Assembly (NCBI RefSeq): GCF_000469385.1 | Contig: NZ_KI271332.1 | Location: forward strand, 38,370 to 89,863 | DNA: 51,494 nt | Direction of reading: 5' to 3' | DNA from: Leptotrichia sp. oral taxon 879 str. F0557 | GTDB taxonomy: Bacteria; Fusobacteriota; Fusobacteriia; Fusobacteriales; Leptotrichiaceae | In this document: positions 1 through 51,494 of the stretch, piece by piece | Position numbering within the stretch: position 1 is the stretch's first letter | How the letters are laid out: every line of letters starts with the position of its first letter | The notes under the pieces: model-generated | Database searches by the model: none | The model's input: only the letters and a program-made list of their open reading frames with translations | What the model was told of the DNA's origin: nothing | Translations under genes and position numbers: made by a program

Positions 1-8576: not shown

Positions 8577-9107
8577 ATGGAAATAGGAATTTTTTTTAAA
8601 GAATATAGGAAAAAACACAAATATACATTACAACAAATGAGTGAAAAAATAAAATATAGTACAAGCCAAATAAGTTTGGTCGAAAGAACAAACAAAGCGT
8701 CAAAAAGATTTATTGAAAATTTTTTAAAAAAGGTTAAATTAACGCAGAACGAGAAAAAAAGACTGGAGAAGGAATTAATACGAATAAAAAAAGTACCTGC
8801 TAAAACTTCTAATAATTTTATTGCTGAGAAAGATTTTTTAAAAACAGAAGAGAAAGATACAAGATTTTTAGAAGCGTTAGATTATGATTATGTTCGTAGA
8901 AATGAAGCAATTTTTGCCATAAAAGATATTATAGAATACAATAATCTTAAAATGTCAAAAGTTGATATTTTAACAACGTGGGATGATAAGGATAAAAACA
9001 AATTGAAAAAAATGATAAAGAAATTAATTGAAAATTATAAAGAGCATATAAAAAAATTGGAAAGTTATACAACAGAAGAAGCGGTAATTATTTTAGAGGA
9101 GGAATAA
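8577..9107 (+). CDS. HTH protein of unknown type, first gene of a two-gene cassette
   Basis: A 176-aa protein with an XRE-like HTH at about residues 4-60 (IFFKEYRKKHKYTLQQMSEK, then STSQISLVERTNKASKRF) that resembles the N-terminus of the neighbouring CI protein, including FIE(K/N)F and KLT-x-(E/N)EK. It has no S24 domain; the rest is a Lys/Glu-rich helical region. It has its own promoter and likely operator and forms an operon with the next gene (ribosome site GGAGG in its last codons). It could be a second repressor, an autoregulator or an antitoxin. Confidence 0.8.
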   Translation: MEIGIFFKEYRKKHKYTLQQMSEKIKYSTSQISLVERTNKASKRFIENFLKKVKLTQNEKKRLEKELIRIKKVPAKTSNNFIAEKDFLKTEEKDTRFLEALDYDYVRRNEAIFAIKDIIEYNNLKMSKVDILTTWDDKDKNKLKKMIKKLIENYKEHIKKLESYTTEEAVIILEEE

Positions 9108-9108
9108 A

Positions 9109-9924
9109 ATGTACGAATTAGATGAAATAAAAGTTGGTAACAGAATAAAAATGATAGCAGAAATCAATGGAATGTCGGTCACAGAAGTAATGGTGAAAGC
9201 GACAGTTACAATGATGGCAACAGTTGTAAAACCCAGATTAAAAGATTATGATGTTTATCTTATGGAAACAGGAAGAATAAAAGGGGTTACATTAAGAAAC
9301 AAAATAGCAGGAAGAAAACCTTGGAAAGACGGAACGCATGGAATTACTGATCATATAAATAATATGTTCGAGGAATATGAGTTGGAAGTTATAAATGAGG
9401 ATTTTTTTAACCATACGCTAGAACTGATAGATAGGGCTTTGAAATCCATATACGACGGAAATCATGGATTAAAAGTCAAAGAAATTTACGAAGTTGCTTT
9501 ATCTCATCCTAATTTTTTATACTCGATGTTGCAAATTGGAGTCAGATTGTTAGGTCAAAGATTGCAAGATAAGAATATAGAACTAAAGAACAAAACTTTG
9601 GATCATATATTGCAAGAAATAAAAAAGAAAAGAAATCGAATAGAAGAATTATTCAAATCCGTTAGAACAGCAGAAGATTTAAAACAAGCGTTGATTGTTT
9701 ATTACGATGAAATAAATGTTTATTTTGATGAGTTTTTGGACAGAGATGTAACCGAGGGAACAAAATGGAAATCAGCTTTAGAAATTGCAGGAGAAAAGGC
9801 AATGTTGGATCAGGTTGGAGAAGACAATGTTTTGTATTTTATAGGGCAAATTATATTTAAAATTCAAGAAAGGTTTATGATAAATATTCCGTTAATTCGT
9901 CCTGAAGCAATAACGATGAAATAA
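9109..9924 (+). CDS. 271-aa protein of unknown function (cassette partner)
   Basis: Starts MYELDEIKVGNRIKMIAEIN two bases after the HTH gene. The first third is mixed alpha/beta (SVTEVMVKATVTMMATVVKP) and the rest helical (about 110-260). No family, catalytic motif, signal or membrane segment is recognised. The location between CI and Cro, where lysogeny-expressed exclusion, immunity or toxin genes often sit, and the separate promoter and terminator suggest a gene expressed in the lysogen. The host-protection idea is inference. Confidence 0.8.
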   Translation: MYELDEIKVGNRIKMIAEINGMSVTEVMVKATVTMMATVVKPRLKDYDVYLMETGRIKGVTLRNKIAGRKPWKDGTHGITDHINNMFEEYELEVINEDFFNHTLELIDRALKSIYDGNHGLKVKEIYEVALSHPNFLYSMLQIGVRLLGQRLQDKNIELKNKTLDHILQEIKKKRNRIEELFKSVRTAEDLKQALIVYYDEINVYFDEFLDRDVTEGTKWKSALEIAGEKAMLDQVGEDNVLYFIGQIIFKIQERFMINIPLIRPEAITMK

Positions 9925-9961
9925 GAATATTTATTAAAAAAAACAATTGTTAAGAATACAG

Positions 9962-9986
9962 GAAGCTGTAAAAGGCTTCTTTTTTG
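9962..9986 (+). terminator. Terminator of the cassette
   Basis: GAAGC (9962-9966) / GCTTC (9975-9979) stem with an eight-base loop and a following T6 run. It isolates the cassette from the Cro promoter downstream. Confidence 0.75.
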
Positions 9987-9997
9987 TTAAAAATTTT

Positions 9998-10026
9998 TTG
10001 ACTTTTTGTTTACTTTATGGTAAACT
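9998..10026 (+). promoter_or_regulatory. Rightward early promoter (PR-like) with operator O3
   Basis: -35 TTGACT (9998-10003), -10 TAAACT (10021-10026), spacer 17. Operator GTTTACTTTATGGTAAAC (10008-10025) fills the spacer and is the exact reverse complement of O2. Confidence 0.7.
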
Positions 10027-10046
10027 TAAAAACGAGGTGAGAAAAT

Positions 10047-10250
10047 TTGGAAATTTACGAAAGATTTGTATCTAAAATAAGAGAAAAAAACATGAGTCCA
10101 GCTAAATTTTCACGAGAAATTGGCATGTCAAAGCAGTTATTTTTTTATCACTTAAAAAATTTAAAAAAGAAAAAAATTACTTTTAATACTGAACAATTTA
10201 AAAAAATATGTGAAAAATTGAGTGTGGACGCTAATTTTTTTTACAAATAA
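10047..10250 (+). CDS. Cro-like HTH protein
   Basis: A 67-aa protein with a single HTH (PAKFSREIGMSKQLFFYHLK) and a C-terminal helix. It is encoded first from the rightward promoter, the position and size of Cro. Start codon TTG with GAGGTGA six bases before. Operators lie on both sides (10008, 10252). Probably represses CI and early promoters during lytic growth; that it binds the same palindromes is inference. Confidence 0.85.
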   Translation: MEIYERFVSKIREKNMSPAKFSREIGMSKQLFFYHLKNLKKKKITFNTEQFKKICEKLSVDANFFYK

Positions 10251-10251
10251 A

Positions 10252-10269
10252 GTTTACCTTAAAGTAAAC
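10252..10269. promoter_or_regulatory. Operator O4
   Basis: GTTTACCTTAAAGTAAAC, same arms as the other three operators, immediately after the cro-like stop codon and 40 bp before the next gene. Confidence 0.75.
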
Positions 10270-10308
10270 AAAAAACAAAACCCAAAAGAAAAGGAAGGAG
10301 GTATCTTG

Positions 10309-10542
10309 ATGAGAGTGCGTTTGCCTGCACAAGGAGAAATAGAAACTGATAAAGTGATAACTGGAATAGAAGCATTAAAAGGGCTTACGGAATTAGAATT
10401 TAAGGAAGTAGTAAGATCTGTTGAAAAATATTTCAAAGAAAAAAAAGAGAAACTCACCTTTGATGTTGAAATTGAAGAAGATGAGTTTCTGAAAAAAATA
10501 AAAGATTATTATAGAAATTCTAAAGGAACTATTCTTCTATAG
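10309..10542 (+). CDS. Hypothetical early protein
   Basis: A 77-aa charged protein starting MRVRLPAQGEIETDKVITGI, with AGGAGG upstream. A longer reading from 10222 would run through operator O4 and is unlikely. It ends in an acidic helix-strand segment (FDVEIEEDEFLKKIKDYYR). No family recognised. Its 3' end overlaps the convergent gene at 10529-10765 by 14 bases. Confidence 0.75.
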   Translation: MRVRLPAQGEIETDKVITGIEALKGLTELEFKEVVRSVEKYFKEKKEKLTFDVEIEEDEFLKKIKDYYRNSKGTILL

Positions 10543-10765
10543 TAATTTGAATATGTACTGGACTTAAAAAATATTTTTTATTTTTATGGATAATCTCGAC
10601 AATTGGCATATCATAAAAACTGTTTTCAATAAAATCATGAGTATTTTTGATATATCCATCTTTAGCCCAATTATATGGAGAAAAAAACTGATTATTATAT
10701 CCAATTTGATAATCTTCGGTAAGTTCAGTCCATTGTCCAAGTAGACAAGCATAAACTTTATACAT
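10529..10765 (-). CDS. Leftward single-gene unit (78 aa), moron candidate
   Basis: Starts MYKVYACLLGQWTELTEDY; a beta-rich small protein with Tyr/Phe/Trp-rich strands (YNNQFFSPYNWAKDGYI). GGGAGG nine bases upstream. It runs against the early operon and has its own extended -10 promoter at 10811-10819, so it should be made in the lysogen. No family recognised. See the related unit at 11381-11614. Confidence 0.75.
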   Translation of the reverse strand: MYKVYACLLGQWTELTEDYQIGYNNQFFSPYNWAKDGYIKNTHDFIENSFYDMPIVEIIHKNKKYFLSPVHIQITIEE

Positions 10766-10798
10766 AACTATAAACCTCCCTTCTTCTTGATAATTTGT

Positions 10799-10819
10799 TT
10801 TGGCGAATAAATTATAGCA
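10799..10819 (-). promoter_or_regulatory. Promoter of the 10529-10765 gene with TCGCCAAA box
   Basis: On the minus strand TGC then TATAAT (10811-10816), an extended -10. Four bases downstream lies TCGCCAAA (10799-10806), repeated with the same spacing at 11648-11665. Confidence 0.65.
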
Positions 10820-10838
10820 CAAAGCGGAGGATTATAAA

Positions 10839-11069
10839 ATGAGAGAAGAAAGAAGGTGTGAGATGAAAAGATTTTTTAAATTAGGATTGCTATTTTCAAT
10901 AGGAATATTCATTTATTTAAAAGAGCTAATAGCGGCATTGCTGATTTTAAAGCTGACAAATTTTGAGACAGCTTTAATATTTAGCATATCACTATTAGCA
11001 AGCACAATTAATTTAAAACACAACAAAAACTTATTTTCTTTTGTTGAAAGAATTGTAAATGAGAAATAG
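10839..11069 (+). CDS. Small membrane protein
   Basis: A 76-aa protein. The N-terminus is basic (REERRCEMKRFFK) and one long or two short hydrophobic segments cover about residues 16-58 (LLFSIGIFIYL, IAALLILKL, ALIFSISLLAS). GGAGG lies eight bases upstream; a shorter start at 10863 is possible. Unknown function. Confidence 0.65.
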   Translation: MREERRCEMKRFFKLGLLFSIGIFIYLKELIAALLILKLTNFETALIFSISLLASTINLKHNKNLFSFVERIVNEK

Positions 11070-11084
11070 GAGGTGCAAGAGTTT

Positions 11085-11378
11085 ATGGAAAAAAAATTAA
11101 TAAAAAAATGTTATGAAGAAATGTTAGTTTTTTTGAAAGATAACTTTGTTGAAAAGTCGGGAATAGAATCGCTGGAAGATGAAAATAATATTACTGATAT
11201 TATACATATTTTTACCGCAATTAGGAAAAGTGAACATAGAGATCCTGTAAAAGAAGATGAAATAAAACAAGAGATTTATAGAAATTTATACATATGTACG
11301 GAATTGAAAGCTTTTAGAAATAGAAATAGAAGATGTGTCCTTTTATTAGATGCATTGAATCGTAAGGACACATATTAA
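11085..11378 (+). CDS. Hypothetical early protein
   Basis: A 97-aa helical protein starting MEKKLIKKCYEEMLVFLKDN. ATG at 11085 is preferred to an in-frame GTG at 11073, which lies in the AGGAGG site. The C-terminus is basic (KAFRNRNRRCVLLLDALNRK). No family recognised. Confidence 0.7.
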   Translation: MEKKLIKKCYEEMLVFLKDNFVEKSGIESLEDENNITDIIHIFTAIRKSEHRDPVKEDEIKQEIYRNLYICTELKAFRNRNRRCVLLLDALNRKDTY

Positions 11379-11380
11379 AA

Positions 11381-11614
11381 CTAATTCAAAAAAGACAATG
11401 CGATTTCCAAAGAACAAAAATCTTCAATAAATCCTGTACAAATTTCGTTATTATACTCAAAAGTTACACCGCCAAGACCGAAATCTTGGATAAAGATTTC
11501 ATCTTCTAAATGTAATTTTTCAGTAGTTTCCATAGGAGCAAATTCTCCGTTAGGAAGTAACAGAACTTTAAAATCATTAACTTTTGAAATCGCATAAACG
11601 ATAGCTTTAACCAT
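11381..11614 (-). CDS. Leftward single-gene unit (77 aa), moron candidate
   Basis: Starts MVKAIVYAISKVNDFKVLLL, a beta-rich small protein (PNGEFAPMETTEKLHLEDEI, then FIQDFGLGGVTFEY). AAGGAGGTG precedes the ATG. It runs against the early operon from a promoter at 11660-11665. Size, orientation and control resemble the 10529-10765 unit, but sequence similarity is not obvious. Unknown function. Confidence 0.75.
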   Translation of the reverse strand: MVKAIVYAISKVNDFKVLLLPNGEFAPMETTEKLHLEDEIFIQDFGLGGVTFEYNNEICTGFIEDFCSLEIALSFLN

Positions 11615-11647
11615 AATAACACCTCCTTTCGTGAGAATTTGATTTTA

Positions 11648-11665
11648 TTTGGCGATATTATTATA
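11648..11665 (-). promoter_or_regulatory. Promoter of the 11381-11614 gene with TCGCCAAA box
   Basis: Minus-strand TATAAT (11660-11665), then four bases, then TCGCCAAA (11648-11655). The geometry is identical to 10799-10816. The box falls near the expected transcription start. Confidence 0.6.
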
Positions 11666-11703
11666 ACTCAAAAGGGGGTAAAAACGAAATAAGGGAGTAC
11701 TAA

Positions 11704-11895
11704 ATGGACAATAAAAAATTTGAAGAAGGAATAAATTCTTTTGCACTGTTACTCGGATCTTTTCTTGAGTTACGAAAAATGGGATATACGCAGGAAGAGA
11801 TAAACTGGGCATACAACACAATGAGCGGAAATTTTGTTCCAAACTTTAATATAAAACATTTATCTAATTTAATTGAAAGTAAAAAAGAAAATTGA
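11704..11895 (+). CDS. Hypothetical small protein
   Basis: A 63-aa protein starting MDNKKFEEGINSFALLLGSF, with GGGAG upstream. It contains a helix-turn-helix-like stretch (KMGYTQEEINWAYNTMSGNF). Probably an early phage protein; no family recognised. Confidence 0.65.
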   Translation: MDNKKFEEGINSFALLLGSFLELRKMGYTQEEINWAYNTMSGNFVPNFNIKHLSNLIESKKEN

Positions 11896-11991
11896 AAAGT
11901 AAACAAAAAAAGCACTTCAAACGAAGCGCATACAAATATTTTCATAATTTGATTATATCAAATTTATTAAATTAAGTAAAGAGGTGTAGAA

Positions 11992-12978
11992 ATGAAAAAC
12001 ACGATAAACGGCTTCAGACAGGATAAACTGATAGAAAATGGTTTGGATTTGGCAGACAGTTTGATTTTAAGATTGTTTGCTGATATGTATTCAAGTAATT
12101 CATCCAAAATTGAATATCAGATATTAGAATATGAAGTTGAAAATAAAGAAACTAAAGAAAAAATGTTGGAAAAAGATAAATTTATGTGGATAACTTATGA
12201 TTATTTATACAGTCAGATACCACTTGTCGGAAGTAAAAGCACATTTATAAGAAAAACAGGGGAGCTTGTTGAAAAAGGATTTTTAAAAAAGCAGGTTATA
12301 AATTCAAAGAAAGGTAAAAAAGGAACGTTTTTGTATATTTCATTTGGAACAAAATTTTCTGAATTACTGGAATACGAAACAGAAGATACCCCTGCTCAAA
12401 ATGACAACGAGGGCTACTCAAAACAGGTAGGGGGGCTACCTAAATTGAATAGAGGGGGTACTCAAAATGATAAGGGGGGCTACTCAAAATGGGTAGACAA
12501 AGATTCTTCTATAACAGATTCTTCTTTAATAGATTCTTCTATAAGAGATAGAGAGAGTGTAGAAAAAGAAAAAATTAATTTTTCTTCCGTGTGTGAAGAG
12601 ATAAAAAACAAATGGATAGAAATTGCACATAAATTTAATTTGTCAGGAGTTAAGTTAAAAATAAATGACAAAAGAAAAAAAGCAATAAAAATTTTGCTTA
12701 ACGAATACACAGCGGAAGAATTATTGCAGGCGATGGATAAAATCCATATCTCAAAATTTTTACAAGGGGATAATAAAAATAATTGGCAAATAACATTCGA
12801 TTGGCTTATTAACAAGTCCAACCTTTTGAAAGTGCTTGAGGGAAATTATGACGATAAAATAAATGCGGAAACAAAAAACAATACTCATGCTGATCAGAAA
12901 TTTGGAACTGGCATTAAAACTGAAAGACCAAAAGTAACAGCAGAAGGACTTAAAAAATATTTTGGAGGTGCAAACTAA
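11992..12978 (+). CDS. Phage replication initiator (replisome organiser, DnaD-like)
   Basis: A 328-aa protein. The N-terminal part has winged-helix features (ADSLILRLFADMY, FMWITYDYLYSQIPLVGSKS and TFIRKTGELVEKGFLKK at about 20-105) typical of phage replication organisers. The central low-complexity linker (about 130-185) is encoded by tandem DNA repeats. The C-terminal half (about 200-290) has NNWQITFDWLINKSNLLKVL, a classic ending of DnaD-like phage initiators. It likely binds the repeats within its own gene and recruits the helicase loader encoded next. Confidence 0.87.
   Translation: MKNTINGFRQDKLIENGLDLADSLILRLFADMYSSNSSKIEYQILEYEVENKETKEKMLEKDKFMWITYDYLYSQIPLVGSKSTFIRKTGELVEKGFLKKQVINSKKGKKGTFLYISFGTKFSELLEYETEDTPAQNDNEGYSKQVGGLPKLNRGGTQNDKGGYSKWVDKDSSITDSSLIDSSIRDRESVEKEKINFSSVCEEIKNKWIEIAHKFNLSGVKLKINDKRKKAIKILLNEYTAEELLQAMDKIHISKFLQGDNKNNWQITFDWLINKSNLLKVLEGNYDDKINAETKNNTHADQKFGTGIKTERPKVTAEGLKKYFGGAN
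12389..12546. repeat. Iterons, candidate phage replication origin inside the initiator gene
   Basis: About five tandem 21-bp units of consensus GGGGGCTACTCAAAATGA start near 12390, 12411, 12432, 12453 and 12475. They are strikingly G-rich for this genome. Three 15-bp units beginning GATTCTTCT (12502, 12517, 12532) follow, with an AT-rich tract behind. Iterons within the initiator gene next to an AT-rich region match known origins of phages of low-GC hosts. Confidence 0.75.
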
Positions 12979-13607
12979 TGACTATAGAAGAATTTAACGA
13001 GGGATTCGGAAAGTTGCTTGACTATTATCCTAGTACACGAGTAACAGAAGGGCTTGTAAATATTTATTTTATGGGACTAGCTGAACTTAGCATAGAACGA
13101 TTTAACCGTGCAATAGGCAGAATAGTCAAGGAATGTGAAGGCGATTTTTTGCCAAAAGTCACAGTAATTTTAAAATACGCTAAAGACTCAGATTTGGAAC
13201 AGCAAGTATTTTATGCAAAGAAATTGCTTAAAACAGCAATACATAAAAATGGAAGTAAAGGTATGGTGTGTTTCGAGGATAAGGGAGTACACGCCGTAGT
13301 CGATTATATAGGCTGGAATAGACTATGCACGATGAAAGATGATGAATTTGAGAATTTTCTGAAATGGGAGTTTGACGACATATACAAAGGATTTTGTGAA
13401 CGTCCTTACGAAACTTCTGACTATTACAGGGGTACAAGCCAATTATTCGGACAAATAAAACCTAGAATGATAGGTTACAAGGAAGCCAAAATTGGCAATA
13501 CAGAAAATATGAATTTCATAAGGCTTGAATATAAAAATATTGCGACACAGATTGAAAATAAGGTCGATTTGTCGGAAATAAAAAATAAAATGCTAATAGG
13601 AGGATAG
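12978..13607 (+). CDS. Replicative helicase loader/inhibitor-like (G39P-type N-terminus)
   Basis: A 209-aa protein. The first 65 residues (FGKLLDYYPS..., YFMGLAELSIERFNRAIGRI, GDFLPKVTVILKY) follow the pattern of the SPP1 G39P family: a helical repeat domain with YP near the start and a PP/PK-x-x-x-I end. The remainder is unassigned. It starts within the stop codon of the initiator gene (TAATG), with GGAGGTG upstream. Likely role: delivery of the host DnaB helicase to the origin. Confidence 0.7.
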   Translation: MTIEEFNEGFGKLLDYYPSTRVTEGLVNIYFMGLAELSIERFNRAIGRIVKECEGDFLPKVTVILKYAKDSDLEQQVFYAKKLLKTAIHKNGSKGMVCFEDKGVHAVVDYIGWNRLCTMKDDEFENFLKWEFDDIYKGFCERPYETSDYYRGTSQLFGQIKPRMIGYKEAKIGNTENMNFIRLEYKNIATQIENKVDLSEIKNKMLIGG

Positions 13608-13832
13608 ATGAACAGTTATCAGGATGAATTAAAGAAGGTATTATTGACTTATGATGCGGACAAAATAAAAGAATTTATGCATAAACATAACAAAAATATG
13701 CCGAGAAATAACTTGGCTTTTTGGGCAGGGGTACACAAAGGGATATGTAATTTACCAAACTGTACAAACGAAGAAAAAGAATTTTCGAGAAAATGGTTAA
13801 AGAAACATGGATTCAAGGAAGAAATATTTTAG
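13608..13832 (+). CDS. Small conserved phage protein
   Basis: A 74-aa protein starting directly after the loader stop. Pattern IKEFMHKHNKNMPRNNLAFW, then AGVHKGICNLPNCTNEEK; this kind of segment is recurrent in phage replication modules. The two Cys are not a clear metal site. Function unknown. Confidence 0.75.
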   Translation: MNSYQDELKKVLLTYDADKIKEFMHKHNKNMPRNNLAFWAGVHKGICNLPNCTNEEKEFSRKWLKKHGFKEEIF

Positions 13833-13840
13833 GAGGATAA

Positions 13841-14041
13841 ATGCAAAATCTAAAAAGAGAAAAAGACAGGCTAAGCGTTGAAAACGACAGCTTAAGAGAA
13901 GTGAACGCGATACTAAACAGGAAAATGATGAAAATAACAGAAGAAATAAAAGCAAACGGAATAAAGATTGAAGAAAACAGGAAAGAGATTGGACGGATTG
14001 AGAAAATATTGAAAATTAAGATGAAAGGGGAAGAAAAATAG
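13841..14041 (+). CDS. Coiled-coil protein
   Basis: A 66-aa protein that is one charged coiled coil (LKREKDRLSVENDSLREVNA, then LNRKMMKITEEIKANG). AGGAGG upstream. Its stop overlaps the likely AUA start of the methyltransferase (AATAG). Probably an accessory subunit; unknown. Confidence 0.75.
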   Translation: MQNLKREKDRLSVENDSLREVNAILNRKMMKITEEIKANGIKIEENRKEIGRIEKILKIKMKGEEK

Positions 14042-14499
14042 AAAAGAAAATACTTGATGTATGTTGCGGTTCAAAAATGTTCTGGTTTGACAAAAATAAC
14101 AAGAACACAGTATACATGGATAAAAGAGAATTTGAGGACACGCTATGTGATGGAAGAAGTTTAAAGATAAGCCCTGACGTTGTGGCCGACTTTAGACAAA
14201 TACCGTTTCCAGATGAAAGTTTTTATCTAGTTGTATTTGATCCACCACATTTGATAAGAGCAGGAGAAAGCTCGTGGATAGCTAAGAAATATGGAAAATT
14301 AAATTCTGAAACTTGGAAAAACGACATAGAACAAGGATTTAACGAATGTATGAGGGTATTAAAAACAAATGGGACATTAATTTTCAAATGGAATGAAGAC
14401 CAAATCAAATTAAAAGATATTTTGGCCACAATAAAATATAAGCCACTTTTTGGAAATAAAAGGGCTAAAACACATTGGCTTGTGTTTATGAAATTATAA
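14038..14499 (+). CDS. Phage class I SAM-dependent methyltransferase, apparent AUA start
   Basis: A 153-aa protein if read from ATA at 14038: (M)EKKILDVCCGSKMFWFDK. That segment is SAM-binding motif I, which is lost if translation begins at the first ATG (14077). Further motifs: LCDGRSLKISPDVVADFRQI and the catalytic VFDPPHL (DPPH, as in N6-adenine DNA methyltransferases), then GTLIFKWNED. There is no ATG, GTG or TTG in frame between the upstream stop and 14077. AAGGGGA lies upstream of the ATA. Probably modifies phage DNA to resist host restriction. Confidence 0.82.
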   Translation: MEKKILDVCCGSKMFWFDKNNKNTVYMDKREFEDTLCDGRSLKISPDVVADFRQIPFPDESFYLVVFDPPHLIRAGESSWIAKKYGKLNSETWKNDIEQGFNECMRVLKTNGTLIFKWNEDQIKLKDILATIKYKPLFGNKRAKTHWLVFMKL

Positions 14500-14516
14500 A
14501 ATCAGGAGGAAACAAA

Positions 14517-14738
14517 ACGAAAATAAAGTTAATTTGTCTAAAGATAGACAATAACGAATTAAAGACAACAGATAAAAAAGAATGGCTTAAATTCATAAAA
14601 AGTCATCGTGGCAATGTGAAAAGCATAGAGCAGTTTAACTGGGAGATTCCAGAAAATAAATTGCAGAAGGCTTTGGAATATTCATTTGATGAATTGTATA
14701 AATTTAAGCTGGAAGAAGGGAGAAAAAAGCAAGAATGA
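14517..14738 (+). CDS. Hypothetical early protein, apparent ACG start
   Basis: A 73-aa protein reading (M)KIKLICLKIDNNELKTTDKK from ACG at 14517, which lies eight bases after a perfect AGGAGG. The only conventional alternative is a TTG at 14475 inside the methyltransferase gene with no ribosome site. Mixed alpha/beta, Lys/Glu-rich, no family recognised. It ends in an ATGA overlap with rusA. Confidence 0.6.
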   Translation, partial: TKIKLICLKIDNNELKTTDKKEWLKFIKSHRGNVKSIEQFNWEIPENKLQKALEYSFDELYKFKLEEGRKKQE

Positions 14739-15097
14739 GAATTTTTATATCTGGAAATGTGCCGAGTTCCAAAAACAGCAAGCGTTGGACAGGCAAAAGG
14801 CTTATAAATTCAGAAGCTGTGATGAAATACAAGAAAAATACTGCTGATGAATGGTGGCAGGAAGGCATAAAGTTCAGGGAAATGCTAAAAGGCAAAGAAA
14901 AGCCTTACAAGATTGGTTTTTATTTCATAAGAAACAGTAAAAGGGCATTTGACTATGTGAACGTTGCGCAGCTTCCGTTAGACTTAATGCAGGAAAACGA
15001 ATGGATAGAGAATGACAATATGGAAAACATAATACCCGTATTTCTAGGTTATGAAGTTGATAAAGAAAATGCAGGGATAAGAATAGAAATTTTATAG
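14735..15097 (+). CDS. rusA: RusA-family Holliday junction resolvase
   Basis: A 120-aa endonuclease that resolves four-way junctions during phage recombination. It begins with ISGNVPSSKNSKRW, the usual N-terminal substrate loop. The catalytic acidic cluster lies in RAFDYVNVAQLPLDLMQENE and WIENDNMENI (RusA uses several Asp in D-x-D-N/L-x-K and D-D contexts). In line with RecT and YqaJ, the phage encodes its own recombination set. ATG overlaps the previous stop. Confidence 0.88.
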   Translation: MRIFISGNVPSSKNSKRWTGKRLINSEAVMKYKKNTADEWWQEGIKFREMLKGKEKPYKIGFYFIRNSKRAFDYVNVAQLPLDLMQENEWIENDNMENIIPVFLGYEVDKENAGIRIEIL

Positions 15098-15111
15098 GAG
15101 GAAACTAAATA

Positions 15112-15582
15112 ATGGAACAATGGAATAAATTAGTTGGATTAGTAAAAGAGTTTTACATAGCGTTTGGACAGCAGGAATTTTTAGAAAAAGAGATAACTGA
15201 CGAAAGAATAAAATTAAGAAAAAAGTTATTTGATGAAGAATTAAGAGAATACGAAATGGCAGAAAAAAATAAGGATAAAGCAGAAATGTTAGATGCGGTA
15301 TGCGACATGTACTACATCTACATTGGAACATTATTAGAACTGCATAAAGGCAATATTGGAGACGTTGCTTCAAGGATATTTTTTCTATCAGATGAAAAAA
15401 CAGATTTTCTCTTTAAACTAGAAACAGAAAATGGATTTGTTAAAATTTTACCTGAAGCATTTGAGGAAGTCCACAGAAGCAATATGAGCAAGCTGGAAAA
15501 TGGGAAAGCAATTTTCAGGGAAGATGGGAAAATATTGAAAGGGAAAAATTATTTTAGACCGAATTTGAAACAATTTATTTAA
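15112..15582 (+). CDS. MazG/PRA-PH-like nucleotide pyrophosphohydrolase
   Basis: A 156-aa all-alpha NTP pyrophosphatase-like protein. The metal motif is visible as DEELREYEMAEKNKDKAEML and DAVCDMYYIYIG (E-E-x-x-E then E-x-x-D), at about residues 42-70. The C-terminal AFEEVHRSNMSKLENGKAIF and REDGKILKGKNYFRPN are the usual phage PRA-PH ending. Probably adjusts dNTP pools or removes modified nucleotides during replication. Confidence 0.85.
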   Translation: MEQWNKLVGLVKEFYIAFGQQEFLEKEITDERIKLRKKLFDEELREYEMAEKNKDKAEMLDAVCDMYYIYIGTLLELHKGNIGDVASRIFFLSDEKTDFLFKLETENGFVKILPEAFEEVHRSNMSKLENGKAIFREDGKILKGKNYFRPNLKQFI

Positions 15583-15596
15583 TAAGGAGCAAAACG

Positions 15597-15812
15597 ATGA
15601 AAAATGATAATGTAAATAGCCCGAATCATTATAAATTAAACGGATTAGAGGTTGAAGCTATAGACGTAATAAAAGCGACTGTAAAAGATTTTAATAGTTT
15701 CTGCCATGGGAATATTATTAAATACGTGCTTAGAGCAAATAAGAAAAATGGTGTTGAGGACTTCAAGAAAGCAAAAAAATACATTGAAATGATGATTGGA
15801 GATGAAAATTAA
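15597..15812 (+). CDS. DUF3310 protein
   Basis: A 71-aa protein with the DUF3310 pattern: NSPNHYKLNGLEVEAIDVIK, then CHGNIIKYVLRANKKNG and DFKKAKKYIEMMI. Common next to MazG-like and nucleotide genes in phages; sometimes annotated as a nucleotide-metabolism protein, biochemical role not established. Its stop overlaps the next ATG. Confidence 0.9.
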   Translation: MKNDNVNSPNHYKLNGLEVEAIDVIKATVKDFNSFCHGNIIKYVLRANKKNGVEDFKKAKKYIEMMIGDEN

Positions 15813-16426
15813 TGAATGAATTAATGAATATAGAAAACAGAAACACGCTAAAAAGTTTAGATATAGCGGAAATAACAGGAAAGGAACATAAAAATATTTT
15901 GTCTGACATAAGAGATGAAATAAGTAAAATAGGGGAAGAGAGAGGTCGGCTAATTTTTCAGCCAACCACATATATTGATAATTTTAACAGAAACCAACCT
16001 GCATTTCTTTTGAATTACAAAGGAGTGCTACAACTTGGTGCAAGATATAATGCTGAAACAAGGTTTAAGCTTATCGAAAAAATCGAACAGCTTCAAAAAC
16101 CAATGACAGTAGAAGATATGATCATATTGCAGGCAAATGAAATGAAGAGTGTTAAGCATAGAATTGGTGTCGTAGAAAATAAAGTTGATAACGAGATAAG
16201 AATAGACCATACGGAACAAAGGAAATTACAAAAAGCAGTATCATTAAGAGTATTTCAAAGACTTGATGTAGTAGATGCAGAAAGAAAATTAATGTTTTCA
16301 GCAATATACAGAGATTTGAAAGACAGATTTGGAGTCGCGAGTTACCGTGATGTGAAAAGAAAAGATTTGAAAAATGCCTTACTGTATGTTCAGAACTGGA
16401 TAGAAAAAGCAGAATTGAGGAATTGA
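15812..16426 (+). CDS. Rha-family antirepressor with ORF6C domain
   Basis: A 204-aa protein. The Rha N-terminal domain covers about 10-85 (LKSLDIAEITGKEHKNILSD, then RDEISKIG and PAFLLNYKGVLQLGARYN). A C-terminal ORF6C domain follows at about 110-200 (AVSLRVFQRLDVVDAERKLM, then SAIYRDLKDRFGVASYRDVK). Such proteins interfere with host or phage repressors during lytic growth. It is the early antirepressor; a second one with Bro-N is in the late region (39893-40609). Confidence 0.9.
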   Translation: MNELMNIENRNTLKSLDIAEITGKEHKNILSDIRDEISKIGEERGRLIFQPTTYIDNFNRNQPAFLLNYKGVLQLGARYNAETRFKLIEKIEQLQKPMTVEDMIILQANEMKSVKHRIGVVENKVDNEIRIDHTEQRKLQKAVSLRVFQRLDVVDAERKLMFSAIYRDLKDRFGVASYRDVKRKDLKNALLYVQNWIEKAELRN

Positions 16427-16427
16427 G

Positions 16428-16616
16428 ATGGATGAAAAAGAGAAAACAGTCAAAAGAATAAAAGAAAAGATATTATGCAATACAGAAATGAACAACCGTG
16501 ACTTTGAGTTTGCGAAACTTAACGCTAATTTATTTAAGGGTATTAAGTTTATAAAGAAAAGGAAGGCTAAAAAGAAATGGCTTACACAGAAATTGACAGG
16601 GAAAACAAAAAGATAA
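16428..16616 (+). CDS. Small basic protein
   Basis: A 62-aa Lys-rich protein starting MDEKEKTVKRIKEKILCNTE, directly after the Rha stop. The last 40 bases overlap the HNH gene in another frame. No family recognised. Confidence 0.55.
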   Translation: MDEKEKTVKRIKEKILCNTEMNNRDFEFAKLNANLFKGIKFIKKRKAKKKWLTQKLTGKTKR

Positions 16617-17350
16617 AGTTTTATTTCCCAACAAACAAGCCAGCAAAGAGAATAAAAGAGTGGCAGGAAGAACTGAAAGCGTATGATATAGAAATAATAC
16701 CGCAGAACACTATAACAGATGATCAGATGAAACTTTGCTATATCTTATTTGACCAGTTTGCAAATTCGAAAGGCTGGGATTTGGATTATACAAAAAATTA
16801 TTTTAAGGCCTTGTTTGGAACAGTATATGAAATAAATAATTTCAGTTTGTCGCCAATGAAAAAGAACGCCTTAACTTTGGAGCAGGCAACGAACTTTATA
16901 CAGTTTATAATTGAGTTTGCAATAGAACAGGATGTAAATTTGTATATATTGGATCCAAGAGATAAAAGAGCGAGACATATAAGAGAAATAGTTCCAGATA
17001 TACAGAGATATATTATAAGTTGCTTAAGAAAAAGAGTATGTTGCGTATGCGGAAGACCGCATAACGAATATAATACAGTTGATTTAGAACATTATGACAA
17101 TGTAAATGAAATTGGCGGTTATGAATTCGACGCAGGGCTTGAAACAAGATTTTTGAGTTTATGCAGATATCACCATACGGAGATACATAACATTCCTAAG
17201 CAAGAATTTTTGGAGAAATATCATTTAGAGCCAGTTTATTTGAATGAAAGGCTAGTCTATGAACTGCTGGAAGTTTATCCAAATCACTTTAAATTGTTTA
17301 GAAAAAGATTGAAAGAGGGGTATTATAGAGGGATTATAAAAGAAAAATAA
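16577..17350 (+). CDS. Putative HNH nuclease (HNHc_6 type)
   Basis: A 257-aa phage protein. The N-terminal half (KIKFYFPTNKPAKRIKEWQE, then ITDDQMKLCYILFDQFANSK) resembles the YqaN/HNHc_6 family. The C-terminal zinc-nuclease part has CCVCGRPHNE, DLEHYDNVNEIGGYEFDAG and LSLCRYHHTEIHN (Cys pair, His, Cys, His-His). Predicted structure- or DNA-specific nuclease linked to replication or recombination. Confidence 0.88.
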   Translation: MAYTEIDRENKKIKFYFPTNKPAKRIKEWQEELKAYDIEIIPQNTITDDQMKLCYILFDQFANSKGWDLDYTKNYFKALFGTVYEINNFSLSPMKKNALTLEQATNFIQFIIEFAIEQDVNLYILDPRDKRARHIREIVPDIQRYIISCLRKRVCCVCGRPHNEYNTVDLEHYDNVNEIGGYEFDAGLETRFLSLCRYHHTEIHNIPKQEFLEKYHLEPVYLNERLVYELLEVYPNHFKLFRKRLKEGYYRGIIKEK

Positions 17351-17392
17351 AGTTCAGTCACAGATTATTAAAAAAAAGATTAGGAGGATAAA

Positions 17393-17593
17393 ATGAGCAA
17401 ATATAAATTATGGTTCAGTATAGGCAGCGGATTGGGTAAAGAAAGCGACGAAGTTGATTTAGTAGATGATTTAGGTTATACAGAGAAAGAGGCGGAAGAA
17501 ATAATAAAAGATGAAAATAAACAGCATAAGCTGTTTGAAGAATGGAGAGATGAGAATATAGACCAAAATTTTGGAGTTGTAAAAGAAAATTAG
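17393..17593 (+). CDS. Small phage protein, DUF7167-like, paralogue of 2640-2864
   Basis: A 66-aa acidic protein starting MSKYKLWFSIGSG, core DEVDLVDDLGYTEKEAEEII. It matches the leftward-operon protein at 2640-2864 along most of its length. AGGAGG upstream. Function unknown. Confidence 0.82.
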   Translation: MSKYKLWFSIGSGLGKESDEVDLVDDLGYTEKEAEEIIKDENKQHKLFEEWRDENIDQNFGVVKEN

Positions 17594-17602
17594 GAGGAAA
17601 GT

Positions 17603-17737
17603 ATGAAAAACAAGGATAGAATGCAATTTAATTTAAAAAACTGGAGAAAATTAAATTGGAGTTTATGGAATAAGGAAGATGAAAATAAAGCGAGTTTTGA
17701 AAAAATATTGAATAAAGATAAGTATAAAAAGAAATAG
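17603..17737 (+). CDS. 44-aa basic peptide
   Basis: Starts MKNKDRMQFNLKNWRKLNWS, rich in Lys, Asn and Trp. GGAGG upstream and the same operon spacing as its neighbours. No family recognised. Confidence 0.6.
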   Translation: MKNKDRMQFNLKNWRKLNWSLWNKEDENKASFEKILNKDKYKKK

Positions 17738-17750
17738 GAAGGGAATTAGT

Positions 17751-17981
17751 ATGAGAAAAATAGTATCAGCAATAATAACAATATTATATTTAGCAATTAT
17801 TTTGGGAAGTTTAGGATTATTAGTGTATAAAACAATAAGTGATATTTCAAGTGTAAAAACATTATTAGAATTTGCGAAATTAATGTTAATAGATTTTATA
17901 TTATATATTTTTTGGGGAGTAGGGGTTCAAATTTTAACTTTTATTTTTGGATTGTTTAAAATTGAGGAGGATAAATGGTAA
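17751..17981 (+). CDS. Small membrane protein (two TM)
   Basis: A 76-aa protein with two hydrophobic helices (about 5-26, VSAIITILYLAIILGSLGLL; about 45-69, LMLIDFILYIFWGVGVQIL). The C-terminus KIEEDKW overlaps the next start. Probably inner membrane; unknown. Confidence 0.7.
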   Translation: MRKIVSAIITILYLAIILGSLGLLVYKTISDISSVKTLLEFAKLMLIDFILYIFWGVGVQILTFIFGLFKIEEDKW

Positions 17982-18097
17982 GAAAAATAATGGGAACAAT
18001 ATTTTGTTTATTAAAATTAGCAAAAACAATATTATCTGTTACGTTAGGAGCGGGAATAGGTAATGAAATTTATAAAATATGGAAAGCGGAGGAATAG
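17975..18097 (+). CDS. 40-aa membrane peptide
   Basis: MVRKIMGTIFCLLKLAKTIL followed by a small-residue hydrophobic stretch (SVTLGAGIG). GAGGAGG seven bases before the ATG, which lies within the end of the previous gene. Unknown. Confidence 0.6.
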   Translation: MVRKIMGTIFCLLKLAKTILSVTLGAGIGNEIYKIWKAEE

Positions 18098-18099
18098 GA

Positions 18100-18654
18100 A
18101 TGAAAAAATTACTATTAATTGTGATGATTTTAGGAGCATTAGTTACAAGCTGTGATGAAGAAAATTTTGGGAATGATACAAAAAATGATAAAGAGAATAC
18201 TTTAAAAATAGGTGATAAGTTAGCAGGCAATCAAGCAACACCTAGTGATATTGATTATAGTTTAGAAAGATATAATTTAATAAAAAGGGCCTACTGGGTA
18301 AATGGACAGCGTGAAAAAGCATTGAATTTACCAAGTGCTGCGAAACGTCCATTAGGATATATAACATTGTTTACAGAAAACGGTGGAATAGTTGGAAGTT
18401 TTGTAGTTGATGGAAAAGTATCAAGTTTAAATAGTTTTTTAACTCCGGATAGTGAATTATACGAATGTAATCCTTCAAGTAGTTATAGCTGTAAAAATAA
18501 TTGGATTCCTGATGTAGATGGAAGTTATGGAGAAAATGATAACGGGATATTTTTCTTTACTCCAGATGGGAAATATATTGAGTGGACAGGAATATACGTG
18601 TATACAGATATTCCAATGAAAGTGGAAAATACAGTTGTTAAATTTGAAAAATAA
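18100..18654 (+). CDS. Predicted lipoprotein
   Basis: A 184-aa protein with a lipoprotein signal: MKKLLLIVMILGALVTSC, lipobox VTSC with lipidated C18 and Asp at +2. The mature part is secreted-type, with a possible disulphide pair (ECNPSSSYSCKN). The start at 18100 is preferred to an in-frame ATG at 18079 because GGAGGAAT lies directly upstream and the signal begins there. Could be a lysogenic-conversion or superinfection-exclusion lipoprotein (inference). Confidence 0.8.
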   Translation: MKKLLLIVMILGALVTSCDEENFGNDTKNDKENTLKIGDKLAGNQATPSDIDYSLERYNLIKRAYWVNGQREKALNLPSAAKRPLGYITLFTENGGIVGSFVVDGKVSSLNSFLTPDSELYECNPSSSYSCKNNWIPDVDGSYGENDNGIFFFTPDGKYIEWTGIYVYTDIPMKVENTVVKFEK

Positions 18655-18665
18655 AGGGGAATGAA

Positions 18666-19013
18666 ATGAAAAAAATATTTATATTAATTATTTGTGGGCT
18701 ATCTATGACAGCCTGCAATCCTTTTTTAGGGATAAATAGTTGGTTTAATAAAATAGACTATGAATTAGAAAAACAGAATGACAGACAAAGATATGACAGA
18801 TTGAAAAAAGTGGAAGATACTGCAAGAGCAATGGTAAGCAGTTATGAAAGTGATAAACAAATTTATTTGTCTATGAAAGATGATAATAAGGAAATAGCCT
18901 TACAAGCAAAGATAAGAGCAAATAATACAGCGATTCAATATAATCAGTTTAGTTATCTATGGAAAAATAATACACCACAAGATATGAAAAATGAACTTGA
19001 AATAATCAATTAG
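18666..19013 (+). CDS. Predicted lipoprotein
   Basis: A 115-aa protein. Signal MKKIFILIICGLSMTAC with lipobox MTAC, lipidated C17. The mature helical region (DTARAMVSSYESDKQIYLSM, then EIALQAKIRANNTAIQYNQF and SYLWKNNTPQDM) matches a type of small lipoprotein found in phages of Gram-negative hosts. Role unknown. It lies far from the lysis genes, so an o-spanin role is unlikely. Confidence 0.8.
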   Translation: MKKIFILIICGLSMTACNPFLGINSWFNKIDYELEKQNDRQRYDRLKKVEDTARAMVSSYESDKQIYLSMKDDNKEIALQAKIRANNTAIQYNQFSYLWKNNTPQDMKNELEIIN

Positions 19014-19028
19014 GGATAAGGAGTTAAT

Positions 19029-19697
19029 ATGAAATACATAGAATTATTTGGAAGAAAAATAAAAGAGTTGTCTGAAATTTTGAAAGACGAATCGATTAGT
19101 GATTTGGAAATAAAAGAGGAAAGTAATCTGTATGGGATAGATCGATTAAAAATTTCATTTAAAATTGATGATAGTGACACCTTCACTCTATATATACGAT
19201 TATCTAATTTTGTTGGAGCAAATGGGATAGAGTTTTTATCGGAAGAAGAAATTGTAAGAGAATTTGAAGAAAAGTATAGTTATTTAAAGAGATATTTACT
19301 TGGTGAAACTATAAAAGAAAGAAAAATAAACGGTTATTCAAATGAAATAAAATCTCATATTAGGGTTGCTAAAAAAATGCATGAAATTTATCGTGTTTAT
19401 TTTGAAAAAGTAAGAATAAAGAAATTTACTACAGCTTATGAAACAGTTGAATTTTATTTGAAACAAATGGAAAAGCAAATAAGAAAAATGTGTGAAGCAT
19501 ATCAGGAAAATAAAAATATAGAAAACTTTTTAGATAATTTAGAAGTGTTAGCTAGATTGACGGCAGATGAAATGGGTGCATATAGTTTACGGTTATTAAC
19601 TTGTGGACGTAAAAATTATGATTGTGCTGACAATATAATTAGAGATTGTTTGAACAGTATAAAAAAATGTGTAGAGGAAATAAGAAAAAGAATTTAA
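19029..19697 (+). CDS. Hypothetical protein
   Basis: A 222-aa protein: a mixed N-terminal part (about 1-95, SFKIDDSDTFTLYIRLSNF) and a helical C-terminal part with several Cys (CEAY, LLTCGRKNYDCAD, RDCLNSIKKC). AAGGAG upstream. No family recognised. Confidence 0.75.
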   Translation: MKYIELFGRKIKELSEILKDESISDLEIKEESNLYGIDRLKISFKIDDSDTFTLYIRLSNFVGANGIEFLSEEEIVREFEEKYSYLKRYLLGETIKERKINGYSNEIKSHIRVAKKMHEIYRVYFEKVRIKKFTTAYETVEFYLKQMEKQIRKMCEAYQENKNIENFLDNLEVLARLTADEMGAYSLRLLTCGRKNYDCADNIIRDCLNSIKKCVEEIRKRI

Positions 19698-19712
19698 AAT
19701 TTTGGGGGATAA

Positions 19713-19826
19713 ATGTTATATTTAGGAATTAGATATATTTTAAAATGTATAGCAAGAATATTTGTGCTCATAGCCTTGCTTATATACAATGATGATGATT
19801 TAATGAAGTTTGATGAAGAGGATTAG
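19713..19826 (+). CDS. 37-aa membrane peptide
   Basis: MLYLGIRYILKCIARIFVLI then ALLIYNDDD and an acidic tail. One membrane helix. GGGGGA upstream. Adjacent to another small membrane protein. Unknown. Confidence 0.55.
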   Translation: MLYLGIRYILKCIARIFVLIALLIYNDDDLMKFDEED

Positions 19827-19828
19827 AT

Positions 19829-20053
19829 ATGTTAAATATAATAATGAGAGTTATAAATGCCCTTCTTACTGTAGCATTTGTTTTAATATTAGTGTGGTTT
19901 GTTTATAACCTAGTAATAAGATTTAAAAAGAATATAGTAGTATTTAAATTTAGAATAACAAGCATAAGAGGATTTTTAATTGGTATGTCTATAAATTTAT
20001 TTGTAATTTATTGTTTGATTCGTATTATAAGTTTTTTTGCGATTAGAGTGTAA
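19829..20053 (+). CDS. Small membrane protein (two TM)
   Basis: A 74-aa protein with helices at about 7-29 (RVINALLTVAFVLILVWFVY) and about 48-71 (GFLIGMSINLFVIYCLIRII), joined by a basic loop. Starts two bases after the previous stop, so translational coupling is likely. Unknown. Confidence 0.65.
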   Translation: MLNIIMRVINALLTVAFVLILVWFVYNLVIRFKKNIVVFKFRITSIRGFLIGMSINLFVIYCLIRIISFFAIRV

Positions 20054-20065
20054 AAATGATACAAT
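20037..20065 (+). promoter_or_regulatory. Internal promoter near the end of the early operon
   Basis: TTGCGA (20037-20042), 17 bp, TACAAT (20060-20065), with an extended-10 TGA before it. It would give separate expression of the two genes before the terminator. Confidence 0.55.
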
Positions 20066-20097
20066 AGATATAAATAAGAAACAAGAAGGGAAAAACC

Positions 20098-20463
20098 GTG
20101 GGAAAAATTAATTTAGATTATTTGATTTATAAAGAGTTTAAGGAATTAATCAAAAATTTTATGGGAAATAAAAAATTTGAAATTAGTTATGGAATTGAAG
20201 ATGAAGTTATACTTAAAAATTTTGTGGTTTATGTTGAATACAAAAATAGGGAATTTAAATTATTAGCACAAAAATCATTTTCTGGTGATAGTGGATGGGA
20301 TTACAAAGAAACAGATCCGGACGAATTAATAGAAAAATTGGAAAGTGAATTTGAAAAATTTAAAAATAAAATTTTGGAATTCGACAAAGTGAATAAAATG
20401 AGTGTAGAAGAACTAAAAGAGGAATATTTTAAAAAAATGGGATTGAAAAAATCAACAGAATAA
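20098..20463 (+). CDS. Hypothetical protein
   Basis: A 121-aa charged protein with a GTG start (AGAAGGGA upstream): strands (FEISYGIEDEVILKNFVVYV) then helices (DELIEKLESEFEKFKNKILE). Possibly lysogen-expressed through its own promoter. No family recognised. Confidence 0.7.
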   Translation: MGKINLDYLIYKEFKELIKNFMGNKKFEISYGIEDEVILKNFVVYVEYKNREFKLLAQKSFSGDSGWDYKETDPDELIEKLESEFEKFKNKILEFDKVNKMSVEELKEEYFKKMGLKKSTE

Positions 20464-20482
20464 GGTATAATTAGGAGGTAAT

Positions 20483-20680
20483 GTGAATAACAAGGAATTT
20501 ACAAAAGAAGATATAACAGAATTATTAAAAGATGAAGAAATTTTATATTTACTTGAGGATTTGAAAAAATCAAAAGAATATCAAGATGATATAAAAATAA
20601 CATTAGTATTAAAAAAAGGTAAAATCACTGGAAAAGAATATACAGTAAGAAAATTTAATAATAAAAACAGGGCAAGATAA
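20483..20680 (+). CDS. Hypothetical small protein
   Basis: A 65-aa protein with a GTG start preceded by AGGAGG. The acidic helix EDITELLKDEEILYLLEDLK is followed by a basic end. Last gene before the strong terminator. Unknown. Confidence 0.65.
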   Translation: MNNKEFTKEDITELLKDEEILYLLEDLKKSKEYQDDIKITLVLKKGKITGKEYTVRKFNNKNRAR

Positions 20681-20693
20681 ACCTCAGATGAGT

Positions 20694-20749
20694 GAGCCAC
20701 TGAATAGATAGATTAGAAATAGTCTATTTGTTTAGTGGCTCTTTTTTTG
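20694..20749 (+). terminator. Strong terminator closing the early operon
   Basis: GAGCCACT (20694-20701) pairs with AGTGGCTC (20734-20741), with an extra inner stem around AATAGA/TCTATT, followed by T7. It separates the early operon from the packaging genes, so late transcription needs its own promoter or antitermination. Confidence 0.88.
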
Positions 20750-20780
20750 TCCAAAAAAACTAAAAAGGAAATTAAAAGAA

Positions 20781-21074
20781 ATGACTATATTTTTTACAAT
20801 ATTAGGATATTCCCTATTGGCACTAATAGTGTTTGAGATCATAAAACATTATTTAAAGAAATATATAAACGAAAGAATTGATGAGAGCCTTAAACTTTTA
20901 GATAAACTTGAGAATATAAATGATGAATTAGATACAAAAATAGATAGTGTAAAGATAAGGTTGTATGATGCATATCTTGATAGATGTAAGGAGAGTTTGA
21001 GAAAGAAAAGGAAAATGGATAAAGAGGTTAGGCAAATGACACAGAAAATAAAAGACAAAGTATTGAAAAAATAA
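20781..21074 (+). CDS. Membrane-anchored coiled-coil protein
   Basis: A 97-aa protein: N-terminal membrane helix (about 2-21, TIFFTILGYSLLALIVFEII) then a charged coiled coil to the end. First ORF of the late region. Unknown. Confidence 0.65.
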   Translation: MTIFFTILGYSLLALIVFEIIKHYLKKYINERIDESLKLLDKLENINDELDTKIDSVKIRLYDAYLDRCKESLRKKRKMDKEVRQMTQKIKDKVLKK

Positions 21075-21079
21075 AAAAA

Positions 21080-21130
21080 GGTACTTTGGAGAGATTTTTT
21101 GCCCTGTGGGTCTGGCGAGTCCCGGAAAAC
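21080..21130. other. Candidate packaging (cos/pac) site
   Basis: A GC-rich island in AT-rich DNA just before the terminase small-subunit gene: GGTACTTTGGAGAG, a T6 run, GCCCTGTGGG, then TCTGGCGAGTCCCGG with near dyad GGGTCT/AGTCCC. Cos sites of lambda-type phages lie immediately upstream of Nu1. Assignment rests on position and composition. Confidence 0.5.
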
Positions 21131-21134
21131 ATCC

Positions 21135-21163
21135 GGATATGAATTTTTTTTAAGTTCATGTCC
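21135..21163 (+). promoter_or_regulatory. Hairpin before the terminase small-subunit gene
   Basis: GGATATGAA / TTCATGTCC forms a 9-bp stem (one G-U) with a T-rich 10-base loop, ending 20 bases before the start codon. May be part of the packaging site or control translation. Confidence 0.5.
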
Positions 21164-21182
21164 TGTCCGATAGGAGGTGAAA

Positions 21183-21788
21183 ATGGAAGCGAAATATGAC
21201 GAGGTTGTAAAAGGTGTTGTACTGGCTAAAATATTGAATTTGAGCGAAAGGCATCTAAGGCGTTTGGCAGAGGAAAATGTTATCAAAAAAAACGGACAAA
21301 ATAAATATTTATTTTTGGAAAGTATTCATTCGTATATTGAGTATCTGGAGTTAAAAAATGATGCAGATGTAGATTTGAAAGATGAAAAAATTAGGGAAGA
21401 AATAAAGAAAATAAAAAAAGATACAGAATTAAAAGCCTTGAAAATATCGGAGTTAAAGAATCAATTACATCCAGCGGGAGTAATTGAAGAAGTAATGACG
21501 AGTATGCTTGTCAATATAAAGGGAAAATTGCTTTCATTGCCTAATAAATTAGCACCTGCTGTAATTGCTTGTGATAACTTGGGAGAAATACAGGACATTA
21601 TTTTAACAGGAATATCTGATACTTTGACAGAATTAAGTGAATATAGTCCTGAAATGTTTAAAAGTAAAAATTATATTGATGAAGATGAGGATGAAGAGAA
21701 TTTAAGCACTAAATCAATTAAAAAAAATTTAAAGGAAGAGAAAAATGACAACCCGAAAAAGAGAGGCAGACCTAAAAAAAGCAAATAA
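21183..21788 (+). CDS. Terminase small subunit (Nu1-like)
   Basis: A 201-aa DNA-recognition subunit. The N-terminal winged HTH (about 10-60, LAKILNLSERHLRRLAEENV) resembles Nu1. A coiled coil follows (EIKKIKKDTELKALKISELK), then a helical domain. The tail is acidic, then basic with an AT-hook-like KKRGRPKKSK. AGGAGG five bases before the ATG. Overlaps the large subunit gene by 44 bases. Confidence 0.88.
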   Translation: MEAKYDEVVKGVVLAKILNLSERHLRRLAEENVIKKNGQNKYLFLESIHSYIEYLELKNDADVDLKDEKIREEIKKIKKDTELKALKISELKNQLHPAGVIEEVMTSMLVNIKGKLLSLPNKLAPAVIACDNLGEIQDIILTGISDTLTELSEYSPEMFKSKNYIDEDEDEENLSTKSIKKNLKEEKNDNPKKRGRPKKSK

Positions 21789-23553
21789 TTTGTTTAAAAA
21801 AATTATTTCGGTATTAAAGCCACCGCCAAAATTAACAATTGATGAATGGGCAGACAATTATAGAATATTAAGTTCCAAAACTTCTGCGGAACCAGGTAGG
21901 TGGAATACTGATAGAGTACCGTTTCAAAGAGAAGTGATGAAAGCAATATCTGATAAACAAACAGAAAAAGTGATAATGATGTATGGAGCTCAATTGTCCA
22001 AAACAGAACTTTTATTGAATACTTTTGGACATCATGCTGATTATGACCCTGCTCCTATAATGTTTTTAATGCCGACTCAAAAAATGGCAGAAGATTTTGC
22101 AACAACAAGATTAAATGACATGATACTTAGCACACCACAATTAAAAAGTAAAATAATCGAAAATGAAACATCAAGAGATACTAAAACTCAAAAAGATTTT
22201 CCAGGTGGATATATTATTTTAACTGGAAGTAATTCAGCAGCTGAACTTGCGAGTAGGCCAATACGGATATTATTGGCAGATGAGATTGATAGATTTCCAA
22301 ATGATGTAAAGGGTGAAGGTGATCCGTTAAATTTAGCAATTGAGAGAACAAAAACATTTTGGAACAAAAAAATTGTTTTAACAAGTACACCAACAGTAAG
22401 AGGAGAATCAAGAATAGAACAGGAGTATGAAAACAGTACACAGGAAGAATATTATATTCCTTGTCCAAAATGTGGAACAATGCAAAGATTGGAATGGAAA
22501 AATATCGTTTTTGAAAATATTGGACACAAATGTCAAGATTGTCTTGAAGTTTCAAGTGAATACGAATGGAAAAAAAATATGAAAGAGGGAGAATGGATTG
22601 CGGGAAATGATGAAATTGATCCGAAAGCAGTAAGAGGATTTCATATTAGTGAATTGTATAGTCCTTTTTCAACTTGGAAAAGTATAATAAAAAAATTCAA
22701 GGAATCTAAAGGCGATGTTCAACTTATGAAGGTTTTCACTAATACTGCATTAGGTGAAACTTTTGAAGAAAAAAGAGATAAAATGGATTTTGAAAAAATA
22801 TCTCACAGAAAAGAACATTATGGCTGCGAAATTCCTGAAAAAGTAAACGTTTTGACTGCGGGAGTTGATGTTCAAGATGATAGATTGGAATGTGAAGTTG
22901 TAGGTTGGGGAGCTGATGAAGAAAGCTGGGGGATTTATTATAAAGTATTCATAGGGAATCCTGCGGAAACTCATGTGTGGAATCAGCTTGAAAGATTTTT
23001 GGACACTGAATTTACATATGCTAACGGACAGAAAATAAAAATAATATGTACCTGTATTGATACAGGAGGAAATCACACGATGTCAACTTACGGATTTGTG
23101 AAACCTCGTGAAATTAAAAGAATATTTGGAGTAAAAGGTGGAAGTGTTGAAGGAAAGCCTTTTATTACTAGACCAACAAAAACAAATAAAGGACAGATTT
23201 CCCTATTTGTTTTAAACACTGACACTGGAAAAGAAACTATTATGGCCAGACTTAAAATTGATTTGCCTGGACCGAGATATATGCATTTTCCGGACAATAT
23301 TGAAAGAGGATATGATGAGACATATTTTAAAGGATTGACTGCAGAAGTTAAGATTACAACTTTTGAAAAAGGAGTAAGAAAAACTAAGTGGGTTGTTACA
23401 GGAACTAAAAGGAATGAACCGCTGGATATTAGAAATTATGCTTATGCTGCGTTAAAAATAGCTAATCCTGATTTGAGTAAAAAATATTTGATTGATGTTA
23501 CAGAAAGACCAAAAGTGCAAACAAAAAGAAAAATATTGTCGAAAGGAATTTAA
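21745..23553 (+). CDS. Terminase large subunit (lambda GpA family)
   Basis: A 602-aa packaging ATPase/nuclease. Early signature LSSKTSAEPGRWNTDRVPFQ (about 42-61). Walker A-like GAQLSKTE at 81-88, Walker B LLADEID at 175-181, a Cys4 knuckle (C239, C242, C262, C265), and nuclease Asp residues around LTAGVDVQDDRLE (about 370-382). Cuts concatemers and drives DNA into the prohead with the small subunit. Confidence 0.95.
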   Translation: MTTRKREADLKKANNLFKKIISVLKPPPKLTIDEWADNYRILSSKTSAEPGRWNTDRVPFQREVMKAISDKQTEKVIMMYGAQLSKTELLLNTFGHHADYDPAPIMFLMPTQKMAEDFATTRLNDMILSTPQLKSKIIENETSRDTKTQKDFPGGYIILTGSNSAAELASRPIRILLADEIDRFPNDVKGEGDPLNLAIERTKTFWNKKIVLTSTPTVRGESRIEQEYENSTQEEYYIPCPKCGTMQRLEWKNIVFENIGHKCQDCLEVSSEYEWKKNMKEGEWIAGNDEIDPKAVRGFHISELYSPFSTWKSIIKKFKESKGDVQLMKVFTNTALGETFEEKRDKMDFEKISHRKEHYGCEIPEKVNVLTAGVDVQDDRLECEVVGWGADEESWGIYYKVFIGNPAETHVWNQLERFLDTEFTYANGQKIKIICTCIDTGGNHTMSTYGFVKPREIKRIFGVKGGSVEGKPFITRPTKTNKGQISLFVLNTDTGKETIMARLKIDLPGPRYMHFPDNIERGYDETYFKGLTAEVKITTFEKGVRKTKWVVTGTKRNEPLDIRNYAYAALKIANPDLSKKYLIDVTERPKVQTKRKILSKGI

Positions 23554-23556
23554 AAA

Positions 23557-23787
23557 ATGGGAAAATCAAATTATTCAAGAGAATATATTTTAGAAATGAT
23601 AGTTGAATACGGCAAAGCTGAACGAGCAGCTTTGGCTGGAACTAGTTATAAAATTGGAACTAGGGAACTTACTCGAATGGGAATAGATGCAATAAGAAAA
23701 GGAAGAGCTTACTGGGAAAATGAACTTCAAAAAATAAATGGCAAAGGCAACAGGAGAGTGAGAAGAGGTGTACCTAGAAATCTTTAG
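23557..23787 (+). CDS. Small head protein, DUF6148/gpW-position
   Basis: A 76-aa basic protein: YILEMIVEYGKAERAALAGT, SYKIGTRELTRMGIDAIRKG, then an Arg-rich end. Located between terminase and portal, the place of lambda gpW, and of the same size. The pattern fits DUF6148. Probable head-completion role. Confidence 0.75.
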   Translation: MGKSNYSREYILEMIVEYGKAERAALAGTSYKIGTRELTRMGIDAIRKGRAYWENELQKINGKGNRRVRRGVPRNL

Positions 23788-23805
23788 CAGAAAAGGAGGT
23801 GTTTT

Positions 23806-25359
23806 ATGAATTTTATTGATAAATTGGTAACGGCATTTAATCCGGAAAAAGGACTTAAAAGGTTTCAAGCAAGAAGAAAATTAGAAATTCTTAATACTGG
23901 ATATTCAAATCACGGTGCTTCAACTACTAAAAAATCAATGCTAGGCTGGCAAAGTACTGGTGGCGGAGTGAAGAAGGACATTTATAAAAATCGTAAAAAA
24001 TTGATTGAGCGTTCAAGAGACTTATATATGGGAACTTCTGTGGCTACTGGGGCGTTGAAAACTATTAATACGAATGTTGTTGGGAGCGGATTAAAATTAA
24101 AGTCCGCTATTGATAACGAAACAATAGGGATTAGTGATGAAGAAGCCGAAGTAATAGAAAGTTTAATTGAAAAAGAATTTGAACTTTGGTCTAAAGACAA
24201 GATTGATAATCTAGGGACTATGAACTTTTATCAGATTCAGGAACTTGTGTTTTTGACAGTGCTGATGAATGGAGAATGTTTTATAAAATTAAATTATTTT
24301 GAAACTCCAAAAAATCCGTACAGTTTAAAACTCGAAATTTTAGAGCCTGACAGAATATATACTCCAAACAATATGATTTCAGATAAAAGTGTGGTTGAAG
24401 GTGTGAAAATAGATAAAAATGGAAGAATTGAAGGTTATTATGTTTCATCTGAACATCCATTAGACGCAACTGGGGGAGTAAGTGAGAAATTTATAAAAGT
24501 TTATGGAAGCGAAAATCAAAAAAATATAATACATCTACTTTTCACAGAAAGACCTGAACAGGTAAGGGGAATTCCAATATTATCTCCAGTTATTGAGAAT
24601 TTAAAGCAGCTTGGAAATTATACCGAAGCCGAACTAATGGCAGCAGTTATAAGCGGAATGTATGCAATTTTTATTGAAAGTGAAGCCGAAAATTCGAGCG
24701 GTGCTGATGTAGGTGAACTCGAAGCAGTCGAAAATGATTTGCTGGTAGATTCGGAAGATGAAACTACTATAGAACTTGCACCAGGAATGGTTGTAGGGCT
24801 TAATCCAGGAGAAAAAGCAAAAGCTACTAATCCAGGAAGACCTAATGCTCAATTTGATCCTTTTGTTACAAGTATTCTAAGACAAATAGGAAGTGCTTTG
24901 GAAGTTCCTTATGAACTTTTAATAAAGCATTTTACGGCAAGTTATTCAGCAAGTCGTGCAGCACTTCTGGAAGCGTGGAAAATGTTTAGGAAAAGGCGTG
25001 AATGGTTTGTAGAGAATTTTACCCAGCCTATTTATGAAGAATGGTTAAACGAAGCGTATTTGTTAGGTAGAGTTGAACTTAAAAATTATGGAACTGATTT
25101 TCTTATAGATAAAGCGTGGTGTGGCTCTCAATGGAACGGACCATCTCAAGGGCAAATAGATCCATTAAAAGAGGCTAATGCTGCTGTTATAAGAATTAAT
25201 AATGGATTATCGACTAGAACTAGAGAAACGGCAGAACTTAATGGAGGAGATTTTGAGCAGAATATAAGAATTTTGGCAAAGGAAAATAAATTATTAACAG
25301 AGAAAGGAGTGGTATTGAATGCCGAAACAACTCAAATTTTGGAACGTGATGAAGAATGA
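23806..25359 (+). CDS. Portal protein (lambda gpB family)
   Basis: A 517-aa portal. Typical segments: GWQSTGGGVKKDIYKNRKKL, then IERSRDLYMGTSVATGALKT (about 64-83), EILEPDRIYTPN, and SYSASRAALLEAWKMFRKRR (about 385-404). Forms the dodecameric DNA channel at one vertex. The 3' end overlaps the protease gene by 41 bases, as in lambda B/C. Confidence 0.95.
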   Translation: MNFIDKLVTAFNPEKGLKRFQARRKLEILNTGYSNHGASTTKKSMLGWQSTGGGVKKDIYKNRKKLIERSRDLYMGTSVATGALKTINTNVVGSGLKLKSAIDNETIGISDEEAEVIESLIEKEFELWSKDKIDNLGTMNFYQIQELVFLTVLMNGECFIKLNYFETPKNPYSLKLEILEPDRIYTPNNMISDKSVVEGVKIDKNGRIEGYYVSSEHPLDATGGVSEKFIKVYGSENQKNIIHLLFTERPEQVRGIPILSPVIENLKQLGNYTEAELMAAVISGMYAIFIESEAENSSGADVGELEAVENDLLVDSEDETTIELAPGMVVGLNPGEKAKATNPGRPNAQFDPFVTSILRQIGSALEVPYELLIKHFTASYSASRAALLEAWKMFRKRREWFVENFTQPIYEEWLNEAYLLGRVELKNYGTDFLIDKAWCGSQWNGPSQGQIDPLKEANAAVIRINNGLSTRTRETAELNGGDFEQNIRILAKENKLLTEKGVVLNAETTQILERDEE

Positions 25360-26464
25360 TGAGGAAAAATCAGCTGAACTGATACTTTATGGGAGCATTG
25401 GAAGTGATGAATATTGGGATGATATATCTGATAAGGCGTTTAAACAGGATATTGAAAATCTTGGGGATGTGGAAAATATAACTTTGCATATAAATAGTCC
25501 GGGAGGGAGTGTATTTAGTGCTGTAGCAATAGCGAATACTCTTAAAAATCATAAGGCTAAAATAACAGCAAATATAGATGGATTGGCAGCAAGTGCTGCA
25601 ACTATCATAACAAGTGCTTGTGATACTGTAAGAATGCCTAAAAATGCTTTATTTATGGTACATAATCCAATAACTTTCGCTTACGGAAATAATCAAGATA
25701 TGCAAAAAACACTTGAAATGTTAAATAAAGTTAAAAATAGCATTATTGAGACATATCTAAATAAAGCAAAGACTGACAAGGAAACGTTGTCGGAATTAAT
25801 GGATAACGAAACTTGGATGAGTGCAGAAGAAGCTAAGGAATATGGATTTGTTGATGAAATATTAGATGAAAGTGTGGAAAAAGAAGTTATTGAGAATAAA
25901 TTGATTATAAACAATATGGCTTTTGATATTTCAAGATTTAAAAATTTTAAAGAAAAGAAAAATCAAGATCCAAGAATTATAAATATTTCTGTAAATAGTA
26001 CAGGAAGTCCTGAAGAAATAGCTGATAAATTTAGAGATATATTAAATTTGACAGAAAATCAGAAAAATGAAGGAGGGAATATGACGTTAGAAGAGTTAAA
26101 AAACAAATTTCCAGAACTTTACAATCAAATCTTCAATGAAGGTAAGGAAGCTGGAATAACCAAAGAAAGGGAAAGAATGAGAGAAATTGATAACTTGGAT
26201 GTATCAAATTATTCTGAACTTATTGAAAATGCTAAATATAATGAGCCAGTAGAAGCTAGTGTGTTGGCAGTAAATATTTTGAATAAACAGAAGGAAGAAA
26301 GAATTCAGAAATTACAAAATATTAAGAATGATAGTCAAAATAATTTTACACCGCCAGTTCCAAATAATGGTACAGCGGAAAATAATGAAGAGAAAAAATT
26401 TATGGGAGTAAATATTTCAAACATTTTTTCTAAAATGAATAAAAAAACAGAGGAGGGCAAATAA
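25319..26464 (+). CDS. ClpP-like (S49/S14) prohead protease fused to scaffold
   Basis: A 381-aa protein. The protease domain covers about 15-200: HINSPGGSVFSAVA, nucleophile S92 (GLAASAATI), H115 (MVHNP), and WMSAEEAKEYGFVDEI. The C-terminal 127 residues are a charged scaffold (EELKNKFPELYNQIFNEG...) that also has its own start at 26081. It matures the prohead, as lambda gpC does. Confidence 0.93.
   Translation: MPKQLKFWNVMKNDEEKSAELILYGSIGSDEYWDDISDKAFKQDIENLGDVENITLHINSPGGSVFSAVAIANTLKNHKAKITANIDGLAASAATIITSACDTVRMPKNALFMVHNPITFAYGNNQDMQKTLEMLNKVKNSIIETYLNKAKTDKETLSELMDNETWMSAEEAKEYGFVDEILDESVEKEVIENKLIINNMAFDISRFKNFKEKKNQDPRIINISVNSTGSPEEIADKFRDILNLTENQKNEGGNMTLEELKNKFPELYNQIFNEGKEAGITKERERMREIDNLDVSNYSELIENAKYNEPVEASVLAVNILNKQKEERIQKLQNIKNDSQNNFTPPVPNNGTAENNEEKKFMGVNISNIFSKMNKKTEEGK
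26081..26464 (+). CDS. Nested scaffold protein (Nu3-like), internal start in the protease gene
   Basis: In-frame ATG at 26081 with perfect AGGAGG (26071-26076) four bases upstream of a short spacer, in the middle of the protease gene. The 127-aa product starts MTLEELKNKFPELYNQIFNE. It is the arrangement known for lambda C/Nu3: the same frame makes a free scaffold in excess. Confidence 0.8.
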   Translation: MTLEELKNKFPELYNQIFNEGKEAGITKERERMREIDNLDVSNYSELIENAKYNEPVEASVLAVNILNKQKEERIQKLQNIKNDSQNNFTPPVPNNGTAENNEEKKFMGVNISNIFSKMNKKTEEGK

Positions 26465-26799
26465 TGGATTTTGTAACAAAAGGCAATGAATATACCAGTG
26501 AACAGTTTTTAAGTGGTACAGGGCATAAATATATGGAATTTGAAGTGCCACAAGGTAAGAATGTAAAAAGAGGAGACGCTGTAAATGGAGGTGCTGAACT
26601 TTCAGATGGGACGGATTTGTTTGGAATAGTTATGGAGGATGCGGATGGAACAACCGCAAAAACTAAAACAACTGTAGCTATTTCAGGAGAATTTATATTT
26701 GAAGGGCTGAAAGTGAAAGCAGGAACACAGAAAGTGAGCTTTACAAAGGCAGCTAGAGATAAAGGTATTGTAATAAAAGGATTAGGAGGTAAGGAATAA
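26464..26799 (+). CDS. Head decoration protein (gpD-like)
   Basis: A 111-aa beta-rich protein just before the capsid gene. Features: KNVKRGDAVNGGAELSDGTD, LFGIVMEDADGT and VAISGEFIFEGL, typical of decoration or DUF2190-type proteins. Would trimerise on and stabilise the expanded capsid. Start overlaps the protease stop (TAATG). Confidence 0.8.
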   Translation: MDFVTKGNEYTSEQFLSGTGHKYMEFEVPQGKNVKRGDAVNGGAELSDGTDLFGIVMEDADGTTAKTKTTVAISGEFIFEGLKVKAGTQKVSFTKAARDKGIVIKGLGGKE

Positions 26800-27812
26800 T
26801 GCCAGCAGTAATAGAATTTATTGGGTTGTATGACCAGAATGTAATTAGACCAAAATCATTTATAAAAGACAGTTATTTTAAAAATAGGAAAACATCAGAA
26901 AATCAAAAAATGGAAATAGAATTTAGAAAAGGAAGACAACTTGTAGCACCTTTTGTATCTGAATTTATTCCAGGAACAGAAATGGTAAAAAACACTTATG
27001 AAAGTAAATTTTTTCAAGCTCCAAAAGTAGCGCCAAAAAGAACTTTTTCAGCTTTTGAGTTATTTTTTAATAAAACAGCAGGGGAAACTATATATGGTGG
27101 AAAAAGTCCTGAAGAAAGAAAAGCGGACTTGCTTGCTGAATCGTTTGCAGAATTTGAGGAACAAATTACAAGACGTGAAGAAATTATGTGTACTGAAGCT
27201 TTATTTAATGGAAAAGTAATCGTGGAAGGCGAAGGAATAAAAGGAGAAATTAAATTTGGAACAGTTGAAGAAATTACTCCTGCTACTTTATGGACACAGC
27301 CTAATGCTGATATAATCGGAGATTTACAGGCGGCTATAACAAAAATTGGAGAAACTACAGGATTAAGACCTGAAATGATTTTAATGGATCCTGTGGCTGC
27401 AAAATTATTTGTAGAAAATGAAAAAATTCAGAAATTACTGGATATTAAAAATTATCATGCGGGAGAAATCAATCCTAGAGAAGTTGCAGGTGGAGCAATC
27501 TATATTGGAACTCTAGCACCATTTGGATTGCCTATTTATTCTTACCAGTCGCAACATTCTGTGTTAAATGCTGATGGTAAAACTTATACAACAAAAAATA
27601 TTATTCCAGAAGGTAAAGTGTTATTAGCACCAAGCAATAATACAATTATTTATGGACCGGCGGCAGATGTGAAACAAGGAATAATTGTGGCAGAACGTTC
27701 AGTATTTACTGATGAAGATTCAAAATCAAATACAGTGGAAATCAGAACAGAATCAAGACCGCTTCCAGTAGTTTATGACATAGAAGCTATAAAAATATTG
27801 AAAGTTAAATAG
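26799..27812 (+). CDS. Major capsid protein (lambda gpE family)
   Basis: A 337-aa protein of HK97 fold as in the gpE family. Signature: FKNRKTSENQKMEIEFRKGR, VAPFVSEFIPG, and NADIIGDLQAAITKIGETTG, then LRPEMILMDPVAAKLF. The C-terminus has NTVEIRTESRPLPVVYDIEA. Length is close to gpE (341 aa). Main shell component. Confidence 0.95.
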   Translation: MPAVIEFIGLYDQNVIRPKSFIKDSYFKNRKTSENQKMEIEFRKGRQLVAPFVSEFIPGTEMVKNTYESKFFQAPKVAPKRTFSAFELFFNKTAGETIYGGKSPEERKADLLAESFAEFEEQITRREEIMCTEALFNGKVIVEGEGIKGEIKFGTVEEITPATLWTQPNADIIGDLQAAITKIGETTGLRPEMILMDPVAAKLFVENEKIQKLLDIKNYHAGEINPREVAGGAIYIGTLAPFGLPIYSYQSQHSVLNADGKTYTTKNIIPEGKVLLAPSNNTIIYGPAADVKQGIIVAERSVFTDEDSKSNTVEIRTESRPLPVVYDIEAIKILKVK

Positions 27813-27821
27813 GAGGTTATG

Positions 27822-28049
27822 ATGAAGTATAAAACATTAAAGCCTTTGATTTATAGCGGAGTTAGTTATGAAGCAGGGGCAGAAGTAGATATTTTGGAAA
27901 AATCAGTTGTAAAAAGTTGTCTTGAAAGAGAATTGATTGAAGAAATAAAAGATACTACTGAAAAAGTGGTATCCGAAAATTTAATTGAAGAAAATAATCA
28001 AGATGTTGAAAAAACTGATAAAGAAAACAAAAAGAATAAAAATAAATAG
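27822..28049 (+). CDS. Small head protein in the FI position
   Basis: A 75-aa protein: a short beta part (TLKPLIYSGVSYEAGAEVDI) and a Glu/Lys/Asn-rich disordered tail. ATG at 27819 or 27822; the second is better spaced from AGGAGG. Position matches lambda FI, but no sequence match is claimed. Confidence 0.65.
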   Translation: MKYKTLKPLIYSGVSYEAGAEVDILEKSVVKSCLERELIEEIKDTTEKVVSENLIEENNQDVEKTDKENKKNKNK

Positions 28050-28059
28050 GTGATAATCT

Positions 28060-28389
28060 ATGAATTTTAAAGAAATGGTTGCTAATGATATTGGAAATAT
28101 ATTTTTGAATATTGATGAATTTGGTACAACGCATACTTTTAATGGACGTGAAATTAAATGTGTGATTGATGAGGAAAAATTTCAGAATAAACAGAAAAAT
28201 GGACTCATTACACAGGAAGAAGGAACTTTTCAGGAAGGATTTACAGTTTTTGTTGGAGAAAAGGATTTAAAAATTAAGCCGCATCCAGGGGAAATGATGA
28301 CATTGGATGGAGAAACTTATGAAGTTATGCTAAGTAAATTTGATATGGGGATGCATGAGATAGATTTGGCGAAATATGAGGAGGTCTAA
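28060..28389 (+). CDS. Head-tail attachment protein (FII-like)
   Basis: A 109-aa protein: FGTTHTFNGREIKCVIDEEK, GTFQEGFTVFVGEKDLKIKP, and HPGEMMTLDGETYEV, the pattern of the lambda FII family. It would form the ring at the neck to which the tail binds. Ends directly before the Z-like gene. Confidence 0.8.
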   Translation: MNFKEMVANDIGNIFLNIDEFGTTHTFNGREIKCVIDEEKFQNKQKNGLITQEEGTFQEGFTVFVGEKDLKIKPHPGEMMTLDGETYEVMLSKFDMGMHEIDLAKYEEV

Positions 28390-28932
28390 ATGTTTGATGT
28401 AAAATTAGATCCACATCAACTGGAAAAAGTAGAAAGTGCATTGAGTCAATTTCCTGATAAATTTCCAAAAGCTGTAGCATTTGCAGTAAATCGTTCTCTT
28501 GCAATGACGAAAACGGAGCAAATGAGAAGAACTACTGCAATGTATACTGTTGCAAGAGGAAAATTGGCAGAATCAATAAACGTATTTAATGCCAATCCAG
28601 GAAACTTGGTTGGAAAAATAAATTCAAAAGGGGGGATGATTGGGCTAGATCATTTCAAATTAAATCCAAAAACAAGAAGAAAAACAATGGTTTCGGCAGT
28701 AGTCAAAAAAGGAGAAGGTGGAGATTTACCAAACGCCTTTATCGCTTATTTTGACGGAAGATTAGGGGCATTTACAAGAGAAACAGGAAAATCTTTGCCA
28801 ATAAAACGTAGAATGGGACCATCTGCTCCTCAAATGCTTGGAGAACTAAGTATCCTTGATTATTTACAGGGATTTATGGAAGAGAAATTTAATATAAGAA
28901 TAGATCACGAACTTGGAAGGATATTGGAATAA
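28390..28932 (+). CDS. Minor tail/neck protein Z-like
   Basis: A 180-aa protein starting MFDVKLDPHQLEKVESALSQ, with FPKAVAFAVNRSLAMTKTEQ, the mark of the lambda Z family, and RRKTMVSAVVKKGE. Acts in neck or tail completion. Its stop overlaps the next start. Confidence 0.85.
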   Translation: MFDVKLDPHQLEKVESALSQFPDKFPKAVAFAVNRSLAMTKTEQMRRTTAMYTVARGKLAESINVFNANPGNLVGKINSKGGMIGLDHFKLNPKTRRKTMVSAVVKKGEGGDLPNAFIAYFDGRLGAFTRETGKSLPIKRRMGPSAPQMLGELSILDYLQGFMEEKFNIRIDHELGRILE

Positions 28933-29405
28933 TGATTCATACAGAAAAGAAGATTTATGAGTTTCTTAAAAAAATAATGAAAGAAAAAGGATTTAATGTT
29001 TATAGAGGTTTCTTACCTTCAAACAGTTTTGAAGATAGAGAAAACGGAAAAAAGACAAACGATTATTTTCCATTTGTTATTTTAAGAGCATTAGAGTTTA
29101 GACAGGATAGAGCTGGAGTTGGATATTATAACGCTTTTTCTGATTTTGAAATTTGGGTTGGGACGAAAGAGGAAAAAGAAGAGGATTATCTGAAAAATTT
29201 AGAAATGGCTAGATATATAGCCGGAAAACTTCTTGAAGAAACAACAAGAGTTAAAAATAATATTGGGAATGCGGAGTTTGTATTGGAACAGAATAAAGAA
29301 ATCAAGGTTGCTTTTTATAGTGATCAGGCTAATCCATATTTTTATTCTAGGCTAAAATTTACAGCTTATGCAGAACCTATTGTGTCAGAATATACAAATT
29401 TATAG
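28932..29405 (+). CDS. Tail terminator/completion protein candidate (U position)
   Basis: A 157-aa protein: helix, then DYFPFVILRALEFRQDRAGV, and FEIWVGTKEEKEEDYLKNLE. Alpha/beta order and place after Z suggest the tail-terminator ring protein. Direct family match is not claimed. Confidence 0.65.
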   Translation: MIHTEKKIYEFLKKIMKEKGFNVYRGFLPSNSFEDRENGKKTNDYFPFVILRALEFRQDRAGVGYYNAFSDFEIWVGTKEEKEEDYLKNLEMARYIAGKLLEETTRVKNNIGNAEFVLEQNKEIKVAFYSDQANPYFYSRLKFTAYAEPIVSEYTNL

Positions 29406-29414
29406 GAGGAAAAA

Positions 29415-29657
29415 ATGGAAATAGAAACAAGATATGTTTATATAGGCAAGAATATTGATTTACCTGATGTAAGACTCAACAAAAGCGGGATATATTTTGG
29501 AGAAAAGGTAGAAGAAATAAGAAAAAAATATCCTTTGCTTGAAAAATTGCTTATTAAAGCAGATGATTTACCTTTTGCAGAAAAGAATGAAATATTGCTT
29601 GAACAACTAACAGATGAACTTTTAGAAAGCGTGAAAGGAGAAAATGATGGCGTATAA
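29415..29657 (+). CDS. Hypothetical structural-region protein
   Basis: An 80-aa acidic protein: strands (METRYVYIGKNIDL-like start), then helices (VEEIRKKYPLLEKLLIKADD). Stop lies inside the next gene. Located between neck and sheath genes. Unknown. Confidence 0.7.
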   Translation: MEIETRYVYIGKNIDLPDVRLNKSGIYFGEKVEEIRKKYPLLEKLLIKADDLPFAEKNEILLEQLTDELLESVKGENDGV

Positions 29658-31095
29658 ACACGGAACGTATCAGACAGAAGCAGCAAGCGATATAAATTTG
29701 CCTGTTACGCTCGATTATGGGCATTTTATTGTAGGAATGGCACCAATTCATAAGGTTAAAAAAGGAAAAAGGAAAACTAATGAAATTGTGAGAATTGGAA
29801 CGTTAAGAGAAGCTATTGAATACTTTGGAGATACTTATGATTTAGACTTCAGTATTTCTCAGGCAGTAAAAGTATTTTTTGAGCTTTATGCAGTAGCACC
29901 TTTATTTGTTGTAAATATTTTAGACTTGGATAAACATAAGTCTGATAACAAAAAAACAGCACAAGGACTGGAAATAAAAAATGGAAAAGTTCTTGTTAAA
30001 AATCACAAAATAATAACAGATACCCTTGTTGTAAAAGACAATTCAACAAGTTCTGAAATATCGGATGCAAGATATTTATGGACGGATGAGGGACTGGAAA
30101 TTTATGCAACAGCACCAAATAATAATAAAATTGACATCGAATATTACGAAGTGGATTTAACAAAAGTAAAAAAAGAGGAAGCAATTGGTGGATATAACAT
30201 TAACACAATGCAGAGAACTGGACTTGATTTAGTTGATGAAGTGTATTTGAAATTTTCAGAACTTCCAGCATTTATTGATGTTCCAGATTTTTCAAATGAT
30301 AGTGCAGTAGCAGCTGTAATGGCGACAAAAGCTAAAAATATAAATTCAGGAATGTTTGAGGCGCTAGCCTTGATAAATGCACCTGCGGACAAAAGATATG
30401 ATGAAATTGTATCTTGGAAAGACAGTGAAAATATATTGTCAGAAGATCAGGTAATTTTATACGGTTACCCAAAACTTTCAGGAAACGTGTATTTTCACTC
30501 TATCCACTATGGAGCGTTGTCGTTAAAAGTAGATTCAGAAAATGACAACATTCCATCGCAAGCACCTTCAAATCACGCTTATAAAATAGATGCCTTAGCA
30601 TATAAAAATTCAAATGGAAATTTTGAAGAAATAATGCTGGATAAGGAACAACAAGCAAACTTTTTAAATAAAAATGGAGCTGTAACGGCAATAAACTTTA
30701 AAGGTTGGCGTTGCTGGGGAACTGAAACAGCCAAGAATCCTCTAGCAACAGATCCGAAAGACAAGTTTGGCTATACTCGTAGAATGTTCAAGTATATAGG
30801 AAATGAATTAGTAATTAGTTATTTCAATAGCATAGATAAGAGATTTACACTTAAATTAGCTGAAACTATTACAAAATCTATGAACATAAGGTTAAATGGA
30901 CTTGTTGCAGCTAATCATTTCCTTGCTGCAGAGGCTGTATTATCAGAAGAAGATAATAATTTAACAAATGTAATAAATGGAGATGTTACTTGGATTATAA
31001 AACTTGGAATTGCTCCAGGATTAAAATCCATGACATTTAAGAAAAAATACGATGTGGATGCTTTACAGGCATTTGCAAATAATTTAGGAAGTTAG
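29644..31095 (+). CDS. Tail sheath protein
   Basis: A 483-aa contractile sheath subunit. N-terminal MAYKHGTYQTEAASDINLPV and ...GHFIVGMAPIHKVKK, central DARYLWTDEGLEIYA, and C-terminal GWRCWGTETAKNPLATDPKD with FGYTRRMFKYIGNELV, which are usual for the P2 FI/Mu sheath family. Start ATG at 29644 or 29647. Shows a myovirus-type tail. Confidence 0.93.
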   Translation: MMAYKHGTYQTEAASDINLPVTLDYGHFIVGMAPIHKVKKGKRKTNEIVRIGTLREAIEYFGDTYDLDFSISQAVKVFFELYAVAPLFVVNILDLDKHKSDNKKTAQGLEIKNGKVLVKNHKIITDTLVVKDNSTSSEISDARYLWTDEGLEIYATAPNNNKIDIEYYEVDLTKVKKEEAIGGYNINTMQRTGLDLVDEVYLKFSELPAFIDVPDFSNDSAVAAVMATKAKNINSGMFEALALINAPADKRYDEIVSWKDSENILSEDQVILYGYPKLSGNVYFHSIHYGALSLKVDSENDNIPSQAPSNHAYKIDALAYKNSNGNFEEIMLDKEQQANFLNKNGAVTAINFKGWRCWGTETAKNPLATDPKDKFGYTRRMFKYIGNELVISYFNSIDKRFTLKLAETITKSMNIRLNGLVAANHFLAAEAVLSEEDNNLTNVINGDVTWIIKLGIAPGLKSMTFKKKYDVDALQAFANNLGS

Positions 31096-31106
31096 GAGGT
31101 TAGAAA

Positions 31107-31634
31107 ATGGGAAAAGCAAATATGCCGATAGCGTTAAATGATCTTGAAATATTTATTAATGGCGAAAATAAATTAGCAGGAATAGGTTCAGTGCAGCTGC
31201 CTAATTTAGAAACCACAACCGTAACTATCAATCAAATAGGAATGGTTTCTGAATATGAAGCACCCTTAACAGGGCATTATAAAAAATTGGAATCAAAAAT
31301 AAAAATGGAATGTATAGATGAAACGCTTTTAAATTTTAATAATGAGGGAGAATTATTTATTGAATGTAAGGGTGTTATCCAAAAAATGAATAAAATAACA
31401 CACGCAGCAACTTATGTAGGTCTAGATATAACTTTTAAAGGAATGCTTAAAAAATTTGATGGACCAGATTTAAAACCAGGAAACAAACTTGAAGCATCGC
31501 TTGATTTATCATTAAGTTATTATAAAGTAGTGATAGATGGTAAAGAAATAGCATTTCTTGATGTATTTAACAGAATCAGTAATATAAACGGAGAAACAAA
31601 CGGAAAAATCAGAAGAATGTTAGGATTATCATAA
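31107..31634 (+). CDS. Tail tube protein (P2 FII family)
   Basis: A 175-aa protein: MPIALNDLEIFINGENKLAG, VQLPNLETTTVTI and KYYKVVIDGKEIAFLDVFN-like LSYYKVVIDGKEIAFLDVFN, typical of the P2 tube family. Stacks as hexamers inside the sheath. Confidence 0.93.
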   Translation: MGKANMPIALNDLEIFINGENKLAGIGSVQLPNLETTTVTINQIGMVSEYEAPLTGHYKKLESKIKMECIDETLLNFNNEGELFIECKGVIQKMNKITHAATYVGLDITFKGMLKKFDGPDLKPGNKLEASLDLSLSYYKVVIDGKEIAFLDVFNRISNINGETNGKIRRMLGLS

Positions 31635-31653
31635 AAATTTAGGAGGATATAAA

Positions 31654-32022
31654 ATGGCAGAAGTAATTAAATTAAGAAGAGAATATAAATTTGGAGCAAA
31701 AAACATTAAGGAGATTGTATTAGATTTAGAAGAGTTGTCAGGGCAAGATTTAGTTTTTGCAGAGAAAGAATATAAGGCAAGGAATAAAGGGGCAACAGTA
31801 AAGGAGCTTGAAGATGGCTGGGCTTTAACAGTTGCGTCGAAAGCTAGCGGAATTAAATATGGCGACTTGCTTGGGCTTAAAGGGACTGATTATATAAAAG
31901 TTTTGAATAAAACTAAGGGTTTTTTGAACGCAGGCTTGGGTTCAGCAGACGATACAGAGAATTTCGTGATAGAGGAAACGGAAGCACAAGAGGAAGAAAT
32001 GAAGAAAGAAGACCAGAAATAA
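31654..32022 (+). CDS. Tail assembly chaperone, frame-0 product (E-like)
   Basis: A 122-aa protein (KLRREYKFGAKNIKEIVLDL, EELSGQDLVFAEKEYKARNK) like the P2 gpE/TAC family. The gene contains the slippery heptamer T_TTT_TTG at 31920-31926. It binds the tape-measure protein while the tube assembles. Confidence 0.85.
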   Translation: MAEVIKLRREYKFGAKNIKEIVLDLEELSGQDLVFAEKEYKARNKGATVKELEDGWALTVASKASGIKYGDLLGLKGTDYIKVLNKTKGFLNAGLGSADDTENFVIEETEAQEEEMKKEDQK

Positions 32023-32210
32023 TACAACTGCTTGATATAGTAACTGATATTCTTGAAGCATTGAATTTTTCAAATGAATATAAAAGCAGTTTAAATATGA
32101 GCTATGAGACACTAATGTCTTGTAGCCTGTATGAACTGGAATATTGGCAGACAAGAGCAGAGGAATTGATGCAGGAAGCAGAAATGAGGTACGAGGAAAG
32201 CAAGGAATAA
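31654..32210 (+). CDS. Tail assembly chaperone, -1 frameshift product (E+E'-like)
   Basis: Reading shifts at T_TTT_TTG (31920-31926) into the -1 frame, which stays open from there to TAA at 32208-32210 and has no plausible start codon of its own before residue 50. Predicted product 185 aa. The unique part ends ETLMSCSLYELEYWQTRAEE, a helix-rich segment like E'/GT proteins. Same heptamer as in phage P2 gene E. Confidence 0.85.
31920..31926 (+). promoter_or_regulatory. Programmed -1 ribosomal frameshift site
   Basis: T_TTT_TTG in frame with the E-like gene (start 31654, codon boundary at 31921). Identical to the heptamer used in P2 E/E+E'. Confidence 0.85.
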
Positions 32211-32232
32211 AAAATGGAGGCTATTTGCCTCC
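32208..32232 (-). terminator. Terminator of the leftward membrane-protein gene
   Basis: Read leftward: GGAGGC, loop AAATA, GCCTCC, then A and T6. The stem includes the gene's stop codon. Confidence 0.85.
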
Positions 32233-32442
32233 AAAAATATAAACTGCTGATATTATAACAGTAATTATCATTGCTATTATGATGAAAATACCAAATGTTC
32301 CTAGAGAAAGACACAAAAGTATCATAAAAAATAGGGATATTCCCCAAAATAAGATTGGAAAAATATTTAAAAATAATGCAGGAAGAGTTCCCAAAAATGC
32401 AAAAATTATATAAAGAATATTATCTTTTTTATTATTTTTCAT
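32221..32442 (-). CDS. Leftward small membrane protein, moron in the tail operon
   Basis: A 73-aa protein starting MKNNKKDNILYIIFAFLGTL, with three hydrophobic stretches (about 9-25, 27-43, 48-68). AGGTGA before the ATG. It has its own promoter and terminator and is inserted, opposite in direction, between the tail chaperone and tape-measure genes. Probably expressed from the prophage. Function unknown, possibly exclusion or envelope alteration. Confidence 0.78.
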   Translation of the reverse strand: MKNNKKDNILYIIFAFLGTLPALFLNIFPILFWGISLFFMILLCLSLGTFGIFIIIAMIITVIISAVYIFGGK

Positions 32443-32473
32443 AAAATCACCTAATTTTAAATTTATTTTCATT

Positions 32474-32501
32474 AGGATTATACATTGAAAACTGTAAAAA
32501 A
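32474..32501 (-). promoter_or_regulatory. Promoter of the leftward membrane-protein gene
   Basis: On the minus strand TTGCTT, 16 bp, then TATAAT (about 32477-32482), about 35 bp before the start codon. Runs against the late operon. Box positions are approximate. Confidence 0.55.
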
Positions 32502-32523
32502 GCAACAGGAAAGGAGGAATTTT

Positions 32524-35508
32524 ATGGCTAAAAATATGGAACTGAATATAGTTATGAGTGCGGCTGTAGCAGGAGCATTGACTGGAATGGCACAGGTTGC
32601 AAATGCTATGAAAAATACAGCAAAAAGTGCAGAGGAATTAGGAAAAAAGGCTAAGGAACTGGAAAAGGCTCAAAGAGCTTTGGAAAAAGTCGAAAAATTA
32701 AAAAGTGCTTATGTAAATGTAAGCAAAGAACATCTTAATGCCGCAAGAAAACTTCACGAACTTAAAGAAGCATACAATAAGACAGGGCAAAGTAATACTG
32801 AACTTGCTAAAAAAATAAAAGAGCAGGAAAAAGTTGTAAACAGTTTAAACAAACAAAAAGAACGCCAAAAACATGTGTTTGAAGCCGCAAGAAGTGCTAT
32901 TGAGGGGGAGAATCAGAGTTTAGGAAGTTACAAGTCACAATTAACAAAAGTAAATTCTGAACTTGAAAAGATGAATAAACTAAAAGAAGCCCAAAAAAGA
33001 TACGAGGCTCGACAGGAGAACATTGGGAAAGTCAAAGCATTTGGCGACAGAACTTTTAATAGAGGAATGGCGACAGCTGGAGCATTGGCAGTACCTGTGA
33101 AGGTTTACATGGATGTTGAAGAAAGTCAGGCAGATTTACGAAAAATGTTAGGTAAAGAAGCGGAAAAATATTATGCAGACATTAGAAAAATTTCGGAAAA
33201 TTCACCATTATCTCAACCAGAACTATATGAAATTGCTGGCTCGTTAGCACAGTCAGGAATAGTAGGAAATCAAATTGTTGAATACACAAATAAAGCTCAA
33301 CAATTAAAGGTTGCGTTTGATATGTCTACACAGGAAGCGGGACAGTTTTTAGCAAAAACAAAAGAACAGTTAGGATTAACGAAAAAAGAAGTATTTTCAT
33401 TTGCTGATACTATCAATTATATGTCTGATAATACCGCTTCTGTTGCTGCACAGTTAGTGGATTTTTCTCAGAGAGTAGGTTCTGTGGCAAGGACTGCTAA
33501 TGTATCAAAAGAAGCAAACATTGCATTAGGGGCAACTCTAATTGCGGCAGGTACAGAGGCAAATGTTGCGGCGACAGGGATAAAACAGTTATATTTGGAG
33601 CTAGGAAAAGGGGCAGATACCAAAAAAAAAGCAAATGCTTTTGAGTTTTTAGGAATAAATGGAGAGACTTTAGCGCATGATATGGCGAGAGATGCCGAAG
33701 GAACAATTCTGAAAGTTTTAGAAAAAATAAAGAGTTCTCACGCTGGAGATAAAATAGGATTATTGACTGATATATTTGGCGAACAAGCTGCGAATAGTAT
33801 AGCTACATTGGCAAACGACACTGATAAGTTAAGAGAAAATTTGTCAAAAGCTAAATCTGAAATGGCAAACGGTGCTGTTGAACGAGAATACGCCGAAAGA
33901 ATGAAAACATTGGGAACACAATTGAAAATTGCTAAAAACCAAATGATGAATGTTTTGGCAGATTTAGGAATGGCTCTAGCACCTACTATAAAAAGTGCAT
34001 TGGAAGCCTTAACACCAATGATAAAGAAAGTTGCTGAATGGATAAGACAAAATCCAAAACTAGCATCAGGAATTATGAAGGCAGTAGCGGGCTTTGCTTT
34101 ATTATCGCTGGGAGTTGGTGGAGCTATAAAAGTATTTTCTCCTTTGTTTAGCACTATATCCAAAGGAATCTTGATATTCGATAAATTTAAAATCGCTGGA
34201 AATTTTGCCAGTGGACTTAAAACAGCATTTCCGATTATCAACAAATTAGGACCAGCAATGATGAAGTTGGGACCGTTATTATCTAATCCTTATGTTTTGG
34301 CAGGAGCGGTCATTGTAGGCGTGTTTGTATTGTTGTATGCTAAATGGAAATGGTTTAGAGATGGAGTCAATAACGGAATAAAACAGATAGCCCCATATTT
34401 CAAAGCTGTAGCAGATACTTTAAAAAATGCCTTTGGTCAATTATCTTCATCAGCAACAAAAGAGTTAGGAAAAATGAAACCGTTATTCGATTCTTTAAAA
34501 CCTGTTTTATCTGTAATAGGTAATGTTATAAAATTTGTTATTATCGGAGCTTTAATGGAAATGAATATCCGTATAAAAGTACTTGTTGCAATTTTTAAAG
34601 TGGCATTTACCGCTATAAGAGTAGTCGTGATGGTTGTGTTTAATGTTATAAAAGCGATAGTTATAGGAGCGGTCGCAGTAATAAAAGCAGTTGTGAAAAC
34701 TCTGGCATTTGTTTTTAAGGCAGTTTGGACAGTAATCAAGGTAGTTGCTATCGCTGTGTGGGCTTTTATTGTTGTAAATATTATGGTAAGAGTTGCTATA
34801 ATTAAAGCTATTTTTAAACCTCTTGCACCATTTTTTAAAGCAATTTGGAATAAAATTAAAGCTGTAGCAATAGCTGTATGGAACGCTATAAAAAGTAAAG
34901 CAATGGCTTTGTGGGGAGGTTTAAAATCAGGATTTGAAGGGGTTAAATCTTCTTTTTCAACCAAGTGGAACGAAATGAAAACAAAGGCAACGGAAATCTG
35001 GAACGGAATAAAGAATGCTTTCGATACTATGGCTGGAGGATTAAAAAAAGCAATTGATGGAGTTGTAAATTATTTTACTGAAAAGTGGAATAAAATCAAG
35101 GATTTTGCTGCAAATAATCCGATATCAGCAGGTATAGGAGGGCTTTTTGGACAAAAATGGACAGGAACAAATTATTTTGAAGGTGGACTAACAACGGTAG
35201 CAGAACGTGGGGCAGAATTAATTCAAATACCAGGCAAACCAGCCTTCCTAGCCGAAAGTGAAATGCTTTTAAATCTTCCGAAAGGTACGAGAATACTTAA
35301 TAATTCTCAAACTAGGAGTACCTTGAGGGATAAAGTGGCTAATCTGAAAGACAGAGTAAGCAATTTAAAAGGCGGCAATTCTTATGGCGGAAACAATTAT
35401 TCAATCGTTATAAATGTAAATGGTGGAAATCCGTCGGAAGTCGAAAGAATTGTAAGGAAAGTAATAGCAGGAGACATAAACAAAAGGGAAAGGACGGCAT
35501 TTGGATAA
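32524..35508 (+). CDS. Tail tape-measure protein
   Basis: A 994-aa protein starting MAKNMELNIVMSAAVAGALT (AGGAGG upstream, preferred over the ATG at 32485). Long N-terminal coiled coil (about 15-180), a conserved domain (VEESQADLRKMLGKEAEKYY onward, 200-480), a hydrophobic membrane-like core (about 510-760, many I/V/A-rich helices), and a Gly-rich end (GLFGQKWTGTNYFEGG, ERGAELIQIPG). Sets tail length and probably helps DNA pass the membrane. Confidence 0.95.
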   Translation: MAKNMELNIVMSAAVAGALTGMAQVANAMKNTAKSAEELGKKAKELEKAQRALEKVEKLKSAYVNVSKEHLNAARKLHELKEAYNKTGQSNTELAKKIKEQEKVVNSLNKQKERQKHVFEAARSAIEGENQSLGSYKSQLTKVNSELEKMNKLKEAQKRYEARQENIGKVKAFGDRTFNRGMATAGALAVPVKVYMDVEESQADLRKMLGKEAEKYYADIRKISENSPLSQPELYEIAGSLAQSGIVGNQIVEYTNKAQQLKVAFDMSTQEAGQFLAKTKEQLGLTKKEVFSFADTINYMSDNTASVAAQLVDFSQRVGSVARTANVSKEANIALGATLIAAGTEANVAATGIKQLYLELGKGADTKKKANAFEFLGINGETLAHDMARDAEGTILKVLEKIKSSHAGDKIGLLTDIFGEQAANSIATLANDTDKLRENLSKAKSEMANGAVEREYAERMKTLGTQLKIAKNQMMNVLADLGMALAPTIKSALEALTPMIKKVAEWIRQNPKLASGIMKAVAGFALLSLGVGGAIKVFSPLFSTISKGILIFDKFKIAGNFASGLKTAFPIINKLGPAMMKLGPLLSNPYVLAGAVIVGVFVLLYAKWKWFRDGVNNGIKQIAPYFKAVADTLKNAFGQLSSSATKELGKMKPLFDSLKPVLSVIGNVIKFVIIGALMEMNIRIKVLVAIFKVAFTAIRVVVMVVFNVIKAIVIGAVAVIKAVVKTLAFVFKAVWTVIKVVAIAVWAFIVVNIMVRVAIIKAIFKPLAPFFKAIWNKIKAVAIAVWNAIKSKAMALWGGLKSGFEGVKSSFSTKWNEMKTKATEIWNGIKNAFDTMAGGLKKAIDGVVNYFTEKWNKIKDFAANNPISAGIGGLFGQKWTGTNYFEGGLTTVAERGAELIQIPGKPAFLAESEMLLNLPKGTRILNNSQTRSTLRDKVANLKDRVSNLKGGNSYGGNNYSIVINVNGGNPSEVERIVRKVIAGDINKRERTAFG

Positions 35509-35729
35509 TGGCAAAGGTAAAAGTGTATAGAACAGTTTCAGGCGACACTTGGGACTTGATAGCTTTTAAAATTTACGGAAGTGAAGGATATTTTCACGAC
35601 CTTATAAGAAGTAATTTAAGATTAATTGACATTGCCATTTTCGAGGCCAATATTCCTGTTATTATTCCTGAAATTTCAGAAGAAGTTGAAGATGACGAAA
35701 ATTTACCACCTTGGAAAAGAGGTGAATAG
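35508..35729 (+). CDS. Tail protein X (LysM-like)
   Basis: A 73-aa protein: VYRTVSGDTWDLIAFKIYGS, then VPVIIPE-like IPVIIPE, the P2 gpX pattern. Starts at the tape-measure stop (ATGG overlap). Links hub and tube. Confidence 0.93.
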   Translation: MAKVKVYRTVSGDTWDLIAFKIYGSEGYFHDLIRSNLRLIDIAIFEANIPVIIPEISEEVEDDENLPPWKRGE

Positions 35730-35731
35730 AA

Positions 35732-36586
35732 GTGGCTTTTGCTAGGAACATAAGAGTTGTGGTAATTTTTAATAAAGTTGATATTTCTGATGAGATAGCC
35801 CATTCTATTTCATCTCTAAACTATACTGATAACTCTAAGAATGCAATAGATGACTTGGAGCTGGAACTTGAAAATTTGGATTATCGCTGGCTTAAAGAAT
35901 GGTATCCTGACGAAAATGCTCAATTACTTGTTGGGATTCATGAAGAGCTGGAAAATGAAACTAATTTTTTGGATTTAGGAACTTTTTATGTGGATGAGCC
36001 GACATTTGAAAATAACAGGCTTAATTTGAAATGTTTGGCTTTACCATTAGACCAGAATATTAGAGACCAAAAGAATAGTGTCGCTTGGGAAAATATAACT
36101 TTGAAAGAGCTTGTTACACAGATTGCCAATAAGCATGAAATGAATGCAGAAATATATGCAGATAACGAATTTTTTGGAAGACTCGACCAAAATCAAGAAA
36201 CAGATTTGGCTTTTATTAACAGAGTTGTCAAGGAAACAGGGCTGAATATGAAAGTGTCTGATGACAAGATAATCATTTTTGATGACGAAGAAATGGAAAA
36301 GAATGATACTGTTGAGATTTTTAATATTAATGATGAAAGAATCAGAAGTTTTAGCTTGAAAAAGAAAAATAAGGAAATTTATGATAATGTTGAAGTTTCC
36401 TATTATGATCCTGATAAGAAAAAAGTTATTAAGGAAATTATTACAAAAAAAGAGCTTGAAAAACGTAATCAAGTTACAACTGAAAGTTCAGAAGAAAAAT
36501 CATCAGAAAATAAAAAATCAAAGAACAGTAGCAACTCTTCTAAAAATAAGAAGTCCAGTAAAAAGGTTAAATCCAAGAAAAAATAA
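35732..36586 (+). CDS. Baseplate hub protein D, N-terminal part
   Basis: A 284-aa protein, start GTG. P2 gpD-type: VVIFNKVDISDEIAHSISSL, NYTDNSKNAIDDLELELEN, DLGTFYVDEPTFENNRL, and ITLKELVTQIANKHEM. From about residue 240 it becomes Lys/Ser-rich (SSENKKSKNSSNSSKNKKSS), and it stops before the C-terminal domain of the family, which is encoded in the next ORF. The stop follows an A6 run. Confidence 0.88.
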   Translation: MAFARNIRVVVIFNKVDISDEIAHSISSLNYTDNSKNAIDDLELELENLDYRWLKEWYPDENAQLLVGIHEELENETNFLDLGTFYVDEPTFENNRLNLKCLALPLDQNIRDQKNSVAWENITLKELVTQIANKHEMNAEIYADNEFFGRLDQNQETDLAFINRVVKETGLNMKVSDDKIIIFDDEEMEKNDTVEIFNINDERIRSFSLKKKNKEIYDNVEVSYYDPDKKKVIKEIITKKELEKRNQVTTESSEEKSSENKKSKNSSNSSKNKKSSKKVKSKKK

Positions 36587-36597
36587 GAGGTAAAAAA

Positions 36598-37146
36598 ATG
36601 AGCTACGCGTCTTTTAAAAAGGAAAAAAGCAAAAAAACAGGAAGTGGAAAATCCAAAAAAAAAGGCAAAACGATTAAGGAATCAAAAGAGAAATTAAAAA
36701 AGAAAGCAAAAAGTAAAAAAAGTAGAGGCAAAAAAGAAAAAACTTTAAAAGTTAAGACAAAAGGAAAAAGTACAGCCAAGAAAGTAGCTAAGAAAACATT
36801 AAAAGAAAACATGAAACAGGAATATCAGATAACTTTAAATGTTGACGGAAATACTAAATACTTGGCTGGAGCAATAATAGAATTAGATGAGAGTTGGGGA
36901 AAATTTGAAGGAAAGTATGTTATAGATAAAGTAACGCATAATGTAACTGGCGACTACACTTGTGAAATCAATGCTATGAAACTTGGAGCCAGAGAAAACG
37001 CCGAACAAAATGCGATTGCCCAGACTAAAGAGGAACAACGGCAAAAAGAAGCAGAAAAACAGGCTAAATCTAAAAACAAAAAAGGTAGAAGTAGTAAGAG
37101 TTCTAGCAAGAAAAGAGGACGAAAAGCCAGAAATAAGAAGAAGTAA
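36598..37146 (+). CDS. Baseplate hub protein D, C-terminal part (split gene)
   Basis: A 182-aa protein: Lys-rich head (about 1-78), then QEYQITLNVDGNTKYLAGAI, FEGKYVIDKVTHNVTGDYTC and EINAMKLG (about 80-135), the terminal domain of gpD-like proteins, then another Lys/Ser/Arg-rich tail. It lies in the -1 frame relative to the upstream half, 11 bases away, with GAGGT before its ATG. Either two interacting halves or one protein joined by frameshifting. Confidence 0.75.
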   Translation: MSYASFKKEKSKKTGSGKSKKKGKTIKESKEKLKKKAKSKKSRGKKEKTLKVKTKGKSTAKKVAKKTLKENMKQEYQITLNVDGNTKYLAGAIIELDESWGKFEGKYVIDKVTHNVTGDYTCEINAMKLGARENAEQNAIAQTKEEQRQKEAEKQAKSKNKKGRSSKSSSKKRGRKARNKKK

Positions 37147-37153
37147 ATTATTT

Positions 37154-37190
37154 ATAGGACAATTACAATTAAATATAATAACTGTGATTT
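37154..37190. repeat. Cassette 1 left boundary repeat
   Basis: Starts ATAGGACAATTACAATTAAA and ends TAATAACTGTGATTT (37176-37190). The start is directly repeated at 38227. The end is the exact inverse of AAATCACAGTTATTA at 38183-38197. Confidence 0.7.
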
Positions 37191-37230
37191 GTAATATTTT
37201 GATATTATTCAAAAAAACTCTAAATTTCTG

Positions 37231-37280
37231 TTGCACTTTTGCTACTTTTAAGATATAATTTAGTTGTCAAATGATAACTA
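37231..37280 (+). promoter_or_regulatory. Toxin-antitoxin promoter and operator
   Basis: TTGCAC (37231-37236), 17 bp, TATAAT (37254-37259). Directly downstream is the near-palindrome TAGTTGTCA-AA-TGATAACTA (37261-37280, one mismatch), a probable autoregulatory operator. Confidence 0.78.
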
Positions 37281-37294
37281 GAGGAGGTAGCGAT

Positions 37295-37786
37295 ATGGAA
37301 AAAATAATAAATGTTGCTCAATATATTTTTAATGAATATAAAAGAGTGACAGGAGAAATTATTGATGAAATGAAATTACAGAAGTTGCTGTATTTTTCGC
37401 AAAGGGAAACAATTGCTATTTTAAATGAACCTCTTTTTAATGAGACATTTGAAGGCTGGAAGTATGGACCTGTGTCAAGAGAGGTACGAACTTCTTACAC
37501 AACAGATGGAATAAACTATGAAACAGAAGACATAAAAAGTGAAAGTAAATACATAATAAACAATGTAATTCAAGAATACGGAGCATTAGCATCGTGGAAG
37601 TTAAGTGCATTAACACATAAGGAAATTTCTTGGCTCAATTCTCGAAAAGGGCTTAAAAAAGAAGAAAACGGAAGGATTAAAATTCAAACTGAAGATATAA
37701 GAGAAGACGCAAAGAAAGTAAGGCCTTATGACTATGTGTGGGATATGTACTATGATGAATTTGACGACTATGAAGCGGTGGTTTGA
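37295..37786 (+). CDS. Panacea-domain (SocA/DUF4065) antitoxin
   Basis: A 163-aa protein starting MEKIINVAQYIFNEYKRVTG. Panacea features: MKLQKLLYFSQRETIAILNE, PLFNETFEGWKYGPVSREVR, then LTHKEISWLNSRKG. Panacea proteins are antitoxins paired with varied toxins. GGAGG precedes the ATG. The last base of its stop is the first base of the toxin ATG (TGATG). Confidence 0.88.
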   Translation: MEKIINVAQYIFNEYKRVTGEIIDEMKLQKLLYFSQRETIAILNEPLFNETFEGWKYGPVSREVRTSYTTDGINYETEDIKSESKYIINNVIQEYGALASWKLSALTHKEISWLNSRKGLKKEENGRIKIQTEDIREDAKKVRPYDYVWDMYYDEFDDYEAVV

Positions 37787-38166
37787 TGGTAGGAAAAATA
37801 GTTAGATGTTTAACTCAATATTACAATACAAGATTACATAGAAATTCAATAAAATCAAGACCTGCTTTAGTATTAAGAAGTCCTCAAAATGATGATTATG
37901 TGGTTCTTCCTATTTCAACTATTCCAAACAGAATAAATGTAAATCCAGTATATGATATAGAAATAGATCCATCAAAATTTCCTAAAATAAACTTGACTAG
38001 ATTATCGTATATTAGGACACATAGAATGGTTTCAATACCAATACAACAGATAGATAGAAGTGTTATAATAGGAGATTTGAAATCAGATTACGAAGAACTA
38101 TTTTTAGAAATAGCGGAAAAAGTAGAGCAGTTTCATAATGAAGTTATGGAAGGGTTGTTAGAATAG
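37786..38166 (+). CDS. PemK/MazF-like toxin
   Basis: A 126-aa protein: MVGKIVRCLTQYYNTRLHRN, KSRPALVLRSPQNDDYVVLP (the R-P-A-L-V-L and V-V-L-P-I-S strands), then LTRLSYIRTHRMVSIP. This matches the PemK/MazF fold of endoribonuclease toxins. Coupled to the Panacea antitoxin gene. Likely cleaves RNA if the antitoxin is lost. Confidence 0.82.
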   Translation: MVGKIVRCLTQYYNTRLHRNSIKSRPALVLRSPQNDDYVVLPISTIPNRINVNPVYDIEIDPSKFPKINLTRLSYIRTHRMVSIPIQQIDRSVIIGDLKSDYEELFLEIAEKVEQFHNEVMEGLLE

Positions 38167-38181
38167 CAATTAAAAATATTT

Positions 38182-38217
38182 AAAATCACAGTTATTAATT
38201 TAGCTGTGATTTTTTTA
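38182..38217 (+). terminator. Terminator of cassette 1, also its right boundary repeat
   Basis: AAATCACAG (38183-38191) / CTGTGATTT (38204-38212) and T run. Of 34 bases, about 30 are identical to the terminator at 40656-40690. Confidence 0.85.
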
Positions 38218-38226
38218 TGCAAAAAT

Positions 38227-38258
38227 ACAGGACAATGGCAATTGAATAATGACTGTGA
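38227..38258. repeat. Cassette 2 left boundary repeat
   Basis: Starts ACAGGACAATGGCAATTGAA (direct repeat of 37154) and ends TAATGACTGTGA (38247-38258), the exact inverse of TCACAGTCATTA at 40659-40670. The base that distinguishes the two left ends (A or G) is matched by the complementary base in the corresponding right end (T or C). Confidence 0.7.
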
Positions 38259-38313
38259 AAACTAAAATATTTGTTTTTTAAGTTTGGGATAGTGGTATAA
38301 TTAAAATTATTTT

Positions 38314-38341
38314 TTGATTTTCCTTAGAAATAGTGTATAAT
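38314..38341 (+). promoter_or_regulatory. Promoter of the 38373 gene
   Basis: TTGATT (38314-38319), 16 bp, TATAAT (38336-38341). A second, extended -10 (TGG TATAAT) lies at 38292-38300. Confidence 0.65.
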
Positions 38342-38372
38342 ATAGAAAATTATTTTTAGGAGGAATTAAAAA

Positions 38373-39212
38373 ATGGAAAAGAAAAAATGGTTTAAAACTT
38401 GGTGGGGAATATTATTCGCAATACTTTTTTGGGTTATTGCTATTCCAGTAATTATTTTTCAGAGCGGATTGTCAAAAAGGAATAAGATTTTATCTTTTAT
38501 AGGATTTGTTGTATTAGTTTTTGTTGTACTTGGGTCAATCCCGCCTGTAGATGAGCAAGTTTTAAAAGAAAATGAAATCAAGGCTGCTAAAGCTAAAGAG
38601 GATAAAGAAGCTAAAAAGAAAGCTGAAAAAGAGAAGAAACAAGCTGAATCAGCTAAGAAAAAAGAAAATAATTGTGTGTTAGGCATATTTTGCGAAGAGA
38701 AAGAAAATAAAGTTTCTCAAGATGAGTTGAAATATGAAGTGTTAAAAAATCAACTAGATGGTGAAAATGAAAATGGTAAAAGAGGTTATTTAGCTATATT
38801 AGTTAAAGATAATATAAAGAAACCTGCACTAAAAGAGGTTATGATTAAAGCAGCGAAAGACCATATAAAAGATTATGACATATTGTATGTTTTTGCTTAC
38901 GGGGATAAGAGATTTTGGAAGTTAGATAACGGAGCAACTCACGGTAAGTTGATTTATAGCAAAAAAGATGGGATTACAGAAAGTAACTTTGGAGCAAAAA
39001 ATGAAATACCAACAGATAAAGAAAAAGATATTTACATAGAGTACGTTATGCTTTTAAAAACTTCAAAATTATTAAAACCTGATATGACAGAAAAAGAATC
39101 AGAAGAAATGGAAAAAGAAGCCAAAATAAGAACAGCTACCAAAAATGGAATTTCACCTGAAAAAATGGAAGATATTTACAGTAAGATAATATTTTCTTAT
39201 CAAACTTACTAA
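38373..39212 (+). CDS. Membrane protein with coiled coil and cytoplasmic-type domain
   Basis: A 279-aa protein. Two membrane helices (about 9-30, TWWGILFAILFWVIAIPVII; about 39-56, ILSFIGFVVLVFVVLGS), a Lys/Glu/Ala coiled coil (62-97), and a soluble domain (105-279) with DYDILYVFAYGDKRFWKLDN. It has its own promoter. Possibly a lysogenic conversion or anti-phage membrane factor; no family is assigned. Confidence 0.78.
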   Translation: MEKKKWFKTWWGILFAILFWVIAIPVIIFQSGLSKRNKILSFIGFVVLVFVVLGSIPPVDEQVLKENEIKAAKAKEDKEAKKKAEKEKKQAESAKKKENNCVLGIFCEEKENKVSQDELKYEVLKNQLDGENENGKRGYLAILVKDNIKKPALKEVMIKAAKDHIKDYDILYVFAYGDKRFWKLDNGATHGKLIYSKKDGITESNFGAKNEIPTDKEKDIYIEYVMLLKTSKLLKPDMTEKESEEMEKEAKIRTATKNGISPEKMEDIYSKIIFSYQTY

Positions 39213-39228
39213 AATTTTAAAAAAGTTC

Positions 39229-39273
39229 TTGACTTTTTCGTACGGAAATGTTATTATAAATTATCGTACGGAA
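39229..39273 (+). promoter_or_regulatory. Promoter and repeated operator of the AbrB-like gene
   Basis: TTGACT (39229-39234), 17 bp, TATTAT (39252-39257). TCGTACGGAA is present twice (39238-39247 in the spacer and 39264-39273 after the -10), 26 bp apart centre to centre; each contains the palindrome CGTACG. Suggests autoregulation. Confidence 0.7.
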
Positions 39274-39284
39274 GAGGTGAGAAT

Positions 39285-39464
39285 ATGGAAGAGAAAATTC
39301 TGAAAAAAGTAAATTTTAATAAAGGAGGTACAGGTGGATATACCCCCAGAATGACATTAAATAGTAAATGGGTTAATGATATGGGTATAACTAAAGAAAA
39401 CAACGAAATTGAAGTGAGTTATAATAAAGAAAAAAAGGAAATTATCATAAGAAAAGCAAAATAA
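39285..39464 (+). CDS. AbrB/SpoVT-type small DNA-binding protein (antitoxin-like)
   Basis: A 59-aa protein: KVNFNKGGTGGYTPRMTLNS, then KWVNDMGITKENNEIEVSYN, the swapped-hairpin pattern of AbrB/MazE-type proteins found in addiction modules. GAGGTGA before the ATG. No obvious toxin follows, so it may be an orphan antitoxin or a regulator of the nearby genes. Confidence 0.8.
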   Translation: MEEKILKKVNFNKGGTGGYTPRMTLNSKWVNDMGITKENNEIEVSYNKEKKEIIIRKAK

Positions 39465-39501
39465 AAAATCCCCTCTCTCGTAACGAAACGAAAAAGAGGA
39501 C

Positions 39502-39540
39502 ATATAGTATAATGTACTTCGCAATACTATTATACTATAT
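39502..39540. other. Large AT hairpin
   Basis: A perfect 12-bp inverted repeat ATATAGTATAAT / ATTATACTATAT with a TTCG-containing centre. It also contains -10-like TATAAT. Just upstream is a weaker pair CCTCT (39471-39475) / AGAGG. Could terminate the AbrB transcript or be an operator for the following operon. Confidence 0.65.
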
Positions 39541-39578
39541 ATTCTCTTAAAAAACAAATATTTTAGGAGGAAATTTTT

Positions 39579-39878
39579 ATGACACTTAGACAAGAACTAG
39601 GATTTGAAATTACAGAAAGTTTATTGGACGAACACAATCACAAGTTAAAATCAACAAAAAAGGTAGTGTTTGGTTTATTAGAGGAAATGTACGAAATGCT
39701 GTCTAAAGAAAATTTGGATAAATTAATGGATTTGGAAGATGCTTTGGGCGAATATTATCAAACAATCAAAAGAGAATACTACAAAGCAGGGGCAAATATA
39801 GAAACATTTGTCCAAAGAAACGAAGAAAAGGAAGTTGCTGAAAGAGTGGCAAGAATTGAAAGAAAAAATATAGTATAA
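39579..39878 (+). CDS. Hypothetical helical protein
   Basis: A 99-aa acidic helical protein starting MTLRQELGFEITESLLDEHN. AGGAGG upstream. Forms an operon with the Bro-N gene (TAATG junction). Could be its regulatory partner. No family recognised. Confidence 0.7.
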   Translation: MTLRQELGFEITESLLDEHNHKLKSTKKVVFGLLEEMYEMLSKENLDKLMDLEDALGEYYQTIKREYYKAGANIETFVQRNEEKEVAERVARIERKNIV

Positions 39879-39892
39879 TGGAGGATAAAAGA

Positions 39893-40609
39893 ATGCACGA
39901 TTTAAAAGTTATAAATGATGAAAGATTTCAAATATTCAGTAAAGAAAATTTAGGAAGTGTAAGAACGATATTTGCTAGTAATCAAGTATGGTTTTGTATA
40001 AAAGATGTTTGCGACATATTAGAATTAACAAATCCTACTGTTGTAGCCAAGAGATTAGATGAAGATGAAGTGACTAAGTTTAACTTAGGGAGTAAATTTG
40101 GTATTACCAACTTCACAAACGAAAGTGGATTATATACTCTGATATTACGAAGTGATAAAAAAGAAGCAAAACCATTTAGAAAATGGATAACATCAGAAGT
40201 TATTCCAGCAATCAGAAAAACAGGAAAATATGAAGAGAAGAAAAAACCTCTTACACAGGCTGAATTAATTTTACAGCAGGCACAATGGATGGTAGAAGCT
40301 GAAAGCAGAATCAATAATATTGAGAACAATGTAATTGGACTTGCAGGTACTGTTCAAAACAACGACAAGAGCATAAAAAGATTGGAAAATAATCAAAGAA
40401 GAACAGTAACAAGCAACCATCTGACAGTAATAGCCTATGCCAATATAAAAGGGATAAAGCCAAAATCATACCACGCACCTTCTATAGGAAAGAAAGCGAC
40501 TAAGATATGCAGGGAAAAAGATTTATTGATAGGAACAACAGTTGACAGCCGATACGGACTAATAAATACTTATCCTGTTGAAGTTCTGGATGAAATATTT
40601 TTTGAATAG
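39893..40609 (+). CDS. Bro-N antirepressor-like protein
   Basis: A 238-aa protein starting MHDLKVINDERFQIFSKENL. Bro-N domain (about 15-110): VRTIFASNQVWFCIKDVCDI, LDEDEVTKFNLGS, ESGLYTLILRSDKKEAKPFR and KWITSEVIPAIRKTGKY. Then coiled coil and a C-terminal DNA-binding-like domain (VTSNHLTVIAYANIKGIKPK). The ATG at 39893 has GGAGG eight bases before; an earlier in-frame ATG at 39878 overlaps the preceding stop and that site. Second antirepressor of this prophage. Confidence 0.88.
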   Translation: MHDLKVINDERFQIFSKENLGSVRTIFASNQVWFCIKDVCDILELTNPTVVAKRLDEDEVTKFNLGSKFGITNFTNESGLYTLILRSDKKEAKPFRKWITSEVIPAIRKTGKYEEKKKPLTQAELILQQAQWMVEAESRINNIENNVIGLAGTVQNNDKSIKRLENNQRRTVTSNHLTVIAYANIKGIKPKSYHAPSIGKKATKICREKDLLIGTTVDSRYGLINTYPVEVLDEIFFE

Positions 40610-40655
40610 TAATAGAAAATTTACTAGACAAAATTGAAAATTAAATAGAAACATT

Positions 40656-40690
40656 AAATCACAGTCATTAATTTGATTGTGATTTTTTTG
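40656..40690 (+). terminator. Terminator of cassette 2, also its right boundary repeat
   Basis: AAATCACAGTC (40656-40666) / GATTGTGATTT (40675-40685), 11 bp with one G-U, then T run. It lies only 30 bp before the spike gene start. A degenerate copy of the left boundary (CTAGACAAAATTGAAAATTA) precedes it at about 40624. Confidence 0.85.
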
Positions 40691-40720
40691 TTACAAAAAG
40701 TGATAAGGCAGGTGGTTAAA

Positions 40721-41170
40721 TTGATTGAAACATTAAAAGCAGGAGAAGTAAGTGCGATAGATTCAAAAACTGGAAAAGTAAGAGTTCTGTTAAAGGGCGA
40801 TGATGATAAGACAACGGACTGGCTTAATGTATTAGTTCCTTATTCTGAAAGCCACAGTGATAATTATACACTTGGACTAGGACAAACTGTTTACTGCTTA
40901 TTCTTTTCAGAAATGCCTGAACAAGGAGTTGTGCTTGGTTGTCCTATGCGTGGTGCTTCTAGTAGTGAAAGTGAAGTAAAAAGAACTTTTTCTGATGGCG
41001 GAAGTTGGAGCTACGATAAAAATACATTGACTTTGAATATCGGCAAAATTTTAATTAATGGAGATTTAGAAGTCAGCGGAACTACAAAAACTGGTGGAAG
41101 TATTAATCTTAATACACATAAACATAGTGGCATTATGATTGGCGGCGACAAGACAGGAGGACCTGAATAA
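40721..41170 (+). CDS. Baseplate spike protein V
   Basis: A 149-aa protein, TTG start (MIETLKAGEVSAIDSKTGKV). OB-fold part KVRVLLKGDDDKTTDWLNVL, QTVYCLFFSEMPEQGVVLGC, a beta-helix stalk (LNIGKILINGDLEVSG), and the His-containing tip NLNTHKHSGIMIGGDKTGGP that binds iron in P2-type spikes. GGTGG upstream. The reading from 40673 would start inside the terminator. Confidence 0.9.
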   Translation: MIETLKAGEVSAIDSKTGKVRVLLKGDDDKTTDWLNVLVPYSESHSDNYTLGLGQTVYCLFFSEMPEQGVVLGCPMRGASSSESEVKRTFSDGGSWSYDKNTLTLNIGKILINGDLEVSGTTKTGGSINLNTHKHSGIMIGGDKTGGPE

Positions 41171-41961
41171 TGATAGGAAGTCTCGGAGATGTAATATTTG
41201 AAGTATCCGACAAAAAAGTATTTTCAATCAATAATCAGATAAATAGATCATATAAATCTAAAATATCTGAACACAACCCAATATACGGACCTGGCATGTT
41301 AAGACATCAAGGCAGAGAATTAACGGAAATAACTTTTGGAATTACATTGATTTCTTCATTATTACAAGAAACAACACCATCGGAACAGCTTGATAAAATA
41401 AAGACTATGTGGGAGTTCGGAGAGTATGGCTATTTAACATTAGGAGGACAGACATTTGGAGCTTTTCCATTTTTGATAATAGATATAAGCGAAAAGAATT
41501 CTTATTTCAACAGAGAAACTTCCGAATTTGATTATATAAATTTAGATTTGACGTTAAAGGAATACATAGATGATCCTAAAAAATATAATCAGATAATAGA
41601 ACAGTTAAAAGTTCAAAAGAAAGAACAGGAAGAACTTGTTGAAGCAGAAGCTACGAATATTGAAGTCGAGCAGAAAACAAAATTACAGGAATTTTCTGAA
41701 AAAGTAAAAAATAAAGTAGATAGCACGCTCGAAAAAGTGGATAAAGCTATTCAGATTGCAGAAAATAAGAAAAAGGAAATATTAGAACAGCTTGAAAAAA
41801 TCAAGAAAGACGCAAAAATTGATGAACTGATGAATTTAGTGAGAGCAGGAATGATTACAGCAGATAAAGTTAATGAAATGATTAATTATGCTAAAAATTT
41901 TGATGAAACAGATAGACAGATCTTACTGAATTTTTTGAGAAATCAGACTGGAGGTAAATAA
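41170..41961 (+). CDS. Tail protein U (P2 GpU-like) with coiled-coil extension
   Basis: A 263-aa protein: the N-terminal half (about 1-135; MIGSLGDVIFEVSDKKVFSI, YGPGMLRHQGRELTEITFGI, YGYLTLGGQTFGAFPFLIID) follows the P2 gpU pattern; the second half is a long charged coiled coil, longer than in P2. Here it sits between V and W, whereas in P2 it follows the tape measure. Confidence 0.82.
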   Translation: MIGSLGDVIFEVSDKKVFSINNQINRSYKSKISEHNPIYGPGMLRHQGRELTEITFGITLISSLLQETTPSEQLDKIKTMWEFGEYGYLTLGGQTFGAFPFLIIDISEKNSYFNRETSEFDYINLDLTLKEYIDDPKKYNQIIEQLKVQKKEQEELVEAEATNIEVEQKTKLQEFSEKVKNKVDSTLEKVDKAIQIAENKKKEILEQLEKIKKDAKIDELMNLVRAGMITADKVNEMINYAKNFDETDRQILLNFLRNQTGGK

Positions 41962-42275
41962 TGATATATGTTTCATCTAACGAGGAAATAAATTATTCTC
42001 CAAAAAATTATGTCGAGGAAGTTGTAACAAATATTGGAATGCTTTTGAAAGTTTGCAAGGAAGAACAGCCGCTTAATCGTGATTTTAGTTTTGACAGCGA
42101 CTTGATAGATAAAAATATAAATGTTGTGGAAAACAGGATAACTTCACAGTTGCTTGAGATGTTCAGGAAATACGAGCCAAGAGCGATTTTAAAAACTACA
42201 GAAATAAAAATGACAGATAAACACAATAATGATTTTGATATCGAATTGGGAATCGAGGTGATAAATATTGAATGA
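41961..42275 (+). CDS. Baseplate wedge protein W (gp25-like)
   Basis: A 104-aa protein: INYSPKNYVEEVVTNIGMLL, then QPLNRDFSFD and RITSQLLEMFRKYEPRAILK, the GPW/gp25 pattern. Forms the inner baseplate wedge with J and I. Confidence 0.93.
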   Translation: MIYVSSNEEINYSPKNYVEEVVTNIGMLLKVCKEEQPLNRDFSFDSDLIDKNINVVENRITSQLLEMFRKYEPRAILKTTEIKMTDKHNNDFDIELGIEVINIE

Positions 42276-43386
42276 AATTTTAGATAAAGATTACGAGATT
42301 ATTGATTCGGATGCCTGGGAGTTAAAAAGGGATATGATAAATAAATTTCAAGAGTTGAGTGGAAGAACTTTAACTGAGGCAAGTCCAGAAACGTTAATTT
42401 TTGAAACTGTAGCATATTTAATTGCTTTAAGAGAAGAAAAATATAACGATGAAATGAAACAAAATTATTTGAGATTTGCAAGAGACGAAAGACTTGATTT
42501 GCGTGGAGAAATTTATGGTTCACGTGGTGAACGTTTACCAGAACAACCAGCAAAAGCGACGTTTAGATTCAAAATTAGTACAATTCAGGCAACTGATATT
42601 ACAATACCAAAATCATCACGAATTAGATACAACGAACTTTATTTTAGCACAAACGAAGAATACAAAATTGTAAAAGGTAAATTGTACGTTGATGGAATCG
42701 CAACTTGTAATACGCCAGGAACTATCGGTAATGATATTCCTGTTGGACAAATTAAAGAAATGGTAGATATATTTCCATATTATGATTCTGTTGAGAATAT
42801 CACTGTTACTAATAACGGATCCGATACTGAAAATGACGAAGTTTATAGAGAAAGAATTCGAATTTTGCCTGAAAGTTTTACTGTAGCAGGTTCTAGTGGG
42901 GCGTATGAATTTTGGACAAAAAGTGCCAGCCAGTCAATACTAGATGTAAAGGTTAATAGTCCAAATCCTTGCGAGGTCGATATTTATGTATGGACGGATA
43001 TCGGATTACCAACATCAGAATTAAAAGACAGAATTTACAAAGTTGTTAATGGCGATTATGTAAGACCGCTGACAGATAAGGTAACTGTAAAGGATCCGGA
43101 AATAGTAAATTATAATATAAATCTGTCGTATTATATTAATTCTGAAAACGAAATGATGGTCAATGCGATAAAATCAAATGTTCAAAAAGAGGTTAACAAT
43201 TTTATTGAGTGGCAAAAAGAAAAGTTAGGACGCGATATAAATACTGACGAATTAATTAAAAGATTAAAATTGGCAGGTGTTAAAAGAGTTGTCCTTACAA
43301 ATCCGACATTTCAAAGTTTGCAATACAATCAAATAGCAGTTTGTAATGGTATCACCTTAGACTATCAGGGGGTTGAAAATGATTAA
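42268..43386 (+). CDS. Baseplate protein J
   Basis: A 372-aa protein of the baseplate J family: LTEASPETLIFETVAYLIAL, LRFARDERLDLRGEIYGSRG, TGSDTENDEVYRERI-like DTENDEVYRERIRI, and SSGAYEFWTKSASQSILDVK. TTG start with GAGGTG upstream, overlapping W by eight bases. Confidence 0.95.
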   Translation: MNEILDKDYEIIDSDAWELKRDMINKFQELSGRTLTEASPETLIFETVAYLIALREEKYNDEMKQNYLRFARDERLDLRGEIYGSRGERLPEQPAKATFRFKISTIQATDITIPKSSRIRYNELYFSTNEEYKIVKGKLYVDGIATCNTPGTIGNDIPVGQIKEMVDIFPYYDSVENITVTNNGSDTENDEVYRERIRILPESFTVAGSSGAYEFWTKSASQSILDVKVNSPNPCEVDIYVWTDIGLPTSELKDRIYKVVNGDYVRPLTDKVTVKDPEIVNYNINLSYYINSENEMMVNAIKSNVQKEVNNFIEWQKEKLGRDINTDELIKRLKLAGVKRVVLTNPTFQSLQYNQIAVCNGITLDYQGVEND

Positions 43387-43945
43387 GATAGATGATTTGA
43401 GACTTACGGATGTCGCTGCAAAATCGACTTTATCAGATAATACAACAAGATGGATTTACGAATCAATAGATTATGTATTAAAAAAAAGGCATGAAATTAT
43501 GAAACAAAGATTGGACTTAATTGGAAGAATACATTATTTAACTGAACAAGAGTTAGATTTATTGCTTTGGGAATATCATGTTGAAGCTTCATTTGATGAA
43601 ATTTCATTAGAGACTAAAAGAAAACTTATACTTGAAAGTTTAATAACACATATGAAAAAAGGTACAAAAGGAGCTGTAGAAAATATAAGTAGTTTATTAG
43701 TTGGAAATACAGAAATAATCGAATGGTATAAGTATGGCGGAACTCCTGGAACATTTAAAATAAAAACAGAAGTAGACACACAAAATACAGCTTCGTTTAA
43801 TAAATTGATAAATATAATAAACACTTCTAAAAATGTACGCAGTCATCTTGATTCAATAGAAAGCACTAAAAAGACTGCAAATGATTATTATATAGGAATC
43901 GGAATACTCATTGAAAATCATTATCAAATAGAAATAAGGGGGTAA
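43379..43945 (+). CDS. Tail protein I
   Basis: A 188-aa protein: IDDLRLTDVAAKSTLSDNTT, LTEQELDLLLWEYHVEASFD and GTKGAVENISSLL...IIEWYKYGGTPGTFKI, typical of the P2 gpI family. ATG at 43379 has AGGGGG six bases upstream. Confidence 0.93.
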   Translation: MIKIDDLRLTDVAAKSTLSDNTTRWIYESIDYVLKKRHEIMKQRLDLIGRIHYLTEQELDLLLWEYHVEASFDEISLETKRKLILESLITHMKKGTKGAVENISSLLVGNTEIIEWYKYGGTPGTFKIKTEVDTQNTASFNKLINIINTSKNVRSHLDSIESTKKTANDYYIGIGILIENHYQIEIRG

Positions 43946-43946
43946 A

Positions 43947-45263
43947 ATGGCAACATTTAAAAGAACGGCAATCACAGAAAAAGGAAAAGAATTAATTTCG
44001 CGAGCAATGTCTAACGAAACTAAAATTAATTTTACGAAAGTTGAAACTACGGCATTTATATATAGCGAAGCAATGGACATTACAAAAGTTTTGGTGTTAG
44101 ATAATCCAGTTCAACGTGTAGGAATTAGCGAAATTACAAGAAAAAATGAAAAAGTTGTATTAAAAATAGCATTGACAAACGAAAATGTGACAAATACATA
44201 CAAAATAAACGCAATCGGAGTATATGCTAAAGATGATAGCAATAATGAAATACTATTTGCATTATTAATCGCAAATGATCCAGATACGATTGAAAAAAAG
44301 AAAGGTCAAACAGCAACAACGATTACAATTGATTTGATTTTCGCGTTATCAGATAGCATGCAAATTAGTTTAAATATGGATAATAGTGCAACAGTAACAG
44401 CTCGGATGTTCAATGATTTAAAAATAAATATCGAAAATAATTATATACAAAAAATTGATTACGCAACCGAACAAAAAAACGGAATAGCCAAAATCTACTC
44501 CGAATCTGAGGCAAACACAGATATTCCTAAAATAGAAAATCTGGTTAAAAACAATGAAAACGAAACAGCATGGGATAGATTAATTGAAGGGTTAAATCAC
44601 ACAAAAATACTTACAATCAAAAATATAGCCAGATTATTTAGAAAAGTGTTAAAACCAGCAACTGAAACAGACCAGGGATTAATAACAGAAAAGAAGGTGA
44701 AAGACCTAGCTTCTTCTGTAATTCCAGAAGCTTCTGAAACAACGGAAGGTAAATTAAGATTAGGAACTACTGCCGGTACAGCTTTAGAAGGAAAAAGACT
44801 AGCTGAAATAATTGGGCTGGAATTTGGAGGTAACATTCAAGATTCAGGAACTAAAACAATCGGAAAATTCTATTATGATATAGTTACAAAATTTTATTAC
44901 GAATGTATAGCAAATACAAATTTAACATACAATGACGCGTCAAAATTTAGGGCAATAAGTAATAAGCCAATTTCAGATAGGATAGAAAATTATCTTATTT
45001 TTGGAAACAAAACTATAAAATACCCAAACGGAGTTATTGTTCAATTTGGAAAAGGTTTTGCTGGAGCTTTGGGGAGTTTTTATAGAAATGTATTAGATAA
45101 TGATTTTAAAGAAATTTATAGTGTTGTAGCAATCCATGATGGATCTAGTCATAATACTAACATTGCGATAAATGTTTTAGGCTCCAACACATTCGATGCC
45201 TACGGAGAGTTTCCTATTGGTCCAATAAAGATTTTCTTTACGGCATATGGACGCTGGAAATAG
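43947..45263 (+). CDS. Tail fibre protein (H-like)
   Basis: A 438-aa protein. The N-terminal attachment domain (FKRTAITEKGKELISRAMSN, then INAIGVYAKDD) is the phage tail-collar/DUF3751 type. A middle repeat-like segment contains TEKKVKDLASSVIPEASETT. The C-terminal tip (IKYPNGVIVQFGKGFAGALG onward) should contact the host receptor; such tips evolve quickly. Confidence 0.92.
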   Translation: MATFKRTAITEKGKELISRAMSNETKINFTKVETTAFIYSEAMDITKVLVLDNPVQRVGISEITRKNEKVVLKIALTNENVTNTYKINAIGVYAKDDSNNEILFALLIANDPDTIEKKKGQTATTITIDLIFALSDSMQISLNMDNSATVTARMFNDLKINIENNYIQKIDYATEQKNGIAKIYSESEANTDIPKIENLVKNNENETAWDRLIEGLNHTKILTIKNIARLFRKVLKPATETDQGLITEKKVKDLASSVIPEASETTEGKLRLGTTAGTALEGKRLAEIIGLEFGGNIQDSGTKTIGKFYYDIVTKFYYECIANTNLTYNDASKFRAISNKPISDRIENYLIFGNKTIKYPNGVIVQFGKGFAGALGSFYRNVLDNDFKEIYSVVAIHDGSSHNTNIAINVLGSNTFDAYGEFPIGPIKIFFTAYGRWK

Positions 45264-45299
45264 ATTTTAAAGTAAATTTGAAGAGAGGAATGAAAAAAG

Positions 45300-46091
45300 A
45301 TGAATATTGTAATTTATAGCAAAGAAAGTCTTGAAATAATAGCAAGACCAATTATCACAACTCTGAAAGAATTTAAAGAAAATCCAACCAGATTTTACCC
45401 GGATTGGGATGATAAAAAGCACATCTGGGATGAATTGGAATATCAAAATCCAGTTTTTGAGAATAATGTTTTGAGAGAAGCAACAAAAGAAGAATTATAT
45501 AAGGCTGGAAAATACACTTTAAATTCAAATGAGTTGATAGAAAACGGCAAAATCAAGACTGTTGAACTATCTGAATTTGAGTACATTGAGGACAATCAAA
45601 TTAAATTCAAAAAGGAAGATAAAATTGAGAAATTGAAACAAGAGCTTTATGAACTAAGAATCGAGAGAGAAAAAAAACCTTTTGAGTTTGAAGTAGACGG
45701 CAAAAAATACTTGCAGCACAACAGGACAATAGACCAGTCTAATATAACCAAAATACTGTTTAGCCTAGTTCTCAGCTTCGTTCTTAGATTAATGGGAAAA
45801 ATATCCAAAGGACAGAAATTGGATTTTTCACAAGTTATGACTGATTTAATGGCAACAGAGTATAGCAACTGGAAATTCTATACTGAGGACGGCTCTGAAA
45901 AGTATGTAAATGTAAGTGTTCAGAAATTTATCGAAATGAGCGAGATAATGAGAAAGCACACTACTACTTCAATGGTTGCTGAAACTACACTATCACATGG
46001 TTTAGAAAGTAAAACAGTTGAGGAGCTGAAAACGTTTAATGCTGAAATTGAATATAACAAATTATTTGAAAGCGAAATGAAGCAAAGTTAG
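45300..46091 (+). CDS. Fibre-associated protein (DUF4376-type)
   Basis: A 263-aa protein: N-terminal region (RFYPDWDDKKHIWDELEYQN), helical linker, then PFEFEVDGKKYLQHNRTIDQ at about 134 and a helical C-terminus, the DUF4376 layout seen behind fibre genes. Probably a fibre assembly or fibre-bound protein. Confidence 0.8.
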   Translation: MNIVIYSKESLEIIARPIITTLKEFKENPTRFYPDWDDKKHIWDELEYQNPVFENNVLREATKEELYKAGKYTLNSNELIENGKIKTVELSEFEYIEDNQIKFKKEDKIEKLKQELYELRIEREKKPFEFEVDGKKYLQHNRTIDQSNITKILFSLVLSFVLRLMGKISKGQKLDFSQVMTDLMATEYSNWKFYTEDGSEKYVNVSVQKFIEMSEIMRKHTTTSMVAETTLSHGLESKTVEELKTFNAEIEYNKLFESEMKQS

Positions 46092-46101
46092 GAGGTATTT
46101 T

Positions 46102-46578
46102 ATGCAATTAGAAAAAGACAAACTATATATCAGCTTTCATAAACCAAAAAGCCTGATTGGATTTTTAATATCGTTAAGAACATTAGGAAAATATAGCCAT
46201 TGTGAATTCATATATAATGACTATGTGTATCTAAGCAATCCAGGTGGAGTAAGGGTAAAACCTTTCGTTTATAAGGATAACATGGATATATATGAGCTTG
46301 ACAAGCATATTGAAATCCCTGTTGTGCTAAAAGAGTTTATGAAACTGAAAGGCAAGGGCTATGACTATGGAGCAATTTTCTTTAGCCAATTACTTGAGTT
46401 AGGGATTGAGCATAAGGACAGATACTTCTGTTCGGAATTATGTATACATCTAATTAATAAAGGGCTGGATGAAAGTTTGACATATAATTTAAAGACTTTA
46501 AAGGCTAATCAATTCAGTCCTGCAAAGTTATATAAATATTTAAGAGATATGGAATTACTAGGAAGAAAGGTGGAATAA
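46102..46578 (+). CDS. Permuted NlpC/P60 (YiiX-like) hydrolase
   Basis: A 158-aa protein: His in YSHCEFIYNDYVYLSNPGG, then KGKGYDYGAIFFSQLL and the Cys in DRYFCSELCIHLINKGL. The order His...Cys is that of permuted papain-like NlpC/P60 proteins. No signal peptide. Could process peptidoglycan or a lipid/peptide bond; encoded next to the endolysin. Confidence 0.8.
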   Translation: MQLEKDKLYISFHKPKSLIGFLISLRTLGKYSHCEFIYNDYVYLSNPGGVRVKPFVYKDNMDIYELDKHIEIPVVLKEFMKLKGKGYDYGAIFFSQLLELGIEHKDRYFCSELCIHLINKGLDESLTYNLKTLKANQFSPAKLYKYLRDMELLGRKVE

Positions 46579-46580
46579 AA

Positions 46581-46733
46581 ATGGAAATAAGGAATTTAAT
46601 CGGAACTGAAATTATGGAGCAGGGGAAATTATTAAAAGTAATAGATGTCATGCTCGAAGGAGATAATATTGTTCTAATAACTGAAACAGTGGAAAAAGAT
46701 GTAAAAGAAATTAAAGAAAAGGAAGTGGTTTAA
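46581..46733 (+). CDS. 50-aa hypothetical protein
   Basis: Starts MEIRNLIGTEIMEQGKLLKV, strands then a charged end (EKDVKEIKEKEVV). Between two hydrolase genes with 1-2-bp spacing. Unknown. Confidence 0.65.
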   Translation: MEIRNLIGTEIMEQGKLLKVIDVMLEGDNIVLITETVEKDVKEIKEKEVV

Positions 46734-46734
46734 C

Positions 46735-47727
46735 ATGGATAGATTTGAAAAGATTTTTGATTATTTGCTGAAAGTTGAAGGCGGATATTCAGATGACAAA
46801 AATGACAAAGGGGGTAAAACTAAATTCGGAATTATAGAAGAAGAAGCAAGGGAGTTTGGATACAAAGGAAATATGCACGATTTAACAATAGATTTTGCAA
46901 AAAATATATATCTGAAAAAATATTACTTGGGAAATAAGCTGGATAAAGTTGTAAATGATAAAATGGCACTATCTATATGCGATTGGGCAGTTAATTCAGG
47001 AAGAAATGGAACAAAAAACGCACAGGTTGCTATAAACCAGCTTACAAATGCGAATCTCGATGTAGACGGAATAATCGGAAATAAAACATTGGAAGCGTTA
47101 AATTCAGTGGATCCTGAAAAATTTTTGGAAGTTTATCACAACTTGCAGAGAATTTATTACAAGGGAAAAGTTGAAGCTGACAGGACACAGGAAGGATTCT
47201 TGACAGGATGGCTGAACAGAGTTCAAAGAAAGGAGGAATATTTGAAAAATTGGGATAAGAAAAATGCGGTATCAACAGAAAGCAAAAAATATTCTTTTGC
47301 CCAGTCAAGTCTAGATAAAATGGAAAAAGTACATCCAAAGCTGGTTGAAGTTATGAAAACTGCAATTGAAAACAGTCCGTATGATTTTAGAATTACGAGT
47401 GGAGCAAGAACAACAGAAGAACAAAAAGCATTATTTGCGTTAGGAAGAACTAAACCAGGGGAAATTGTAACATATGCCAATGGTGTTACTTCAAAATCTA
47501 ATCATCAAATTAAAAGTGATGGATTTGGACATGCAGTTGATATATTTTTAACAGGAGTTTATGAAAACGGAAGTTATCGAAAATTTTCAGAACAGGAAGG
47601 TTACGATGTTAAAAGATTGAAAGATGTTGCAGATCATATCTTGGCAGTTGCAAAATCCAAAAACATTAACGTCGGATGGGGAGGAAACTGGAAAAAGAAA
47701 GATACGCCACATTTTGAACTGAAGTAA
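46735..47727 (+). CDS. Two-domain endolysin (GH108 muramidase + M15 peptidase)
   Basis: A 330-aa lysin. Domain 1 (about 1-175) is GH108: catalytic E15 in LKVEGGYSDDKNDKGGKTKF, then DGIIGNKTLEALN of its C-terminal peptidoglycan-binding part. Domain 2 (about 190-330) is M15-like: FRITSGARTTEEQKALF, SNHQIKSDGFGHAVDIF (H257, H266, D269) and the terminal H326 (PHFELK). It would cut both sugar chains and peptide stems. No signal peptide, so release needs a holin. Confidence 0.9.
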   Translation: MDRFEKIFDYLLKVEGGYSDDKNDKGGKTKFGIIEEEAREFGYKGNMHDLTIDFAKNIYLKKYYLGNKLDKVVNDKMALSICDWAVNSGRNGTKNAQVAINQLTNANLDVDGIIGNKTLEALNSVDPEKFLEVYHNLQRIYYKGKVEADRTQEGFLTGWLNRVQRKEEYLKNWDKKNAVSTESKKYSFAQSSLDKMEKVHPKLVEVMKTAIENSPYDFRITSGARTTEEQKALFALGRTKPGEIVTYANGVTSKSNHQIKSDGFGHAVDIFLTGVYENGSYRKFSEQEGYDVKRLKDVADHILAVAKSKNINVGWGGNWKKKDTPHFELK

Positions 47728-47736
47728 TGTGAAAAT

Positions 47737-47752
47737 GGCTTGAATACAAGCC
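47737..47752 (+). promoter_or_regulatory. Hairpin after the endolysin gene
   Basis: GGCTTG-AATA-CAAGCC, a perfect 6-bp stem, 10 bases after the stop codon. No T run. Confidence 0.55.
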
Positions 47753-47788
47753 TAATATAAGCGTTAAAAATAATTTTGGTATGAAATG

Positions 47789-47832
47789 GCTGGCTAGCAA
47801 GCAAAAATTGATTGTAGGACTTGTTAGCTAGC
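47789..47832 (+). promoter_or_regulatory. 13-bp hairpin before the holin-region genes
   Basis: GCTGGCTAGCAAG (47789-47801) pairs fully with CTTGTTAGCTAGC (47820-47832), two G-U pairs, 18-base loop. Could be an RNA processing or translation-control element between endolysin and holin genes. Confidence 0.6.
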
Positions 47833-47868
47833 TTAAAATTGATTTTATAAATTTTAGGAGGAGAAACA

Positions 47869-48186
47869 ATGGATAAACAGTTACAAGTAATTTTAATAGG
47901 TATGTTGGTAGACTTTACCAGAAAAGAAATATTGGAAAAGGAAATAATCTTTGGAGCTAAAAAAGGGATAGAAAAACTGGAAGCTGTTAAAAACAACTTT
48001 TTTGGGAAGTTTGAGGATTTTGTAAAGAAATCACAGGAGATAAACAATCCATATATTCCTGATGACATTGAGAAATTTACTGAGGATTTATTGTTAAAAG
48101 GTGCTGAGGCACTTGAAAAAACTATAAATGTAGATGAAATAATACACAGAATACTTGGAGAAGAAAAAACAGCAGTAGGTATATAA
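47869..48186 (+). CDS. Lysis-region hypothetical protein
   Basis: A 105-aa protein with helical, amphipathic content (LQVILIGMLVDFTRKEILEK at the start, then charged helices). Hydrophobic N-terminus is short. AGGAGG upstream. Possibly a holin regulator. Unknown. Confidence 0.65.
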   Translation: MDKQLQVILIGMLVDFTRKEILEKEIIFGAKKGIEKLEAVKNNFFGKFEDFVKKSQEINNPYIPDDIEKFTEDLLLKGAEALEKTINVDEIIHRILGEEKTAVGI

Positions 48187-48198
48187 GGAGCATAATCA

Positions 48199-48570
48199 AT
48201 GGTAGAGGATTTAAAAGTAATAATAAATAATCACGGACTTTTTCTGATATTGTTTTTCAGTGGGGTATTATTTGGAGTAGTGGCACAAAAAATGATAGAC
48301 AACCAGCCAGTAAAGCCATACATAAAAAGAATAGCTGTTGCTGGAATGACAATGGCTATTGCATTATCCCTTAATAAAGTGGTAGGGCATTTCAATGCGG
48401 GTTTTCTGTATCCCTGGAGTCCTGTGCTAGGATTTTTCGGGGAAGCTATGATGGAAACAATCAATCAGAAAAGATACGGAATCAGCAAAGGGTTTTTGGA
48501 ACTTCTGCTGGAAAAGTTCGGATTTGTCAAGAAGAGAGATGATAAAGATGAAAATGTATCACAGAAGTAG
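48199..48570 (+). CDS. Holin-like membrane protein
   Basis: A 123-aa protein with hydrophobic helices at about 12-30 (HGLFLILFFSGVLFGVVAQK), 44-61 (IAVAGMTMAIALSLNKVV) and a weaker third at 68-83, and a charged tail. Size, topology and place after the endolysin fit a phage holin. Confidence 0.75.
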   Translation: MVEDLKVIINNHGLFLILFFSGVLFGVVAQKMIDNQPVKPYIKRIAVAGMTMAIALSLNKVVGHFNAGFLYPWSPVLGFFGEAMMETINQKRYGISKGFLELLLEKFGFVKKRDDKDENVSQK

Positions 48571-48871
48571 GAAGTTTGCAATTGTGATGTTTGCACTGAT
48601 ATTTTTAAATTCAGTAATCACATTGGAGTTGAGAGGATACCAAAGAAAACAGAATCTAAATCTGCTACGGAGCAAGCTGAAGAACGAAAGCAATAAAGAA
48701 ATATTTGACTCCATAGAAGAAAGGTCGAAGACAGAAGATTTAATACTCCTGATAGGCACAAACTTCATCGCTTTAATAACAACCGTCAGTTTCGATAGAT
48801 TCGGAACGTTTGAGGAAAGTGACGAAACTATAAAGGAAGATAAGAAAAAACTTGTAAAATTATTTTTGTAA
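48548..48871 (+). CDS. Membrane protein of the lysis module
   Basis: A 107-aa protein: an N-terminal helix (FAIVMFALIFLNSVITLEL), a charged coil (SKLKNESNKEIFDSIEERSK), and a second helix (LILLIGTNFIALITTVS). Overlaps the holin-like gene end. Could be an antiholin or spanin-like partner. Confidence 0.65.
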   Translation: MKMYHRSRKFAIVMFALIFLNSVITLELRGYQRKQNLNLLRSKLKNESNKEIFDSIEERSKTEDLILLIGTNFIALITTVSFDRFGTFEESDETIKEDKKKLVKLFL

Positions 48872-48878
48872 AATTTTG

Positions 48879-48905
48879 GATAGTCAGAAATGGCTATCTT
48901 TTTTT
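48879..48905 (+). terminator. Late operon terminator
   Basis: GATAGTCA-GAAA-TGGCTATC, 8-bp stem with a GNRA loop, then T7. Confidence 0.9.
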
Positions 48906-49078
48906 GTGTATAAAAAAATAGTTTCTCAAACGGCAATTTGAAAAACTATTATAAAATCTTGTAAAATAGAAGATTTTTGTTTAAATTTTTTCAATTAAAT
49001 TATAACAAAAAAACTTCTGTTTGTAAATAATTTTAAATATTTTTGCTAAAAAATTCTACTATTATTTATAAAAATGGG
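48906..49078. other. Non-coding AT-rich spacer
   Basis: Very AT-rich. Short mirrored stretches occur (TAGTTTCTCAAACGGCAATT, then TTGAAAAACTA), but I see no gene, tRNA or clear structure. Confidence 0.5.
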
Positions 49079-49107
49079 TTGACATTTATATAAAAATATA
49101 GTATAAT
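49079..49107 (+). promoter_or_regulatory. Consensus promoter at the right end
   Basis: TTGACA (49079-49084), 17 bp, TATAAT (49102-49107): a perfect sigma-70-type promoter, the best in the window. It drives the small right-end ORFs. Confidence 0.85.
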
Positions 49108-49135
49108 AATATCAAGATAGGAGGTGATAAGGATA

Positions 49136-49225
49136 ATGGCAAAGAAAAAAAGAGCAATAAAGGAAATCACAGTGGAAATTAGTTTAATTCCTTTAAAGCT
49201 CTATATCAAAATTGTTTTCAAGTAG
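49136..49225 (+). CDS. 29-aa peptide
   Basis: MAKKKRAIKEITVEISLIPL then KLYIKIVFK: basic head, short hydrophobic tail. AGGAGGTGA upstream behind a consensus promoter. The stop codon lies inside the structured element 49222-49251. Confidence 0.6.
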   Translation: MAKKKRAIKEITVEISLIPLKLYIKIVFK

Positions 49226-49251
49226 GCTCTGGGGCGAAAGCCCTATCCTAC
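49222..49251 (+). ncRNA. Structured RNA element with GNRA loop
   Basis: Outer stem GTAGG (49222-49226) / CCTAC (49247-49251), internal loop, inner stem GGGC-GAAA-GCCC (49232-49243). A GC-rich folded block between two tiny ORFs. Not a terminator (no T run). Confidence 0.55.
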
Positions 49252-49273
49252 AAAGCCATTATACCATAAATTT

Positions 49274-49408
49274 ATGAAAATTGGAAATACTAAAATAAAC
49301 TTTAGATTCAAAGTTGGCTGGAAAGAATCCAGTACGAAAGAAAGAATAATTGCCATATTAAGTTATTTAGCAATTGTGGCAATAATAATATATTTTTTTA
49401 TGAAATAG
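49274..49408 (+). CDS. 44-aa membrane peptide
   Basis: MKIGNTKINFRFKVGWKESS then a C-terminal membrane helix (RIIAILSYLAIVAIIIYFFM). No clear ribosome site directly upstream, so it may depend on the RNA fold. Resembles small toxic membrane peptides only in size and topology. Confidence 0.5.
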   Translation: MKIGNTKINFRFKVGWKESSTKERIIAILSYLAIVAIIIYFFMK

Positions 49409-49421
49409 GAGAAAAAAGAAA

Positions 49422-49631
49422 TTGGGAAAAGAAATAAAACCACGAGGGGTAAAAAAAGGAGAAACTCCTCAATGGAAAGTAGGAAGAAAGGCAACTGGAA
49501 GAAAAAGGGATAAATCATTGACCTTTAAATTAACCGAAGATGAAAAAGTATTTCTAATAAATAAACTAAAATTATCAAAAGAAAAAACTAATACAGATGC
49601 CTTACTAAAATTACTAGGATATGAAAAATAA
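49422..49631 (+). CDS. Small basic protein, RHH-like
   Basis: A 69-aa protein with a TTG start: basic head (KPRGVKKGETPQWKVGRKAT) and a strand-helix-helix (KSLTFKLTEDEKVFLINKLK) suggestive of ribbon-helix-helix DNA binding. AGGAG upstream. Maybe the regulator of this unit. Confidence 0.65.
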   Translation: MGKEIKPRGVKKGETPQWKVGRKATGRKRDKSLTFKLTEDEKVFLINKLKLSKEKTNTDALLKLLGYEK

Positions 49632-49657
49632 GAGCCACACAAGGCTCTTATTCTTTT
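49628..49657. terminator. Bidirectional terminator
   Basis: ATAAGAGCC-ACACAA-GGCTCTTAT, 9-bp stem with T-rich flank on the right; it contains the stop codons of the two convergent genes. Confidence 0.8.
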
Positions 49658-49800
49658 TCTTTGCTATCAATAGCTGTTTCAATTTTAACTTTCAGGATTT
49701 TTAAATCCTGAAGTTCCATTTCTTTCAGTTCTATAATTTTTATTTGTTTTAGATTTTCGATATCTTTTTCATTTAAGTTTTTGATTTTAAATTTTTTCAT
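49648..49800 (-). CDS. 50-aa coiled-coil protein
   Basis: MKKFKIKNLNEKDIENLKQI, then a Leu/Lys/Glu helix to the end. AAGGAGC before the ATG. Leftward, facing the 49422 gene. Unknown. Confidence 0.65.
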   Translation of the reverse strand: MKKFKIKNLNEKDIENLKQIKIIELKEMELQDLKILKVKIETAIDSKEKE

Positions 49801-50002
49801 TTATCGCTCCTTGATTTTTTAGTAAGGATTTGATAAAATAAATCTAGATTGCAAGAATTTATATTTTATTTGTACTATAAAAACTGGGGGCAAAAATGGG
49901 GCAAATTTTTATAAAACATTTAAAAAATGTCTTATAAACTAAAAATATGTAAAAAGAAATGCTTTAAAAATAAGTAAAAATAATAGGTGTAAAAATAATA
50001 AC
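49801..50002. other. Non-coding attR-side region
   Basis: AT-rich phage end. Holds the second GGGGCAAAAATGGGG (49887-49901). No gene seen; probably the integrase-binding arm of attP. Confidence 0.6.
49887..49901 (+). repeat. Terminal 15-bp repeat, candidate integrase arm site (right)
   Basis: GGGGCAAAAATGGGG, identical and in the same orientation as 1205-1219. Confidence 0.6.
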
Positions 50003-50020
50003 TATGCCTTGGATTAAAAA
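50003..50020 (+). other. attR core
   Basis: TATGCCTTGGATTAAAAA, then GTAA, the original end of ilvC displaced by about 48.9 kb. Confidence 0.93.
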
Positions 50021-50101
50021 GTAAAATTATCTCAAAACCTTTAAAAATAATTGTTTAAAGCGATTTATAAAATGGCAAAATCAGTAAAATATCAGTAAAT
50101 C

Positions 50102-50137
50102 ATAAAACACTCTAAATTAGGGTGTTTTATTTTTTTC
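50102..50137 (+). terminator. Original ilvC terminator
   Basis: ATAAAACAC / GTGTTTTAT stem with T7, about 80 bp behind the attR core. Before integration it would have followed the ilvC stop codon. Confidence 0.8.
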
Positions 50138-50151
50138 TAATTTATTCAGCG

Positions 50152-50189
50152 TGTCCAACATCTTTGGAGTGTACCCAAAATCTTGGACA
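50152..50189. repeat. Imperfect 38-bp palindrome, IS-end-like
   Basis: TGTCCAACATCTTTGG, four bases, then TACCCAAAATCTTGGACA. The ends are perfect inverted copies (TGTCCAA/TTGGACA). TGTCC-type ends are seen in IS3-group elements, and a transposase remnant follows. Confidence 0.5.
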
Positions 50190-50248
50190 AATAATTTGAA
50201 AACTAGTTTTCTATTTGTTAAAATATAGTTGAAGAGGGAAACTTGATT

Positions 50249-50525
50249 ATGGCAAGAAAAGTAAGAGGTACATAGATGAATTTAAAATGTTAATTTCAGA
50301 ATTGCTGGAAGAAGGAAGGACAGGTCTATTAGAAAATGAATATGGGTTAGTAAAAGTAACAATCAGAAAATAGGAAAAAAATTTAAAGGAATCATAAATA
50401 AAAAATACAATACTAATGAAGCTTTAAATGAAATCATAGCTTTAAAAAGGCACTGCAACAAGAAATGGATAAAAATAAAAAATTAGAAAAAGAGTTGGAG
50501 CGACAGGAATTAGATATTAACAATT
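50249..50525 (+). pseudogene. Decayed IS3-family transposase OrfA
   Basis: MARKVR at 50249, then in shifted frames RYIDEFKMLISELLEEGRTG, ENEYGLVKVTIRK and, after several stops, KALQQEMDKNKKLEKELERQ. This follows the IS3-type OrfA order (HTH then leucine-zipper helix). Frameshifts and stops make it non-functional. Confidence 0.7.
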
Positions 50526-50646
50526 CTTTTAGATTTTGGTTATTTTCCGACATTTTTACCAGCTTCTTTCATAAAATATCTCAGTAATATTATACCTTTT
50601 TTTAGATTTTTTTTCGTACGTTTGTCGTGATATAAGCAAAAATAAA
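50526..50646. other. Non-coding flank
   Basis: AT-rich, probably further transposon debris. No gene seen. Confidence 0.4.
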
Positions 50647-50675
50647 TTGAAAAATTTAAAAAATTATGGTAGAAT
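50647..50675 (+). promoter_or_regulatory. Promoter of the 50793 gene
   Basis: TTGAAA (50647-50652), 17 bp, TAGAAT (50670-50675), with extended TGG. Confidence 0.6.
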
Positions 50676-50732
50676 TATAACAAACGTAATTAAATGAAAT
50701 TTAATAACAGAATACAAAGTAAATAAATTCTT

Positions 50733-50764
50733 AAAGTAAATCTGAAAAACATTTGATTTACTTT
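50733..50764 (+). promoter_or_regulatory. 5' UTR hairpin
   Basis: AAAGTAAATC / GATTTACTTT, perfect 10-bp stem, 12-base loop, 28 bases before the start codon. Confidence 0.55.
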
Positions 50765-50792
50765 GCTCAAAAGTTTATTGGGAGGAAAATTT

Positions 50793-51419
50793 ATGAAAAA
50801 AAGGAAAAAATTAATAGCTGTAAGCTCAATCCTTGCGGTAGGAATTCCACTCCTTGCTATTGGGACAGGAACGATAATAAAAAAAGTGAGAGATGATTAT
50901 TACAAAAACCAAAAAGATCAGATTGAAGTTGAAAAAGCAAGAGAAGAGGCTGAAAGGCAACGTAAATTAGCCGAAGAAAAAGCTTTAACCGAAAAAAAGA
51001 TTGCACAAAATAAATCTGAAATAGAAAAATATGTAATTGAGAAAAAACCAGAAAAAAAACCACAAATTACAGAAACTAAACCAAATGTAGTTAAAGAAAA
51101 AAGAGAAAGAGTAAGTATAGCAAATACAGCCCCTGTTTATGAGCCTGTACAAGCTCCAATTGTACGGCGTGAATTAACAAAAGAAGAGATAAAAAGAGCT
51201 AAGAAAGCCCTGAAAGAAGCAAGAGCAAGCTATTTTAGTGGAAGTAAAGGTGCAACTTTTGCAAAAGCTCCAAAAACTCCAGATAAAATTATAATTATAA
51301 ATAACGGTAGAGGAAATATTGAAGTAGCAAAACATACTCCGAAAGAAAAAAATGATAAGGCAGATAGAGTTCTAAAAGAAATAAGAGATAGCTACTATAA
51401 AGATAGAGGTAAAAAATAG
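50793..51419 (+). CDS. Envelope-type protein with coiled coil (chromosomal)
   Basis: A 208-aa protein. Basic N-terminus and a hydrophobic segment (LIAVSSILAVGIPLLAIGTG, about 6-25), with no lipobox and no clear cleavage site, so a membrane anchor is likely. Then a charged coil (EVEKAREEAERQRKLAEEKA), a Pro/Lys linker and a region with two related motifs (LKEARASYFSGSKG and LKEIRDSYYKDRGK). The start at 50793 has GGGAGGA upstream. No family recognised. Confidence 0.75.
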   Translation: MKKRKKLIAVSSILAVGIPLLAIGTGTIIKKVRDDYYKNQKDQIEVEKAREEAERQRKLAEEKALTEKKIAQNKSEIEKYVIEKKPEKKPQITETKPNVVKEKRERVSIANTAPVYEPVQAPIVRRELTKEEIKRAKKALKEARASYFSGSKGATFAKAPKTPDKIIIINNGRGNIEVAKHTPKEKNDKADRVLKEIRDSYYKDRGKK

Positions 51420-51428
51420 GAATATTTA

Positions 51429-51456
51429 AATGACTCAGAAATGAGTCATTTTTTTA
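51429..51456 (+). terminator. Terminator of the 50793 gene
   Basis: AATGACTCA-GAAA-TGAGTCATT, 9-bp stem with a GNRA loop and T7. Confidence 0.9.
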
Positions 51457-51494
51457 GAGATCATAGATTGTAAAATATATTGCGACAAACTAAA

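What the first reader, a model, noticed from the sequence alone, without database searches (positions are those of the whole stretch)
36560..36620. Baseplate hub gene split in Lys-rich linkers at a poly-A run
The gpD-like hub is divided: N-terminal part ends at 36586, C-terminal domain starts at 36598 in the -1 frame. Both sides of the break are Lys/Ser-rich. The A6 run (36578-36583) directly before the stop and the A7 run (36592-36598) would, after a -1 slip, give one continuous protein. Either translational or transcriptional slippage makes a fused form, or the hub works as two polypeptides.
Basis: partly seen in the sequence, partly recalled or inferred. Interest (0 to 1): 0.62.

Follow-up and report, generated by a model that had tools for sequence, protein, structure and literature searches.

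The report
Phage baseplate hub made in two pieces
In this Leptotrichia prophage the protein at the centre of the phage tail tip is encoded as two neighbouring, separately started genes rather than one; close relatives, including infectious Fusobacterium phages, share the arrangement, so it is a real two-part hub and not a ribosome-slippage fusion, and a second, unrelated tail type in the same bacteria has split its hub at the same kind of place.

Summary
The coordinates are right: the gpD/gp27-type hub is in two ORFs (35732-36586; 36598-37146, -1 frame), with Lys/Ser-rich ends at the break. Slippage is rejected. All eight same-genus copies are split, but the relative frame is not kept: hub2 starts 9, 10 or 11 nt after the stop because the A-run between its Shine-Dalgarno and ATG is A5, A6 or A7. 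In the eight other Leptotrichia copies a -1 slip at the same AAAAAA ends after 3-10 residues. What is conserved is TAA-GAGG-spacer-ATG. Poly-A runs are at chance level here. Both parts are under strong purifying selection. JD-Fnp2/3/5, infectious contractile-tailed Fusobacterium phages, carry the same pair in the +1 frame. Split hubs form one clade (100/99) whose sister is a single 362-aa hub with an uninterrupted Lys/Ser-rich linker at the same point. Best explanation: one old gene fission inside that linker, in the second tube barrel; two coupled polypeptides reassemble into one hub. Unexpected: an unrelated XkdQ/YqbQ-type hub in five Leptotrichia genomes is split at the equivalent place, also with Lys-rich ends and a single-ORF, Lys-linker relative. 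So hub fission happened at least twice in these hosts. Structural reassembly is inferred, not shown.

The parts
35508..35729 (+). Tail protein X / LysM-type baseplate gene upstream of the hub
   Evidence: Pfam Phage_tail_X 1.4e-5, phrog_46 9e-17
35732..36586 (+). hub1: N-terminal part of the baseplate hub (first tube barrel, middle domain, first strands of second tube barrel), 284 aa
   Evidence: phrog_52 2e-49 (profile 196-424 of 677), Phage_GPD 4.5e-7 (just below the curated cut-off); conserved in relatives; dN/dS 0.03-0.10
36470..36583 (+). Lys/Ser-rich C-terminal tail of hub1 (QVTTESSEEKSSENKKSKNSSNSSKNKKSSKKVKSKKK), Leptotrichia-specific
   Evidence: 13 of 38 residues K/R; absent in the other split relatives, whose hub1 ends at ...ELEKRN or a few residues later
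36578..36583 (+). A6 run before the hub1 stop (codons AAA AAA); not a usable slippage site in the Leptotrichia relatives
   Evidence: -1 slip here opens hub2 only in this copy, 3-10 residues then stop in the 8 other Leptotrichia copies
36584..36591 (+). TAA stop of hub1 directly followed by Shine-Dalgarno GAGGT of hub2
   Evidence: TAAGAGG identical in all Leptotrichia copies; GAGGT, spacing 6
36592..36598 (+). A7 spacer running into the hub2 ATG; length varies A5/A6/A7 among relatives, changing the relative frame
36598..37146 (+). hub2: C-terminal part of the hub (helix and last strands of second tube barrel) with Lys-rich N- and C-terminal tails, 182 aa
   Evidence: phrog_52 4e-12 (profile 408-556), phrog_20686 1.7e-44, YQBQ 2e-5 below cut-off; core dN/dS 0.015-0.21; element order in a low-confidence model matches the end of the single hub
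40673..41170 (+). gpV-like baseplate spike, next tail gene; cargo genes 37271-40609 are inserted between hub2 and it
   Evidence: Apex motif 9.6e-6, phrog_6142 1e-9; order X-hub1-hub2-[cargo]-V-U-J conserved

Best explanation
The hub gene of this contractile-tailed Leptotrichia prophage underwent an old gene fission inside a Lys/Ser-rich linker of its second tube-type beta-barrel. It now makes two polypeptides, hub1 and hub2. Hub2 starts from its own ATG behind a Shine-Dalgarno placed directly on the hub1 stop codon, so the ribosome ending hub1 re-starts on hub2 and the two are made together. The chains then associate to rebuild the second barrel, giving a gp27/gpD-type trimeric hub of six chains. 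Shown: the split, its conservation, one clade, variable relative frame, conserved SD/start, purifying selection on both parts, tiling of one hub profile, infectious phages with the same pair. Inferred: coupled re-initiation, chain association in the virion, and that the Lys-rich tails are tolerated surface extensions.
For: Split in all 8 same-genus copies and in G021, G016, G038, IMG/VR contigs and JD-Fnp2/3/5. Relative frame 0 (six genomes plus L069), +1 (L002; JD-Fnp2, L075, L078) or -1 (window, L009, L010, L071-L074, L011, L077). GAGG plus ATG conserved in the genus; elsewhere stop and start overlap or touch (ATGA, TGATG, TGACAATG). Tree: 17 split rows one clade, 100/99; sister L012/L013 single ORF with intact Lys/Ser linker. 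dN/dS well below 1 for both parts. hub1 and hub2 cover successive parts of phrog_52 and of VgrG_rel. The profile of the family aligns nearly end to end with the one-chain R2 pyocin hub, E 1e-19, break in a loop. Single-hub model: linker 262-281 is the only stretch with pLDDT <50; fold matches Mu gp44, R2 pyocin and Milano hubs. JD-Fnp phages are infectious contractile-tail isolates (PMC9670143).
Against: No proteomics of any split-hub virion was found, so a minor fused form cannot be formally excluded. In several relatives outside the genus the frame is -1 with overlapping or touching stop/start, where frameshifting is not excluded by frame alone. Hub2 alone was modelled only with low confidence (pLDDT 60.5), and a two-chain model could not be run.
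Confidence: 0.92

Rival explanations
1. Programmed -1 slippage (ribosomal or transcriptional) at the A6 run makes a fused hub.
For: In this copy the -1 frame is open into hub2 (187 codons).
Against: Relative frame not conserved; -1 slip gives only 3-10 residues in the eight other Leptotrichia copies; no proper slippery heptamer; no stimulatory structure; A-runs at chance; the A7 run is downstream of the stop.
Confidence: 0.02
2. Sequencing error or a recent frameshift mutation broke a normal single-ORF hub in this strain.
For: Draft genome of 79 contigs; homopolymers nearby.
Against: Stop, SD and start conserved across the genus and the split across the clade, including finished genomes such as L. 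hongkongensis NZ_AP019846.1. Even an error in the A7 length would leave TAA between the two ORFs.
Confidence: 0.01
3. Hub2 is not a hub part but a separate basic protein that took over another role (for example DNA or tape-measure binding), and hub1 alone forms the hub.
For: Hub2 is very basic (32% K+R overall), with tails of variable length.
Against: Hub2 core aligns with the end of single-ORF hubs; strong purifying selection on the core; in L066 and L071 hub2 is little more than this core.
Confidence: 0.04

Closest known systems
gp27/gpD-type baseplate hub (T4 gp27, Mu gp44, R2 pyocin hub, Pfam Phage_GPD)
   Same: Same fold in the single-ORF sister (Foldseek to 1wru, 6u5h, 8fqc), same gene order X-D-V-U-J, profile match to R2 pyocin hub over nearly its whole length.
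   Different: Encoded by two genes here; break inside the second barrel. In T4 gp27 that barrel is already discontinuous in sequence (residues 207-239 plus 307-368, PMC3004832), so the break probably sits at a known insertion point (equivalence inferred).
Fusobacterium phages JD-Fnp2, JD-Fnp3, JD-Fnp5
   Same: Same split pair; in JD-Fnp2 and JD-Fnp5 annotated 'tail protein' and 'protein of unknown function DUF5048'; contractile-tailed infectious isolates (PMC9670143).
   Different: Genes overlap by 8 nt and lie in the +1 frame; no Lys-rich tail on hub1.
Single-ORF hub of Fusobacteriales bacterium TD116_bin61 and G027 (L067, L012, L013)
   Same: Closest unsplit sister; about 40-45% identical to hub1 of split relatives; Lys/Ser-rich linker at the same point.
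   Different: One 362-aa chain, linker uninterrupted.
XkdQ/YqbQ-type split hub of a second Leptotrichia tail module (L105-L109)
   Same: Hub broken at the equivalent place, Lys-rich ends on both sides, single-ORF relative with Lys-rich linker (L115, 376 aa).
   Different: No BLASTP relation to window hub1, PF24032/phrog_400 family; TAATG 1-nt overlap, always -1 frame.
Translationally coupled gene pairs seen as frame transitions (PMC3711429)
   Same: Stop and start within about 10 nt across a family, the signature used there for coupling.
   Different: Here the pair comes from fission of one structural domain; coupling itself not measured.

Membership tests
gp27/gpD-type baseplate hub | Sequence/profile match to hub families | tested here: met
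   phrog_52 for both parts; R2 pyocin hub E 1e-19 with the family profile; Phage_GPD 29.8 bits, cut-off 30.1, marginal
gp27/gpD-type baseplate hub | Two tube-type beta-barrels, gp27-like fold | tested here: met
   For the single-ORF sister L067: pLDDT 78.8, Foldseek 1wru 3e-16, 6u5h 8.5e-17; hub2 alone shows the same element order at low confidence
gp27/gpD-type baseplate hub | Position between tail protein X and spike V in a baseplate operon | tested here: met
gp27/gpD-type baseplate hub | Single polypeptide | tested here: not met
   Two ORFs in the whole clade; works like such a hub but as a split version
gp27/gpD-type baseplate hub | Trimer at the tube tip in the virion | not testable with these tools
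   needs cryo-EM or virion proteomics
Programmed -1 frameshift gene | Conserved frame relation and shift site | tested here: not met
   Frames 0, +1, -1 all occur; dead end in 8 other Leptotrichia copies
Programmed -1 frameshift gene | Stimulatory structure or slippery heptamer | tested here: not met
   z 0.3 and 0.8; G AAA AAA T only
Translationally coupled pair | Conserved close stop/start with ribosome-binding site | tested here: met
   Start lies between -8 and +11 nt of the end of the stop in all split copies; GAGGT SD
Translationally coupled pair | Downstream translation depends on upstream translation | not testable with these tools
   reporter assay needed
XkdQ/YqbQ hub (PF24032) | Profile match above curated cut-off | tested here: not met
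   window hub2 24.5 bits, cut-off 27; met by the second Leptotrichia module, 108.9 and 40.2 bits

The most novel reading that the evidence does not exclude
Leptotrichia-type hosts repeatedly select for two-chain hubs with Lys-rich tails: two unrelated hub families gained a Lys-rich insert at the same barrel loop and then split there, because the free basic tails do something in the virion (bind DNA, tape measure or an acidic baseplate partner, or ease release of the tip), rather than being a harmless result of A-rich linkers that acquire stops and starts easily.
Probability: 0.18. Interest if true: 0.55.

Novelty: new variant of a known kind. Interest (0 to 1): 0.4.

Why it matters
The hub is one of the most conserved parts of contractile tails, tailocins and type VI secretion. 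That it can be cut inside a barrel domain, keep working in infectious phages, and do so twice independently in one host group, shows a tolerated break point in this fold and a clear route for gene fission (Lys-rich linker, then stop plus SD/start). It also explains small 'unknown function' proteins such as phrog_20686 / 'DUF5048' as hub parts and warns against calling frameshifts from a single genome.

Tried and rejected
Slippage and sequencing error rejected. Searching viral contigs with the single-ORF hub found nothing. Direct PDB sequence search with hub1 gave nothing useful; the family profile did. Hub2 structure model is low confidence and was not used for fold search. Paper searches for split hubs found no precedent, but only open-licence papers were searched.

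Full report
Observation. The sequence is as described: hub1 35732-36586, TAA at 36584-36586, A6 at 36578-36583, A7 at 36592-36598, hub2 from ATG 36598 to 37146 in the -1 frame. Runs of six or more A are common here: 204 on the + strand of the window, and hub2 has 8 where codon shuffling gives 8.4. The A7 run lies behind the stop and cannot help a ribosome past it.

Identity. Hub1 and hub2 match successive parts of one tail-protein family (phrog_52: 196-424 and 408-556) and of VgrG_rel (108-180 and 252-346, weak). Hub1 matches Phage_GPD just under its cut-off. The gene order X, hub1, hub2, V, U, J is that of a contractile-tail baseplate operon and is kept in relatives.

Relatives. All eight same-genus genomes that carry this hub (window included) have it in two ORFs. 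In Leptotrichia the junction reads ...AAA AAA TAA GAGG..., then ATG at +9 (six genomes and L069), +10 (L002) or +11 (window) from the end of the stop. In the window, L002, L004 and L069 the difference is purely the A-run length in the spacer (A7, A6, A5, A5). Outside the genus the stop and start overlap or touch: TGATG (L009), ATGA (L011, L077), TGACAATG or TGATAATG (L010, L071-L074), 8-nt overlap (JD-Fnp2, L075, L078). Thus all three relative frames occur. A -1 slip at the A6 opens hub2 only in the window; in the eight other Leptotrichia copies it ends after 3-10 residues. RNA folding around the junction is no better than shuffles. Slippage is therefore rejected as the way the hub is made.

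How hub2 is started. The window has GAGGT six bases before the ATG. A match of five or more bases is found before 11% of all ATGs but is typical of the neighbouring tail genes. In JD-Fnp2 a GAGGTAAAA.ATG string lies inside the last codons of hub1. The SD-start unit is thus probably older than the Lys-rich tail of hub1, which exists only in Leptotrichia. Stop and start so close together across a family is the signature that was used to recognise translational coupling (PMC3711429); coupling itself was not measured.

Function kept. dN/dS against the window is 0.03-0.10 for hub1 and 0.015-0.21 for the hub2 core where it could be computed (several comparisons are saturated). Infectious contractile-tailed Fusobacterium nucleatum phages JD-Fnp2, 3 and 5 have the pair (PMC9670143), so the split is compatible with real virions, though no virion proteome was found.

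Origin. In a tree of the shared N-terminal part, 17 split rows form one clade (100/99) and the nearest single-ORF rows (L012, L013) are their sister (midpoint root). Those single hubs carry an uninterrupted Lys/Ser-rich linker right after the ELEEKRN motif, where the split hubs break. All more distant hubs seen here, and R2 pyocin and Mu, are one chain, so fission is derived. A model of the single hub (L067) has pLDDT 78.8; its only stretch under 50 is linker residues 262-281, and it matches Mu gp44, R2 pyocin, Milano, P1 and T4 hubs. Three strands of the second barrel come before the linker and a helix plus remaining strands after it. In T4 gp27 the second barrel is likewise formed from two sequence segments (207-239 and 307-368; PMC3004832). 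The break therefore most likely sits at a natural insertion point of that barrel, and hub2 must complete the barrel in trans. This last step is inference.

A second case. A profile search with phrog_20686 found another small hub2-like ORF in five Leptotrichia genomes. It belongs to an XkdQ/YqbQ-type hub (PF24032: hub1' covers 1-245, hub2' 186-286 of 294) in a different tail module with DUF2577 and sheath-initiator genes. Hub1' has no BLASTP relation to window hub1. It ends in a Lys-rich tail and hub2' starts with one, joined by TAATG in all five. A relative in the same family (L115, 65% identical) is one 376-aa ORF with an intact Lys-rich linker, while Fusobacteriaceae versions have a short linker. 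So two unrelated hub families gained a Lys-rich linker at the equivalent place and split there. The simple reading is mutational: A-rich Lys linkers are free to vary and easily gain stops, ATGs and purine-rich SD-like strings. A functional reason for free Lys tails is possible but untested; tails vary in length and are missing in several split relatives, which argues for tolerance. Because this second pair is always in the -1 frame, frame alone does not exclude frameshifting there.

Verdict. Structural reassembly and coupling remain to be shown.

Noticed in passing
L105-L109 (e.g. L106:2081-3019 and 3019-3417): Second, unrelated split hub (XkdQ/YqbQ type) in five Leptotrichia genomes, same kind of break point, Lys-rich ends, TAATG junction; single-ORF relative L115.
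   Followed up: partly
window 37271-38166: SocA/Panacea-domain antitoxin-like gene followed by an overlapping MazF/PemK-like gene (weak Pfam match), a likely toxin-antitoxin pair carried between hub2 and the spike gene.
   Followed up: partly
window 37146-40673: The gap between hub2 and spike V is a variable cargo site in Leptotrichia prophages (Panacea/MazF, holin-like, BRO-type genes come and go); in JD-Fnp2 a weak relative of the holin-like gene sits between X and hub1 instead.
   Followed up: partly
L041 / L076 (IMGVR_UViG_2600254991_000001), hub1 about residue 68: Hub1 frame is interrupted in this one copy; could be a draft error or a decayed prophage.
   Followed up: no
L075 and L078, about 2985-3001: No ATG/GTG/TTG in frame at the start of hub1 in two JD-Fnp-like prophages; in L075 the nearest ATG behind a good SD is in another frame.
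   Followed up: no
phrog_20686; 'DUF5048' in ON464760 and ON464762: A family of unknown function that these data identify as the C-terminal part of split hubs.
   Followed up: yes

What the first reader, a model, noticed from the sequence alone, without database searches (positions are those of the whole stretch)
49079..49800. Right-end unit: consensus promoter, tiny ORFs and a GNRA-loop RNA
The strongest promoter in the window, next to attR, drives 29-, 44- and 69-aa ORFs with a compact folded RNA (49222-49251) between the first two. A facing 50-aa gene shares the terminator. Looks like a lysogen-expressed regulatory or small-toxin unit, of no known type.
Basis: partly seen in the sequence, partly recalled or inferred. 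Interest (0 to 1): 0.58.

Follow-up and report, generated by a model that had tools for sequence, protein, structure and literature searches.

The report
Prophage toxin-like peptide with antisense RNA
Next to the right end of a Leptotrichia prophage sits a tiny-peptide gene that appears to be held in check by a small antisense RNA made from the opposite strand, with a likely DNA-binding repressor gene downstream: most probably an RNA-controlled toxin-antitoxin unit, of a kind that we did not find described in this bacterial phylum.

Summary
In detail: a unique 12/12 promoter, a 29-aa ORF, a stable hairpin, a 44-aa membrane ORF, a 69-aa ORF and a facing 50-aa gene sharing a two-way terminator. 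A minus-strand promoter (49287-49258) just past the hairpin and an intrinsic terminator embedded in the ORF1 coding sequence (49202-49141) define a ~110-nt antisense RNA. The 'GNRA RNA' is the complement of its 5' hairpin. The antisense RNA folds far better than shuffles, covaries among relatives, and its terminator is not explained by the ORF1 peptide. A combined scan finds this anatomy once in the window and never in 396 kb of the same genome. The same layout recurs in other Leptotrichiaceae prophages and on a Rep3/ParA contig, with unrelated hydrophobic or cationic ORF1 peptides. ORF3 is a probable ribbon-helix-helix protein; a dyad covers the promoter's -35 box here and in relatives. Best reading: a type I toxin-antitoxin unit (ORF1 toxin, antisense RNA antitoxin), organised like YonT/SR6/YoyJ of phage SPbeta, plus a likely DNA-binding regulator. 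Toxicity and expression are untested; the window peptide is only moderately hydrophobic. New variant of a known kind.

The parts
49065..49094 (.). Dyad (putative operator) TTTATAAAAATG-GGTTGA-CATTTATATAAA over the -35 box
   Evidence: 11/12 arm match, 10 of 500 shuffles as good; 12/12 in L019, L071_0, L123 (two promoters), L119_0
49079..49107 (+). Sense promoter TTGACA-17-TATAAT
   Evidence: only 12/12 site in the window
49136..49225 (+). ORF1, 29-aa cationic peptide MAKKKRAIKEITVEISLIPLKLYIKIVFK (proposed toxin)
   Evidence: relatives in L010, L019/L014, L123
49222..49251 (.). Hairpin: 3' UTR of ORF1 on the + strand; 5' stem-loop of the antisense RNA on the - strand
   Evidence: + strand z -3.83; - strand z -2.37
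49258..49287 (-). Antisense promoter TTTCCA-18-TATAAT with extended -10 (TG)
   Evidence: position-specific test 2 of 1000 shuffles as good
49141..49251 (-). Predicted antisense RNA, about 110 nt (proposed antitoxin); start inferred from the -10 box
   Evidence: -30.1 kcal/mol, z -3.82, 0 of 200 shuffles; covariation
49141..49202 (-). Intrinsic terminator of the antisense RNA (hairpin 49202-49151, then TTTTTTCTTT), inside ORF1
   Evidence: -16.4 kcal/mol; 1 of 200 and 3 of 600 synonymous recodings of ORF1 as good
49274..49408 (+). ORF2, 44-aa single-TM cationic peptide; no SD
   Evidence: family in L010, L019, L123 and alone beside a CRISPR array (L012)
49422..49631 (+). ORF3, 69-aa probable ribbon-helix-helix protein (TTG start)
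   Evidence: NikA-like in 7 of 9 family members, below cut-off; N-terminally similar RHH neighbour in L119 passes PF01402; model not decisive
49626..49653 (.). Two-way terminator shared with the facing gene
49648..49800 (-). Facing 50-aa ORF; adjacent, probably not part of the unit
   Evidence: also at L002 and (shortened) L003 without ORF1-3; also beside the unit in L019
50003..50020 (.). attR core

Best explanation
A type I toxin-antitoxin-like unit. The strong promoter makes an mRNA for ORF1 (toxin), ORF2 and ORF3. A weaker, extended -10 promoter on the other strand makes a ~110-nt two-hairpin RNA that starts at the foot of the 3'-UTR hairpin and ends at a terminator hidden in ORF1's lysine-rich start (the AAA codons are its U-run). 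In a lysogen this RNA pairs with the ORF1 body and the hairpin and blocks translation or exposes the mRNA to RNase III; if the prophage is lost, the RNA decays first and ORF1 peptide is made. ORF3, a probable RHH protein, binds the dyad over the -35 box and keeps the whole transcript low. Shown by sequence: promoters, terminators, conservation, covariation, dyad. Inferred: that both RNAs are made, that they pair, that ORF1 is toxic, that ORF3 binds the dyad.
For: Antisense promoter and terminator in the window. Joint scan (sense promoter, SD ORF of 18-60 aa, antisense promoter, antisense terminator in the ORF): 1 hit in the window, both strands; 0 in 396,138 bases of the same genome and 0 in their shuffles. 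Antisense RNA z -3.82 in the window, -4.30, -4.18, -1.48 in L010, L019, L013 and -3.62 in L123. Covariation: 7 of 22 pairs changed on both sides in 4 sequences (0 of 500 shuffles; slid structures at most 3); 12 of 22 in 5 sequences on a model-fitted alignment. Terminator beyond what the peptide demands: window 3/600, L064 1/600, L044 3/600. Antisense -10 at 26-34 nt after the ORF1 stop in 6 of 6 loci measured and at 39 nt in L123 (counted by eye output); position test window 2/1000, L064 1/1000, L044, L066 and L043 0/1000. Unrelated ORF1 peptides in the same frame of parts. One copy on a contig with Rep3 initiator and ParA-type genes (L066). Same place after lysis-type genes in window, L019, L072. 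Dyad over -35.
Against: No expression data. The window's ORF1 is only moderately hydrophobic (max KD17 1.56; L019 0.79), unlike classic type I toxins. The strict scan passes only 2 of 11 related loci listed; a relaxed scan adds L064, L044 and L047 but not L041, L050, L043. Position test weak in L047 (134/1000) and L123 (100/1000); recoding test not significant in L047 (93/600). No sign that the window hairpin masks the SD (353/500 shuffles as good). Only 9 of 30 loci with an ORF3-like match show the layout by eye, one of them the window itself. ORF1 matches no Pfam or NCBIfam family.
Confidence: 0.7

Rival explanations
1. Antisense-controlled regulator operon: ORF1 is a leader peptide and the antisense RNA tunes ORF2 and the RHH protein ORF3, as in plasmid copy control by an RHH protein plus antisense RNA (pMV158 CopG/RNAII, recalled).
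For: RHH-like ORF3 and an antisense RNA in one operon; dyad over the promoter; ORF1 sequence is replaced freely between loci.
Against: No Rep gene in the window unit; an RHH-like gene does not follow ORF2 directly in L066 and L123 while ORF1 plus antisense persist; ORF1 substitutes in other loci are toxin-like single-TM peptides.
Confidence: 0.15
2. acr-aca-like phage accessory locus: ORF1/ORF2 are anti-CRISPR or anti-defence peptides and ORF3 is the repressor (Aca-like).
For: The same promoter and dyad stand before an unnamed ~140-aa gene plus RHH gene in L119 and L123 and before L071 genes; a CRISPR spacer in G001 contains this promoter sequence (L107); ORF2 relatives stand alone at CRISPR loci (L011, L012).
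Against: Explains neither the antisense RNA nor its terminator in ORF1; ORF1-3 and the facing gene have no PADLOC match of weight; Acr status of the neighbouring gene is a guess.
Confidence: 0.08
3. ORF1 and ORF2 are one 91-aa protein made by stop-codon readthrough (TAG directly at the hairpin).
For: ORF1 and ORF2 are in frame with no other stop in the window and L010.
Against: L019 has TAA in the hairpin loop; in L123 ORF2 is out of frame with ORF1 (counted by eye output).
Confidence: 0.02
4. The hairpin is only an mRNA stabiliser or processing site and the minus-strand signals are chance in AT-rich DNA.
For: Promoter-like sites are common here (24 found, 16.5 expected).
Against: Joint scan, recoding test, covariation and recurrence.
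Confidence: 0.05

Closest known systems
YonT/SR6/YoyJ, type I TA of Bacillus prophage SPbeta (PMC5848175; abstract and section 3.1 read)
   Same: Prophage; polycistronic mRNA with a toxin ORF followed by a second small, poorly translated ORF; ~100-nt antisense RNA over the 3' part of the first gene
   Different: There the antisense RNA reaches into the second ORF; here it starts about 20 nt before ORF2 and ends inside ORF1. RHH gene and dyad are extra here. YonT peptide similarity was not tested.
AapA/IsoA of Helicobacter pylori (PMC6733600, PMC10537873; passages read)
   Same: 30-aa cationic amphipathic peptide and a cis antisense RNA of similar size; similar charge and hydrophobicity
   Different: IsoA promoter lies inside the ORF, here it lies beyond the ORF; no convincing sequence similarity (local score reached by 43 of 1000 shuffles); no SD-masking long-range pairing found in the window
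Ibs/Sib and RalR/RalA of E. coli (PMC4147584; passages read)
   Same: Complementarity in the coding region
   Different: Sib also covers the ribosome-binding site; here the antisense RNA ends after the first codons
Fst RNAI/RNAII (par of pAD1; PMC4147584 passages)
   Same: Small peptide, antisense partner; the L041 relative has a short antisense transcript with a 10-nt repeat of the ORF1 start region (by eye)
   Different: Window unit has no shared terminator between toxin and antitoxin RNA

Membership tests
Type I toxin-antitoxin (class) | Small toxin ORF, usually under 60 aa, membrane-active | tested here: inconclusive
   29 aa, net charge +6, max KD17 1.56, AapA1 scores 1.79; activity not testable
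Type I toxin-antitoxin (class) | Antisense RNA with its own promoter and end, overlapping the toxin mRNA | tested here: met
   In sequence only:
Type I toxin-antitoxin (class) | RNA neutralises toxicity | not testable with these tools
   needs expression tests
YonT/SR6/YoyJ | Antisense overlaps 3' part of ORF1 mRNA, second small ORF downstream | tested here: met
   coordinates
YonT/SR6/YoyJ | Antisense RNA overlaps the 5' end of ORF2 | tested here: not met
   -10 box at 49263-49258, ORF2 starts 49274
YonT/SR6/YoyJ | Toxin homologous to YonT | not tested
   no YonT sequence compared
AapA/IsoA | IsoA promoter inside the toxin ORF, RNA over the SD | tested here: not met
   antisense -10 box lies 32 nt beyond the stop
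AapA/IsoA | AapA-like peptide | tested here: not met
   43 of 1000 shuffles score as high; no PDB match at E 10
AapA/IsoA and hok-like | SD masked by a downstream anti-SD | tested here: not met
   window 353/500; but met in L041 1/500, L050 0/500, L047 2/500
RHH (CopG/NikA-like) for ORF3 | Profile match above cut-off | tested here: inconclusive
   7 of 9 members match NikA-like below cut-off; L119 neighbour passes PF01402; Foldseek best E 3.9
Rfam families | Gathering-score match | tested here: not met
   0 in the window

The most novel reading that the evidence does not exclude
A family of two-layer addiction cassettes on Fusobacteriota phages and plasmids: an antisense RNA whose terminator is written into the toxin's own first codons, plus an RHH repressor acting on a dyad that is shared with neighbouring accessory (perhaps anti-defence) operons, with the toxin peptide exchanged freely while the RNA architecture stays. 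Dyad-sharing would let the repressor switch the toxin and the accessory genes together on entry into a cell without the prophage.
Probability: 0.4. Interest if true: 0.65.

Novelty: new variant of a known kind. Interest (0 to 1): 0.55.

Why it matters
A 2021 review states that membrane-associated type I toxins had been described only in Proteobacteria and Firmicutes (PMC8309996, passage read). A conserved set in Leptotrichiaceae phages and a Rep3/ParA contig would extend the class to Fusobacteriota, add a protein regulator to an RNA-controlled unit, and give a searchable signature (terminator inside the toxin ORF on the other strand) that finds such units even where peptides share no sequence.

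Tried and rejected
Stop-codon readthrough of ORF1 into ORF2: in frame in the window and L010 only; L019 has a stop in the loop and L123 is out of frame. Rfam: no match. Phage records: no DNA match to 48850-50150. PHROGs/Pfam for the joined ORF1-ORF2, ORF3 and the facing gene: nothing above cut-off. Membership in AapA: shuffles score as high too often. SD masking by the hairpin: not in the window. Wider pattern GGCTCTGGGG..CCCYATCC: 7 viral stretches, of which 2 (L019 and the window's own record L020) are real and 5 (L021-L025) lie in unrelated GC-rich DNA by eye. RNA model R1 over 33 family genomes: 9 matches at E<=1 in 8 genomes; 4 already known, 1 (G011, E 0.157) real by its anatomy, 3 without any unit when read (L128, L130, L131), 1 not read (L132). 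In one search three further weak hits (L099, window 44297, L088; E 2.9-4.3) were not read. First pair count used a mistyped structure, one column off; one search is the corrected count. One search's measure missed the L064 terminator because its outermost base is unpaired; one search relaxed this for all four ORFs tested, and the result for L047 then became non-significant (93/600; it had been 8/200).

Genome-contig scan with ORF3 found no confirmed relative; with the L044-type ORF1 it found only Leptotrichia hongkongensis. Literature: (type I toxin-antitoxin with Leptotrichia, with Fusobacteriota) 0 papers; 3 and 6 papers, listings seen, one opened (PMC4147584: Fusobacteria there only for type III); 0. 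(type I toxin with ribbon-helix-helix, antisense RNA, prophage): 8 papers, listing only.

Full report
What is there. The window is a prophage (record IMGVR_UViG_2600255044_000001) in a Leptotrichia genome; the genus is inferred because G008, of the same genus as the window's genome, matches Leptotrichia hongkongensis NZ_AP019846.1 in length and place. It is inserted at the 3' end of an ORF that I recognise as ilvC (recalled label): an 18-bp repeat lies at 1127 and 50003, with the integrase beside attL. The reported unit lies between the lysis genes (endolysin at 46735) and attR. All reported features are present, and the promoter is the only 12/12 site of the window.

The other strand. One search already listed a minus-strand promoter, TTTCCA-18-TATAAT with TG, at 49287-49258. 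A scan for hairpins followed by T-runs found a terminator on the same strand at 49202-49151 with TTTTTTCTTT after it, inside ORF1. Together they define an RNA of about 110 nt from about 49251 to 49141. Folded, it has exactly two hairpins, -30.1 kcal/mol, z -3.82, none of 200 shuffles as good. The run of AAA codons behind MAKKK is the U-run of the terminator.

Is it chance? A joint scan demanded a sense promoter, an SD-led ORF of 18-60 aa, an antisense promoter and an antisense terminator in the ORF. It gave one hit in the window on both strands, the finding, none in 396,138 bases of the same genome and none in their shuffles. Thresholds were set after seeing the window, so this is a measure of rarity, not a blind test. 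With the same thresholds 2 of the 11 related loci scanned passed (L040, L066); without the sense-promoter demand and with looser cuts L064, L044 and L047 appeared, while L041, L050 and L043 did not. Synonymous recoding with the genome's codon usage gave an equal or better terminator in 1/200 and 3/600 cases for the window, 1/600 for L064, 3/600 for L044, 93/600 for L047, 4/200 for L040 and 4/200 for L066. An antisense promoter as good at 20-45 nt after the stop occurred in 2/1000 shuffles for the window, 20 for L040, 1 for L064, 0 for L044, L066 and L043, 134 for L047 and 100 for L123.

Relatives. The joined frame finds relatives in 5 of 60 genomes. L010 (G010) has the whole unit at 88% identity; L014/L019 (G010 and phage IMGVR_UViG_2788500453_000003) has the same three genes and hairpin core with diverged ORF1 and different terminator arms; L013 (G008) is a decayed copy whose ORF1 frame is broken early. 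On the antisense RNAs of these four, 89.8% of 88 cells pair and 7 of 22 pairs change on both sides, against 2.0 in shuffles (0 of 500 as high) and at most 3 in slid structures. A covariance model from them picked out a fifth unit in G011 (L123; E 0.157 for its genome) with ORF1 MAKKNKKMLEIKEVTVTINLFIFSITIKFSK, hairpin, antisense TGTTATAAT, a new pair of terminator arms, and an ORF2 of the same family. With it, 12 of 22 pairs change on both sides (that alignment was fitted to the model and leans towards it). The model also touched the antisense position of L066 weakly (E 0.29).

Unrelated peptides in the same frame of parts. Loci were collected by ORF3 similarity (24 of 98 phylum genomes). Of 30 such loci scanned, 9 show the layout by eye: L042 (the window), L040, L064, L044, L066, L043, L047, L041, L050; 21 do not. 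ORF1 is replaced by 49-50-aa peptides with a basic front and a hydrophobic tail (L044, L066), a 40-aa peptide (L047) or 25-28-aa single-TM peptides (L041, L050); L043 has no standard start codon for its reading frame (read by me). L044, L066 and L043 carry 12/12 antisense promoters. L041 and L050 form a subtype: a short antisense RNA ending near the ORF2 stop (by eye), and a hairpin arm that pairs with the SD far better than shuffles (1/500 and 0/500; L047 2/500); the window shows no such pairing (353/500), nor do L040, L064 or L044. L066 lies on a 39-kb contig with a Rep3 initiator and a ParA-type gene. L072 and L019 share the upstream lysis-type gene by eye but carry unrelated ORF1 peptides.

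The regulator. ORF3 is a probable ribbon-helix-helix protein: 7 of 9 members match NikA-like in Pfam, all below its cut-off, and an RHH gene of L119 with a similar N-terminus passes PF01402. A four-sequence AlphaFold model has two helices after an extended stretch (pLDDT 76.8, pTM 0.48), but no Foldseek match is significant (best E 3.9). A dyad covers the -35 box: 11/12 in the window (10 of 500 shuffles), 12/12 in L019, L071_0, both L123 promoters and L119_0, not in L041, L047 or L013. In L071 and L119/L123 a promoter with this dyad stands before the RHH gene's own operon, which makes autoregulation likely; binding is inferred.

Mechanism and limits. I read the unit as a type I toxin-antitoxin: ORF1 toxin, antisense RNA antitoxin acting on the body and 3' UTR of the mRNA, as in YonT/SR6 (PMC5848175), with RNase III decay or translation block as the likely step. 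ORF2 has no SD in window, L010, L019 and L123 and may, like YoyJ, be a weakly made second peptide; its region also holds the antisense promoter. The weakest link is toxicity: ORF1 here is cationic and only moderately hydrophobic. No expression data were available. The facing 50-aa gene also occurs apart from the unit and I leave it out.

Noticed in passing
L107 (G001:C1:880240-880260): A CRISPR array (repeat TTTACAATACAATTTGTGCTATTAAAAC) holds a spacer that contains the promoter sequence of the L112 phage locus: the host appears to target this promoter family.
   Followed up: partly
L011 (G004), L012 (G022): A relative of ORF2 (43 aa, single TM) stands alone, with its own promoter, between a CRISPR repeat stretch and a gene I recognise as cas6 (recalled label); 49% identical to ORF2.
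   Followed up: partly
L119, L123, L071: A ~140-aa gene (MTKNEIAK...) next to an RHH gene under the same dyad promoter looks like an acr-aca-type operon; no significant Pfam or NCBIfam match for the ~140-aa protein.
   Followed up: partly
window 49027-48915, minus strand: An 11/12 promoter with TG, then within 120 nt a strong hairpin with T-run: a possible separate small RNA; similar sequence in L002 at about 2000-2110.
   Followed up: no
window 49648-49800; L002, L003, L019: The facing 50-aa gene is a repeated phage gene: 88% DNA identity at C55, 85% and shortened at C76, also beside the unit in L019.
   Followed up: partly
L013 (G008:C1 near 241,000): Decayed copy of ORF1 plus hairpin without ORF2/ORF3 nearby; ORF1 frame is broken after 13 codons.
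   Followed up: partly
L041, L050: ORF1 SD region GTAGAGAGGAGG is complementary to the hairpin arm CCTCTCTAC, a classic long-range SD mask.
   Followed up: yes
L072 and L041 downstream flanks: Two different genera carry such a unit at a prophage end beside the same host membrane-protein gene, by eye: a shared insertion site.
   Followed up: no
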